Below, in pieces: positions 1 to 64,000 of a DNA stretch of 64,000 nucleotides (positions within the stretch are counted from its first letter, which is position 1; each line of letters begins with the position of its first letter). The stretch lies in NCBI RefSeq assembly GCF_040548735.1, contig NZ_JBEPSD010000001.1, positions 806,001 to 870,000 on the forward strand, written 5' to 3'. Source of the stretch: Rhodanobacter soli (GTDB lineage: Bacteria; Pseudomonadota; Gammaproteobacteria; Xanthomonadales; Rhodanobacteraceae). A program made the translations under genes and the position numbers. The notes beneath the pieces were generated by a model that had not been told where the DNA came from, ran no database searches, and saw only the letters and a list, made by a program, of their open reading frames with translations.

Positions 1-876
1 GTGGCGTTCTTGCTGGTGATCGCGGCCACCGCGCTGGGCGGCTCGCGCGTGCCGGTGGGCGAGTTTCCCGACCATACGCCATACCTCGGGCTGGACTGGT
101 TCATCCTGGACCTGCTCGGTTCCACGCTGATCTTCGTGGTGATCGAGAAGCTGTTTCCGTTGTACCGGGGCCAGGCGATCTTCCGCAAGGAATGGCAGAC
201 CGACCTGAAGCATTTCGCGGTGAACCATTTCATCGTGGGGCTGGCGCTGCTCACGGTGAACTTCCTGCTGCACCACCTGTTCGGCTGGCTGGTCAGCAGC
301 AACTTCCAGCAGACCGTACGCGACATTCCATTCCTGCCGCAGCTGCTGCTGTGCGTGCTGGTGGCCGACCTGGCGCAATACTGGACGCATCGCGCGTATC
401 ACGAGGTGCCGTTCCTGTGGCGCTTCCATGCGGTGCACCACAGCGTGAAGACGATGGACTGGCTGGCCGGCTCGCGCCAGCACATGCTGGAGCTGATCGC
501 CACCCGTGTCTGCGTGCTGGCACCGCTGTACATCCTCGGTTTCAGCGAGGCGGTGATGAACGGCTACATCCTGATCGTGGGCTTCCAGGCAGTGTTCAAC
601 CACGCCAACGTGCACCTGCCGTGGGGACCGCTGAAGTACCTGATCGTGACGCCGGACTTCCACCATTGGCACCACGCCTCCGACGACGAGGCGATCGACC
701 GCAACTACGCCGCGCACTATGCGTTCATCGACTACCTGTTCGGCACCGCGGTGAAGTCGACGAAGAAATTTCCGGAGCGCTACGGCGTGGTCGGCGACTA
801 CATGCCCGTCGGTTTCGTCCGGCAGCAGCTGTTTCCGTTCCGCGGCAGCAAGGCACCCGCCGAATCGCCGGAATGA
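1..876 (+). CDS. Sterol desaturase / fatty acid hydroxylase family protein (5' end cut by window)
   Basis: Integral membrane di-iron oxygenase of the fatty acid hydroxylase superfamily. The three histidine clusters are visible: HRAYH near residue 130, HAVHH near 144 and HHWHH near 223, which are expected to bind the two irons on the cytoplasmic face. Several hydrophobic segments (about 3-12, 33-48, 75-92 and 108-122) fit membrane spans. Substrate (sterol, carotenoid or fatty acyl chain) cannot be told from sequence. The frame is open from base 1; the GTG there may be internal, because family members usually carry more N-terminal membrane sequence. It converges on yhdP, whose end lies 9 bp away. 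Confidence 0.8.
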   Translation: MAFLLVIAATALGGSRVPVGEFPDHTPYLGLDWFILDLLGSTLIFVVIEKLFPLYRGQAIFRKEWQTDLKHFAVNHFIVGLALLTVNFLLHHLFGWLVSSNFQQTVRDIPFLPQLLLCVLVADLAQYWTHRAYHEVPFLWRFHAVHHSVKTMDWLAGSRQHMLELIATRVCVLAPLYILGFSEAVMNGYILIVGFQAVFNHANVHLPWGPLKYLIVTPDFHHWHHASDDEAIDRNYAAHYAFIDYLFGTAVKSTKKFPERYGVVGDYMPVGFVRQQLFPFRGSKAPAESPE

Positions 877-885
877 CCGCGCCGG

Positions 886-3800
886 TCAGCGCTGGACCGA
901 GCCGGCCCTGGCCGGCGACGCGGCGCTGCCCGAGGCGGCCGGCAGACCGGGCACCTGCAGCGGCACGCTGCCGGCGGCAGGGACGTTGCCGACGGGATTG
1001 AGCAACGGCGCACTCGGCGGCGTGGCGCCGCGCTTCTCCACCAAGGTCATCACCGGGTTGTCCCAGCTGCCGGTGACCCGGTAGCGGGCACTGGCGGCCT
1101 GGTTCAGGCCCTTGCCGAGCAGGCCCTGCACGGCGAAGCCGGCCGCTGCGCCGATCGGGCCGCCGACCACCGCGCCGACCAGCGGCAGGCTGTTGCCGAC
1201 ATGCGGCACCACCAGCATCTGCTGGTCGTAGTCCTTCGCGCGCAGGCCGGTGCGGCCGGTGACGCTGATGTTTGCCGCCGAGCCGGCGATCACCAGGTTG
1301 TCGGTGGTGGCGTTGCCATTGGCCAGCTTGAAGTCGCCGGTGATCGAGTCGAACGCCAGCCCCTTGCCGAACACGTCGCCGAAATCCAGGGTGAGGCGGC
1401 GCGGCAGTTCGGTCAGCGAGACCAGGCCGAGCAACCGCCCCACGCCGGGCGACGCCGCCTCGGGAATGCGGCCGTCGTTGACCTGGATGCTGAGCGTGCC
1501 GTCCATGGTGGCCAGCGACAGTCCGCTGGGCGCACCGGGCCAGCTGGCGTCGAGCTGGTCGCGCGTCTTGCCGCCGTTGACCAGCCCGTCGAAACCGAGC
1601 GCGCCCAGCATCGCGCCGAGATCCTCGGCCGCGAAGTTGATCCGCATGTGGGTACGGCTGCTGCTGGCGTTGCCGTTCCAGTCGCCGCTGGCGTTGATCT
1701 GCACGCGGCTGGACAGCGCACGCAGTTGCTCGATGTGCAGGCCGTCCGCCGTCGGCCAGGTTTCCAGGCGCGCTTCGCCGAGCTTCGCGTCGCCCATGCG
1801 CAGATCACCCACCCACACGTGGAACGGCGGCAGCGCCGCCGGGTTGATCCCGGTGTTGGCCGGATCGCGCGCCGGCACCGCCGGTGTCGCGGCTGCCGGC
1901 ACCGCGGCGCCGGCAGCGGCTTTCGCCGGGTGGCTGGCGGCTTCGGCGGTGGGATCCTTCGGCCAGTACAGCCGCTTCAGCCGCGCAGTGACGCCGCGCT
2001 TGTCCAGTTCCTTCGTCGGCATGCTGTAGTTGCCGAGCATCGCCGGGCCATCCACGTCCACGCTGAGCACGTCCGGCTGCAGCGTGGCATGCAGCTTCAG
2101 CGCGCCCAGCTCGCGGCCGAACCATTCGGCCTGGTCGGTGCTGACGTCGAGGCTCTCCAGCCCCGGCCCGCCGCTGCCGCTGCCGGCCACCGCGCGCTGT
2201 ACCCAGCCGGTGACGTCGAGCCGGCTGGCGTGGCCGCGGATGCGCAGGTCGCGATCCGGCAAGGTTTCGGGCATCTGGCCGCCGAACGCCAGGGTGCCCG
2301 CCAACGGCCGCTGCCCACCGTCGGCCAGGCGCAGGTAGCCGCGCATCGCATCGCCCAGGCTGATCCGCAGCGCGCTGCCGCTGACCGGCAGGCTCATGGT
2401 CAGGTGCAGCGGCAGGCTGGTGCTGGCCGGCTTGTGCAGCGGCGCCGGCAGGTCCAGCGCGATCCCGTCCAGCGACGAATCCACGCTGAGGGTCTGCGCC
2501 AGCGCATCGCTGCCCGGCACATGCGTGATGGCAAAGCCGATGTCGAACGCGCTGCGTCCGTCGGCCAGTTGGCCGATCCATCCCAGCGACGGATAGTCCT
2601 GCACCAGCTCGGCCATGCGGTAGTTGCCGCGCAGCTGCGCCGACAGCACGGTGGCCGGGTCGCGGTTGGCCGCCGCGATCGCCAGTTGCAGGGTCGACGG
2701 CTGGCCGCGGAAACCGGCGTCCAGCGGGCCGGCCTGCATGCCGTGCGCATCGAATTTCAGCGGGCCGTTGAGCTTGTCCAGCTGGAGGTTCCATTCCGGC
2801 GCGCTGAGGTCGGCGTCCTTCAGCTGGGCCTGGCCGTCCAGCTGTGGCTCCCCGCCCGCCTTCAGCGGCAGCGCCAGGTGGAAGTCGAACGTGCCGCTGC
2901 CGCCCAGCTTCAGCTTGGCCAGGGTGTCGGCCTCGCGGCTGCCGATCGGGCTCTTGCGCACGAATTCCATCAGGCTGGCGCCGCTGCCGCTGCCCTGCAC
3001 GTTGAGGTCGAGCAGCGCGTCGTGGAAGTCCGGGATCACGGCGACCGCCCGCTCCGCCTTCACCCCGAGCGAGTGCCCGTCGCTGGCTTCGACCAGCATG
3101 CCGTTGTTGATGAAGTTGGCCACCGCGCTGACACCTTCGGCGCGCGGCCAGCCCTTGCCGTAGTCGAGGGTGAGGTCGCTGATCACCGCGCGCGCCTCGA
3201 AGCGCCCTTCGTTGTGCCGGAACGGCCAGTCGCGCAGGTCGCCGCGCACCAGCACCTGCGCTTCGTCGAGGCGGCCCGCCTGCAGGCCGCGATCGAGCCA
3301 GGCGATGGTACCGGGCGACATCGACCCCAGCGGCCAGAACAGCTTGGCGGCAGCCACCTCGGCATGATCCAGCTTCGCGTACATGTCCATGAACGGGGCG
3401 CCGCCCTGCGCCGGCAGGACCAGCTCGCCGCGGGCCTGGCCGGCATAGCCGGCGCCGGCGAAATCCAGCGCGTCGACGCCGATGTGCCAGTCGCCGTCCT
3501 GCGGCCAGAACGCCAGCGTGCCGGCCAGCGTCGACATCACGAACGGCTCGCGGAACTCATGCGGAAAACTCAGCGTGGTGGCCTGCGCCGGCAATTCCAG
3601 CGACAGCGCCTCGGCATCGCCGCGCAACTCGCCGTGCAGGCTGCTCACGCCCGGCAGCTTGCCCACCGGGTCGATGCCCAGGCCATTGAACGCCAGGTCG
3701 ACCGAATGCAGTCCCTCGGCATGATTCCAGTGCAACGCGAGCCGGTCCAGTTCGCCGCGCGGATGGCCGCTGCCCAGCCACTGAGCCAGTGCCGGCTTCA

Positions 3801-4872
3801 GCGCCGGCTTCAGGGCGAGCCACGGCAGCAGCGGCGCCAGCTGCAGCTTGCGCGCGGCGACGTCCACGCTGGCATTGTCGGTGCCGGGCTGGTGCAGGCC
3901 CAGCACCAGCGCGCTACCGTCGTCGCCGGCCCAGCGCACGTCGTAGCCATCACCCTCGCCGACATGGCGCACGCCGGCCAACCCATGCAGCGACGCCACG
4001 CTGGCCCTGCCGCCGGCGGGCGCGATCACCGCCAGCGTATCCAGGTCGAAACGGATCAGGCTGCGGCTCAGCCGGCCCTTGCGCCAGTCGAGCCACGCGC
4101 TCAGCTGGCCGCGGCCGTGGTCGACCGTGTAGCCGCCCATATCAATGCCGTCCAGCAACGGCTTCAGTTCGGTGCCATCGACGCTGGCCCATACCTGACC
4201 CGTGCTGCCGTCGTCGCGGAAGCGGCCGGCGGTGCGCACCGCCGCGCTCACGCCGTCGCGCCGCAGCACGCCGCCGAAGCGGATATGGTTGCCCTGGTGG
4301 CTCAGCCGCAGCTGTTTCGAGAGCAGCGTGTAGTGCTTGTCCAGGGTGGCGTCGGTGACCACCACGCGCAGGTCCTCCAACCACAGGTCCGCCGACAACC
4401 GGCCCAGCGACAGCGGCTGCCGGCCGCTGCCGCCGGCCACGCCGATGCCGTTGACGTGCCAGCCGTGGGCGTCGTGCAGCAGGTCCAGTTGCAGGTTGCG
4501 CACGTGCAGGTTGAGCAGGTGCCGCGACGGCAGCAGCCAGCCGCCGAAGTCGAGCTTCAGTTCCGATTCGGGCAGCTGCAGCACGGCGCCGCTCTCGCCG
4601 GCCGCCCCGATGGTCACCCCGTGCATCACGAACTCCGGGCCGGAGCCGGTCCAGCGCCCCTCCATCGAGGCAAAGCTGACCGGGCGCTGCAGCCGCGCAC
4701 TGAGTTGTGCGGCCACCCAGTCCGGGTGCCGCGCCAGCAGCGGCAGCAGCAACTGGGCCAGCGCCGCGACGACGGCAAGCAGGATCAGCGCGACCCCGGC
4801 GGTCCAGCCCGACGCGCGGGCGCAACGATGCAGCCGTCGCTGCCACAACGCGTTCACGCGCGGCGATCCCAC
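886..4872 (-). CDS. yhdP: YhdP family protein, AsmA-like envelope phospholipid transport protein
   Basis: Very long (1328 aa) envelope protein of the YhdP/TIGR02099 family. One N-terminal membrane anchor (about residues 23-46, rich in L, V and A) is followed by a periplasmic beta-rich body with the repeated AsmA-like pattern and a conserved C-terminal block around LVVPHVGNSLP and GPIGAAAGFA. In Escherichia coli YhdP, with TamB and YdbH, carries phospholipid from inner to outer membrane. The extreme C-terminus is Ala/Pro rich and looks low in complexity. It starts 21 bp after rng, the same rng-yhdP order as in enterobacteria, so the two are probably cotranscribed. Identity is clear from length, context and architecture. 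Confidence 0.9.
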   Translation of the reverse strand: MGSPRVNALWQRRLHRCARASGWTAGVALILLAVVAALAQLLLPLLARHPDWVAAQLSARLQRPVSFASMEGRWTGSGPEFVMHGVTIGAAGESGAVLQLPESELKLDFGGWLLPSRHLLNLHVRNLQLDLLHDAHGWHVNGIGVAGGSGRQPLSLGRLSADLWLEDLRVVVTDATLDKHYTLLSKQLRLSHQGNHIRFGGVLRRDGVSAAVRTAGRFRDDGSTGQVWASVDGTELKPLLDGIDMGGYTVDHGRGQLSAWLDWRKGRLSRSLIRFDLDTLAVIAPAGGRASVASLHGLAGVRHVGEGDGYDVRWAGDDGSALVLGLHQPGTDNASVDVAARKLQLAPLLPWLALKPALKPALAQWLGSGHPRGELDRLALHWNHAEGLHSVDLAFNGLGIDPVGKLPGVSSLHGELRGDAEALSLELPAQATTLSFPHEFREPFVMSTLAGTLAFWPQDGDWHIGVDALDFAGAGYAGQARGELVLPAQGGAPFMDMYAKLDHAEVAAAKLFWPLGSMSPGTIAWLDRGLQAGRLDEAQVLVRGDLRDWPFRHNEGRFEARAVISDLTLDYGKGWPRAEGVSAVANFINNGMLVEASDGHSLGVKAERAVAVIPDFHDALLDLNVQGSGSGASLMEFVRKSPIGSREADTLAKLKLGGSGTFDFHLALPLKAGGEPQLDGQAQLKDADLSAPEWNLQLDKLNGPLKFDAHGMQAGPLDAGFRGQPSTLQLAIAAANRDPATVLSAQLRGNYRMAELVQDYPSLGWIGQLADGRSAFDIGFAITHVPGSDALAQTLSVDSSLDGIALDLPAPLHKPASTSLPLHLTMSLPVSGSALRISLGDAMRGYLRLADGGQRPLAGTLAFGGQMPETLPDRDLRIRGHASRLDVTGWVQRAVAGSGSGGPGLESLDVSTDQAEWFGRELGALKLHATLQPDVLSVDVDGPAMLGNYSMPTKELDKRGVTARLKRLYWPKDPTAEAASHPAKAAAGAAVPAAATPAVPARDPANTGINPAALPPFHVWVGDLRMGDAKLGEARLETWPTADGLHIEQLRALSSRVQINASGDWNGNASSSRTHMRINFAAEDLGAMLGALGFDGLVNGGKTRDQLDASWPGAPSGLSLATMDGTLSIQVNDGRIPEAASPGVGRLLGLVSLTELPRRLTLDFGDVFGKGLAFDSITGDFKLANGNATTDNLVIAGSAANISVTGRTGLRAKDYDQQMLVVPHVGNSLPLVGAVVGGPIGAAAGFAVQGLLGKGLNQAASARYRVTGSWDNPVMTLVEKRGATPPSAPLLNPVGNVPAAGSVPLQVPGLPAASGSAASPARAGSVQR

Positions 4873-4893
4873 GCGGAGTTGTAGCGGCCGGTT

Positions 4894-6372
4894 TTACAGT
4901 AAGACGACATCAAACTGTTCCTGCGAATAATGCTCTTCGGCCTGGAAGCGTATGCTCTTGGAGATGAACTCTTCCAGTTCGGCCACCGCGCTGGATTCTT
5001 CTTCCAGGATCCGGTTCACCACGGCGGGGTTCGCCATCACCAGCAGCTTCTGCGCGTTGAACTGGCGCACCGCGCGGGTGATCTCGCGGAAGATCTCGTA
5101 GGTCACCGTTTCGGCGGTCTTCAGCACGCCGCGGCCGTTGCAGGTGGGGCACGGCTCGCACAGCTGGCGGGCCAGGCTCTCGGTGGTGCGCTTGCGGGTC
5201 ATCTCGACCAGGCCCAGCGCCGACATCGGGTACACCGTGGTCTTGGCGTGGTCGCGTGCCAGTCCCTTGCCGAGCATGCGCAACACCTGGCGCTTGTGCT
5301 CCTCATCGCTCATGTCGATGAAGTCGATGATGATGATGCCACCCAGATTGCGCAGGCGCAGCTGGCGCGCCGCCGCCTGCGCCGCCTCGAGGTTGGTGCG
5401 GTAGACGGTTTCCTCCAGGTTGCGCGTGCCCAGGTAGGCGCCGGTATTGACGTCGATCGTGGTCATCGCCTCGGTCTGATCGACGATCAGGTAGCCGCCG
5501 GACTTCAGCGGCACCTCCTTCTTCAGCGCGCGCTGCATCTCGTCCTCGACGCCGTACAGGTCGAAGATCGGCCGCTCGCCGTCGTAGTGCTCGATGCGGT
5601 CGTCCAGGTTCGGCATGAACTTGTGCACGAACTTGACCACCTTCTCGAACGTGGCGTGCGAATCCACCCGCACCTTCTCGATGTCCTCGTTGAGCATGTC
5701 GCGCAGGCTGCGCAGCGGCAGCGACAATTCCTCGTACACGCGCTCGCCGACCCTGGCCTTGGCGATGTTCTCCTGCACCACCCGCCACACCTTGCTCAGA
5801 TAAGTCACGTCGAACGCCAGCGACTCGGCGCTCTGGCCCTCGGCATTGGTGCGCACGATGTAGCCCAGCGGGGTGTCGCCGATCAGCGGAGTCAGCACGT
5901 CGCGCAGCCGCTGGCGTTCGGTCTCGTCCTCGATCCGCGCGGAAATGCCCAGGGTCCGGGCATACGGCAGCAGCACCAGGTAGCGCGAGGGAATCGACAG
6001 GTGCGCCGACAGCCGCGCGCCCTTGGTGCTGATCGGGTCCTTCACCACCTGCACCACGATTTCCTGGCCTTCGTGCACCAGTTCGCTGATCGAGGGCACG
6101 TGGCCATTGCCGTTGCCGTTCGATTCGGCGCCTTCGGGCGGCAGCGGGCGCACGATGTCCGAGGCGTGCAGGAACGCCGCGCGCTCCAGCCCGATCTCCA
6201 CGAACACCGCCTGCATGCCCGGCATCACCCGCTGCACGCGGCCCTTGTAGATATTCCCGACATAGCCGCGCCGGGATGCCCGCTCGACGTGCACCTCCTG
6301 CAACATGCCGTTCTCGACCACCCCGACCCGCGTCTCGCGCGGGGTCACGTTGATCAGGATTTCTTCGCTCAC
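4894..6372 (-). CDS. rng: Ribonuclease G
   Basis: Endoribonuclease of the RNase E/G family, 492 aa from the chosen start, close to the E. coli length of 489. The N-terminal S1 domain (about 35-125) is followed by the catalytic RNase H-like/DNase I-like core, with TIDVNTGAYLG near 300 and IIIDFIDM near 341 carrying the Mg-binding aspartates, and the Zn-link motif CPTCNG near 404. Roles known for the family are 16S rRNA 5' maturation and mRNA turnover. The start is GTG at 6372 (protein MSEEILINV), with GGGGGAG upstream; longer in-frame readings have no support. It is transcribed with yhdP. Confidence 0.95.
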   Translation of the reverse strand: MSEEILINVTPRETRVGVVENGMLQEVHVERASRRGYVGNIYKGRVQRVMPGMQAVFVEIGLERAAFLHASDIVRPLPPEGAESNGNGNGHVPSISELVHEGQEIVVQVVKDPISTKGARLSAHLSIPSRYLVLLPYARTLGISARIEDETERQRLRDVLTPLIGDTPLGYIVRTNAEGQSAESLAFDVTYLSKVWRVVQENIAKARVGERVYEELSLPLRSLRDMLNEDIEKVRVDSHATFEKVVKFVHKFMPNLDDRIEHYDGERPIFDLYGVEDEMQRALKKEVPLKSGGYLIVDQTEAMTTIDVNTGAYLGTRNLEETVYRTNLEAAQAAARQLRLRNLGGIIIIDFIDMSDEEHKRQVLRMLGKGLARDHAKTTVYPMSALGLVEMTRKRTTESLARQLCEPCPTCNGRGVLKTAETVTYEIFREITRAVRQFNAQKLLVMANPAVVNRILEEESSAVAELEEFISKSIRFQAEEHYSQEQFDVVLL

Positions 6373-6527
6373 CGCATACTCCCCCGGACAGATGATCTTT
6401 ATAGCGGTGCGGCCACGGACTGTCGATGAACCACGGCATGGAATCCGCATTACCGGGCCGGATAACGCAAAATGGACACTGGCGTGCGGCGTGCCGCCGC
6501 CCGACGAATCACCCTGGAGCTGAACGC

Positions 6528-7232
6528 ATGACGACGCCCACGACGACGCCGACCCTGCTGGCCTGGAGCGGGGGCAAGGACTGCCTGTTGGCCTTGCAGC
6601 GGCTGCTGGCCGATCCGCTATGGCAGGTGGTCGGCCTGCTCACCACGGTCAACCGCAATTACCAGCGCGTGGCCATGCACGGCACGCCGCGCGAGGTGCT
6701 GCAGGCACAGGCCGCCGCGCTGGGCCTGCCGCTGCTGGAGGTGATGCTGGACTGGCCCGGCAGCAACGAGGCCTACGAGGCGGCCCATACGCAGGCGCTG
6801 GTCGAGGCGCGCATGCGCTGGCCGGGGATCCGCCACTGCGCGTTCGGCGACCTGTTCCTGGAGGACGTGCGCGACTACCGCGTGCGCCAGCTCGGCCGCG
6901 AGAACTGGCGCGCGGTGTTCCCGCTGTGGGGCGAGGACACCGCCGCGCTGGCGCGCCGCTTCGTCGGCGAAGGCCATCGCGCGGTGCTGTGCTGTGTGGA
7001 CACCCAGCAGCTCGACGCGGAGTTTTGCGGCCGCGACTACGATGCCGCCCTGCTCGACGCGCTGCCGGCCGGCGTCGACCCCTGCGGCGAGCGCGGCGAA
7101 TTCCACACGCTGAGCTACGCCGGGCCGCTGTTCCGCCGGCCGCTCAAGTTGCGCCGCGGCGAATCGGTGCTGCGCGACGGGCGTTTCCAGTTCACCGATT
7201 TCCTGCTGGACGCGCATGCCGCGGCGGACTGA
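6528..7232 (+). CDS. Dph6-related ATP pyrophosphatase (adenine nucleotide alpha hydrolase)
   Basis: PP-loop ATP pyrophosphatase of the DUF71/Dph6 group, 234 aa. The ATP-binding motif SGGKD lies near residue 14, and the family signature ending GEFHT near residue 186 (CGERGEFHT) is intact. In eukaryotes and archaea relatives amidate diphthine on EF2; bacteria lack diphthamide, so the bacterial role is unknown and probably another ATP-dependent amidation. ATG at 6528 is preceded by GGAG. It overlaps the following glycosylase gene by 17 bp in another frame, so the two are likely translationally coupled. Confidence 0.85.
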   Translation: MTTPTTTPTLLAWSGGKDCLLALQRLLADPLWQVVGLLTTVNRNYQRVAMHGTPREVLQAQAAALGLPLLEVMLDWPGSNEAYEAAHTQALVEARMRWPGIRHCAFGDLFLEDVRDYRVRQLGRENWRAVFPLWGEDTAALARRFVGEGHRAVLCCVDTQQLDAEFCGRDYDAALLDALPAGVDPCGERGEFHTLSYAGPLFRRPLKLRRGESVLRDGRFQFTDFLLDAHAAAD

Positions 7233-7737
7233 GCGCCACATTCTGCCCGACCTGCTGCAGCCCGGGCTGGCGCTGGTGTTCTGCGGCACCGCCGCGGGTA
7301 GGCGCTCGGCGGCCGAGCGCGCCTACTACGCCCATCCCGGCAACCTGTTCTGGCGCGCGCTGTTCGAGGCCGGGCTGACCCCGCGCCTGCTGATGCCGGC
7401 GGAATTCCCGCAACTGCCCCGCTACGGCATCGGCCTCACCGACCTGGCCAAGCGCCACGCCGGCAACGACGACGAGCTGCCGCGCGACGCGTTCGACGCG
7501 CCCGCGTTGATCGCCAAGATCGAGCGCCATGCCCCGCGCCTGCTCGCCTTCACCAGCAAGAACGCGGCTCGCGCCGCGCTCGGTCACGCGGTCGGCTACG
7601 GGCTGCTGGACGAAACCATCGGCGGCACGCGGCTGTTCGTGCTGCCGTCGCCCTCCGGCCAGGCGCGCGGCCACTGGGACCTGGCGCCGTGGCTGGCATT
7701 GAGCGAGCTGTACCGCGCCATCCACGCCGCCCGGTAG
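7216..7737 (+). CDS. mug: G:T/U mismatch-specific DNA glycosylase (Mug family)
   Basis: Family 2 uracil-DNA glycosylase, 173 aa, as expected for Mug. Visible family elements are the N-terminal nucleotide pocket (CGTAAG near 22, replacing the GINPG form), YYAHPGNLFW near 35, a TSKNAAR segment near 112, and the minor-groove loop LPSPSG near 143. Members excise uracil, thymine opposite G, or ethenocytosine in base excision repair. The catalytic Asn of E. coli Mug is replaced by a small residue here, as in the thermophilic and actinobacterial subgroup, so substrate range may differ. The start overlaps the upstream ATP-pyrophosphatase gene. Confidence 0.85.
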   Translation: MPRRTERHILPDLLQPGLALVFCGTAAGRRSAAERAYYAHPGNLFWRALFEAGLTPRLLMPAEFPQLPRYGIGLTDLAKRHAGNDDELPRDAFDAPALIAKIERHAPRLLAFTSKNAARAALGHAVGYGLLDETIGGTRLFVLPSPSGQARGHWDLAPWLALSELYRAIHAAR

Positions 7738-7748
7738 GGCCAGCGGCT

Positions 7749-9038
7749 TCACTCGACCGGCGTGTGCCGGTATTTGCTGACACCCTCGGCGCGCACGATC
7801 GAGGCCTGGTTCGACCACGTGCGCCGGATGTAGGTGACCACCGCCGCGACCTCGCCGTCACTCAGCTGCTGCGCGAACGGCGGCATCGAGTACGGTCGCT
7901 GGTTCGCCGCGGTGACCGGCGCGAAGCCGCCGAGCAGGACCATGCGGGTCGCGTTGATGCCGGTCGGTTCGGTCACCGAGGAATTGCCGTCCAGCGGCGG
8001 ATAGACTCCCGCAACGCCCTCGCCGCGCTTGCCATGGCACTCGGCGCAGTGTTTCGCGTAAACCTTCCCGCCCTGTTCGGTCAGCGCCCTGGTGTCGAAC
8101 GGCGAACTCGGCTCGGCCAGAGGAGTCCTCGGCGGCAGCGACTGCAGATAGGTGGCGATCGCGCGCAGGTCGGCGTCGCTCATGTGCTGTGTGCTGTCCG
8201 ACACCACCGTGGCCATCGGGCCGAACGCCGTGCCCCTGGCGGACTGGCCGGTCTTCAGCAGGTCGACGATGTCCTGCGCGCTCCAGCCCTCCAGGCCACC
8301 GTTCTTCCGGGTGCTCAGGTCGGGCGCGTACCAGTTCTGCATCGGGATCTGGCCGCCGGTGAGGTGCACGTCCTGCGGCGTACCGCCGAGCGAGTCGCGC
8401 GCCGCATGGCATTCGTTGCAGTGGCCCAGGCCCTGCACCAGGTAGGCACCGCGGTTCCACTCGGCCGACTGCGCCGGATCAGGCTTGAACTCGCCTTCGC
8501 GGAAGTACAGCGTGCGCCAGGCCTTCAGGCTGTTGCGCACGCTGTATGGGAACGCCAGCGCCGGCGCGACGGCCGGCTGGTGCACCGGCGCCAGCGACTG
8601 CAAGTAGGCGAAGATCGCCAGCGCATCGTCGTGACTGACCTTGGTGTACGAGGTGTAGGAAAATGCCGGATACAGCAATTCGCCATGACGGCCCTTGCCG
8701 CTGTGCAGCGCCTGCCAGAAGTCCTCGAAGCTCCAGTCGCCCAGGCCGGTCTCGCGATCGGGCGTGATGTTGGGCACCGGGATATCGCCGAACGGCGTGG
8801 GCAGTGCACGCCCGCCGGCGTAGCGTGCACCGCCCTGCGCGGTGTGGCAGCCGGCGCAGTCGCCGATGGTGGCCAGGTATTCGCCCTTCGCGATCAGCAC
8901 CGGATCGCGCAAGGCGGTCGCCGCGACCTTGCTCGCGGCCTGCGGCGTCGGCCGGCTGCCGCCGCCGAACAACACCCAACCCAGCGCCAGCACCAGCAGC
9001 AGCGCGATCAGCAGCAACAGCCAACGCAGCCATTTCAT
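7749..9038 (-). CDS. Tri-haem c-type cytochrome, alcohol/aldehyde dehydrogenase electron-acceptor type
   Basis: Membrane-anchored cytochrome with three CXXCH haem sites: CAGCH at residues 61-65, CNECH near 205-209 and CAECH near 335-339. An N-terminal hydrophobic segment (about 5-24) acts as anchor or signal. Length (429 aa) and haem spacing match the cytochrome subunit of membrane-bound alcohol, aldehyde or gluconate dehydrogenases, which passes electrons to ubiquinone. No dehydrogenase subunit lies in this window. ATG at 9038 has AGGAG upstream and shares an ATGA overlap with the stop of the upstream cytochrome, so the two are cotranscribed. Confidence 0.88.
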   Translation of the reverse strand: MKWLRWLLLLIALLLVLALGWVLFGGGSRPTPQAASKVAATALRDPVLIAKGEYLATIGDCAGCHTAQGGARYAGGRALPTPFGDIPVPNITPDRETGLGDWSFEDFWQALHSGKGRHGELLYPAFSYTSYTKVSHDDALAIFAYLQSLAPVHQPAVAPALAFPYSVRNSLKAWRTLYFREGEFKPDPAQSAEWNRGAYLVQGLGHCNECHAARDSLGGTPQDVHLTGGQIPMQNWYAPDLSTRKNGGLEGWSAQDIVDLLKTGQSARGTAFGPMATVVSDSTQHMSDADLRAIATYLQSLPPRTPLAEPSSPFDTRALTEQGGKVYAKHCAECHGKRGEGVAGVYPPLDGNSSVTEPTGINATRMVLLGGFAPVTAANQRPYSMPPFAQQLSDGEVAAVVTYIRRTWSNQASIVRAEGVSKYRHTPVE

Positions 9039-9796
9039 GACGGGTCTCCTGTCGCGCCCAGTACGCCGCACGGCATGGGCGGCGTCACCGAGCCCACCGG
9101 TTGCGCATGCGTATCGGCCGGCAACTCGCGGCTGGCCAGCGCCGCCGCCACCGCGGTGATGTCCGACTCACTCAGCCGATTCGCCACCGTCGCCATGCAG
9201 TCGGGCGCCACCGTGGCTCGGGTATGCGTACGCCAGGAACCCAATTGCGCGCTGATGTAGTCGTACGGCAGGCCGACCAGGCCCGGCGTGGACGGCTGCA
9301 CCCCGGTCAGCTGGCTGCCGTGGCAGCTGGCGCAGGCCGGAATCTTGCGCACCGGGTCACCCTTGCTGACCAGTTGCTCGCCACGTTGCAGCGCTGCTGC
9401 AGACACCGGCGGCAACGGCGAACGGCTGTACGGCACCTGCTGCGCGGCGAAGTATTCGGCGATCTCCCGCATGTACGCGGGCGGCAACTGGCGCACGGTG
9501 TATTCCATCGGCGCGTACTTGCGCAGGCCGTTCTGGAAATCCTGCATCTGGCGCGCCAGATAGGCTGCCGGCTTGCCGGCGAGGCGCGGAAAATAACCGC
9601 TGCCGGGCGTGCCTTCGCCATGCACGCCATGGCAGGCGGTACAGGCGGCGATGCGCTGCTGCAAGGTGTCGGGGATCGCGGGGGCGGTCGTCGGAGTATC
9701 GGCAGCGTGGCTGGCGGTGCCGCACAACAGGGCGACCGCGAACAGGAAGGCGACACCGAACGGCTTGGCATGACGCAGGCTGGCGTTCGTATTCAT
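9035..9796 (-). CDS. Di-haem c-type cytochrome (cytochrome c4/c553-like)
   Basis: Periplasmic cytochrome of about 253 aa. A signal peptide (residues 1 to about 31, ending TASHA-A) is followed by two class I cytochrome domains with CTACH near 52-56 and CASCH near 155-159. The order of elements (GxGxPRLAGK, YLxxQMxxF) resembles cytochrome c4, an electron carrier to terminal oxidases. The start at 9796 is chosen because the signal peptide begins there, although the ribosome site is weak. It overlaps the tri-haem cytochrome gene by 4 bp (ATGA); together they look like a two-gene electron-transfer operon divergent from the amidase. Confidence 0.87.
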   Translation of the reverse strand: MNTNASLRHAKPFGVAFLFAVALLCGTASHAADTPTTAPAIPDTLQQRIAACTACHGVHGEGTPGSGYFPRLAGKPAAYLARQMQDFQNGLRKYAPMEYTVRQLPPAYMREIAEYFAAQQVPYSRSPLPPVSAAALQRGEQLVSKGDPVRKIPACASCHGSQLTGVQPSTPGLVGLPYDYISAQLGSWRTHTRATVAPDCMATVANRLSESDITAVAAALASRELPADTHAQPVGSVTPPMPCGVLGATGDPS

Positions 9797-9895
9797 CCGG
9801 CGATTGTACGCCCGCGACCGCAGCACCCATGCCGGACCGGCGCTAAGCTGGCGCGACGCGACAACATGCCGCATTCGCCGAAACCGGGGGTTACC

Positions 9896-11509
9896 GTGAA
9901 CCGTTCAGCCGTCCATCTCGCCGCACTCGTCACTGCCTTGCTTGCCGGTCCTGCGCTGGCCGCCGAGACCACGCCACCAAGTGTCGCCTACGCGTCCATC
10001 GGCCAGCTGCAGCAGCGCATGGACGCCGGCACGCTGGACAGCCGCCAGCTGACGCAGGAGTTGCTCGAACGCATCCAGCGGATCGATCGTTCCGGCCCGA
10101 CCCTGCGCGCGGTGATCGAGACGAATCCCGACGCGCTGCAGCTGGCCGGCACGCTCGACGACGCACGCGGCAGCGCCAAGGCGCGTGGCCCGCTGTACGG
10201 CATCCCGGTGCTGCTTAAGGACAACATCGACACCGGCGACCGCATGCTCACCACCGCCGGTTCGCTGGCGCTGGCCGATGCGCCGGCGCCGCGCGACGCG
10301 GGACTGGTCGAACGGCTGCGCAAGGCCGGTGCGCTGGTTCTGGGCAAGACCAACCTCAGCGAATGGGCCAACTTCCGCTCCAACCACGCCAGCAGCGGGT
10401 GGAGCGGGCGCGGCGGGCAAACGAAGAATCCCTACGTGCTCGACCGCAACCCCTGCGGCTCCAGCGCCGGCTCCGCCGCCGCGGTAGCGGCAGGCCTGGC
10501 CACGGTGGCGATCGGCAGCGAGACCGACGGTTCGATCATCTGCCCCGCCGCGATGAACGGCATCGTCGGCATCAAGCCCTCCCTGGGCCTGGTCAGCCGC
10601 AGCGGCATCGTGCCGATCAGTCACAGCCAGGACACCGCCGGCCCGATGGCGCGCAATGTGGCCGATGCCGCCGCCCTGCTCAGCGTGATCGCCGGCAGCG
10701 ACCCGCGTGACCCGGCCACCGCCGAAGCGGACAGGCACGCCACCGACTACACGAAGTTCCTCGACCCCAACGGACTGAAGGGCAAACGCATCGGCGTGGT
10801 ACGCCAGCTCGCCGGCGCCGAACCGAACGCCGACCGCGTGCTCGAGCAGTCGATCGCGCTGATGAAGGCGCAAGGCGCGATCATCGTCGATCCGGTCGTG
10901 CTGCCGCACCTGGCCGAACTCGGCAAGCCGGAGATCACCGTGTTGCTGTACGACTTCAAGCACGACATCAACGCCTACCTGGCCAGCCGCAGCGGCCTCA
11001 AGGTGAAGACGCTGGCCGACCTGATCGCGTTCAACCAGGCGCATGCCGGCGAAGAGATGCCCTGGTTCGGCCAGGAGCTGTTCGAGCAGGCCGAAAAGAA
11101 GGGACCGCTCAGCGACAAGGCGTACACGGAGGCGCTGGCGCAGGCGAAGCGGCTGTCCGGTCCGCAGGGCATCGATGCTGCGTTGAAGGCACAGCACCTG
11201 GACGCCTTGCTGGCGCCGTCGTGGGGGCCGGCCTTCATGACCGACCCGGTGCTCGGCGACCACATCGTCAGCGGCGACCCTACCGTGGGCGGCGCCTCGC
11301 AGCCGGCGGCCGTGGCCGGCTATCCCTCGATCACCGTGCCGGCCGGTTTCGCCCACGGCCTGCCGGTCGGCATCGTGCTGTTCGGCGCGAAGTGGAGCGA
11401 GCCGACGCTGATCTCGATCGCCTACGGTTTCGAGCAACACGCGAAGGCATGGCAGCCGCCGCAGTTTCTCGACACGGTCGGCGGCAGGCCCGTGGCAGCC
11501 ACTCGCTGA
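9896..11509 (+). CDS. Secreted amidase, amidase-signature family
   Basis: Amidase-signature enzyme (537 aa) with the Ser-cisSer-Lys triad visible: Lys108 in VLLKDNID, cis-Ser189 in NPCGSSAGSAAA and nucleophile Ser213 in ETDGSIICPA. An N-terminal signal peptide (ending GPALA-AE) indicates export, unlike cytosolic GatA. The family hydrolyses linear amides; physiological substrate unknown. The start is GTG at 9896 with GGGGG five bases upstream; ATG at 9866 is the alternative and would add ten residues before the signal peptide. It is a single gene with a clear terminator just after it. Confidence 0.88.
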   Translation: MNRSAVHLAALVTALLAGPALAAETTPPSVAYASIGQLQQRMDAGTLDSRQLTQELLERIQRIDRSGPTLRAVIETNPDALQLAGTLDDARGSAKARGPLYGIPVLLKDNIDTGDRMLTTAGSLALADAPAPRDAGLVERLRKAGALVLGKTNLSEWANFRSNHASSGWSGRGGQTKNPYVLDRNPCGSSAGSAAAVAAGLATVAIGSETDGSIICPAAMNGIVGIKPSLGLVSRSGIVPISHSQDTAGPMARNVADAAALLSVIAGSDPRDPATAEADRHATDYTKFLDPNGLKGKRIGVVRQLAGAEPNADRVLEQSIALMKAQGAIIVDPVVLPHLAELGKPEITVLLYDFKHDINAYLASRSGLKVKTLADLIAFNQAHAGEEMPWFGQELFEQAEKKGPLSDKAYTEALAQAKRLSGPQGIDAALKAQHLDALLAPSWGPAFMTDPVLGDHIVSGDPTVGGASQPAAVAGYPSITVPAGFAHGLPVGIVLFGAKWSEPTLISIAYGFEQHAKAWQPPQFLDTVGGRPVAATR

Positions 11510-11518
11510 GGCTCCAGC

Positions 11519-11544
11519 AAAAAGGCGGCCAATGGCCGCCTTTT
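11519..11544. terminator. Bidirectional intrinsic terminator between the amidase and aroG genes
   Basis: A perfect 11-bp stem (AAAAGGCGGCC / GGCCGCCTTTT) with loop AAT sits between two convergent genes. The stem ends in A's on one side and T's on the other, so it can terminate transcription from both directions. Confidence 0.85.
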
Positions 11545-11572
11545 CATTGCGCGTTCGCAGGATCCGGCGTGA

Positions 11573-12943
11573 TCAAACCCGGCCGCTGGCCGACTTGCGC
11601 ACGATCAGCATCGCCAGCTCCAGCGACTGTTCGTAGTTCAGGCGCGGATCGACCATCGACTTGTAGGCGCGGTCGAGGTCGCTCTCGGACAAGTCGCGGG
11701 CGCCGCCCATGCATTCGGTGACATCCTCGCCGGTGAGTTCCAGGTGCACGCCGCCGAGCCGGGTGCCCGCCGCCGCATGGATGTCGAACGCCTGTTCCAG
11801 CTCGCCGCGGATGTTGTCGAAGCGACGGGTCTTGTGGCCGTTCGAGGTGCTTTCGGTGTTGCCGTGCATCGGATCGGCCACCCACAGCACACGCCGGCCC
11901 TCGCGCTTCACCGCCTCCAGCAGCGGCGGCAACGCGGCAGCGATCTTCGCATGGCCCATGCGGTGGATCAGGGTCAGCCGGCCCGGCTCGTCATCCGGGT
12001 TCAGCGCATCGATCAGCGGCAGGAGTTGCGCGGGTGTCACCGAGGGGCCCACTTTCACCGCGACCGGATTGCGGATGCCGCGGAAATACTCCACGTGGGC
12101 ACCGTCCAGCGCCGCGGTGCGCATGCCGATCCACGGGAAGTGGGTGGACAGGTTGAACCAGCCGGGATGGCGCGGCACCTGGCGGGTCAGCGCCTGCTCG
12201 TAGTGCAGCAGCAGCGCCTCGTGCGAGGTGAAGAAATCCACCTTGGAGAACCCGGCGATCGGGCCGGCCAGTGTTTCCATGAAGCGCAGCGAGTCGCCGA
12301 TGCCCGCGACCATCTGGCGGTACTCGGCGGCCAGCGGCGAGTGCTCGACCCAGGCCAGGTCCCAGTATTCCGGGTGATGCAGGTCGGCGAAGCCGCCGTC
12401 GATCAGCGCGCGCACGAAGTTCATCGTCAGCGCGGAATGCGCATGCGCCTGGATCAGCCGTTGCGGATCGGGACGACGTGCCTCGGCGGTGAACGCCGGG
12501 CTGTTGACCACGTCGCCACGAAAGCTCGGCAGGGTCACGCCATCGCGGGTCTCGGTGTCGGTCGAGCGCGGTTTCGCATACTGCCCGGCGAAACGGCCCA
12601 CCCGCAGCACCGGCTTCTTCAGCCCGTGCACCAGCACCAGGCTCATCTGCAGCAGCACCTTCAGCCGGTTGGAGATCACCGGGCTGGTGCAGTCGGCGAA
12701 GCTTTCCGCGCAGTCGCCGCCTTGCAGCAGGAAACGCCCGCCTTCCTGCGCCTCGGCCAACGCCTGCTTCAACGCCAGCACCTCCCACGAGGTTACCAGC
12801 GGCGGCAACTGCGCAAGATGCACGCCGGCCCGGGCCAGCTCGGCCGCATCGTCGTAATGCGGCTGCTGCAGCGCCACGCGCTGCTGCCAGGAATCCGGGG
12901 TCCAGTCACGGGGCGTGAACACGTTCGGCGCAGCAGGATTCAT
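11573..12943 (-). CDS. aroG: 3-deoxy-7-phosphoheptulonate synthase, class II (DAHP synthase)
   Basis: First enzyme of the shikimate pathway, joining phosphoenolpyruvate and erythrose 4-phosphate. The sequence is the class II (plant/mycobacterial) type of 456 aa, with the N-terminal segment WTPDSWQQRVALQQPHY, the QGGDCAESF motif near 82, KPRSTDTE near 130, metal/PEP site residues in VADPMHGNTE near 367, and the C-terminal LTGEDVTECMGG motif near 412. This type is usual in xanthomonads. ATG at 12943 is preceded by AAGG; upstream in-frame residues overlap dsbB and look non-coding. It lies 19 bp after dsbB. Confidence 0.95.
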   Translation of the reverse strand: MNPAAPNVFTPRDWTPDSWQQRVALQQPHYDDAAELARAGVHLAQLPPLVTSWEVLALKQALAEAQEGGRFLLQGGDCAESFADCTSPVISNRLKVLLQMSLVLVHGLKKPVLRVGRFAGQYAKPRSTDTETRDGVTLPSFRGDVVNSPAFTAEARRPDPQRLIQAHAHSALTMNFVRALIDGGFADLHHPEYWDLAWVEHSPLAAEYRQMVAGIGDSLRFMETLAGPIAGFSKVDFFTSHEALLLHYEQALTRQVPRHPGWFNLSTHFPWIGMRTAALDGAHVEYFRGIRNPVAVKVGPSVTPAQLLPLIDALNPDDEPGRLTLIHRMGHAKIAAALPPLLEAVKREGRRVLWVADPMHGNTESTSNGHKTRRFDNIRGELEQAFDIHAAAGTRLGGVHLELTGEDVTECMGGARDLSESDLDRAYKSMVDPRLNYEQSLELAMLIVRKSASGRV

Positions 12944-12962
12944 CGCACAGCCTTGGCAATAC

Positions 12963-13466
12963 TCACTTCGATGCAGCCCGGCGCCGCGCGGCCAAGACCG
13001 CCAACGCACCCAGCGCGATGAACCACAGCAGGCTCCAGGCCGGCATCGGCAGGCCGAGGATCGGCTCGACCTTGGCGCATTCGCCGGAGCCGGTGAATAC
13101 CAGCTTCAGCAGCTTCGACAGCGGAAACGCATCCAGCATGTAGCCCAGCCCGGGACCACAGGAAGGCACCTGGTCGGCCGGCAGGCTCTGCAGCCACAGG
13201 TGGCGGCCGGCGGTGACGATGCCGCCCACGGCCCCCGCCAGCACCAACCCCGCGTAGGCCCAGCGGCCGTTGCCGCGCGGCGCATGCAGCCCGCCCAGCA
13301 GGAAGAACAGCGCCATGAACAGGAACGCGATGCGCTGGAAGACGCACAGCGGGCACGGCGTCATGCCCAGCCCGTATTCGGCATACAGCGCAAAGCCGAG
13401 CAGGCCTGCGCAGATCAGGAAACCGACGAGAAAACTGACACGGTACGACCAGCGGAATGGATTCAT
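12963..13466 (-). CDS. dsbB: Disulfide bond formation protein B
   Basis: Inner-membrane quinone reductase that reoxidises DsbA. It has 167 aa with four hydrophobic spans (about 10-29, 45-60, 71-87 and 143-160). Both essential cysteine pairs are present: Cys38/Cys41 in the first periplasmic loop (TPCPLC) and Cys103/Cys130 in the second. Length is typical. The gene lies between the rplQ operon end and aroG; no strong ribosome site is visible before ATG 13466. DsbA is not in this window. Confidence 0.93.
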   Translation of the reverse strand: MNPFRWSYRVSFLVGFLICAGLLGFALYAEYGLGMTPCPLCVFQRIAFLFMALFFLLGGLHAPRGNGRWAYAGLVLAGAVGGIVTAGRHLWLQSLPADQVPSCGPGLGYMLDAFPLSKLLKLVFTGSGECAKVEPILGLPMPAWSLLWFIALGALAVLAARRRAASK

Positions 13467-13572
13467 GGCGGATTGTTGCGTTGCGGAACAATGACCTTAC
13501 CTGTTCGCCGGGGCGCTGTCAGCAGGCTTGCAGCCTCCCGGGGAAAATATCCGGCTCCTTGAGGCCCACATG

Positions 13573-13608
13573 CACGAAACCCGGCAGGTCGCCCGGCCGG
13601 GTTTCGTG
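13573..13608 (-). terminator. Hairpin after rplQ, probable end of alpha operon
   Basis: A perfect 13-bp stem (CACGAAACCCGGC / GCCGGGTTTCGTG) with a 10-nt loop lies 44 bp past the rplQ stop. No long U-run follows on the minus strand, so termination could be factor-assisted. It is the only strong stem between rplQ and dsbB. Confidence 0.55.
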
Positions 13609-13651
13609 TTTGGACGTCTGAACGCCGGCCTGAACGGCCACGCCGATCGGC

Positions 13652-14035
13652 TTACTCGGCGTCGACAGCTTCGACCTGCGGGCGACCGACCAGCTCGACA
13701 TACGCCATCGGCGCATTGTCGCCCGGGCGGAAGCCGCACTTCAGGATGCGCAGGTAGCCGCCGGGGCGCTCCTTGTAGCGCGGGCCCAGCTCGACGAACA
13801 GCTTGCCGACCGCTTCCTTGTCGCGCAGGCGCGAGAAGGCGAGGCGGCGGTTGGCCACGCCGTCGGTCTTGGCCAGCGTGATCAGCGGCTCGGCCACGCG
13901 GCGAAGTTCCTTCGCCTTGGGCAGGGTGGTGCGGATCAGCTCGTGCTTGATCAGCGAAGACGCCATGTTCTTGAACATGGCTTCGCGGTGCGAACTGGTA
14001 CGGTTGAGTTTGCGTCCGGATTTTTGGTGGCGCAT
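13652..14035 (-). CDS. rplQ: 50S ribosomal protein L17
   Basis: Large-subunit protein L17, 127 aa, starting [12 protein letters not shown] with the family block [11 protein letters not shown] near 14-24. It contacts 23S rRNA near the exit tunnel. Last gene of the alpha operon (rpsM-rpsK-rpsD-rpoA-rplQ), but 206 bp after rpoA, a gap that holds several hairpins including one repeat copy. Confidence 0.98.
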
Positions 14036-14062
14036 GGCTAGTTCTCTATCTGTTGTTATGAA

Positions 14063-14085
14063 AAGCCGGCGCTCAGGTCCGGCTT
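14063..14085. repeat. Small hairpin in rpoA-rplQ gap
   Basis: Stem AAGCCGG / CCGGCTT with a 9-nt loop lies just before the rplQ start. A second one (GAGCCC / GGGCTC, about 14108-14128) follows it. They precede the paired-loop repeat and could affect mRNA processing; their role is unknown. Confidence 0.5.
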
Positions 14086-14138
14086 CCCGCGGTTACCCGC
14101 TATTACGAGCCCTCTAAAAACGGGCTCTTATGAGAAGT

Positions 14139-14230
14139 GCGGCCATGGATGGCCGCTTCTGGCGCCTGGCGAGAGAGCTAAGCCCAAACTCGCCAGTTCG
14201 CCGGCAACACTGCGATCATGGACGATCGCA
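14139..14230 (+). repeat. Paired-hairpin repeat, copy R1 (rpoA-rplQ gap)
   Basis: Hairpin A at 14139-14156 has stem GCGGCC and hexaloop ATGGAT. Hairpin B at 14211-14230 has stem TGCGATC and loop ATGGAC. Flank TTATGAGAAGTG precedes A. Unlike other copies, about 54 bp separate A and B, including another stem (CTGGCGAG / CTCGCCAG). The loops read NGGA on the strand opposite to the ribosomal transcript. Confidence 0.75.
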
Positions 14231-14241
14231 AAAATGACTCA

Positions 14242-15240
14242 TCAACCCAGCTGCATGCCGTGGGACAGGCCCGGCGGCGGCCAGTTCTCGAGCTTCATGC
14301 CCAGTGCGAGACCACGACCGCCCAGCACGTCCTTGATTTCGGTCAGCGACTTCTTGCCCAGGTTCGGGGTCTTCAGCAGCTCGACCTCGGTCTTCTGCAC
14401 CAGGTCGCCGATGTAGTAGATGCTCTCGGCCTTCAGGCAGTTTGCCGAACGCACGGTGAGCTCCAGATCGTCGATCGGACGCAGCAGCAACGGATCGAAA
14501 CCGCTCTTCTCCGCCTTGTCGGTGGCGCTCTCGCGACGCGAGAAGTCGCCGAACACCGACAGCTGGTCGTTGATGATCTCGGCGGCCTTGCGGACCGCGT
14601 CTTCAGCGCCGATCGTGCCGTTGGTCTCGATGTCCAGCACCAGCTTGTCGAGGTTGGTGCGCTGCTCGACGCGAGCGGCGTCCACTTCGTAGGCCACACG
14701 CAGCACCGGCGCGAACGACGCGTCCAGCTGCAGGCGGCCGATCGGACGTGCCTCGTCATCCGGATGCTGGCGCGTGCTGGCCGGCTGGTAGCCGACGCCG
14801 CGACGCACCTTCAAACGCATGTTGAGTGCGATGTCCTTGGTCAGGTGGCAGATCACGTGCTCGGGGTTGATGATCTCCACCGAGTGGTCGACGACGATGT
14901 CACCGGCCGTGACCACGCCCTTGCCCTTCTTGGACAGGGTCAGGGTGACTTCATCACCCGTATGCTGACGAATCGCCACGTCCTTGAGGTTGAGCAGGAC
15001 TTCGATGACGTCCTCCTGCAGGCCTTCCAGGGTGGTGTATTCGTGCAGCACGCCATCGATTTCGACCTCGACGATGGCACTGCCAGGGATCGAGGAGAGC
15101 AGCACGCGGCGCAGCGCGTTGCCCAGGGTGTGGCCGAAGCCACGCTCGAGCGGCTCGACCACCACCTTGGCGCGGTTGGCTCCGAGCTGTTCGACGCTGA
15201 GGCCACGAGGCCGCAGCACGCTAGTTGACGAAACTGCCAT
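14242..15240 (-). CDS. rpoA: RNA polymerase subunit alpha
   Basis: Alpha subunit, 332 aa. The N-terminal dimerisation and assembly domain (about 1-235) contains the conserved [17 protein letters not shown] near 31-47. The C-terminal domain (about 255-320), which contacts UP-element DNA and activators, includes NCLKAESI and [12 protein letters not shown]. Fourth gene of the alpha operon, 15 bp after rpsD. Confidence 0.98.
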
Positions 15241-15255
15241 GCAGAGCTCCGGTAA

Positions 15256-15882
15256 TTACTTCGAGTAAAGCTCGATGATCAATGCTTCATTGATGTCGGA
15301 CGGCAGATCACCGCGATCCGGCACCGACTTGAACGTACCTTCAAATTTCTTGGCGTCGACCTCGACCCAGACCGGACGCAGGTCCATGGTGTCGAACACG
15401 GTCGCCGCTTCCTGCACGCGCAGCTGGCTGCGGGCACGCTCGGTCAGCGCGATCGCGTCGCCCGGACGGACCTGGTAGGAAGGAATGTTCACCTTCTTGC
15501 CGTTCACCAGGATCGCCTTGTGGGCGACCAGCTGGCGGGCCTGGGCGCGGGTCACCGCGAAGCCCATGCGATAGACGACATTGTCCAGGCGGCTTTCGAG
15601 CAGGCGCAGCAGGTTCTCACCGGTGTTGCCCTTGAGGGTCGACGCCTTGGTGTAGTAGTTGCTGAACTGGCGCTCGAGCACGCCGTAGATGCGCTTGACC
15701 TTCTGCTTTTCACGCAGCTGCACGGCATAGTCGGACATGCGCATGCGCTTGTTCGCACCATGCTGGCCGGGCTTGTTTTCCAGCTTGCACTTGGAGTCCA
15801 GCGCGCGCGCCGGGCTCTTCAGGCTGAGATCTGCACCCTCACGACGGGCGAGTTTGCAGGTAGCTCCACGATAACGGGCCAT
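15256..15882 (-). CDS. rpsD: 30S ribosomal protein S4
   Basis: S4, 208 aa from ATG 15882 ([16 protein letters not shown]). The S4 RNA-binding domain (about 97-160, with [14 protein letters not shown]) is clear. Primary 16S rRNA binder, and in E. coli the repressor of the alpha operon by binding the rpsM leader. A longer in-frame reading upstream lies inside rpsK and is not supported. The gap to rpsK is 11 bp. Confidence 0.97.
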
Positions 15883-15893
15883 GGGTATGCTCC

Positions 15894-16280
15894 TTAGACT
15901 CGACGCTTCTTGGGGGGACGGCAGCCGTTGTGCGGAATCGGCGTGACGTCGATGATGTTGAGCACCTTGTAGCCCAACGCATTCAGCGAACGCACCGCCG
16001 ACTCGCGGCCCGGGCCGGGGCCCTTGATGCGTACTTCCACCGTCTTCACGCCGTAGTCGCCTGCCGCACGGCCAGCCTTTTCGGCGGCCACCTGGGCGGC
16101 GAACGGGGTCGACTTGCGCGAGCCACGGAAACCGGCGCCGCCGGCGGTAGCCCACGACAAGGCATTGCCCTGACGATCGGTAATGGTGACGATGGTGTTG
16201 TTGAAGGAGGCCTGCACGTGAGCCACGGCATCCGTGACAACGCGCTTGATCTTCTTCTTGGTCTTGACCGGCTTAGCCAT
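15894..16280 (-). CDS. rpsK: 30S ribosomal protein S11
   Basis: S11, 128 aa. The N-terminus is a Lys-rich tail ([13 protein letters not shown]), followed by the family motifs [16 protein letters not shown] and [13 protein letters not shown], ending PPKKRRV. Platform protein that shapes the mRNA exit region. The gap of 84 bp to rpsM holds paired-hairpin repeat R2. Confidence 0.98.
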
Positions 16281-16306
16281 GGTTTAGAGGCTCTTTGTTA
16301 ATCAGT

Positions 16307-16354
16307 GCGGCCACGGACGGCCGCTTTTTGATCTTCGCGATCAGGGAAGATCGC
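16307..16354 (+). repeat. Paired-hairpin repeat, copy R2 (rpsM-rpsK gap)
   Basis: Hairpin A 16307-16324: stem GCGGCC, loop ACGGAC. Spacer TTTTTGATCTTC. Hairpin B 16337-16354: stem GCGATC, loop AGGGAA. The stems of A and B nearly match those of R1. The NGGA loops lie on the non-transcribed strand of the ribosomal operon. Confidence 0.82.
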
Positions 16355-16364
16355 ACTGGTGCAA

Positions 16365-16721
16365 TCACTTCTTGATCGCGCGACGGGGGCCCTTGCGGGT
16401 ACGTGCGTTGGTACGTGTGCGCTGACCGCGCACCGGCAGGCCGCGACGGTGGCGCAGGCCACGGTAGCAACCCAGGTCCATCAGACGCTTGATGGCCATG
16501 CCCACCTCACGGCGCAGATCGCCTTCGACGGTGTACTTGGCGATCTCGTGGCGGATCTTCTCCACCTCGCCTTCACTGAGGGACTTGATCTGGGTGGTCG
16601 GAACCACGCCAGCATCCACGCAGACCTTCTTGGCCCGGCTGCGGCCGATACCGTAAATGCTCTGCAGACCAACCCAGACATGCTTCTGGACCGGCAAATT
16701 GACACCCGCGATGCGCGCCAT
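16365..16721 (-). CDS. rpsM: 30S ribosomal protein S13
   Basis: S13, 118 aa from ATG 16721 ([10 protein letters not shown]). Helix-two-turn-helix region with [11 protein letters not shown] near 25 and the basic tail [15 protein letters not shown]. Located in the 30S head, contacting L5 and tRNA. First gene of the alpha operon; there is no rpmJ between it and secY. A candidate promoter lies 40-70 bp upstream. Confidence 0.97.
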
Positions 16722-16762
16722 GATGTACTTCTCCGATGCGTTTCGTGCGCGGTAAACGCGCA

Positions 16763-16791
16763 ATTTTAACCTGAATTACCCTAACTGGAAA
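16763..16791 (-). promoter_or_regulatory. Candidate promoter for rpsM (alpha operon)
   Basis: On the minus strand -35 TTTCCA and -10 TAAAAT are separated by 17 bp, and the -10 is followed by TGCGCG. A GC-rich discriminator is typical of stringently controlled ribosomal promoters. Read by eye only. Confidence 0.4.
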
Positions 16792-16846
16792 GCCCTGCGA
16801 CACCGCGGTGCCGCCACTCCCCGACTTTGACCAACCGTCCGCAGCC

Positions 16847-18169
16847 TCAGCTGCGGCGGAGATTGGCCTTCTTGAGCAGACTTTCGTACTGGTGACTGAC
16901 CAGGTGCGCCTGCACCTGAGACGTGAAATCCATCACCACCACCACCACGATCAGCAGCGACGTGCCACCGAAGTAAAACGGCACATGCCAGGCGTTCTGC
17001 ATGAACGACGGCACCAGACACACCATCACCAGATACAGCGCACCGACACCGGTCAGGCGGGTCATCACTGCATCGATGTAACTGGCCGTGGCCTTGCCCG
17101 GACGGATGCCAGGGATCAGCGCACCCGACCGCTTGAGGTTGTCGGCCGTCTCATCGGCGTTGAACACGATCGCCGTGTAGAAGAAAGCAAAACCGATCAC
17201 CAACACCGAAAACACTGTCTCGTACAACGGGTTGCCGGGGCTCAGCGCCTGGGTCAGATCCTGCAGCCAGCGCGACTGCTGGCCCGTGCTGAACCAACTC
17301 ACCGCGGTCGCCGGAAACATCAGCAGACTCGAGGCGAAGATCGGCGGAATCACGCCCGACATGTTGATCTTCAACGGCAGGTTCGAGCTTTGGTTCATGT
17401 AGGCCTTCTGCCCACCGGAACGCCGCGCATAGTTCACCGTGATGCGCCGCTGGGCGCGCTCCATGAACACCACGAACGCCGTCACCGCCAGCGCCAGACC
17501 AAACACCATCAACAACTTGATCAGCGACAATTCACCGTTGCTGGCCATACCCAGGGTGTGCACCACCGCTCCCGGCAGGCCGGCGACGATACCGGCGAAG
17601 ATCAGCAGCGAAATGCCGTTGCCGACACCGCGCTCGGTCATCTGTTCGCCCAGCCACATCAGGAACATCGTGCCGGCGGTAAGCCCGACCACGGACGAGA
17701 AGATGAAGCCGAAACCCGGCGTGTAGACCACCGGTGCGCCACCTGCTGCGACCTGTCCCTGCAATGCCACCGCGATACCGAACGACTGGAACGCCGCGAG
17801 TGCCACCGTGGCATAGCGCGTATACATCGTCATCTTGCGCTTGCCGGCCTCGCCTTCCTTGCGCAGGCTCTGCAGGCTCGGCACTACCGCGCCCATCATC
17901 TGGAACACGATCGACGCCGAGATGTACGGGATCACGCCGAGCGCGAACACCGAGAAGCGCTCCAGCGCACCACCCGAGAACATGTTGAACATGTCCATCA
18001 GACCGTTGCCGTTGACCAGGTTGGTCATCGCCTCCGGATTGACGCCCGGAACCGGAATGAACGAACCGAGCCGGAACACCACCAGCGCACCGATCACGAA
18101 GAAAATGCGCTGACGAAGCTCCGTCAGTTTGCCGAGCTTGCCGAGTGCGTTGCCCTGGGCTGCTGCCAC
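16847..18169 (-). CDS. secY: Preprotein translocase subunit SecY
   Basis: Core channel of the Sec translocon, 440 aa with ten predicted membrane spans. Visible family blocks are RIFFVIGALVVFRLGSFIPVPGV near the first span and the region PGIRPGKAT near 380. With SecE (also in this window) and SecG it exports unfolded proteins. Penultimate position in the spc operon, 4 bp after rplO. Its stop overlaps a hairpin (16838-16856). Confidence 0.98.
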   Translation of the reverse strand: MAAAQGNALGKLGKLTELRQRIFFVIGALVVFRLGSFIPVPGVNPEAMTNLVNGNGLMDMFNMFSGGALERFSVFALGVIPYISASIVFQMMGAVVPSLQSLRKEGEAGKRKMTMYTRYATVALAAFQSFGIAVALQGQVAAGGAPVVYTPGFGFIFSSVVGLTAGTMFLMWLGEQMTERGVGNGISLLIFAGIVAGLPGAVVHTLGMASNGELSLIKLLMVFGLALAVTAFVVFMERAQRRITVNYARRSGGQKAYMNQSSNLPLKINMSGVIPPIFASSLLMFPATAVSWFSTGQQSRWLQDLTQALSPGNPLYETVFSVLVIGFAFFYTAIVFNADETADNLKRSGALIPGIRPGKATASYIDAVMTRLTGVGALYLVMVCLVPSFMQNAWHVPFYFGGTSLLIVVVVVMDFTSQVQAHLVSHQYESLLKKANLRRS

Positions 18170-18173
18170 CTGA

Positions 18174-18605
18174 TTACTCCACGCTGCCGCCGGCAGCCTC
18201 GATGGCTGCCTTGGCGCCGGCGGTAGCCAGCAGACCAGACAACTTCACCGCGCGACCGATTTCACCCTTGAGGACGACCTTGACCCTCTTCGCGCGGCTG
18301 TTGATCAGGCCAGCCTGATGCAGCGCGACGACGTCGATCACGTCACCCTTGAGATTGGCCAGCTGATACAGGAACACTTCCTGGCTCTCGGCCTGCTTCT
18401 TCGAACGGAAGCCGACCTTCGGCAACCGGCGCTGCAGCGGCATCTGGCCGCCCTCGAAGCCGTACTTGTGGGTACCGCCCGCACGGGCATGCTGACCCTT
18501 GTGGCCGCGGCCGGCGGTCTTGCCCATGCCCGAACCGATGCCGCGACCGACGCGCAGGCGCGTCTTGTGGGAACCGGCAGCCGGCTTGATGTCATTGAGA
18601 CGCAT
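18174..18605 (-). CDS. rplO: 50S ribosomal protein L15
   Basis: L15, 143 aa, with the Gly-rich N-terminal motif ([19 protein letters not shown]) near 20-38 that threads into 23S rRNA and a globular C-terminal half. Late assembly protein. Directly followed by secY, 5 bp after rpmD. Confidence 0.98.
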
Positions 18606-18610
18606 GATGA

Positions 18611-18808
18611 TTACTCCTCGACCCGAACCAGGTAGTAGACCGTGTTGATCAGGCCACGGACCTGCGGGCTGTCCTTCAACTCACGGACGTCATCGATCTT
18701 GCCCAGACCTAGCGCCTTGACGCTAAGGCGGTGGCGTGCCTGCACGCCGCGCAGGCCCTTGACCAGGCGCACGCGCACGGTGGCGGCGGTTTCGTTCTTC
18801 TTAGCCAT
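18611..18808 (-). CDS. rpmD: 50S ribosomal protein L30
   Basis: L30, 65 aa from ATG 18808 ([16 protein letters not shown]). Small ferredoxin-like fold with the block [20 protein letters not shown]. Overlaps the rpsE stop by 8 bp, pointing to coupled translation. A longer in-frame reading lies within rpsE and is rejected. Confidence 0.96.
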
Positions 18809-19310
18809 TGCCCAGCACCTCTTCCAGGGTCTTGCCACGCTTGGCGGCGATCTTCTTGGGCGAGGCAACCGCCTGCAGGCCCTTGATGGTGGCGCGCACC
18901 AGGTTGATCGGGTTGCGCGAACCGACCGCTTTGGCCAGCACGTTCTTCACGCCGACCACTTCCAGCACGGCACGCATGGCGCCACCGGCGATCACGCCGG
19001 TACCTTCCGAAGCGGGCTGCATGTAGACGCGGGCGGCACCATGATTCGCCTTCACGGCGTACCACAAGGTGCCGTTGTTCAGCTCGATGTTCACCATCTG
19101 GCGACGGGCGCGCTCCATGGCCTTGGAGATGGCCACCGGCACTTCGCGCGCCTTGCCATAGCCGAAGCCGACCTTGCCTTCGCCGTCACCGACCACGGTC
19201 AGTGCGGTGAAGCTCATCTGGCGGCCACCCTTGACGGTCTTGGCCACACGGTTGACGGCAATCAACTTTTCCAGCAGGCCGTCGGAATTTTCGCGATCGG
19301 TAGAAGACAT
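18801..19310 (-). CDS. rpsE: 30S ribosomal protein S5
   Basis: S5, 169 aa from ATG 19310 ([15 protein letters not shown]). Contains the double-stranded-RNA-binding-like N domain with [16 protein letters not shown] and the C-domain ending [11 protein letters not shown]. It acts in decoding fidelity. The in-frame ATG at 19322 would add four residues; GGAAAAG eight bases before 19310 favours the shorter form, but this is uncertain. Confidence 0.95.
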
Positions 19311-19417
19311 GTTCTTTTCCATGTGCCCGGCGAACCGGGACTTTGCTTGCGGCTGAGCCGCTTGGAGTTGTAGGTATCGCTGTGGAAATCAGGGCCGTGC
19401 CCTGACCCGGGTATTGC

Positions 19418-19777
19418 TTAGAACTTCAGGCCGGCCTCGCGTGCCGCATCGGCCAGCGCCTTGATGCGACCGTGGTAGCGGAAACCGGAGCGGTCGAACG
19501 CGACCGACTCGATGCCCGCGGCCATGGCGCGCTCGGCGACAGCCTTGCCCACCGCCGCTGCGGCAGTCAGGTTCTTGGTGCCCTTGAGTCCTTCGGCGAC
19601 CACCTTCTGCACGGTGGAGGCGGCAGCCACCACATTCTTGCCGGAGGCGTCGAACACCTGCGCATAGATGTGCTGGCCGGTGCGGTGCACCGACAGGCGG
19701 GCCACCGCCAGCTTGCGGATGTGGGCACGCGTGGACTTGGCACGACGCAGGCGGTTTTCGTTCTTGTTCATCGTCAT
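19418..19777 (-). CDS. rplR: 50S ribosomal protein L18
   Basis: L18, 119 aa, a 5S rRNA-binding protein with [15 protein letters not shown] near 9-23 and the C-terminal [27 protein letters not shown] 19777 fits the MSINKN-like start of xanthomonad homologues; ATG 19771 has better ribosome-site spacing (GGAG 8 bp away), so the start is uncertain by two codons. A 107-bp gap follows before rpsE. Confidence 0.96.
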
Positions 19778-19824
19778 ATCTCCAGAAAGCGGATCGGCTT
19801 GTATGAGCGGCTCTTTTGAAGAGT

Positions 19825-19861
19825 CCGGCCATGGATGGCCGGTCTTCGCGGAGGGACCCGC
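19825..19861 (+). repeat. Paired-hairpin repeat, copy R3 (rplF-rplR gap)
   Basis: Hairpin A 19825-19842: stem CCGGCC, loop ATGGAT. Spacer TCTTC. Hairpin B 19848-19861: stem GCGG, loop AGGGAC. Flank GCTCTTTTGAAGAGT precedes A and is shared with the copies near tuf2. It ends one base before the rplF stop codon. NGGA loops lie opposite to the transcript. Confidence 0.8.
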
Positions 19862-19862
19862 A

Positions 19863-20390
19863 TTAAGCCTTCTTGGCTTCCTTCAAGGTGATCTTCTCGC
19901 CGGCATAACGCACGCCCTTGCCCTTGTAGGGTTCCGGCGGACGGAAACCGCGAATCTTGGCCGCCACCTGACCCACCGCCTGCTTGTCCGCGCCCTTGAT
20001 CAGGACTTCGGTCTGTGTCGGGGTTTCGATGCTGATGCCTTCCGGCGCCTCGAACACCACCGGGTGGGAAAAGCCCAGGCTCAGGTTCAGCGACTTGCCC
20101 TGCATGGAAACACGGTAGCCGACGCCGACCAGTTCGAGCTTGCGCTCGTAGCCGGTGGAGACACCGGTGACCATGTTGGACAGCAGCGCACGCGCAGTAC
20201 CGCCGAACTTGTCGTCAGCGCCGTCTACGAGGCTGATGTTCGCGACGCCATTGTCCACGGCGACGCTGACGCCCGGCAGGTGATGCACGGACAGCGTGCC
20301 CTTCGGGCCCTTCACCGAAATGCTGTCGCTACCGACGGTCATCTCGACGCCCTTGGGCAGGGAAATTGGTTGTTTGGCAACACGTGACAT
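19863..20390 (-). CDS. rplF: 50S ribosomal protein L6
   Basis: L6, 175 aa, starting [15 protein letters not shown]. Two tandem RNA-binding repeats, with the C-terminal signature [14 protein letters not shown] near 155. Stabilises the sarcin-ricin region of 23S rRNA. Sits in standard spc order between rpsH and rplR. Confidence 0.98.
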
Positions 20391-20401
20391 CGAAAGACTC
20401 C

Positions 20402-20797
20402 TTATGCCACTTGGCCGATGACTTCGCCGCCCAGACCCTTGGCACGGGCCTGCGCATCGGTCAACAGACCAGCGGAAGTCGAGATGATCGAGATACCCAG
20501 GCCACCAAGGACCTTCGGCAGCTCGTCCTTGCCGCGATACACACGCAGGCCGGAACGGCTGACACGGGAAATACGCTCGATGGCCGGCTGGCCCTCGAAA
20601 TACTTGAGCTTGATCTCGAGCACCGGCTTGCCTTCCTCGGCGGAAGTCTTGGCGTCGAGGATGTAGCCCTCGTTCTTGAGAAGGTCGGCAATCGCCACCT
20701 TCAGTTTCGACGACGGCATACGCACGGTCGGCTTGCCCATGGCCTGGGCATTGCGGACGCGCGTGAACAGATCGGCGATGGGATCAGTCATGCTCAT
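20402..20797 (-). CDS. rpsH: 30S ribosomal protein S8
   Basis: S8, 131 aa from ATG 20797 ([17 protein letters not shown]); AAGGA is 7 bp upstream and decides this start over the frame extension. The C-terminal signature [21 protein letters not shown] is intact. S8 binds 16S helix 21 and in E. coli represses the spc operon. The gap to rpsN is unusually long (223 bp). Confidence 0.97.
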
Positions 20798-20894
20798 GAA
20801 AACATCCTTCAGAGTGCACCGATATCCGATAAAACCGGAAATCAATCAGATTGTGAGCCGGCACGGACGCCAGCCTGCTTTGCGCAGACCGCCG

Positions 20895-20998
20895 ACTATA
20901 ACAGCATTTTCAGGTTTTGGCGAATAACGATGCGGTAATCGCATCCAGCGACTGCAGATGATGCAGTCGGGTGAACCGGCCACGGAGCTTCACTCCGT
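20895..20998 (-). promoter_or_regulatory. rpsN-rpsH intergenic: three hairpins and a -10-like site
   Basis: The 223-bp gap has no coding potential. It holds three stems in a row: GATGCG/CGCATC (20929-20945), CGACTGCA/TGCAGTCG (20949-20969) and ACGGAG/CTCCGT (20982-20998). On the minus strand TATAGT followed by CGGCGG (20895-20900) resembles a -10 with GC-rich discriminator, though no good -35 is seen. It could be a processing region or an internal spc promoter. Confidence 0.4.
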
Positions 20999-21020
20999 CA
21001 GCCGATCCTGCTAGTGGTTG

Positions 21021-21326
21021 TTACCAGCTGGCCTTGCGCAGGCCAGGCACGTCGCCGCGCATGGTTGCTTCGCGCAGCTTGTTGCGACCCAGGCCGAACT
21101 TGGCATAGACCGCGCGCGGACGACCGGTCAACGCGCAACGGGTGCGCTGGCGCACCGGGCTGGCGTCGCGCGGCAGTTTCTGCAGCTTCGACTGAGCTTC
21201 CATCTTCTCCTCGTAGGAGGCGCTGGGGCTCAGCACGATCGCCTTCAGTTCAGCGCGCTTGGCGGCGAACTTCTGGACGAGTTTGGTCCGCTTGATATCG
21301 CGGTTCACCATTGATGTCTTGGCCAT
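21021..21326 (-). CDS. rpsN: 30S ribosomal protein S14 (zinc-independent type)
   Basis: S14, 101 aa, the long form without CXXC zinc ligands ([13 protein letters not shown] start). The C-terminal block [24 protein letters not shown] is conserved. Placed between rplE and rpsH as usual. Confidence 0.97.
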
Positions 21327-21338
21327 GGATTACGCCTA

Positions 21339-21878
21339 TCAGTTGCGGAACGGGAAGCTGAACGCTGCCAGCAGGGCTTTCGCCTCTTCGTCGGTCTTGG
21401 CGGTGGTGGTGATGGAGATATCCATGCCACGCAGCGCATCGACCTGGTCGAAGTCGATTTCAGGGAAGATGATCTGTTCCTTGATACCGAAGTTGTAGTT
21501 GCCGCGGCCGTCGAAGGCCTTGCCCGAGACACCGCGGAAGTCGCGCACGCGCGGCAGCGAGATGTTGATCAGGCGATCGAGGAACTCGAACATCTGAGCG
21601 CGGCGCAGGGTGACCTTGCAGCCGATCGGCCAGCCGTCGCGGATCTTGAACGAGGCAACGGAAACACGCGCCTTGGTCGTGATCGGCTTCTGGCCCGCGA
21701 TCTTGGCCATGTCGGCCACGGCGTTCTCGAGCACTTTCTTGTTGCCCGCGGCTTCGCCCACGCCCATGTTCAGCGTGATCTTGGTGATGCGGGGAACCTG
21801 CATCACGTTCTGGTAGCCGAACTGCTCGGTGAGCTTGGCGACTACCTGCTCTTTGTAGAAATTTTCAAGGCGCGTCAT
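21339..21878 (-). CDS. rplE: 50S ribosomal protein L5
   Basis: L5, 179 aa, binds 5S rRNA and the P-site tRNA elbow. Conserved [18 protein letters not shown] near 40 and the [18 protein letters not shown] tail. The gap to rplX is 11 bp. In E. coli S8 binds this start region to repress the spc operon; no structural prediction was made here. Confidence 0.98.
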
Positions 21879-21889
21879 GATCGTGTTCC

Positions 21890-22204
21890 TTACGCGTCCA
21901 CGACCTCGCCAGTCGAACGGAACACGCGGACCTTGCGCCCATCTTCGAGCGTTTTGGTGCCGACGCGTTCACCCTTGTTCGTGGCGGGGTTGAACAGCTG
22001 CACATTGGAGAGATGGATCGAGGCTTCACGCTCGACGATGCCGCCAGCCTGGTTGGCCTGGGGATTCGGCTTGGTGTGACGCTTCACCAGATTCACGTTG
22101 GAGACGAACACGCGATCGTCTGCAACACGCAGCACATCGCCGCGCTGACCCTTGTTCTTGCCGGTGATCACGAGGACCTGATCACCCTTGCGGATACGGT
22201 TCAT
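21890..22204 (-). CDS. rplX: 50S ribosomal protein L24
   Basis: L24, 104 aa from ATG 22204 ([20 protein letters not shown]), with the KOW motif at about 5-30. Assembly initiator on domain I of 23S rRNA. It follows rplN by 13 bp; a longer in-frame reading overlapping rplN is rejected. Confidence 0.97.
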
Positions 22205-22217
22205 TTCTTGACTCCGC

Positions 22218-22586
22218 TCAGAGCACTTCGGGAGCAAGCGAGACGATCTTCATGAACTTCTCGCTGCGCAGCTCGCGGGTAACCGGCCCGAAAATACGGG
22301 TGCCGATCGGCTCGAGCTTGTTGTTGAGGAGGACCGCTGCGTTGCCGTCGAAACGGATCAGCGAACCATCGGGACGGCGCACGCCCTTGGCGGTACGCAC
22401 CACCACGGCATTGTACACCTCGCCCTTCTTGACCTTGCCGCGGGGGATCGCATCCTTCACGGTGACCTTGATCACGTCACCGATCGCGGCGTAACGGCGC
22501 TTGGAGCCGCCGAGCACCTTGATGCACATCAGTTCCTTCGCGCCGCTGTTGTCCGCTGCGGAAAGCGTGCTTTGCATCTGGATCAT
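22218..22586 (-). CDS. rplN: 50S ribosomal protein L14
   Basis: L14, 122 aa, starting [18 protein letters not shown] with signature [13 protein letters not shown] near 21-33. It forms an intersubunit bridge and is the target of RsfS. First gene of the spc group, only 14 bp after rpsQ and with no separate promoter seen, so S10 and spc operons may be one transcript. Confidence 0.98.
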
Positions 22587-22600
22587 GTCTGCACCCTCCC

Positions 22601-22861
22601 TTAGACGTTGGCGCGCGTGATGATTTCAACCACGCGGTGATGTTTGGTCTTGGACAACGGACGGCACTCCGCGATACGCACGAGGTCGCCCTCGTTCGCA
22701 CCCAGGTCGTCCTGCGCGTGCAGCTTGGTCGACCGGCGGATGATCTTGCCGAGCAGCCAATGCTGCTCCTGGCGCTCGACCAGGACGGTGACCGTCTTGT
22801 CCATCTTGTTGCTGGTGACGCGACCCTCGAGGGTGCGCGTCTGCTTGTTGTTGTCGCTCAT
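22601..22861 (-). CDS. rpsQ: 30S ribosomal protein S17
   Basis: S17, 86 aa, OB-fold 16S rRNA binder. Conserved [18 protein letters not shown] near 13-30 and [10 protein letters not shown]-like segment ([16 protein letters not shown]). Last gene of the S10 operon, 12 bp after rpmC. Confidence 0.98.
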
Positions 22862-22873
22862 GTCGGCCGTCCC

Positions 22874-23062
22874 TTACTTCTTGCCGCCGAGCACGAACTT
22901 CGTGCGGGCGATGTCACGCCGAACGCGGCGGAGCTGGTGCGGCTGAGTGAGCTGGCCGGAACCCTTCTGCATGCGCAGATTGAACTGCTCCTTGCGCAGG
23001 TCCAGCAGATGCTGCTGCAACTCTTCGGCCGACTGGTTGTTGATATCTTTGCTGGCCATCAC
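22874..23062 (-). CDS. rpmC: 50S ribosomal protein L29
   Basis: L29, 62 aa (61 if the second Met is used), two-helix protein at the exit tunnel that helps bind SRP and trigger factor. Contains [23 protein letters not shown] at 23062 overlaps the rplP TGA (ATGA), implying coupled translation. Confidence 0.96.
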
Positions 23063-23472
23063 ATCACCGCCCGGGTCACAAACTGGGTCTGCACCGACAG
23101 CTTGGCGGCGGCCAGGCGGAACGCCTCGCGAGCCGTCAACTCGTCGACACCCTCGATTTCATAGAGCATGCGACCAGGCTGGATCGGCGCGACCCAGAAC
23201 TCGACGCTGCCCTTGCCCGCGCCCATGCGGACTTCGATCGGCTTCTTGGTGATCGGCTTGTCCGGGAACACGCGGATCCACAACTTGCCGCCACGCTTGA
23301 CGAAGCGGGTGATGCAACGACGGGCAGCTTCGATCTGGCGCGCGGTGAGCGCGCCGTGGGTCGTAGCCTTCAGTCCGTACTCGCCAAAGCTGACGAGATT
23401 GGAACACTGCGCCAGACCGTCGTTACGGCCCTTGAACTGCTTGCGGTACTTGGTTCGCTTGGGTTGCAACAT
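23059..23472 (-). CDS. rplP: 50S ribosomal protein L16
   Basis: L16, 137 aa. [17 protein letters not shown] start, with the conserved [17 protein letters not shown]-like region ([20 protein letters not shown]) and [14 protein letters not shown]. Near the A site, including the arginine that YcfD-type oxygenases hydroxylate. Follows rpsC by 11 bp. Confidence 0.98.
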
Positions 23473-23483
23473 GGCAACTCTCC

Positions 23484-24239
23484 TTACTTCGCAGACCGCT
23501 CGCGGCGGCCGTCACCGGCCTCGCGACGCGAATCATTACGACGACCTTCGCCACCTTCGCGGCGCGGCTGCGAGGACGACTCGTCCTTCGACTCCTGGCC
23601 GATCTGGGTCAGGTCGAAGATCTCGCCCTTGTAGACCCACACCTTGATGCCGATGATGCCGTAGGTCGTGCTCGCTTCGGCGAAGCCGTAGTCGATGTCC
23701 GCGCGCAGCGTATGCAGCGGCACGCGGCCTTCACGGCTCCACTCGGAACGGGCGATCTCGGCACCGTTCAGACGACCGGACACGTTGATCTTGATGCCCA
23801 GCGCGCCCAGGCGCATCGCGTTGCCGACCGAGCGCTTCATCGCGCGGCGGAACATGATGCGACGCTCCAGCTGCTGCGCGATCGACTCGGCCACCAGCTG
23901 CGCGTCCAGTTCGGGCTTGCGCACTTCGCTGACGTTGATGTGCGTCGGGACGCCCATCATGTCGCTGACTTCCTTGCGCAGCTTCTCGATATCCTCGCCC
24001 TTCTTGCCGATCACCACGCCCGGGCGGGCGGTGTGGATCGTCACGCGCGCAGTCTTGGCCGGGCGCTCGATCTGGATCTTCGAGATGCCGGCAGCGGCCA
24101 GCTTCTTCTTCAGCATGTCGCGGACTTTGATGTCGGCCACGAGATACTTGGCGTAGTCAGCCTTGTTTGCGTACCACTTCGAGTTCCAGTCCTTGGCAAT
24201 GCCGAGGCGGATACCGGTGGGATGAACTTTATGACCCAT
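23484..24239 (-). CDS. rpsC: 30S ribosomal protein S3 with long charged tail
   Basis: S3, 251 aa, longer than the E. coli protein (233 aa). KH type-2 domain around 39-110 ([14 protein letters not shown]) and the C-domain [23 protein letters not shown]. Forms the mRNA entry tunnel. The last ~35 residues are rich in Ser, Glu, Arg and Asp and look disordered; such tails vary between xanthomonads. Confidence 0.97.
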
Positions 24240-24254
24240 CGTCTATGTCCCCGG

Positions 24255-24593
24255 TCAGTTACCAACAACCACAGTGATGTGGCTGGTGCGCTTGAGAATG
24301 CGCGAACCGCGGCCTTTGGCGCGGGCATACATGCGTTTCATCGCCGGACCTTCATCGACAAAGATGCTGGCCACCTTCAGCTCGTCGACGTCGGCGCCGA
24401 GATTGTTCTCGGCGTTGGCGACGGCCGACAGCAGCACCTTGCGGACAAGGAGTGCAGCCTTCTTGTTGGTATAGGTGAGCACGTCGCTGGCCCGGCCCAC
24501 GGGAAGTCCGCGGACCAGATCAGCCACCAGGCGTGCCTTTTGCGCCGAAATGCGGGCGCCGCGCAGGATCGCTTTGGCTTCAGTGCTCATCAC
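24255..24593 (-). CDS. rplV: 50S ribosomal protein L22
   Basis: L22, 112 aa, contributes the beta-hairpin that lines the exit tunnel (segment [21 protein letters not shown]). Start [28 protein letters not shown] 24593 overlaps the rpsS stop (ATGA). The second Met (24590) is possible. Confidence 0.97.
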
Positions 24594-24862
24594 TTGCCCT
24601 TCTTGTCGCCGACATGGCCTTTGAACGTACGGGTCACCGCGAACTCGCCGAGCTTGTGCCCGACCATGTTCTCGTTGATCAGGACGGGCACGTGCTGACG
24701 GCCGTTGTGGATGGCGATGGTCAAGCCGACCATTTCCGGCAGGATCATCGAGCGGCGCGACCAGGTCTTGATCGGGCGCTTGTTGTGGGCGGAAACCGCA
24801 GCTTCCACCTTCTTCACGAGGTGAAGGTCAACGAACGGACCTTTCTTCAAAGAGCGAGGCAT
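24590..24862 (-). CDS. rpsS: 30S ribosomal protein S19
   Basis: S19, 90 aa, starts [18 protein letters not shown] and carries [28 protein letters not shown]. Head protein pairing with S13. It follows rplB by 12 bp. Confidence 0.98.
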
Positions 24863-24874
24863 GTCGGCTTCCTG

Positions 24875-25699
24875 TTACTTGGTACGACGACGCACGATGA
24901 ACTGCTGCGTGCGCTTGTTGTTACGGGTCTTGTAACCCTTCGCCGGCGTGCCCCACGGGCTGACCGGATGACGACCGCCAGAAGTCTTGCCTTCACCACC
25001 ACCGTGCGGATGGTCGACCGGGTTCATCACCACGCCGCGAACGGTCGGGCGAATACCCAGCCAGCGCTTGGCGCCGGCCTTGCCGAGCTTCTTCAGGCTG
25101 TGCTCGCCGTTGCCGACTTCACCGATGGTGGCGCGGCAATCGACCGAGACGCGGCGCATCTCGCCGGAGCGCAGACGCAGCGTGGCGTAACCGGACTCGC
25201 GGGCGACCAACTGCACCGAAGCACCGGCGCTGCGGGCGATCTGCGCACCCTTGCCCGGACGCAGCTCGATGCAATGGATCGTGCTGCCCATCGGGATGTT
25301 GCGCAGCTGCAGGCAGTTGCCGGCCTTGATCGGGGCATCGCGACCGGATACCAGGCGGTCGTCCACCTGCACGCCCTTCGGCGCGATGATGTAACGACGC
25401 TCGCCATCGGCATAGCACAGCAGCGCGATATGCGCAGTGCGATTCGGATCGTACTCGATGCGCTCGACGCGGGCGGCGATGCCTTCCTTGTCACGCTTGA
25501 AGTCGATGATGCGGTAATGCTGCTTGTGACCGCCGCCGCGATGACGCACGGTGATGCGACCATGATGATTGCGGCCGCCGGTGCGGGACTGCGACTCGGT
25601 CAACGCCGCGTACGGCGCGCCCTTGTACAGGCCTTCCGTCTTGACGCTGACTGCGTCACGACGACCCGGCGAGGTCGGCTTGTGGTTGATTAGTGCCAT
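24875..25699 (-). CDS. rplB: 50S ribosomal protein L2
   Basis: L2, 274 aa, needed for subunit joining and peptidyl transferase structure. The signature [19 protein letters not shown] near 220-240 includes the essential His. Standard length. Follows rplW by 17 bp. Confidence 0.98.
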
Positions 25700-25716
25700 C
25701 TCACAGAACTCCTGGC

Positions 25717-26010
25717 TCAGGCCTTGGCGGAAACGTCGATGGTCTGGCCATCGGCAAGACGCACATAGGCCTTACGCTTGCCCTGGCGGCTGCCAGCGCG
25801 TTGACGGAAGGCTTTGACCTTGCCCTTGGTGTTGACGAGGTTCACCTGCTCGACCTTGACGTCGAACAGCTTCTCCACGGCAGCGCGGACATCGGCCTTG
25901 GTCGCCGCGGGGGCAACCACGAATACGTACTGGTTATGCTCGGCCAGGCGCGCCGATTTCTCGGAGATGTGCGGCGCGCGCAGCGTGTCGAGAATGCGTT
26001 CGTTGTTCAT
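25717..26010 (-). CDS. rplW: 50S ribosomal protein L23
   Basis: L23, 97 aa from ATG 26010 ([18 protein letters not shown]); GAGGAG lies 8 bp upstream and the ATG overlaps the rplD stop (ATGA), favouring it over the Met three codons earlier. Docking site for trigger factor and SRP at the exit tunnel. C-terminal [13 protein letters not shown]-type basic motif present. Confidence 0.96.
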
Positions 26011-26609
26011 GCCAACCACTCCTCGACCTTCTTCACGGCCTCAACCGTCATCACCACCTGATCGGAACCGACCAGGCTGACCGGGTTCAGAGCCATCACG
26101 TCCAGCACATGGATATACGGGATGTTGCGGGCGGCCAGGAACACCGCCTCCGAGGCGTCTTCCGACACCAGCAGCACGCGACCGGAAACTTCCAGCTCGG
26201 CCAGCTTGGCCACCATCGCGGAGGTCTTCGGCGTTTCGACGCCAAAGCTCTCGACGACCTTCAGGCGACCCTGACGGACCAGCTCGGAGAAGATCGAGCG
26301 GATCGCGACGCGGTAGGCCTTGCGGTTGACCTTCTGCTCGTAGCTGCGCGGCTTTGCCGCGAAGGTGCGGCCGCCACCGACAAAGATCGGTGCACGGTAA
26401 TCACCGTGGCGGGCGCCGCCGCCTTTCTGCTTCTTGAATTTCTTGGTGGTACCGGACATCTCGCCGCGCGACAGCTGCGACTGGGTGCCGGCACGACCGG
26501 CTGCCTGGTAGGCAACCACAACTTGATGGACCAGGGCCTTCTTGTACTCACCGCCGAACACTTCGTCCGACACGTTGAGCGGCTTGGCGCCAATGACATT
26601 CAATTCCAT
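26007..26609 (-). CDS. rplD: 50S ribosomal protein L4
   Basis: L4, 200 aa from ATG 26609 ([18 protein letters not shown]). The extended loop [20 protein letters not shown] that reaches the exit tunnel is clear. In E. coli L4 also represses the S10 operon by acting on its leader; a candidate attenuator hairpin is present upstream of rpsJ here. It overlaps rplW by 4 bp and lies 11 bp after rplC. Confidence 0.97.
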
Positions 26610-26620
26610 GGCGACTCTCC

Positions 26621-27262
26621 TCAACCCTTGGTCGTCGGGCGGATGATGACGTCGCCACCGGTTGCACCCGGTACCGCGCCCTTCACCGCAATCAGGTGAC
26701 GCTCGGCGTCGACCTTGACCACTTCCAGACCCTGCGCCGAACGGCGCACGGCACCCATGTGACCGGCCATCTTTTTGCCCGGAAACACGCGACCCGGCGT
26801 CTGGCGCTGACCGATGGAGCCCGGCGCGCGATGCGACAGCGAGTTACCGTGGGTGGCGTCACCCATCTTGAAGTTCCAGCGCTTGATCGTGCCCTGGAAG
26901 CCCTTGCCTTTCGACACGCCGGCGACATCGACGATCTGGCCGACGGAGAACACGTCGTCCGCCTTGATCTCGGCGCCCACGGTGTACTTGCCGAGATCGT
27001 CGGCAGACACGCGGAACTCCCACAAACCACGGCCCGGCTCAACCTTGGCCTTCGCGTAGTGGCCCTTCAGCGGCTGCGTCAGCAGGTTCGCGCGCTTGCT
27101 GCCCGCGGAAACCTGGACGGCGCTGTAGCCATCGTTATCATCCGTCTTCAACTGGGTCACGCGGTTCGGCGTCGCTTCAATCAGCGTCACCGGAATCGAG
27201 CGGCCATCTTCAGTGAAGAGTCGGCTCATGCCGCATTTGCGGCCAACCAATCCGATACTCAT
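26621..27262 (-). CDS. rplC: 50S ribosomal protein L3
   Basis: L3, 213 aa from ATG 27262 ([16 protein letters not shown]), preceded by CAGGAT. The signature [24 protein letters not shown] region and the loop [23 protein letters not shown] near the peptidyl transferase centre are conserved; its Gln is the PrmB methylation site in relatives. Confidence 0.97.
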
Positions 27263-27282
27263 CTTCGTATCCTGTCTGTCGC

Positions 27283-27594
27283 TCAACCGAGCTTGATCTG
27301 AACATCGACGCCAGCGGCGAGATCAAGCTTCATGAGCGCGTCCACGGTTTTGTCGTTCGGGTCGACGATGTCGAGCACACGCTTGTGCGTACGGGTCTCG
27401 TACTGGTCGCGTGCATCCTTGTCGACGTGCGGCGACGTCAGAATGGTGTAACGCTCGATCTTGGTCGGAAGCGGAATCGGGCCGAGTACCGTGGCACCCG
27501 TGCGCTTAGCCGTCTCGACGATCTCGCTGGCCGAGCGGTCGATCAGCCGGTGATCGTACGCCTTCAGCCGAATCCGAATCTTCTGGTTCGCCAT
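27283..27594 (-). CDS. rpsJ: 30S ribosomal protein S10 (NusE)
   Basis: S10, 103 aa, also the NusE antitermination partner of NusB and NusG. Starts [19 protein letters not shown]; conserved [19 protein letters not shown]. First gene of the S10 operon, with a 300-nt leader and a candidate promoter upstream. Followed by rplC after 20 bp. Confidence 0.98.
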
Positions 27595-27900
27595 AACCGT
27601 GTCCTGTTGTCGAAAGAACGTAATGTGAAACGAAGCGGCTTCTCACCGCCCCGCACTACCCTTTGCCACCACATCGGCAACCGTTGGAAATTCCGCACGG
27701 CCCCAATTCGAAAAGACCAAGCGAGCACCGATGGGCTCGCTTGGACAAATTTGCATCTCGCGCAAAAAGACGTATTCAGCAGGGCGCGCCCTGCGATTAC
27801 GTCGACTTGCGAGGGCCGGTCCTCGGCCAGCGAACTCGAAGCACGTCCTGCGCCTCATTTCGCGGTAGATCGATCAGGATCGAGCCCTGACCGACAAGTG
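27595..27900 (-). promoter_or_regulatory. rpsJ (S10 operon) leader with hairpin and U-run
   Basis: Non-coding 300-nt leader. A 10-bp perfect stem (CCAAGCGAGC / GCTCGCTTGG, 27717-27744) with an 8-nt loop is followed on the minus strand by TCTTTTC, the layout of an attenuator. Further upstream lies a perfect 16-bp palindrome GCAGGGCGCGCCCTGC (27779-27794). The E. coli S10 leader terminates under L4 control at a comparable hairpin; function here is inferred. Confidence 0.55.
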
Positions 27901-27908
27901 AGCTGCGA

Positions 27909-27937
27909 AGTATACCTGCAAATGTTTGCTTAGTGAA
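27909..27937 (-). promoter_or_regulatory. Candidate promoter for rpsJ
   Basis: Minus-strand -35 TTCACT, 17-bp spacer, -10 TATACT, then TCGCAG. The same -10 hexamer occurs upstream of rplK. It would give a leader of roughly 300 nt before rpsJ. Confidence 0.5.
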
Positions 27938-27996
27938 GTGGTCCGATGACAAACCTCACAAGGAACGCTTCACCCGGCGCAATCGGCAGAAACTTT

Positions 27997-28031
27997 GCCG
28001 CACCAGGTCGCGAATGGCGACCTGGTGCGGC
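27997..28031 (-). terminator. Hairpin after tuf1, probable str operon terminator
   Basis: A perfect 15-bp stem (GCCGCACCAGGTCGC and its complement) with loop GAATG begins 11 bp after the tuf1 stop. On the minus strand AAAGTTTC follows, a weak U-run. Confidence 0.75.
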
Positions 28032-28041
28032 CGAATCGCTC

Positions 28042-29232
<1,191 letters not shown>

Positions 29233-29281
29233 GACTCTGAACCTCTATAAAAGAACGGTATGTATTGGAAAGCCGGCCTTA

Positions 29282-31399
<2,118 letters not shown>

Positions 31400-31469
31400 T
31401 GATATGTACCTGTGCCGGGCTGCCTGCCCGATTCTATGCAGCCGTCCGGGCCACGCCTTATTTGAGAAT

Positions 31470-31632
31470 CCGCCATGGACGGCGGTGTGTTCTTTGCCGC
31501 CGGGGAAGGCGGCTTGAATCAATATTCGGCATGAATGCCGATTTGTTCTTGCCGCCTTAGAAGACGGCCCGAATCCCAAGACTCCGCCATGAACGGCAGA
31601 ACTGGCTCTGCGCCGTCACGTAATGACGGCGC
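31470..31632 (+). repeat. Paired-hairpin repeat array, copy R4 (rpsG-fusA gap), six hairpins
   Basis: Six consecutive hairpins: 31470-31485 (CCGCC, loop ATGGAC), 31496-31513 (GCCGCC, GGGGAA), 31526-31541 (TCGGC, ATGAAT), 31551-31568 (GCCGCC, TTAGAA, one mismatch), 31584-31599 (loop ATGAAC, one mismatch) and 31610-31632 (9-bp stem GCGCCGTCA). Spacers of hairpin pairs 1-2 and 3-4 contain TGTTCTT. It reads as three successive two-hairpin units, the later ones decayed. Confidence 0.82.
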
Positions 31633-31644
31633 AGGAAAAAACAC

Positions 31645-32112
31645 TTACCAGCGATAGTGCGAGAAGGCCTTGTTGGCTTCCGCCATGCGATGCGTCTCTT
31701 CGCGCTTCTTCGCAGCGCCACCGCGGCTTTCCGAAGCTTCCAGCAGCTCGGCAGCCAGCTTGCGCGGCATCGAGGTCTCGCCACGCTTGCGGGCAGCGTC
31801 GATGACCCAGCGCATCGCCAGCGCCATGCGGCGACCCGGACGCACTTCGACCGGCACCTGGTAGGTGGCGCCACCGACACGACGCGACTTCACCTCGACC
31901 GCCGGAGCGATGTTGTTCAGCGCCTTCTCGACCAGGGCCACCGGCTCGGCATTCTTTTCACCAATGTGCTGCAGCGCACCGTAAACGATGCTTTCAGCGA
32001 CCGACTTCTTGCCGCTCTTCATCACCATGTTGATGAAGCGGGCGATCAGCTGACTGCCGTGCTTGGGATCTGGCAGGACCAGACGGGCGGGATGTGAACC
32101 TTTACGCGACAT
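31645..32112 (-). CDS. rpsG: 30S ribosomal protein S7
   Basis: S7, 155 aa, head nucleation protein and str operon repressor in E. coli. Starts [43 protein letters not shown] is conserved. Follows rpsL by 69 bp; that gap has a small stem GTCCG/CGGAC and a hexaloop hairpin. Confidence 0.98.
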
Positions 32113-32157
32113 GTTTGTTGTCCGTTATTTTTGCGGACATTCCTGCCCGCCTGTAAA

Positions 32158-32175
32158 GCGGCCAGCGAGGGCCGC
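32158..32175 (+). repeat. Single hexaloop hairpin in rpsL-rpsG gap
   Basis: Stem GCGGCC / GGCCGC with loop AGCGAG. The stem equals that of hairpin A in R1 and R2, so this may be a solitary half copy of the repeat; the loop lacks GGA. Confidence 0.5.
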
Positions 32176-32181
32176 ACGACA

Positions 32182-32556
<375 letters not shown>

Positions 32557-32618
32557 GCGAAGCTGTTCCTGAAAACATAAAGGCAGCCCGAATAAGCTCG
32601 GTCTGCCAAGAAGCGGGA

Positions 32619-32647
32619 ATTTAACATGAGCAGCCTGCCATAGGCAA
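32619..32647 (-). promoter_or_regulatory. Candidate promoter for rpsL
   Basis: Minus-strand -35 TTGCCT, 17-bp spacer, -10 TTAAAT, followed by TCCCGC. It would let the str operon be transcribed apart from rpoBC. Confidence 0.38.
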
Positions 32648-32678
32648 GCCAGTGCTCAGCCGTCCTGGACCCGAACAC

Positions 32679-32698
32679 GAGGTGCGTCCCTGCACCTC
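32679..32698 (-). terminator. Hairpin after rpoC with AGGGAC loop
   Basis: Stem GAGGTGC / GCACCTC, loop AGGGAC on the transcribed sense. It lies 36 bp after the rpoC stop with no U-run. It resembles hairpin B of the paired repeats, in sense orientation, and may be a terminator or processing stem. Confidence 0.45.
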
Positions 32699-32733
32699 AT
32701 TTCGTATGTCAGCGAGCAAAACCCGGAACGGGC

Positions 32734-36948
<4,215 letters not shown>

Positions 36949-36973
36949 TCGAAATCTCCGGTGACTGCGCGGA

Positions 36974-41134
<4,161 letters not shown>

Positions 41135-41221
41135 GATCGGTAGCGCCTCGGTTCGCAGTGACGCCGGTGGTGCACACACCGGCTGAATGAAAAATCAGGT
41201 GTTCGACAAATCCGCGGATTT

Positions 41222-41274
41222 GGGAATCGAGAATGGGGATTCGACCTGCAAATCCCTATTCTCCATTCCCCTTC
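41222..41274. repeat. GGGAAT-type inverted repeat between rplL and rpoB
   Basis: Two 20-nt arms (41222-41241 and 41251-41270) that are complementary except at about two positions flank a 9-nt loop, built from GGGAAT/GGGGATT words. Similar GGGAAT-rich runs are widespread in xanthomonad intergenic DNA. A shorter AAATCC-GC-GGATTT stem sits just beside it at 41208-41221. It could act as an RNase III-type processing stem between rplL and rpoB. Confidence 0.6.
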
Positions 41275-41289
41275 CCGCCTAAGCAGGCA

Positions 41290-41317
41290 AAGCCCGGGGG
41301 CTCGCGCCCCCAGGCTT
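41290..41317 (-). terminator. Hairpin after rplL (attenuator-like)
   Basis: Stem AAGCC-GGGGGC / GCCCCC-GGCTT with one internal mismatch and a 4-nt loop, about 40 bp after rplL. The downstream minus strand lacks a U-run (TGCCTGC), so only partial termination before rpoB is likely, as known for E. coli. Confidence 0.55.
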
Positions 41318-41358
41318 GCTTGACGCTAGATCAAACTGACGACGCGCAAGGGCGCCGA

Positions 41359-41727
41359 TTACTTCAGTTCGACCGTGGCGCCGGCAGCTTCGAGGTCCTT
41401 CTTGAACTTCTCGGCATCTTCCTTCGACACGGCTTCCTTCAGGACGCCGCCGGCCTCGGTGAGGTCCTTGGCTTCCTTCAGGCCCAGGCCGGTGATCGCG
41501 CGGACAGCCTTGATCACGTCGACCTTCTTGGCGCCGGCGGTCTTCAGGATGACGTCGAACTCGGTCTGCGCTTCGGCAACCGGGGCAGCAGCGGCCGGAC
41601 CGGCCACGGCGACCGGGGCAGCGGCGGTCACGCCAAACTTCTCTTCGATGGCCTTCACCAGGTCCATCACTTCCATGAGCGACTTGGCGGCGACGGCTTC
41701 AACGATCTGTTCGTTGGTCAGGGACAT
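41359..41727 (-). CDS. rplL: 50S ribosomal protein L7/L12
   Basis: L7/L12, 122 aa, stalk protein that recruits GTPase factors. N-terminal dimer domain (1-32), Ala-rich hinge (about 33-50: [16 protein letters not shown]) and C-domain with [21 protein letters not shown]. Follows rplJ by 45 bp. Confidence 0.98.
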
Positions 41728-41772
41728 TTGATTTACCTCTGGAAATGGATTCGGTTTGAATAGACGTTGAAC

Positions 41773-42306
41773 TTAGGCGGGTTCGGCTTCGGCCGGGGCT
41801 TCGGCGGCGACTTCGCCACCACCCTGCTTGTCGGCCACGGCCTTGACGACGCGGGCGAACATCGTGGCCGGTTCGGCCAGCACGCGGGCCAGCATGGCCA
41901 GCGCCTGTTCGCGGGTCGGCAACGCGGCCAGCACGTCGACGTGCGCAGCCGGCAGCAGCTTGCCTTCCACCGAGACGATTTTCGCCTTCAGCTTGTCGTT
42001 GCCCTTGGCGAATTCCTTGATCAGACGCCCGGCAGCGCCGGGTTCTTCCGTCGAGAATGCGTACAGCAGCGGACCGACCAGGGCGTCCTTGACGACCTCG
42101 AATTCGGTACCGGCCACGGCGCGCGACGCCAGCGTGTTCTTGACAACCCTCAAGTACACGCCGGATTCGCGGGCCTTCTTGCGCATCGCGGTCATCTGTT
42201 CGACCGTGGTGCCCGCATACTCGGCAGCGACCAGGGAGTGAGCCTTCGCGGCAACTTCTGCCAGTTCGGCGACTACTTCTTGCTTCTGAGACAGATTGAG
42301 AGCCAT
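41773..42306 (-). CDS. rplJ: 50S ribosomal protein L10
   Basis: L10, 177 aa, anchors L12 dimers on 23S rRNA through its C-terminal helix. Starts [19 protein letters not shown]; conserved [31 protein letters not shown]. Preceded by GGAGGAG and by a long untranslated leader; L10-L12 represses this operon in E. coli. Confidence 0.98.
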
Positions 42307-42610
42307 TGCACTCCTCCAAATGAACTCCGCTTACGGCTCCTGCCGCTTGCGGTCCTGGGCGACGCCATCCGTGACGTCGGGGACGCGAGGGTCCCGGGTG
42401 TTGGCCTTTCCAGAAAATCGAACGATTCCAGAAGGGGCAGCACCATCTGCGCAGGCCGGATTTGCCAGAAACCCGATTAAGCGGTCCCGCTGGCGGCGAC
42501 GGCGATTCCCTGCCTTGTACGAGCTCCCTGCCCGTCGTCGTCGCGCGCTGAACGCGCCTGCGGTCTTTGACAGCGGCCCCGACCTTCATGCGAAGAACCG
42601 GGGCTACCCT
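42307..42610 (-). promoter_or_regulatory. rplJ-rplL leader (candidate L10-binding region)
   Basis: About 300 nt without coding potential between the rplA-end hairpin and rplJ. The last part contains AGGAGCCGTAAGCGGAG just before the ribosome site GGAGGAG, and an inner stem GGGACCC/CTCGCGTCCC region near 42380-42395. The position matches the L10 leader known upstream of rplJ. No promoter could be assigned with confidence. Confidence 0.4.
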
Positions 42611-42646
42611 CAAAAACTGCCCGCATCGACAAAAGCGTCGAGCGGG
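42611..42646 (-). terminator. Intrinsic terminator/attenuator between rplA and rplJ
   Basis: Minus-strand stem CCCGCTCGAC / GTCGATGCGGG (one bulged base, loop GCTTTT) followed by CAGTTTTTG. It begins 10 bp after the rplA stop, so it is placed to reduce readthrough from rplKA into rplJL. Confidence 0.72.
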
Positions 42647-42655
42647 ACTTGAGTC

Positions 42656-43363
42656 TTACTTCGCGGAGATGGCCAGCGACGAGGTATCGACGGCAACGCC
42701 GACGCCCATCGTGCTGGACAACGCCACTTTCTGCAGGAACTGACCCTTCGCCGTGGCCGGCTTGGCCTTCAGCAGGTCGGCGATCAGCGTGTTGAGGTTG
42801 TCCGCCAGCTGGGCGGCCTCGAAGCTGGCCTTGCCGATGGTGGCGTGGATGATGCCCGCCTTGTCGTTGCGGAACTTCACCTGGCCGGCCTTGGCGTTCT
42901 TGACCGCGGTGGCGACGTCGGCGGTGACCGAGCCGTCCTTCGGGTTCGGCATCAGGCCGCGTGGGCCGAGCAGCTGGCCCAGCTTGCCGACCACGCGCAT
43001 CGCGTCCGGCGTGGCGATCACGCGACCGAAGTCGAGATCACCGGCCTGCATGCGCTCGGCCAGGTCGTCCATGCCGACGGCGTCGGCACCGGCGGCCTTG
43101 GCGGCCTCGGCCTTCTCGCCCGGCGGGCAGAACACGGCGACCTTGACGGTCTTGCCGGTGCCATGCGGCAGCAGCGAGGAGCCACGCACGCCCTGGTCCG
43201 ACTTCTTCGCGTCGATGCCCAGGCGCACGGCCACGTCCACCGACTCGGCGAACTTCGCCTTGGCGTTGTCCTTGACGATCTTCAGGGCTTCTTCCAGGGC
43301 GTAGAACTTGCCCGGCTGCACCGCGGCCTGCGCCGACTTCATACGCTTCGTGAGCTTTGCCAT
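42656..43363 (-). CDS. rplA: 50S ribosomal protein L1
   Basis: L1, 235 aa, forms the mobile L1 stalk at the E site and represses rplKA in E. coli. [15 protein letters not shown] start, conserved [18 protein letters not shown] and [13 protein letters not shown]. Lies 3 bp after rplK. Confidence 0.98.
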
Positions 43364-43366
43364 GTC

Positions 43367-43795
43367 TTAACCCTCCACCACAAGGCCCATGCTGCGGGCG
43401 CTACCGGCAATGGTGCGCACCGCGGCGTCGAGGTCGGCAGCCGTCAGATCCGGCTCCTTCTGCTTCGCAATATCTTCCAGCTGCTTGCGAGTGACCTTGC
43501 CGACCTTGTCGGTATTCGGCTTCTGCGAACCCTTGGCGACACCGGTGGCCTTCTTCAGAAGGATCGTGGCGGGCGGGGTCTTGGTGATGAAGGTGAAGCT
43601 GCGGTCGGAGTACGCGGTGATGATGGTCGGAATCGGCAGACCCGGCTCCAGCTTCTGCGTGGCGGCATTGAACGCCTTGCAGAACTCCATGATGTTCAGG
43701 CCGCGCTGACCAAGGGCTGGGCCCACCGGCGGCGACGGGTTGGCCTGGCCGGCCTTGACCTGCAGTTTGATGTAACCGACAACTTTCTTTGCCAT
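43367..43795 (-). CDS. rplK: 50S ribosomal protein L11
   Basis: L11, 142 aa from ATG 43795 ([18 protein letters not shown]), the exact family length. N-domain proline pair region [14 protein letters not shown] and C-domain binding the GTPase centre rRNA. Longer in-frame reading would run into the promoter and is rejected. Confidence 0.98.
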
Positions 43796-43928
43796 TGGAT
43801 TTTCCTCGCGAGTCCAAGCGCCTTGCGGCTCCTCGCTGTTCACCGTTCCATGGATGGAGGGAAGATCCGCCTCGTGCAGATCCAAAACGCGGACACGCCG
43901 GGCCAAAAAGACCCCGCGTGAACCGCGC

Positions 43929-43957
43929 AGTATAGAGATTTACCGAATCGTCAGCAA
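43929..43957 (-). promoter_or_regulatory. Candidate promoter for rplK
   Basis: Minus-strand -35 TTGCTG, 17-bp spacer, -10 TATACT, then GCGCGG. The GC-rich discriminator suggests stringent control. It lies in the 220-bp nusG-rplK gap, about 134 bp before the rplK start. Confidence 0.5.
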
Positions 43958-44015
43958 GCCCCGTGCCAAAGTCGCCGGATCGGGTGGCCAGGTTGCCCCG
44001 GCCGGATCAGGCCGC

Positions 44016-44576
44016 TCAGGCCTTCTCGACCTGACCAAACTCCAGCTCGACCGGGGTCGAACGACCGAAGATCAGCACTGCCACGCGCAGGCGACTCTTC
44101 TCGTAGTTGACTTCCTCGACCACGCCATTGAAATCGTTGAACGGGCCTTCGGTGACGCGCACCATCTCGCCCGGCTCGAACAGCACCTTGGGACGGGGCT
44201 TCTCGACGCCTTCGCGCACGCGGCTGAGGATCGCCTCGGCTTCGCTGTCCTTGATCGGCAGCGGGCGGTCGGCGGTACCGCCGATGAAACCCATCACTTT
44301 CGGGGTTTCCTTGATCAGATGCCAGCATTCGTCGTCGATCCGGGGCGACTTGCCCTCGGTATTCGTCTCGATCTGCACCAGCACGTAGCCCGGGAAGAAC
44401 TTGCGCTCGCTGCGGCGCTTCTGGCCGCCACGCATCTCGATCACTTCCTCGGTCGGCACCAGCACTTCACCGAACTTCTCCTCCATCGCGGCGCGCTTGA
44501 CGCGCTCCTCGAGGGATCGCTTCACCTGGTTCTCGAAACCCGAATAGGCGTGCACCACGTACCAACGCTTGCTCAT
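44016..44576 (-). CDS. nusG: Transcription termination/antitermination protein NusG
   Basis: NusG, 186 aa from ATG 44576 ([15 protein letters not shown]); GAGGTG directly upstream decides this over the earlier Met. NGN domain (1-115) binds the RNA polymerase clamp; KOW domain (about 133-186, [14 protein letters not shown]) binds S10 or Rho. Follows secE by 7 bp. Confidence 0.98.
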
Positions 44577-44583
44577 GCTCACC

Positions 44584-44979
44584 TCAGCCACCCAGCTTCA
44601 GCAGCCAGTCGAGAATGACCGACTTCAGGATCAGGTCGATCAGACCCAGCAGCAGCGACAGGACGACCACCACCACGATGATGATGCCAGTCGTCTTGAT
44701 CGTCTCGTCGCGGGTCGGCCAGACCACCTTGCGCATTTCGAACTGCGACTCGGCGATGAAGTTCCGCACCCGCCGGCCCAGCGCGGTGAACGCGGCGATC
44801 GCCAGCGCAACCACCATCGCGGCCAGCACGCCCAGCAGACGCACCGACGATGAAATGCTGCCATCCCGACCGAGCCAGGAATAGGCGAAGATACCGCCAG
44901 CCAGCACCAGGCCCGCCAGTACCAGCTTGCCGATGTCGGCGGCGTTCGTGCCCTTGGGCTGTTCTGCCTTGGTATTCAT
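44584..44979 (-). CDS. secE: Preprotein translocase subunit SecE
   Basis: SecE, 131 aa, three membrane spans as in gammaproteobacteria (about 17-36, 45-64 and 97-120). The conserved amphipathic segment [18 protein letters not shown] near 79-95 clamps SecY. The start follows tRNA-Trp by about 80 bp; the secE-nusG pairing is standard. Confidence 0.97.
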
Positions 44980-45060
44980 GCACTAGTGACCAGGTGTCAG
45001 CAGCATGCCGTGCCTTGCGGCCGACCTTGCCATCGTCACCCGTCTCGATCCTCGGGGAAG

Positions 45061-45136
<76 letters not shown>

Positions 45137-45161
45137 ACATGGCTTGAACTTGAAACACGAC

Positions 45162-45186
45162 GGCGAGCGGCTTGAATCCGCTCGCC
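45162..45186 (-). terminator. Hairpin between tuf2 repeats and tRNA-Trp
   Basis: Perfect 9-bp stem GGCGAGCGG / CCGCTCGCC with loop of 7 nt. No strong U-run follows on the minus strand. It may end the tuf2 transcript or mark processing before tRNA-Trp. Confidence 0.5.
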
Positions 45187-45215
45187 CCGTGAGGGTTATT
45201 TTAGACTTTATTTCA

Positions 45216-45321
45216 GCCATCTTCCGTGATGGCAAAGATCAAACCGGCATCCATGCCGGACTTCTCACATTTGTTTCAGCCATCCTCCCTGATGGCAAAG
45301 ATCAGACCGGCATCCTGCCGG
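45216..45321 (-). repeat. Paired-hairpin repeat, two tandem copies R5a and R5b (tuf2-tRNA-Trp gap)
   Basis: On the minus strand R5b (45279-45321) reads CCGGC-AGGAT-GCCGG, spacer TCTGATCTTT, GCCATC-AGGGAG-GATGGC. R5a (45216-45259) reads CCGGC-ATGGAT-GCCGG, spacer TTTGATCTTT, GCCATC-ACGGAA-GATGGC. They form a direct repeat with period 63 bp, flanked by AAGTCCGGC. Loops read NGGA on the transcribed sense strand, just after tuf2. Confidence 0.88.
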
Positions 45322-45339
45322 ACTTTTCACAAAAGCTTT

Positions 45340-46530
<1,191 letters not shown>

Positions 46531-46606
46531 GCGCGCTAAACCCCGATGGAGTCAATGAATTGGAGAAAACTGCCCGTTTCGGGGCTGACCATGACGGTCG
46601 AATGAG

Positions 46607-46682
<76 letters not shown>

Positions 46683-46693
46683 CAAAGCTTTAA

Positions 46694-46735
46694 CCGTCCT
46701 CCATGACGGCAAAGACAAGACCGGCGTCCTGCCGG
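46694..46735 (-). repeat. Paired-hairpin repeat, copy R6 (tRNA-Gly to tRNA-Thr gap)
   Basis: Minus strand: CCGGC-AGGAC-GCCGG (46721-46735), spacer TCTTGTCTTTG, CCGTC-ATGGAG-GACGG (46694-46709). Flank TGAAGAGT precedes it, identical to the flank of R3. It lies inside a polycistronic tRNA transcript, in sense orientation. Confidence 0.85.
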
Positions 46736-46803
46736 ACTCTTCAAAAATTCGTCGACCTCTGCATCTTCTGCACCGGTCGATCATGTTGACAGGTGCAGCG
46801 CAA

Positions 46804-46877
46804 TGGAGCGGAAGGCGGGAATCGAACCCGCGTAATCAGTTTGGAAAACTGATGTTCTACCATTGAACTACTCCCGC
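46804..46877 (-). tRNA. trnG: tRNA-Gly (anticodon TCC)
   Basis: 74 nt with encoded CCA. Acceptor GCGGGAG / CTTCCGC (one G-T pair), anticodon loop TTTCCAA, T arm GTTCGATTC. Confidence 0.97.
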
Positions 46878-46896
46878 CCTGCGCGGAACTCTGTGC

Positions 46897-46982
46897 TGGT
46901 GGAGGGAGGTGGATTCGAACCACCGAAGGCGTAAGCCAGCAGATTTACAGTCTGCCCCCGTTGGCCGCTTGGGTATCCCTCC
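46897..46982 (-). tRNA. trnY: tRNA-Tyr (anticodon GTA)
   Basis: 86 nt with encoded CCA and a long variable arm, class II. Acceptor GGAGGGA / TCCCTCC, anticodon loop CTGTAAA. First gene of the tRNA-tuf2 unit, 19 bp before tRNA-Gly. Confidence 0.97.
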
Positions 46983-46996
46983 AACAAAGAACGCGT

Positions 46997-47025
46997 ATTG
47001 TGTGGATCAGGCCCTGAACTGTCAA
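46997..47025 (-). promoter_or_regulatory. Promoter of the tRNA-Tyr/Gly/Thr-tuf2 operon
   Basis: Minus-strand consensus -35 TTGACA, 17-bp spacer, -10 CACAAT, then ACGCG. The perfect -35 and GC-rich discriminator are the typical form of a strong stringently controlled tRNA promoter; the tRNA-Tyr 5' end is 14 bp beyond. Confidence 0.7.
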
Positions 47026-47076
47026 CACCTTGCGGCGCCGATTCCGCCCGCGGCAGCGATTATTCCGCGGATATCA

Positions 47077-47565
47077 TCAGTCCAGCGAAGCCGCGTGCAG
47101 ATCGACCAGTTGCTCCATGCCTTTGGACAACTCCAGCAGCTGTTTCGCCTGCGCCTGCAGCCGGCGCTCGCTATCGTCGCGCGGCTCCCAGTGCGGCACC
47201 GGGGTGGGCTTGCCCTCCGGGCTGTCCAATGCCACGAACACCATTACGCAGCTGGTCGCCAGACGCTGTTCGTCCTTGCGCAGATCGCGCGCCAGCACGT
47301 CGATGGCCATATGCATGCTGCTGGTGCCGGTGTGGATCAGACGCGCCCGCACCGTGACCAGGTCGCCGATCAGGATCGGCGCCACGAACTGGATGCCGCT
47401 GACCGAGGCGGTGACGCAATACGCCCCGCTCCAGCCCACCGCGCAGGCATAACCGGCCTGGTCGATCCACTTCATCGCCATGCCGCCGTGCACCTTGCCG
47501 CCGAAGTTGACGTCGGTGGGTTGGGCGAGAAAGCGGAACGTCACTTCATGCTGTTTTCCGGACAT
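47077..47565 (-). CDS. Acyl-CoA thioesterase, YciA/hot-dog family
   Basis: Single hot-dog domain thioesterase, 162 aa from ATG 47565 (MSGKQHEVTFRFLAQPTDVNFGG). The VHGGMAMKWIDQAGYACA stretch near 26 holds the catalytic-type residues of the acyl-CoA thioester hydrolase family, and TVRARLIHTGTSSMHM is conserved. It should hydrolyse acyl-CoA esters in the cytoplasm. Longer in-frame sequence overlaps the divergent SpoIIE gene and is rejected. Single gene next to the tRNA operon promoter. Confidence 0.88.
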   Translation of the reverse strand: MSGKQHEVTFRFLAQPTDVNFGGKVHGGMAMKWIDQAGYACAVGWSGAYCVTASVSGIQFVAPILIGDLVTVRARLIHTGTSSMHMAIDVLARDLRKDEQRLATSCVMVFVALDSPEGKPTPVPHWEPRDDSERRLQAQAKQLLELSKGMEQLVDLHAASLD

Positions 47566-47707
47566 GGGGCGGGCATCTCGTGGGCGGAATCCGAAACCGG
47601 GATTATGCCTGACTGTGCGCATTTCCCCGTACCAGGGCACAGTTCGCCGGCTTGCGGCCCGCCACGCTTCATGGCTAGATGCCAAAAGGAAACAGGGGGA
47701 GTCAGCA

Positions 47708-50023
47708 TTGGCCTTGCGCAGCATTGCATCACGGACGGCGCTGTGGGTCCTGGTCGGCTCCACCCTGGTGCTGGCAGCCATGGGCGCCTTGCTGCTCAAC
47801 CTGACCCGCACGCAGATCCTCGAACACACCCACCATGAGGCAGCCGCCCTGGCGGCCCATGCCGGCAGCCAGATCCAGGCCCGGATCGACCGTGTCGCGG
47901 TTTCGGCACGAATGCTTGCCGCGATCATCGACACCCGCCAGGACGACGCCGAACCGCTGCTGCGCGACACCCTGGCCGCGAACCTGGACATGGACGGGCT
48001 AGCCGCGGTATTCAGGCCCTCGCCGAATCCGGCCGACGCCCTGCCGTATTCGCCGTTCGTAAGCCGACTGGACGACGGCACCCTGACCAGCCGCGACCTC
48101 TCGCGCGACGCCAATCCTTACTGGAACAACAACTGGTTCCTCGGCGGACTTGGCTGCAGCAACGGCTGCTGGCAGCGACCGTTCTTTTCGCAGTCCCGGC
48201 ACCGCCAGCTGATCAACTACTCCGTGGCGATCAGCCGCGACGGACACCCGGTCGGCATCATCAACGCCGACGTCACGCTCGACTGGCTGCACCAGATACT
48301 CGGCAGCCTGGCCAAGCCCGAGGGCGCCTATGCCTTCGTGCTGGACAGCGATGGCAACTACCTGGCGCACGACAACCCCGACCTCGTAGGCAAGCGTGGC
48401 GCCGCCGCCCTGCTGGTCGCACTGGCCAGCGACCAGCCTGAATCGACGCGCCTGCCGGTGGCGCAAAACCCGCATGTACACGGAGCGGTCTGGGTTTATT
48501 CCGCCCCGATCGAGGGCACCCGTTGGCGACTTGGCCTGGTGGTCCCGGAATACCAGATCTATGCGGGGGTAAGGCGCATCTTCGTGCTGAGCCTCGCCCT
48601 GGGCCTGCTGGCCCTGCTGGGCGTCGCGCTGATCACGCTGCTGACCATCCGTCGCACGATGGCGCCGCTGGGGGTACTGGCCGACCGCGCCGAGCACGTC
48701 GCCCGCGGCGAACTGGATTTCGAGCTGCCGCCGCCGCGCCGCCCCGACGAGGTGGGACGCCTCACCCAATCCTTCGACCACATGCGCCGCGAACTGGCCC
48801 TGCACCTGGAGAACCTCGCCCGGGTGGCGCGGGAAAAGCAGCGGCTCGCCAGCGAACTGGAGATCGCCCACCAGATCCAGATCGGCCTGCTGCCGAGCGA
48901 GCACTATCTCGACGCCGTCTGCGCCTACTTCGAACTGCATGCGGCGCTGCGCCCGGCCCGGGCGGTCGGCGGCGACCTCTACAGCTATTTCATGCTCGAC
49001 CCGCAGCGCTTCTTCGTGATGGTCGGCGACGTTTCCGACAAGGGCATACCGGCCGCCCTGTTCATGGCGCAGACGATCACCCTGGCCAAGGCGCTGGCGC
49101 CGCGCGCGCAGACGCCACAGAATCTGTTGCGGCTGCTCAACCTCGAGCTGTGCCGCGGCAACGACAGCTGCATGTTCGTCACCCTGCTGTGCGGCCTGCT
49201 GGATACCGGCAACGGCAGCCTGGTACTGGCCAGCGCCGGACACGAGCCGCCGATCCTGTGCGGCCGCGGCGCGCCGCAGCTGCTGGACTTCCCCACCGGC
49301 GCGGTGCTCGGGCTGTACGAAGACTCCGACTACCCGGAACATCGCCTGCGCCTGCGCCAGGGCGAGACCTTGCTGATGTATACCGACGGCATCACCGAGG
49401 CCAGCGACGACGAGCAGCGGATGTACGGCATCGAGCGCACCGTGGAAAGCCTTGCCCAGGTGCCGCCGACGGCCCCCACCGCCGGCTACATCGAACGGCT
49501 GCTGGGCGACGTGGACCGTTTCGTGGCGGAAGCCGCGCAGGCCGACGACATCACCGTGCTCGCGCTGACCTGGCATGGGGCCACGGCGCCGGGTACCGAG
49601 ATAAGCATCGGCAACCAGCTGGCCGACGTGTTCGGCGCGCTCGACCGCTGCGAGAACCTGCTGCTGGAAGCCGACGTGCCGGCCGCGTTGCGCGGCGACA
49701 TGCGGCTGGTGCTGGAGGAGTTGATGGTCAATACCGTCGAATACGGCTATCCCGACGGGCGCCCCGGCCGAATCCGCATCCTGCTGCAACCCCAGCCGGA
49801 CGCCGTCGCGGTCGAGTTGATCGACGATGGCGGCCCCTTCGACCCGCTGCAATCGGCCACTCCCGACCTTACCGGCGACCTCGCCGACCGTGAACAGGTC
49901 GGCGGTCTCGGCATCCATCTCGCGCGCACCATGGCCAGCGAAATGCGCTATACACGGGACGCCGACGGCAACCACCTGCTGCTTCGCTTCACCTACCCGA
50001 ACCTGGACGAATCTCCGCCATGA
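47708..50023 (+). CDS. Membrane sensor with SpoIIE phosphatase and anti-sigma-type kinase domains
   Basis: Partner-switching regulator, 771 aa. Order: membrane span (about 9-30), periplasmic Cache-type sensor (about 35-285), second span (about 290-315), HAMP linker (about 316-370), coiled segment, PP2C/SpoIIE phosphatase (about 390-600, metal site GGDLY with Asp423), then a GHKL ATPase of the anti-sigma kinase type (about 625-765, N-box LEELMVNTVEYGY). The phosphatase would dephosphorylate the STAS antagonist encoded next while the kinase would phosphorylate it, so both opposing activities share one chain. The start is TTG at 47708 with AGGGGGA 7 bp upstream; no ATG fits. Its stop overlaps the STAS start (ATGA). 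Confidence 0.85.
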   Translation: MALRSIASRTALWVLVGSTLVLAAMGALLLNLTRTQILEHTHHEAAALAAHAGSQIQARIDRVAVSARMLAAIIDTRQDDAEPLLRDTLAANLDMDGLAAVFRPSPNPADALPYSPFVSRLDDGTLTSRDLSRDANPYWNNNWFLGGLGCSNGCWQRPFFSQSRHRQLINYSVAISRDGHPVGIINADVTLDWLHQILGSLAKPEGAYAFVLDSDGNYLAHDNPDLVGKRGAAALLVALASDQPESTRLPVAQNPHVHGAVWVYSAPIEGTRWRLGLVVPEYQIYAGVRRIFVLSLALGLLALLGVALITLLTIRRTMAPLGVLADRAEHVARGELDFELPPPRRPDEVGRLTQSFDHMRRELALHLENLARVAREKQRLASELEIAHQIQIGLLPSEHYLDAVCAYFELHAALRPARAVGGDLYSYFMLDPQRFFVMVGDVSDKGIPAALFMAQTITLAKALAPRAQTPQNLLRLLNLELCRGNDSCMFVTLLCGLLDTGNGSLVLASAGHEPPILCGRGAPQLLDFPTGAVLGLYEDSDYPEHRLRLRQGETLLMYTDGITEASDDEQRMYGIERTVESLAQVPPTAPTAGYIERLLGDVDRFVAEAAQADDITVLALTWHGATAPGTEISIGNQLADVFGALDRCENLLLEADVPAALRGDMRLVLEELMVNTVEYGYPDGRPGRIRILLQPQPDAVAVELIDDGGPFDPLQSATPDLTGDLADREQVGGLGIHLARTMASEMRYTRDADGNHLLLRFTYPNLDESPP

Positions 50024-50412
50024 CGCTCAGCCTGCACCATGAATTCTCCACGCCCGATCGTGTCGTCGTGCACGTGGGCGGCCGCCTCGACGCGATGACC
50101 TTCGGCGAACTCGATGAGGCCATGCTGGCCCTGCTGCCCCGGCTCGGCGACGGCGGCACCGTGGTGGTCGACCTCGCCGGACTGGAATACGTCAGCAGCG
50201 CCGGACTGCGCAGTTTCGCCCGGATCCGCAAGAGCATGCGCGCCCGCAACGGCCACACCCTGCTGCTGAACCCGCAGCCGCAGGTACGCAAGGTGTTCGA
50301 CATCGTCAAGGCGGTGCCGGTGAATGAGGTCTTCACCAGCACGCAGGAGCTCGACGCCTACCTGGACCGCATGCAGCGGCAGATCACCGAAGGCGACAAC
50401 GACGACGCCTGA
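50020..50412 (+). CDS. STAS-domain anti-sigma factor antagonist
   Basis: SpoIIAA/RsbV-like protein of 130 aa. The STAS fold has its phosphorylatable serine in DLAGLEYVSSAGLR (Ser59/Ser60). Target of the phosphatase and kinase domains in the preceding gene, with which it overlaps 4 bp. The downstream partner (an anti-sigma factor, a diguanylate cyclase or other effector) is not nearby. The C-terminal 15 residues are acidic. Confidence 0.9.
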   Translation: MTLSLHHEFSTPDRVVVHVGGRLDAMTFGELDEAMLALLPRLGDGGTVVVDLAGLEYVSSAGLRSFARIRKSMRARNGHTLLLNPQPQVRKVFDIVKAVPVNEVFTSTQELDAYLDRMQRQITEGDNDDA

Positions 50413-50422
50413 GCGGCAGCCG

Positions 50423-52420
50423 TCAGCGTACCGGCGCGGGCAGTGCCAGCGGATCGCCGCTGTAGATCGCCACATGCGGCACGCCGTCCGCGCCGATCCA
50501 GCCGCGGTACATGCCCTCGGTGTTGAACGGCATCGACACGCTGCCATCCGCGCCCAGGATGATCGCGCCGCCGTCGCCGCCCATCTGCGGGATCTCGTCG
50601 TTGATCACCGCCTGCCCGGCCTGCTGCGCCGACTCGTCCAGCATCGCCATGCGCAGGCAGATCTCGCGCGCGGCGGAAACCCGGATGTAGAACTCGCCCC
50701 AGCCCGTGCCCGACACCGCGCAGGCGGCGTTCGCATAGGTGCCGGCGCCGACGATCGGCGAATCGCCCACGCGGCCGTAGCGCTTGTCGGTCATGCCGCC
50801 GGTCGACGTGCCGGCAGCAAGCCGGCCCTGGCTGTCGCGGGCGAGCGCGCCGACGGTGCCGAAGTGCTTGAGCGCCATCAGCCGTTCTGTCAGCGATACA
50901 CCGGCCGCATCGTCCTTCAACGCCTTCTGCAACTCCTGCCAGCGTCGGTCGGTGCGGAAATACGACGGATCCACCAGCTTGAATCCCTGCTCCGTGGCGA
51001 AGGTCTCCGCACCGTCGCCGACCATCATCACGTGCGGCGAACGCTCCATCACGGCGCGCGCCAGCAGGATCGGATTCCTCACGCGATGCACTCCCGCCAC
51101 CGCGCCCGCGGCCAGCGTCGAGCCATCCATGATCGAGGCATCGAGCTCGTTCTTGCCGTCATGGGTGAACACGGCGCCCTTGCCGGCGTTGAACAGCGGG
51201 TCGTCTTCCAGCACGGTGATCGCCGCCGCCACTGCATCGGTCGCGGTCTTGCCGCTCTTCAGCTCGGCGTAGCCCTTGCGCAGGGCAAGCTCAAGGGCCG
51301 CGCGCGCCCCGGCTTCGATCTGCGGTGTCATGCTGGCGCGTTCCACGCCCGCGCCACCATGAATCACCAACAGCGGTGCGTGTTCGCCGCGCAGGGTCAG
51401 CTCGCCGTCGTGGACATCGGCGATCGCATCGAACACTGGCTGGCTGACCTTGAAATCCTTCAGGTCGATGCGGCTTTGCGTACCCACACCGGTGACGCGC
51501 GTGCCGCGATAGTCGAGCGGCTTGCCTGCCTCGATCCGTTCCGGCGACCCCTTCGGCTGCACCAGCCAGGCGAAGCCATTGTCGATGGTGAAGAGCCGGC
51601 CGATGCCGTTGCCGTCGACGCACAACGCCGCATCCTGATCCACGCCCAGACCCACGACATCGGCGTGCCCGGCATGACGCAGGTTGGCGACGAACGCAAT
51701 CAGCCGCCCCAACCGGTCGCGCTTGTGAAAATGCGTATCGGTGACCACTCGCTGCATGTTCGGCAGATGCATGAAATCGCCGACCAGGGTCATGCCCTTG
51801 CCGAGCGGATCGCGCATCGCCTCTTTCGACGTGATGCTGCCGCCATCCATCGCGCCATAGGCGTGGGCGCCGAGGATGGCCAGCCCGGCGCTGGTGCCGC
51901 CGATCGGTTTGCCGTGTTCCACGTGCTGGTTCAGCGCCACGTTCAACGGCGTGCCCTTCCAGAAATTCACGTAATTGGCCTGATCGCCACCAGCAATGAA
52001 AATGCCGTCGGCATGCCGCACGATGTCCAGCACCTTCGGATCGCTGGCCGCCTCGCGGCGGTGGAACACCAGCGTCTGCACCGACGCGACACCGCCGACC
52101 TCGGTGTAGAACTCCTTCTGCATGTCGTCCTCGCCGGAGGCGCGAAGGATCACGAAATGACCGTGTCCGCCCCTGGCTGCAAACCATGCGAATGCCTTGT
52201 GCGGCCACTTGCCTCCGCCCATCAGCATCAGGGCCGCCTCGGTGCGCCCCGGCGTCGGCGCTTTCAGATCGCCGATCTGGTAGTACTCGTAGCCCTGCCG
52301 GATCGCCGCCGAATCCGGCGACGCCGCTGCCGCCGCACTGCATGCCATCAGCAGGCACAGGGAAAACACCAGCGAAAAACCGGTGCGGAGAAAGTGCTGC
52401 GAACGGCTGGGCGAAGTCAT
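50423..52420 (-). CDS. Exported cyanophycinase fused to isoaspartyl peptidase/L-asparaginase
   Basis: Two-domain enzyme, 665 aa. After an N-terminal signal (about 1-33; LLMAC resembles a lipobox) comes an S51 cyanophycinase-like domain (about 55-310): nucleophile Ser177 in GGTSAGL, FIAGGDQANY near 141, and DTHFHKRDRLGRL near 228 with His230. Then an Ntn-hydrolase of the plant-type asparaginase/IaaA family (about 345-655): NAGKGAVF at 411-418, autoproteolysis site with Thr522 in HFGTVGA, and substrate residues in GTGWGEF. The first would cut multi-Arg-poly-Asp (cyanophycin) to beta-Asp-Arg dipeptide and the second would split that dipeptide. Substrate is inferred from families, not shown. Divergent from the sigma factor gene. 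Confidence 0.83.
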   Translation of the reverse strand: MTSPSRSQHFLRTGFSLVFSLCLLMACSAAAAASPDSAAIRQGYEYYQIGDLKAPTPGRTEAALMLMGGGKWPHKAFAWFAARGGHGHFVILRASGEDDMQKEFYTEVGGVASVQTLVFHRREAASDPKVLDIVRHADGIFIAGGDQANYVNFWKGTPLNVALNQHVEHGKPIGGTSAGLAILGAHAYGAMDGGSITSKEAMRDPLGKGMTLVGDFMHLPNMQRVVTDTHFHKRDRLGRLIAFVANLRHAGHADVVGLGVDQDAALCVDGNGIGRLFTIDNGFAWLVQPKGSPERIEAGKPLDYRGTRVTGVGTQSRIDLKDFKVSQPVFDAIADVHDGELTLRGEHAPLLVIHGGAGVERASMTPQIEAGARAALELALRKGYAELKSGKTATDAVAAAITVLEDDPLFNAGKGAVFTHDGKNELDASIMDGSTLAAGAVAGVHRVRNPILLARAVMERSPHVMMVGDGAETFATEQGFKLVDPSYFRTDRRWQELQKALKDDAAGVSLTERLMALKHFGTVGALARDSQGRLAAGTSTGGMTDKRYGRVGDSPIVGAGTYANAACAVSGTGWGEFYIRVSAAREICLRMAMLDESAQQAGQAVINDEIPQMGGDGGAIILGADGSVSMPFNTEGMYRGWIGADGVPHVAIYSGDPLALPAPVR

Positions 52421-52616
52421 CGGTCAATGGTCCGTCGGGGAGGATGCAACGTGGTTTTCCAAACGATGGCGCAACGCGAGCGATCGCGCACAGTGCAATG
52501 GTCGGGACGAACGGGCGGCGCATATCCCCCACCCGATGCACGTATTGCAGGCCATGTGGCCACACAGGCGTCATGACGCTGTCATTGGCGCGTGGATTGG
52601 CGTTACTGTCCGCGGC

Positions 52617-53204
52617 GTGGACGACTCACTCGACAACTGGTTCATTCGCGAAATCCTCGTGCACGAGCGCGCGCTGATGCGCTATCTGCTGCGCAGTTGG
52701 TACCGGCGCGACGAAATCCACGACCTGCGCCAGGACATCTACGTACGCGTCTACGAGGCGGCTGCGAAGGCGCGCCCGGCGATGCCCAAGTCCTTCATGT
52801 TCACCACCGCGCGTCACCTGATGACCGACCGGCTGCGTCGTGCGCGTGTCGTCTCGATCGATGCCGTGGGTGATTTGGACGCCCTGAACGTCTTGATAGA
52901 TGAGGTTTCGCCGGAACGCCGATTGAGCGCGCGGCAAGAGCTGAAGCAGCTGACCGAAGCCTTTGACCGCCTGCCCGACCGCTGCCGCGAAGTGGTGTGG
53001 CTGCGCAGGGTCGAGGAACTACCGCAAAAGGAAGTGGCGCTGCGCATGGGCATCGGCGAGAAGACAGTGGAAAAGCAGGTCGCCAAGGGCATGCGGCTGA
53101 TCGCGGAATATTTTTACGGCGGCGGCCACACGCACCGCTCGCGGGAACGCGCGGCGGCGGACGCCGAGCATGGAGATGGCCATGGCCAGCAGCAGGCAGA
53201 TTGA
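52617..53204 (+). CDS. ECF-type RNA polymerase sigma factor (FecI-like)
   Basis: Small sigma-70 factor, about 195 aa. Region 2 (about 20-85, with DEIHDLRQDIYVRVYEAA and SFMFTTARHLMTDRLRR) and region 4 HTH (about 120-175, LPDRCREVVWLRRVEELPQKEVA) are clear. It would be released by the FecR protein next door to drive the TonB receptor operon. No ribosome site marks a start: GTG 52617 gives the homologue-like start VDDSLDNWFIREI; ATG 52554 is an alternative. Its 3' end overlaps the fecR-like gene by 23 bp. Confidence 0.85.
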   Translation: MDDSLDNWFIREILVHERALMRYLLRSWYRRDEIHDLRQDIYVRVYEAAAKARPAMPKSFMFTTARHLMTDRLRRARVVSIDAVGDLDALNVLIDEVSPERRLSARQELKQLTEAFDRLPDRCREVVWLRRVEELPQKEVALRMGIGEKTVEKQVAKGMRLIAEYFYGGGHTHRSRERAAADAEHGDGHGQQQAD

Positions 53205-54294
53205 ACTGATCGCCTCCGCCTGGCTGGCCAGGCGCGACGGGGCCGAGTGGACCGCGCACGACCAGTTGCAACTGGATGCGTGGCTGCAGGAATCCACCGC
53301 ACACCGCGTGGCGTATCTGCGCCTGGACGCCGCGTGGCGACAAAGCGATCGCCTGAAGGCGCTCGGCGCCGGCGTACCCGCAGGGGCCGTGCCCGAACGC
53401 GGAGCGTGGGGAATGGCTCCGCTTCCGGAGTCCCGCGCGACGCCATCCGAATCCGGCACCGATGGCGAACCGTCCGCGCCGGCGAGGGTCGCTGCGGCAC
53501 GTCACCTCAGTGCTTTGTCGCCTGCCACGCGCAAGTTGCCGAAGAGCCGACCGCGCCGGCTGCTTCGCTACGCCACGGCCGGCTTCGCGCTGGTCGTGCT
53601 GGCATCGCTGGCATGGGGCTGGCGGCATTACGCGGCGGTGGATCAGGCCTCGTACCGCACCGCGATCGGTGGCCTGCAGGATGTGCCGTTGCCCGACGGT
53701 TCGGTGATCACGCTGAGCAGCGACAGCCGCATCCTGGTCACGCTTTCCCGCAGCGAGCGCCACATCGACCTCCAGCAGGGCGAGGCGTTCTTCAAGGTCG
53801 CCAAGGATCCCGGCCGTCCGTTCGTGGTCAGCGCCGGCGATCGCCGCGCGATCGCGGTCGGCACGCGCTACGACGTGCGCCGCGATGCGGCTGAACTGCG
53901 CGTCATCGTGACCCAGGGCGTGGTGCGGCTGGAGTCGGACAACGGACCGGGCGGACGCCGCCGGCCGAGCACCCTGCTGCCTGCCGGCAGCATCGCATTG
54001 GCCAGCGACGCCGGCGTGGTGGTGAACTCGGGCTCGGTGCAGCAGGCGGAGGAGTTCCTCAGCTGGCGCAGTGGCTTCCTTTCCTTCCACGACACGCCGC
54101 TGGCTTCGGCCGCCGCGGAATTCAATCGCTACAACGCCCGCAAGATCGTCATCGGCGACGCCTCGATCGGCAGCTTGCGGGTGGGCGGCAATTTCCGCTG
54201 GTCCAATGCGGAGACGTTCGTACGGCTGCTGGAGCTGGGTTTCCCGGTCCGCGCCGTGCACGGCAAGGACGTCATCGTGCTGAAGAGCCGCTAG
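53182..54294 (+). CDS. FecR family anti-sigma/sigma-regulator
   Basis: FecR-type transmembrane regulator, about 370 aa. Cytoplasmic N-domain with AxxWLARRDG (about 10-22) binds the sigma factor; a membrane span lies near 124-145 (ATAGFALVVLASLAWGW); the periplasmic FecR domain follows, with PDGSVITLSSDSRILV and LQQGEAFFKVAKDPGRPFVV and a C-terminal secretin/STN-like part. ATG 53182 is chosen because GGAG lies 6 bp before it; ATGs at 53170 and 53176 are less well placed. It sits between sigma factor and receptor, the usual order. Confidence 0.87.
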   Translation: MASSRQIELIASAWLARRDGAEWTAHDQLQLDAWLQESTAHRVAYLRLDAAWRQSDRLKALGAGVPAGAVPERGAWGMAPLPESRATPSESGTDGEPSAPARVAAARHLSALSPATRKLPKSRPRRLLRYATAGFALVVLASLAWGWRHYAAVDQASYRTAIGGLQDVPLPDGSVITLSSDSRILVTLSRSERHIDLQQGEAFFKVAKDPGRPFVVSAGDRRAIAVGTRYDVRRDAAELRVIVTQGVVRLESDNGPGGRRRPSTLLPAGSIALASDAGVVVNSGSVQQAEEFLSWRSGFLSFHDTPLASAAAEFNRYNARKIVIGDASIGSLRVGGNFRWSNAETFVRLLELGFPVRAVHGKDVIVLKSR

Positions 54295-54426
54295 CGAACC
54301 TCGCACTCCGCCGGCCGCTGTGGACCGCTGCGCGCACGAAGAAAGACGACGGGGGGATTTGCAGCGCACGTTCGTCACGCTAATCAATGGCGCCATCGTG
54401 CGCGCCACCCTGGGGAGAGGGTAACC

Positions 54427-57400
54427 ATGATCCGTTCGTTCCGCACCAGCGTGCTCGCTTTGGCCTGCTCGCTATCCGTCGCCGCTTACGCGCAGACCAA
54501 CGCCGTCCGGCCCGTCAGCATTCCCGCCGGAGATCTCGTCACGGCCCTCGACAGCCTGGCCCGGCAGTCGGGCGCGCAATTCATCTATCAGGCGGATCAG
54601 TTGCGCGGCCTGCGCACGCGAGGGGTCAGCGGCTCGCTGTCCACCGACGACGCCCTCAAACAGCTGCTCAACGGCAGCGGCTTCACGGTCCATCACGATG
54701 TCTCCGGCGCCATGGTGATCGTGAAGGGTGATAGTCCGGTCGTCCCCCCGCCATCGTCCCGCTCGACATCGGCGAGCCGCCCGGCGCCCGACAGCGCCGA
54801 TCAAGCATCGGCCACCAAGCTGCAGGCGGTCGTGGTGACCGGCTCACGCATTCCGCGCGCGCAGATCGAGGGGCCGGCGCCGGTCACCACCATCACCGCG
54901 CAGGACATCGCCCGCAACGGCTTCGCCACCGTCTCCGACGTGATGACCTCGCTCACCCAGAACCTCGGCGCGCTCGACAACAACCAGAGCACGGACGGAT
55001 TCTCGCCCGGCGCGCAGGCCGTCGACTTGCGCGGACTCGGCCCCAACCACACCCTGGTGCTGGTCAACGGCCGGCGCATTGCCGACTACCCGCAGGCCTA
55101 CGACGGCAACAGCAACTTCACCGACATTTCCAATCTGCCGACCTCGCTGATCGATCGCGTGGAAATCCTGAGCGGCAGCGCCTCCGCGATCTACGGCTCC
55201 GATGCGATGTCGGGCGTGATCAACTTCATCCTGAAAAAGAAGGCCGACGGCACCACCATCGATTACCGCGTCGGCGACACCCAGCACGGCGGCGGCAGTT
55301 CGCAACGGTTCCAGATAAGCAGCGGCTTTTCGAAGGGTCGGTTCGACTCGGTATTCGGCCTGGAACTCTACGAGGCCCAACCAATATGGGACTACCAGCG
55401 CAGCTTCACCGATTCGCGCCTGGACAGCCCGAGCGACCGCATCGTGGCCGGCCATACGTTCGTTCGCCAGGACATCAACGGCAATTACCTCGATCCGGGC
55501 AAGGCCACTTGCGACAGCCTGTCCCACCTGGACCAGGGTTCGGTTTTCTATGCGTCGCGTTCCGGCTATGCGCCCGACAACAACGGCGGACCCGGCTATT
55601 ACTGCGGAAGCTACGAGGACCTCGACTACGGCACGCTGGAGAACGGGCGCAGGTCCGCCAACTTCTTCGGCTCGGCCACTTTCCATGTCAATGACCACGT
55701 CGATCTGTTCCTGGACGTGCTGGCCGGCACGTCCCACCAGGACAGCTACAACACGTCCCTGAAATGGCTGAACTGCGAGAAGCTCAACGGCGATTGCACG
55801 CCCACGCCGTTCTACAACCAGGCCACCGGCCAGGTCGAACAATGGGAGCGCAACTACTTCACGCTCGAGGAAAACGGCGGCCTGAAACCCGGCGAGATCC
55901 GCAACATCAACAACACGCTGTCGCTGACCACCGGCATGAAGGGCAGTTTCGGCCAGGACGACCAGTGGGATTACGAGGCCTCGTTCAGCCATTCGCAAAA
56001 CCAGCTCAAGAGCAAATGGCCGGCGCTGGTCGCGGCAAAGGCGCAGGCCCTGTACCTGGGACCGTCGCTGGGTGTCGATCCGGACAGTGGCTACCAGATC
56101 TACAACGCGCCGCTCAGCCGCTTCTACACGCCGCTGACCGTGGCGCAGTTCCGTTCCATCACCCAGGACTCGATCGACCGGGACAAGAGCCGCTCCGAGG
56201 ACTGGTCCGTCACCCTCAGCAACACCGAACTGTTCCATCTGCCGGCAGGTCCGGTCGGTTTCGCCGCCGTGGCCGAATACGGCAACCAGTATTTCGGACT
56301 GAAGGCCGATCCGCTCTCGCTCGACGGCAGCTATTACGGCCTGCATAACGCCGTGGCGGTCGGTTCGCGCGACCATTCCGGGCTCGGTGCGGAATTCAGC
56401 GTGCCAGTGTTCTCGCAGCTCATGCTCACCGCTGCGGGCCGCTACGACAGATACGAATACGGCGCCAACGCGTCGGGCAAGGCCACCTATGCGCTCGGCT
56501 TCGAATACCGCCCTTTCAAGACGCTGTTGCTGCGCGGCTCGCTGGGCACGGGCTTCCGCGCGCCCGATCTTTCCTATCTCTATGCCGGCGACAGCGGCTC
56601 CAGTTCCAGCGGAACGGACTATTACCAGTGCCGCCTCGATGAACCGGACAGCGGCCCGGACTACTACGACAACTGCAGCAACGGCAATGTGGATTTCAAC
56701 GGGCGCAGCCACGGCAGCACCGCGCTGAAGGACGAAACCAGCAAATCCCTGACCTACGGCTTCGTGTACTCGCCGACCCCGAACCTGGACTTCACCGCCG
56801 ACTACTACAACATCCGGGTGAACAACGAGGTCGAATACCAGGACAGCGACAAGGTCCTGCGCGAGGAGGCGGATTGCCGTCTCGGCGTGGACGCCAACGG
56901 CGCCCCGGTGGACGGCAATTCGTCGTTCTGCCAGCAGGTCGAGAGCCAGGTCGTGCGCAATTCGCCGACCGCTGGCTACAACCCGAACGGCATCACCTCG
57001 GTGCTGGTGCTTCCGATCAACGCCGCCACGGATCACACCTCCGGCGTCGACTTCGACACGCGCTACCGCCTGGCCACCGAGAGGTTCGGCAAGTTCGATT
57101 TCCACGTCGGCGCGACCTACGTGATCATGCACCGGACGCGGCTCTCGCCCGACTCGCCGGTCGACAACGAAATGACCGACATCTACTACTACCTGATCCC
57201 GCGTACCAAGGCGAACGCCTCGGTGACGTGGACCTTCCGCGATTTCACCACCACGCTCTACGGCTCGCGCATGGGCGGCATACCGAACTACGACGGCACC
57301 CTTCGTCTCGCTCCGACCTTCAATTACAACGCGACGCTCAGCTACAACATCACGAAGAACTTCAACCTGTCGCTGGCCATCGACAACCTGTTCGACACCA

Positions 57401-57522
57401 AGCCGCGGCGCGATCCCACCTGGACCAGCTACCCGTATTACTACATCCCCTGGAACAACCCGACCGGCCGCGCCTTCTTCCTGGAAGCGAGCATGAAACT
57501 GGGCGGCAGCCATAGTGAGTGA
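54427..57522 (+). CDS. TonB-dependent outer-membrane receptor with N-terminal STN signalling domain
   Basis: Receptor of 1031 aa. Signal peptide (about 1-23, ending YAQ), STN domain (about 30-100, with DALKQLLNGSGF) that talks to FecR, Ser/Pro-rich linker, plug domain (about 140-265, VVVTGSRIPRAQIEG, SGSASAIYGSDAMSGVINF) and a 22-strand barrel. The last barrel strand (RAFFLEASMKL) is followed by a short GGSHSE tail instead of ending in an aromatic residue. Together with the ECF sigma and FecR genes it forms a cell-surface signalling unit. Ligand is not predictable; the neighbouring peptidases suggest a peptide. No siderophore genes are nearby. Confidence 0.9.
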   Translation: MIRSFRTSVLALACSLSVAAYAQTNAVRPVSIPAGDLVTALDSLARQSGAQFIYQADQLRGLRTRGVSGSLSTDDALKQLLNGSGFTVHHDVSGAMVIVKGDSPVVPPPSSRSTSASRPAPDSADQASATKLQAVVVTGSRIPRAQIEGPAPVTTITAQDIARNGFATVSDVMTSLTQNLGALDNNQSTDGFSPGAQAVDLRGLGPNHTLVLVNGRRIADYPQAYDGNSNFTDISNLPTSLIDRVEILSGSASAIYGSDAMSGVINFILKKKADGTTIDYRVGDTQHGGGSSQRFQISSGFSKGRFDSVFGLELYEAQPIWDYQRSFTDSRLDSPSDRIVAGHTFVRQDINGNYLDPGKATCDSLSHLDQGSVFYASRSGYAPDNNGGPGYYCGSYEDLDYGTLENGRRSANFFGSATFHVNDHVDLFLDVLAGTSHQDSYNTSLKWLNCEKLNGDCTPTPFYNQATGQVEQWERNYFTLEENGGLKPGEIRNINNTLSLTTGMKGSFGQDDQWDYEASFSHSQNQLKSKWPALVAAKAQALYLGPSLGVDPDSGYQIYNAPLSRFYTPLTVAQFRSITQDSIDRDKSRSEDWSVTLSNTELFHLPAGPVGFAAVAEYGNQYFGLKADPLSLDGSYYGLHNAVAVGSRDHSGLGAEFSVPVFSQLMLTAAGRYDRYEYGANASGKATYALGFEYRPFKTLLLRGSLGTGFRAPDLSYLYAGDSGSSSSGTDYYQCRLDEPDSGPDYYDNCSNGNVDFNGRSHGSTALKDETSKSLTYGFVYSPTPNLDFTADYYNIRVNNEVEYQDSDKVLREEADCRLGVDANGAPVDGNSSFCQQVESQVVRNSPTAGYNPNGITSVLVLPINAATDHTSGVDFDTRYRLATERFGKFDFHVGATYVIMHRTRLSPDSPVDNEMTDIYYYLIPRTKANASVTWTFRDFTTTLYGSRMGGIPNYDGTLRLAPTFNYNATLSYNITKNFNLSLAIDNLFDTKPRRDPTWTSYPYYYIPWNNPTGRAFFLEASMKLGGSHSE

Positions 57523-57567
57523 ACCGGAGCGAGATCCCTTGGACGGCATCTCGACCGGCGGACGCCC

Positions 57568-59580
57568 ATGAAATCCGTACGCTTCGCCATTCTCTGGATC
57601 GCGTGTTTGCTGGCGTGTCCCTCGGGAGAGGCGGCGGCGACGCGCGCTTTCCAGTTGAGCGATCTGCAGAAGATCGTCTCCCTCGGCGATCCGCAGATTT
57701 CCCCGGACGGGAAGGAAATCGCCGTGGTCGTGTCCACACCGGATTGGAGTACGGATAAAGCCATAAAAAAGATCGACCTGGTGGCTGTGGCGAACGGTAC
57801 GCGCCGCACCCTCGTCAGTCATCGCGACAACCTGTCCTCGCCGCGCTGGTCACCCGACGGCGCGCGCCTGGCGTTCCTCGCGAAAGACCCCCGAACCAGG
57901 AAAACCCAGGTCTTCATCATGCCGATGAAGGGCGGCGGGGCACGGCGTGCAACCGACAACGGGCAAGGCGTGGGCGACTACGCCTGGAGTCCCGACGGGA
58001 AGAGCATCGCGTTCATCGCACAGGACCCGCCGCTCCACGCGGAAGCCATCAAGGCGCACAACAAGGTGTTCCGGATCACCCATGGTCATTTCCTGCTGGA
58101 CAAGGAGGTCGCGCCCTGGCAGTTGTGGGTGGCACCGGCCTCGGGCGGGAAAGCCAGGCAGCTGACCCGCGGCGCCTTCAGCCTCGGCACCGATCACGGA
58201 GGCGCGACAACGCCCATCTGGAGCCGCGACGGCAAGCGCGTCGCGTTCACGCAATTTCCGGACGTGCATTGGGCGTCGTCGTTTCGTTCCGTCATCGGCG
58301 AAGTGGACGTCGCGAGCGGCGACATGCGGACACTGGTTTCCGCGCCAGGCTCGGACCATGTCGAATTCGCGCCAGCGGGCGACGCCCATGCGTTCTCGCG
58401 CCCGCGTGGCGGCGACCAGAACAACGGCGACGCCGTGTATGTGAACGTGGACGGCAAAGCCTACGACGCGACGGCGGCGCTGGCCCGCCACTTCGGCAAC
58501 TACGCCTGGATGCCGGACGGCCGGACACTGATCACCGCTGGCGGGCTGGGCACGCATACGGTGCTCTGGAAGCAACCGCTATCGGGGAAAGCCACGCTGC
58601 TCGATCTCGGCGATGTGGAAGCCAACAACGGCCTGGGCATCACGACGAGCAGCAGTACGACCAGCATGAGCGTTTCCAGAACGGGCGCCATCGCCTTTAT
58701 CGGCACCACGGCAAATCACCCCTGTGAGCTGTACGTTCTGGATTCCATCGATGCCAGGCCACGCCGGCTCACCGACGTGAACGCCTTCACGGACAGTCTC
58801 GACCTGGGCCGTACCGAATCCATCGAATGGATGGGCCCGGACGGCTTTCGCGAAGATGGCGTACTGGTCTACCCGGTCGGTTACCAGCAAGGCCGCAAAT
58901 ACCCGCTGGTACTCGTGATCCACGGCGGCCCCCCGATTTCCTCCAACGCGGGTTTCCAGCAGCTGGCGCAACTGTTCGCGGCCGCCGGCTTCCTGGTGTT
59001 CCAGCCGAACTACCGCGGCAGCACCAATCTGGGCGACGCGTACCAGCATGCCATTTACCGCAACACGGGCGACGGTCCGGGCAAGGACGTGATGGCGGGA
59101 CTCGCCGCCGTGGAGAAGCTCGGCATGGTGGACGAGAGCCGCATCGGCGTGAGCGGGTGGTCGTATGGCGGCTTCATGACCGCATGGCTCACCAGCCATT
59201 ACGACGTATGGAAAGCCGCCGTCGCCGGCGCGCCGCTCACCGACTGGCTGATGGACTACAGCATCTCCTACTACCAGGAGGCCGACGCCCATCTCTTCGG
59301 CTCATCGCCCTGGACGAATGCCGGCTGGGACATCTGGCGTGCGCAGTCACCGATCACGTACGTGCGCAACGTCAAGGCCCCCACCCTGATCCTGGGCGAC
59401 GTGATGGATTCGAACGTGCCGCTGGTGAATGCCGAGGAGTGGTACCACGGGCTGCGCGACAACGGCGTCACCGTCGAGTTCTACGCCTATCCCGAAACAT
59501 CGCATCTACCCCACGACATCGTGCAGATCAGCGACGTCTACCGCCGGTGGGTGGGGTGGATGGAGAAATACCTCAAGTGA
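57568..59580 (+). CDS. Exported S9 family prolyl-oligopeptidase-like peptidase
   Basis: Serine peptidase of 670 aa, S9C (acylaminoacyl peptidase/DPP-like). Signal peptide (about 1-25), a beta-propeller with WD40-like repeats (about 35-390; ISPDGKEIA, RWSPDGARLAF, AWSPDGKSIAF) and an alpha/beta-hydrolase domain (about 420-670). Triad: Ser532 in GWSYGGF, Asp614 in GDVMDSNVP and His646 in TSHLP. It should remove dipeptides or acyl-amino acids from short peptides in the periplasm. Follows the receptor by 45 bp, so it is likely in the same operon. Confidence 0.9.
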   Translation: MKSVRFAILWIACLLACPSGEAAATRAFQLSDLQKIVSLGDPQISPDGKEIAVVVSTPDWSTDKAIKKIDLVAVANGTRRTLVSHRDNLSSPRWSPDGARLAFLAKDPRTRKTQVFIMPMKGGGARRATDNGQGVGDYAWSPDGKSIAFIAQDPPLHAEAIKAHNKVFRITHGHFLLDKEVAPWQLWVAPASGGKARQLTRGAFSLGTDHGGATTPIWSRDGKRVAFTQFPDVHWASSFRSVIGEVDVASGDMRTLVSAPGSDHVEFAPAGDAHAFSRPRGGDQNNGDAVYVNVDGKAYDATAALARHFGNYAWMPDGRTLITAGGLGTHTVLWKQPLSGKATLLDLGDVEANNGLGITTSSSTTSMSVSRTGAIAFIGTTANHPCELYVLDSIDARPRRLTDVNAFTDSLDLGRTESIEWMGPDGFREDGVLVYPVGYQQGRKYPLVLVIHGGPPISSNAGFQQLAQLFAAAGFLVFQPNYRGSTNLGDAYQHAIYRNTGDGPGKDVMAGLAAVEKLGMVDESRIGVSGWSYGGFMTAWLTSHYDVWKAAVAGAPLTDWLMDYSISYYQEADAHLFGSSPWTNAGWDIWRAQSPITYVRNVKAPTLILGDVMDSNVPLVNAEEWYHGLRDNGVTVEFYAYPETSHLPHDIVQISDVYRRWVGWMEKYLK

Positions 59581-59631
59581 CGGACGCCCCGCCTCGTCGC
59601 GAGGATCAGGGATCTGCGGTGCCGCCGGTCG

Positions 59632-60720
59632 TCAGACGTTGAACAGGAAGTGCAGCACGTCGCCGTCCTTGACGATGTACTCCTTGCCTTCCTTGCGCAA
59701 CCGGCCCGCCGCTGCGGCACCGGCCTCGCCTTTGTACTGGATGAAGTCGTCGTAGCCGACCGTCTCGGCGCGGATGAAGCCGCGCTCGAAGTCGGTATGG
59801 ATCACCCCGGCGGCCTGCGGCGCGGTGGCGCCGCGCTTCACCTGCCACGCGCGCACTTCCTTCACGCCGGCGGTGAAATAGGTCTGCAGGTCGAGCAGCT
59901 TGTAGCCGGCGCGGATCACCCGGTTCAGGCCCGGCTCGTCCAGGCCCATGTCCTTGAGAAACTCGTCGCGATCGGCCTCGTCGAGCTGCGCCAGCTCCTC
60001 CTCGATCGCCGCGCACACCGGCACCACCTCGGCACCCTCGGTGACGGCGCGCTCGCGCACGGCGTCGAGCAACGGGTTGTTCTCGAAGCCGTCGTCGGCC
60101 ACGTTGGCGATGTACATCAGCGGCTTCAGGGTGAGCAGGAACAGGTCGCGCACCAGCGCCTTCTCTTCCTCGTCCAGGCCCAGGCTGCGTGCCGACCTGC
60201 CCTCGTTGAGGCCGGCGGAGAGCTTCTGCAACACCGGCTTGCGCGCCATGGCCTCCTTGTCGTTCGCCTTGGCCGCGCGCTCGGCACGGTTCAGCGCCTT
60301 GTCCACCGACTCCAGGTCGGCCAGCGCCAGCTCGGTGTCGATGGTGTCGATGTCGGAGATCGGGTCGACCTTGCCGGCGACGTGGATCACGTCGCCCTCG
60401 AAGCAGCGCACCACGTGGGCGATCGCGTCCACCTCGCGGATGTGCGCCAGGAACTTGTTGCCCAGGCCTTCGCCCTTCGACGCGCCGGCGACCAGGCCGG
60501 CGATGTCGACGAACTCCACCGCGGTCGGCACCACCTTCTGCGGATTGACGATCTCCGACAACGCGTTCAGCCGCGGATCCGGCACCGGCACCACGCCCAC
60601 GTTCGGCTCGATCGTGCAGAACGGGAAGTTCGCCGCGGCGATGCCGGCCTTGGTCAGCGCGTTGAACAGGGTGGACTTGCCGACGTTGGGCAGTCCGACG
60701 ATGCCGCATTTGATGCCCAT
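59632..60720 (-). CDS. ychF: Ribosome-binding GTPase/ATPase YchF
   Basis: Obg-like P-loop NTPase, 362 aa from ATG 60720 ([17 protein letters not shown]). G-domain with GLPNVGKST and [17 protein letters not shown], a helical insert and the C-terminal TGS domain (about 279-362). YchF prefers ATP and links to the ribosome and oxidative stress. Standard pth-ychF order, 58 bp after pth. Confidence 0.97.
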
Positions 60721-60778
60721 GGGAGGGTAGGACTCCTGAAAATTGTTGGAACTTGCATCGGGGGAACCTGGAGAAGCG

Positions 60779-61357
60779 TCAGGTCGGCGTATGCAGCAGC
60801 TGCATCGCCTTGTCGAACTGGCCGTCCACCGCCAGCGGCAACACGTCCAGCGCACGGGCCACGCCGTCGAGGATCGCATCCTCGTCCGTGGCCGAAGGCC
60901 GGCCCAGCACCCATGGCGTGACCTGGTCGCGGTGGCCGGGATGACCGATGCCCACGCGCAGGCGATGGAACTTGCCGTGGCCGAGGTGGGCCATGATGTC
61001 GCGCAGGCCGTTCTGGCCGCCGTGGCCGCCGTCGAACTTCAGGCGCACGGTGCCGGGCGGCAGGTCCAAGTCGTCATGCGCGACCAGGCATTGCTCCGGC
61101 TCGATCTTGTAGTAGCGCAGCGCCGAGACCACGGCGATGCCGCTCTTGTTCATGAAGGTGGCCGGCTTCAACAGCCAGACCGGTTCGCCGCCGAGGCGCA
61201 CGCGGCAGGCTTCGCCGTGCAGCTTGCCGTCGAAGGCGAAGCGCTCGCCCTGCCCGCTGGCGAGGGCATCAACTAGCCAGAACCCGGCGTTGTGCCGGGT
61301 TCGGAGGTATTCGGCACCGGGATTGCCCAGCCCGACGATGAGTCGCAAACCAGCCAT
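60779..61357 (-). CDS. pth: Peptidyl-tRNA hydrolase
   Basis: Pth, 192 aa from ATG 61357 ([14 protein letters not shown]). Catalytic His22 in TRHNAGF, Asn12 in GLGNPG, substrate-site [10 protein letters not shown] near 65 and HDDLDLPPG near 92. Recycles drop-off peptidyl-tRNA. Lies after rplY, a common pairing. Confidence 0.97.
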
Positions 61358-61375
61358 GCGGACAAGCAGCAGTGA

Positions 61376-61404
61376 CGCTCCGCGCTCCAATGGAGCGCGG
61401 AGCG
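61376..61404 (-). terminator. Hairpin after rplY
   Basis: A 13-bp GC-rich perfect stem CGCTCCGCGCTCC / GGAGCGCGGAGCG with loop AAT (ATT on the minus strand), 7 bp after rplY. No U-run follows, so it may reduce but not stop transcription into pth. Confidence 0.5.
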
Positions 61405-61411
61405 GCGCGGC

Positions 61412-62080
61412 TTACTTCTTGTCGTCCTTCTTGGCCGGCGCGGCGGCGGCAGGAGCCGCAGCCGGCGCAGCCTCGTCGGCCGGCGCTTCCTCGGCTTCTT
61501 CCTGCACGGTGTTGGCCGTGACCACCGCAATGTCGTGGCCTTCGCCGCCATGCGCCGCGACCAGCTCGACGTTCTTCGGCAGCTTCAGCTGCGACAGATG
61601 GATGATGTCGCCGGGCTTCAGGTCGGCCAGATCCAGTTCGATCGCCTCGGGCAGGTCCTTCGGCAGGCAGGTGATTTCCACTTCGGTCAGGTTGTGCGAG
61701 ATCACCACGCCGGAGGTTTTCGCGGCCGCGGACTTTTCCTTGTTCAGGAAGTGCAGCGGCACGCTGACACGGATCGCTTCCTTCTCGTTCACGCGCAGGA
61801 AATCCATGTGCATCATCAGCTGCTTGAACGGGTGCTTCTGCCAGTCGCGCACCAGCACCTTCTGCACCTTGCCGTCGACGTTCAGGTCGAGCACCGAGGA
61901 GAAGAACCACTCGTTCTTGGCAGCGAGCAGGATGGTGTTGTGTTCGATCTGGATGCTCTGCGGAGCCTGATCGCCGCCGTACACGACGGCCGGCACGAAG
62001 CTCGCATGACGCAGGCGGCGGCTCGCACCTTTCCCCTCGTCCTTGCGGCTCTGCGCCTTGATTTCATGAGTCTTGGACAT
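61412..62080 (-). CDS. rplY: 50S ribosomal protein L25/general stress protein Ctc (long form)
   Basis: L25 of the long TL5/Ctc type, 222 aa. N-domain (about 1-95) binds 5S rRNA (KGASRRLRHASFVPAVVYGG); beta-rich C-domain (about 100-185, HFLNKEKSAAAKTSGVVIS) and an Ala/Glu/Lys-rich tail. Operon position prs-rplY-pth-ychF. Confidence 0.97.
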   Translation of the reverse strand: MSKTHEIKAQSRKDEGKGASRRLRHASFVPAVVYGGDQAPQSIQIEHNTILLAAKNEWFFSSVLDLNVDGKVQKVLVRDWQKHPFKQLMMHMDFLRVNEKEAIRVSVPLHFLNKEKSAAAKTSGVVISHNLTEVEITCLPKDLPEAIELDLADLKPGDIIHLSQLKLPKNVELVAAHGGEGHDIAVVTANTVQEEAEEAPADEAAPAAAPAAAAPAKKDDKK

Positions 62081-62161
62081 TTCGTTGCTACCTTGGTTTT
62101 TTAAGAACCGCCTCGCGGCAGTTGCATGACTTTTCCGCGACCAGAAAAGCCGGTGGTGCCA

Positions 62162-62176
62162 GGCGGCCGAGCCGCC
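62162..62176 (-). terminator. Small hairpin after prs
   Basis: Stem GGCGGC / GCCGCC with 3-nt loop, about 18 bp after the prs stop. Weak evidence for termination as no U-run follows. Confidence 0.35.
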
Positions 62177-62193
62177 ATGGCGAAATCAGTGGA

Positions 62194-63153
62194 TCAATCC
62201 ACGTACAGCGAGCTCACCGACTCGCCAAAGGCGATGCGGCGAATGGTTTCGGCCAGCAGCTCGGCGACCGAGAGCTGGCGGATCTTGGCGCAGGCCTGCA
62301 CTTCCGGGCGCAGCGGCAAGGTGTTGGTGACCACCAGCTGGTCGAGCTGGGAGCCTTCGATGTTGCTGATCGCCGCACCCGACAGCACCGGGTGCACGCA
62401 GTAGGCAACCACCTTGCGGGCGCCACGCTCCTTCAGTGCCGCTGCCGCCGCACACAGCGTGCCGGCGGTGTCGACGATGTCGTCGACCATCACGCAGGTC
62501 TTGCCGTCCACGTCGCCGATGATGTTCATCACGGTGGACACGTTCGCGCGCGGCCGGCGCTTGTCGATGATCGCCAGGTCGGCGTCGTCCAGCCGCTTGG
62601 CGATCGCGCGTGCGCGCACCACGCCGCCCACGTCCGGGCTGACCACGATCAGGTCGTCCATGCTGTGGCTGCGCCAGATGTCGGCCAGCAGCACCGGCGA
62701 GGCGTATACGTTGTCGACCGGAATGTCGAAGAAACCCTGGATCTGGTCGGCATGCAGGTCCACCGTCAGCACCCGGTCGACGCCGGCGGCGCCGATCATG
62801 CTGGCCGCCAGCTTGGCGGTGATCGGCACCCGCGCCGAGCGCGGCCGGCGATCCTGCCGGGCATAGCCGAAATACGGGATCACCGCGGTGACGCTGGCCG
62901 CCGAGGCGCGCTTCAGCGCATCGGTCAGCGCCAGCAGCTCGAACAGGTTGACCGCGCTCGGCGCGCCGGTCGGCTGCAGCACGAACACTTCCTGCTTGCG
63001 GACGTTCTCCTCGATCTCGATCTGCACTTCGCCGTCGCTGAACGTGCCGACCAGGGCCTTGCCCAGCGGCACACCCAGGCGATGGGCGACATCCTCGGCC
63101 AGGGCACGATGTGCGTTACCGGTAAACAGCATCATCGGGGTGGACGTGTCCAC
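62194..63153 (-). CDS. prs: Ribose-phosphate pyrophosphokinase
   Basis: PRPP synthetase, 319 aa, turning ribose 5-phosphate and ATP into PRPP for nucleotide, His and Trp synthesis. ATP-loop KIRQLS-type end segment, [10 protein letters not shown] near 106, [11 protein letters not shown] near 136 and PRPP-binding [13 protein letters not shown] near 219 are present. Follows tRNA-Gln by 33 bp. Confidence 0.98.
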
Positions 63154-63186
63154 AGTGGTTACCTCGAAAACTTGGCCATCATGAAA

Positions 63187-63263
63187 TGGCTGGGGCGGCA
63201 GGATTCGAACCTGCGAATGCGGGAATCAAAATCCCGTGCCTTAACCAGCTTGGCGACGCCCCA
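63187..63263 (-). tRNA. trnQ: tRNA-Gln (anticodon TTG)
   Basis: 77 nt with encoded CCA. Acceptor TGGGGCG / CGCCCCA, anticodon loop TTTTGAT, T arm GTTCGAATC. Located between ispE and prs, as in many gammaproteobacteria. Confidence 0.97.
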
Positions 63264-63311
63264 GTGATATTTGTGTCTCTGCTCGTGCCTGATCCGTCTC
63301 TGCCGCCGCCG

Positions 63312-64000
63312 TCACGTCGCGCCCCGGTGGCGCGCCGATGCCTCATGCAAGGGCGACACGTCGACACCCGTGGCGAGATGCGCCGTGAACGCCGCCGGAC
63401 ATTGCCGAGCCACCGCTTGCGCCCGCTCCAGCGAACGCAGTTCCAGGAACACGCAACCACCGCTGCCGGAAAGCCGCGCCTGACCGAAGCCGCCCAGCCA
63501 GTCCAGCGCCGCGGCTACCCGCGGGTGCCGCGCGCGCACCACCGGTGCAAAGGCATTTTCTGTCGTTTCGCCGGAAGCAAAGGATGAAATTGTCGCCCGC
63601 GGGGCATTTCGTGTCAATTCAGGCGCTTGAAAAAGCGCGGCGGTCGGCACCGGCTCGTGCGGGTCGAGCACCACGTAATGGCGCGGCGGCAGGGCCAGCG
63701 GAGTGAGCTGCTCGCCCACGCCTTCGGCCCACGCCGAACGGCCGCGCACGAATACCGGCACGTCGGCACCGAGCTGGCGCCCCAGTTCCGCCAGCGCATC
63801 CTCGTCCAGGCCCAGCTGCCACAGCTGGTTCAACCCCACCAGCACGGTCGCCGCGTCGGAACTGCCACCGCCCAGCCCGCCGCCCATCGGGATGCGCTTG
63901 TCCACGTCGATGTCGGCGCCCACCGGCGTGCCAGCCCGTTCCTGCAACAGCCGCGCCGCCCGCACCGCCAGGTCGGCGGACTCGGGCACGCCCGACACCT
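63312..64000 (-). CDS. ispE: 4-diphosphocytidyl-2-C-methyl-D-erythritol kinase (partial; 5' end beyond window)
   Basis: C-terminal part (about 228 residues visible) of the GHMP kinase of the MEP isoprenoid pathway, which phosphorylates CDP-ME. The ATP-binding PMGGGLGGGSSDAAT is present near the window edge and LSGSGGCVF in the C-domain. About 60 N-terminal residues, including the substrate-binding start, lie past base 64000. The usual lolB-ispE-tRNA-prs order suggests lolB outside the window. Confidence 0.95.
   Translation of the reverse strand, partial: VSGVPESADLAVRAARLLQERAGTPVGADIDVDKRIPMGGGLGGGSSDAATVLVGLNQLWQLGLDEDALAELGRQLGADVPVFVRGRSAWAEGVGEQLTPLALPPRHYVVLDPHEPVPTAALFQAPELTRNAPRATISSFASGETTENAFAPVVRARHPRVAAALDWLGGFGQARLSGSGGCVFLELRSLERAQAVARQCPAAFTAHLATGVDVSPLHEASARHRGAT

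Follow-up and report, generated by a model that had tools for sequence, protein, structure and literature searches.

The rpsG-fusA gap of Rhodanobacter soli probably holds a tandem array of a dispersed, family-restricted two-hairpin repeat

Most of the gap between rpsG and fusA in Rhodanobacter soli is probably occupied by a dispersed repeat of the host's family, present as three tandem copies of which two are clear and one is degenerate, a reading to which, with the roles proposed below included, we assign a probability of about 0.6. The repeat, hereafter the unit, is a 55-61-nt intergenic element composed of two hairpins in the same direction, and comparison of its copies showed, at the level of sequence, that it is dispersed, restricted to the family and variable in copy number, with covarying stems. 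The best reading of the unit is that of a previously uncatalogued, family-specific, REP-like RNA repeat of two hairpins. Searches with Rfam 15 at the gathering score matched only tRNAs in the window (the whole 64,000-nt stretch that was analysed) and no family for the unit, a search of the rpsG-fusA gap at E<5 returned only sub-threshold noise, and no description of the Rhodanobacter unit or of the rpsG-fusA array was found in the open-access literature.

Both genes lie on the - strand, and the stop codon of rpsG (31645-31647) is separated from the start codon of fusA (31399-31397) by a gap of 245 nt, from 31400 to 31644. Six stems, located at 31470-31634, occupy most of it. Their grouping into three tandem A-B pairs with the spacers TGTGTTCTTT and TTTGTTCTT, as given in the preliminary description, was confirmed, but the last stem ends at 31634 rather than at 31632. 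The pairs follow one another with start-to-start spacings of 56 and 58 nt, and in the mRNA, which corresponds to the - strand, each unit reads B-A and carries NTCCNT-type loops. The features of the gap are as follows:

31572-31634, - strand: unit 1, adjoining rpsG, degenerate, 31.3 bits
31608-31634, - strand: extended B hairpin of unit 1, CTGCGCCGTCA..TGACGGCGCAG, 11/11 paired
31583-31600, - strand: A hairpin of unit 1, TCTGCC[GTTCAT]GGCGGA
31514-31568, - strand: unit 2, 62.8 bits
31551-31568, - strand: B hairpin of unit 2, GCCGTC[TTCTAA]GGCGGC, with the linker AAGAACAAA
31526-31541, - strand: A hairpin of unit 2, TCGGC[ATTCAT]GCCGA
31458-31513, - strand: unit 3, adjoining fusA, 68.4 bits with a covariance model built partly from unit 3 itself
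31496-31513, - strand: B hairpin of unit 3, GCCGCC[TTCCCC]GGCGGC
31486-31495, - strand: linker of unit 3, AAAGAACACA
31470-31485, - strand: A hairpin of unit 3, CCGCC[GTCCAT]GGCGG, with the tail ATTCTCAAATAA
31400-31457, - strand: fusA leader segment, GGCCCGGACGGCTGC..GGGCAGGCAGCCCGGCACAGGTA, probable ribosome-binding site

A history of tandem expansion and decay, which had been suggested earlier, is supported by these scores, the unit nearest rpsG being the most degenerate (31.3 bits versus 62.8 and 68.4). The coding-strand RNA of the gap folds at -110.8 kcal/mol (z = -5.85), with 0 of 200 shuffles as low. In the minimum-free-energy fold, neighbouring B hairpins are paired with each other, so that the array has, according to this folding model, two or more alternative folds, among them that of six simultaneous simple hairpins. 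In the nearby rpoC-rpsL gap (32679-32698), a hairpin GAGGTGC[GTCCCT]GCACCTC was observed, which has an NTCCNT-type hexaloop and is not a complete unit.

In the consensus of the unit, the B hairpin, GC-NNN-C[NTCCNT]G-NNN-GC, and the A hairpin, CCGGC or GCGGCC around [ATCCAT], are joined by the linker AAAGANCAA, and the unit ends with the tail ACTYTTCA. The three middle B pairs and several A pairs vary freely, but jointly. Across 60 aligned units, 97.8% of the cells were paired and 88 double changes were counted versus 25 in shuffles, in an alignment that was fitted to the model and hence leans toward structure; slid controls gave no such signal, and the syntenic-gap counts presented below are independent of the model. 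Units of the fusA-gap loci behaved similarly (98.6% paired; 34 double changes versus 10.9 in shuffles). As judged from these alignments, the stems of the unit covary strongly.

Two covariance models were used, the first (R1) built from 13 units and the second (R2) from 60 distinct units taken from ten congeneric genomes. They yielded 14 matches at E<1e-3 and 22 matches at E<1e-4 in the own genome, respectively, and placed the unit at about 20 sites besides rpsG-fusA. These copies are few and cluster around the ribosomal and str genes, R2 giving a single match in 400 kb sampled elsewhere as 20 spaced 20-kb stretches. A near-exact DNA repeat was rejected: blastn of the own genome found one other, unrelated place with the same two-hairpin layout, and a strict A-hairpin pattern found three. 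Such searches recover few copies because the stems diverge, and a structure model is needed. The other copies in the window are listed below, with gene names that we presume from recognition of the translated sequences and not from a family search:

14127-14193, - strand: unit, weak or incomplete, within an intergenic stretch at about 14040-14260
16295-16354, - strand: unit in the rpsM-rpsK gap, read by the mRNA in UCC orientation
19813-19861, - strand: unit in the rplF-rplR gap, UCC orientation, weaker match with a truncated B hairpin
45216-45271, + strand: unit in the tuf/tRNA-Trp gap, operon on the - strand, transcript loops C[ATGGAT]G and C[ACGGAA]G
45279-45333, + strand: second unit in the tuf/tRNA-Trp gap, with C[AGGAT]G and C[AGGGAG]G as loops in the transcript
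46693-46747, + strand: unit in the tRNA-Gly/tRNA-Thr gap, with C[AGGAC]G and C[ATGGAG]G as loops in the transcript

Further host gaps, presumably named in the same way, are rpsO-pnp, cysJ-cysI, ubiG, tsf-pyrH, rlmN-ndk and queC-queE. The rRNA operon also carries units, in its 16S-tRNA and 23S-5S spacers (L214:1496-1551 and L221:1501-1555), with identical scores in the two rRNA operons. At another locus, an SAH riboswitch (L218:1398-1495) lies directly upstream of a unit, which precedes the next gene. The stretch 14127-14260 contains the hairpins GCGGCC[ATGGAT]GGCCGC and TGCGATC[ATGGAC]GATCGCA, with ANGGAN-type hexaloops, which are not complete units.

Within the host's family (near Dyella), the unit was found in 14 of 19 sampled genomes and 10 of 12 genera, and outside the family, in the same order, in 2 of 102 genomes with one match each. 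Copy number in the family reaches up to about 200 per genome, the high counts of the order-wide survey, which scored at most 45 candidates per genome, being lower bounds. Genome G110 harbors 20 units per 400 kb, partly as identical tandem copies, and both G110 and G083 carry units in either orientation. A rule that operon copies are always UCC-sense holds in the own genus but is absent in two other genera, and was dropped. In the genome of one congener (G003), pairs of GGA-orientation units lie downstream of one tuf gene and beside tRNA-Thr upstream of the other, hinting at exchange between both tuf neighbourhoods. The tuf-trpT gaps of six congeners contain no unit, and instead a different inverted repeat of GGGAATC/GGGAATA motifs.

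The occupancy of the rpsG-fusA gap itself differs among species of the genus. The earlier remark that this gap is unusually long is true, but its length is variable: of the 26 congeners in which the gap could be read, 14 carry one to three units in 126-245 nt, and 12 have roughly 40-75 nt without any. In Dyella nitratireducens, which has the closest named RpsG (94%), the gap is 30 nt. Species that carry units at rpsG-fusA differ from those that carry them at rpsM-rpsK (e.g., genomes G012 and G014), where the unit is likewise present or absent by species and most species without it have a gap of 12-16 nt. Since 12 of the 26 congeners lack the unit and occupancy differs by species, the array appears to be optional and no EF-G-specific device. 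A division of long-gap and short-gap species into two clean clades was rejected, as the tree is poorly resolved and both types are intermixed. The segment directly before fusA, GGCCCGGACGGCTG..GGGCAGG..GCCCGGCACAGGTA (31400-31457), is kept in nearly all long-gap species and was not observed in those with short gaps, most of which begin fusA with GTG. The hairpin array and this leader segment may have arrived as one allele.

Four syntenic gaps (tuf-trpT, tRNA-Gly/tRNA-Thr, rpsM-rpsK and rpsG-fusA) were read in up to 30 species, with hairpins picked by a procedure that scored G-U and A-C alike, ignored the loop letters and was blind to strand. On the transcribed strand, the one-sided stem changes comprised 32 G-U, 4 A-C and 5 others (binomial p 2e-6, from species counts that are not phylogenetically independent), and the G-U:A-C split was 26:3 in the UCC sense and 6:1 in the GGA sense, for which the picks were restricted to unit-like stem arms and other hairpins left out. 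As DNA-level or neutral explanations predict equal numbers of G-U and A-C, the unit hairpins appear from these substitution patterns to be constrained as RNA. A neutral insertion, which the preliminary description had offered as an alternative, is thus a poor fit, as the stems stay paired and G-U is far above A-C on the mRNA strand. A transcription-linked mutation bias of the non-template strand towards C-to-T and A-to-G, in place of RNA selection, would likewise favour G-U over A-C.

The loops depend on orientation. Where the transcript reads C[ANGGAN]G, GGA is kept in all 65 unit hairpins (tuf-trpT in 14 species and tRNA-Gly/tRNA-Thr in 15), and with all picks at these GGA-sense sites counted 65 of 66 retain the core, the exception, CCAGC[GCATAT]GTTGG, lying outside any unit. 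At the UCC-sense sites 30 of 81 picked hairpins retain it (Fisher p 7e-17 versus 65/66), namely 15/24 at rpsM-rpsK and 15/57 at rpsG-fusA, the latter being a rough figure because a few non-unit hairpins are included; rpsM-rpsK alone also differs from the GGA-sense sites (Fisher p 1.5e-5). Loop positions 2 and 6 vary at the GGA-sense sites, and the stems change with compensation (CCGGC, CCAGC, CCGAC, CTTGC). Of the four sites, rpsG-fusA shows the most advanced loop decay, while its stems persist. For the sequences aligned, these comparisons showed retention of GGA loops at just those two syntenic sites whose transcript carries the GGA strand, although greater age, or a weaker constraint of some other origin, could account for the state of the UCC-sense copies.

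The conserved C[ANGGAN]G corresponds to the CsrA/RsmA consensus, CANGGANG (PMC4894983), and the CsrB repeat CAGGA(U/A/C)G sits in hairpin loops (PMC7652899). All 65 unit hairpins of tuf-trpT and glyT-thrT present GGA apically, in a C-G-closed hexaloop, CANGGANG, or, for some A loops, in the five-base form CAGGA(U/C)G, which equals the CsrB repeat (PMC7652899). The own genome encodes one CsrA, nearly identical to that of E. coli over residues 1-56. The two GGA motifs of one unit are about 24 nt apart, and those of the flaA leader, which titrates CsrA with two GGA hexaloops, are 21 nt apart (PMC4894983); Xanthomonas RsmU, an RNA released by cleavage from the 3' UTR of an mRNA, sequesters RsmA (PMC7694677). 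Like these CsrA/RsmA sites and sponges (CsrB, RsmZ, the flaA leader and RsmU), the unit has adjacent hairpins with C[ANGGAN]G loops; unlike them, it is a dispersed repeat of which many copies are transcribed on the wrong strand for CsrA, and its stems of 5-6 G+C-rich pairs are longer than those of most SELEX CsrA hairpins, with four or fewer contiguous pairs (PMC7652899). The GGA-sense unit is a probable, putative portable CsrA site. The wider proposal, that the unit is a portable CsrA/RsmA module whose tuf and tRNA copies would act as sponges titrating CsrA by the output of the translation machinery while the UCC-sense copies are structural only, is a tentative possibility. CsrA sites in the rpsG-fusA array were rejected, as its mRNA strand has decayed UCC-type loops (15/57 keep TCC).

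In the rpsG-fusA mRNA, the array would be, by analogy with E. coli REP/BIME elements, a plain intercistronic hairpin block with drifted loops, which would hinder 3' exonucleases and uncouple rpsG from fusA; it would be neither a loop-recognition site nor an EF-G-specific switch. In the opposite orientation, after tuf and between tRNA-Gly and tRNA-Thr, two adjacent C[ANGGAN]G loops may serve as a CsrA/RsmA site, and the GGA-sense units possibly form a CsrA sponge borne on very abundant transcripts. On the wider, tentative proposal, the UCC-sense copies, those of rpsG-fusA included, would have lost the CsrA function and survive as structural intercistronic hairpins.

The unit satisfies the broad definition of REPs, being an extragenic, short, multicopy palindromic element with a common consensus (PMC12306157), and, like the GTAG-headed, RAYT-associated REP/BIME elements, it consists of short imperfect intergenic palindromes in pairs and tandem arrays in operon gaps. 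A rival explanation is purely selfish DNA of this kind, with hairpins that matter only as single-stranded DNA for mobilisation and are carried neutrally by the host. The high and variable copy number, the tandem arrays, the two orientations in G110 and G083 and the presence/absence polymorphism at rpsM-rpsK, with a 12-16 nt gap in most unit-free species, are all in keeping with that explanation, but we consider it doubtful, given that stem changes at fixed sites are G-U and not A-C on the mRNA strand and that GGA retention follows the direction of transcription. Mobilisation by RAYT (PF01797) was rejected, as the own genome has none, RAYT and unit counts are unlinked (25 units and no RAYT in G012; no unit and four RAYTs in G004), and no unit was found at 17 RAYT loci of relatives. 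Unlike GTAG REPs, the unit has no RAYT in the own genome or alongside, and its stems vary with compensation while loop and linker are fixed (PMC2817692); no GTAG/GTGG head was conserved beside either hairpin in the 60 aligned units. CGTC-tagged REPs resemble the unit as palindromic dimers without a transposase link, but have a terminal CGTC, 8-9 bp stems, 4-5 nt loops, a CCA tail and a mostly head-to-head arrangement (PMC3733652), in contrast to the 5-6 bp stems, 6-nt NTCCNT loops, ACTYTTCA tail and same-direction hairpins of the unit. Membership in the GTAG or CGTC superfamily was thus rejected by the features tested (head, stem, loop, tail and RAYT).

Intrinsic terminators or attenuators, in which the A hairpin and a U-rich stretch would stop or slow RNA polymerase and, at fusA, lower EF-G relative to S7, are suggested by the GGA-strand A hairpins followed by TTTGATCTTT and by a terminator-like score at tuf/trpT. 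These features are mainly on the GGA strand: the rpsG-fusA gap has two such sites antisense and a weak one (tail ATATTGATTC) sense, and the tails in the fusA mRNA direction (ATTCTCAAAT and ATATTGATTC) are poor U-tracts. Partial termination at the rplF-rplR and rpsM-rpsK units would, moreover, disturb equimolar ribosomal proteins. A terminator needs no particular loop; at glyT-thrT the linker varies (e.g., TCTTGATCTACG), yet GGA stands in every unit hairpin loop. We thus regard termination as unlikely. The location of the gap inside the str operon and the segment shared by long-gap species just before fusA would suit a dedicated fusA leader regulator tuned by the array, such as an S7 or EF-G feedback site. 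However, the unit occurs in many unrelated gaps, species differ in how many units and which loops their fusA gap contains, and many congeners have no array, so that such a regulator is very improbable and the tuning of EF-G expression suggested in the preliminary description is not supported.

Palindromes dispersed in bacterial genomes are commonly regarded either as selfish DNA or as generic ends of mRNAs. In the present case, the orientation of transcription divides one repeat family into copies with frozen loops and copies with decaying loops, and this split opens the old question of an RNA function of such repeats to direct testing. Should CsrA bind the frozen loops, tuf and tRNA transcripts throughout the bacterial family would double as CsrA sponges.
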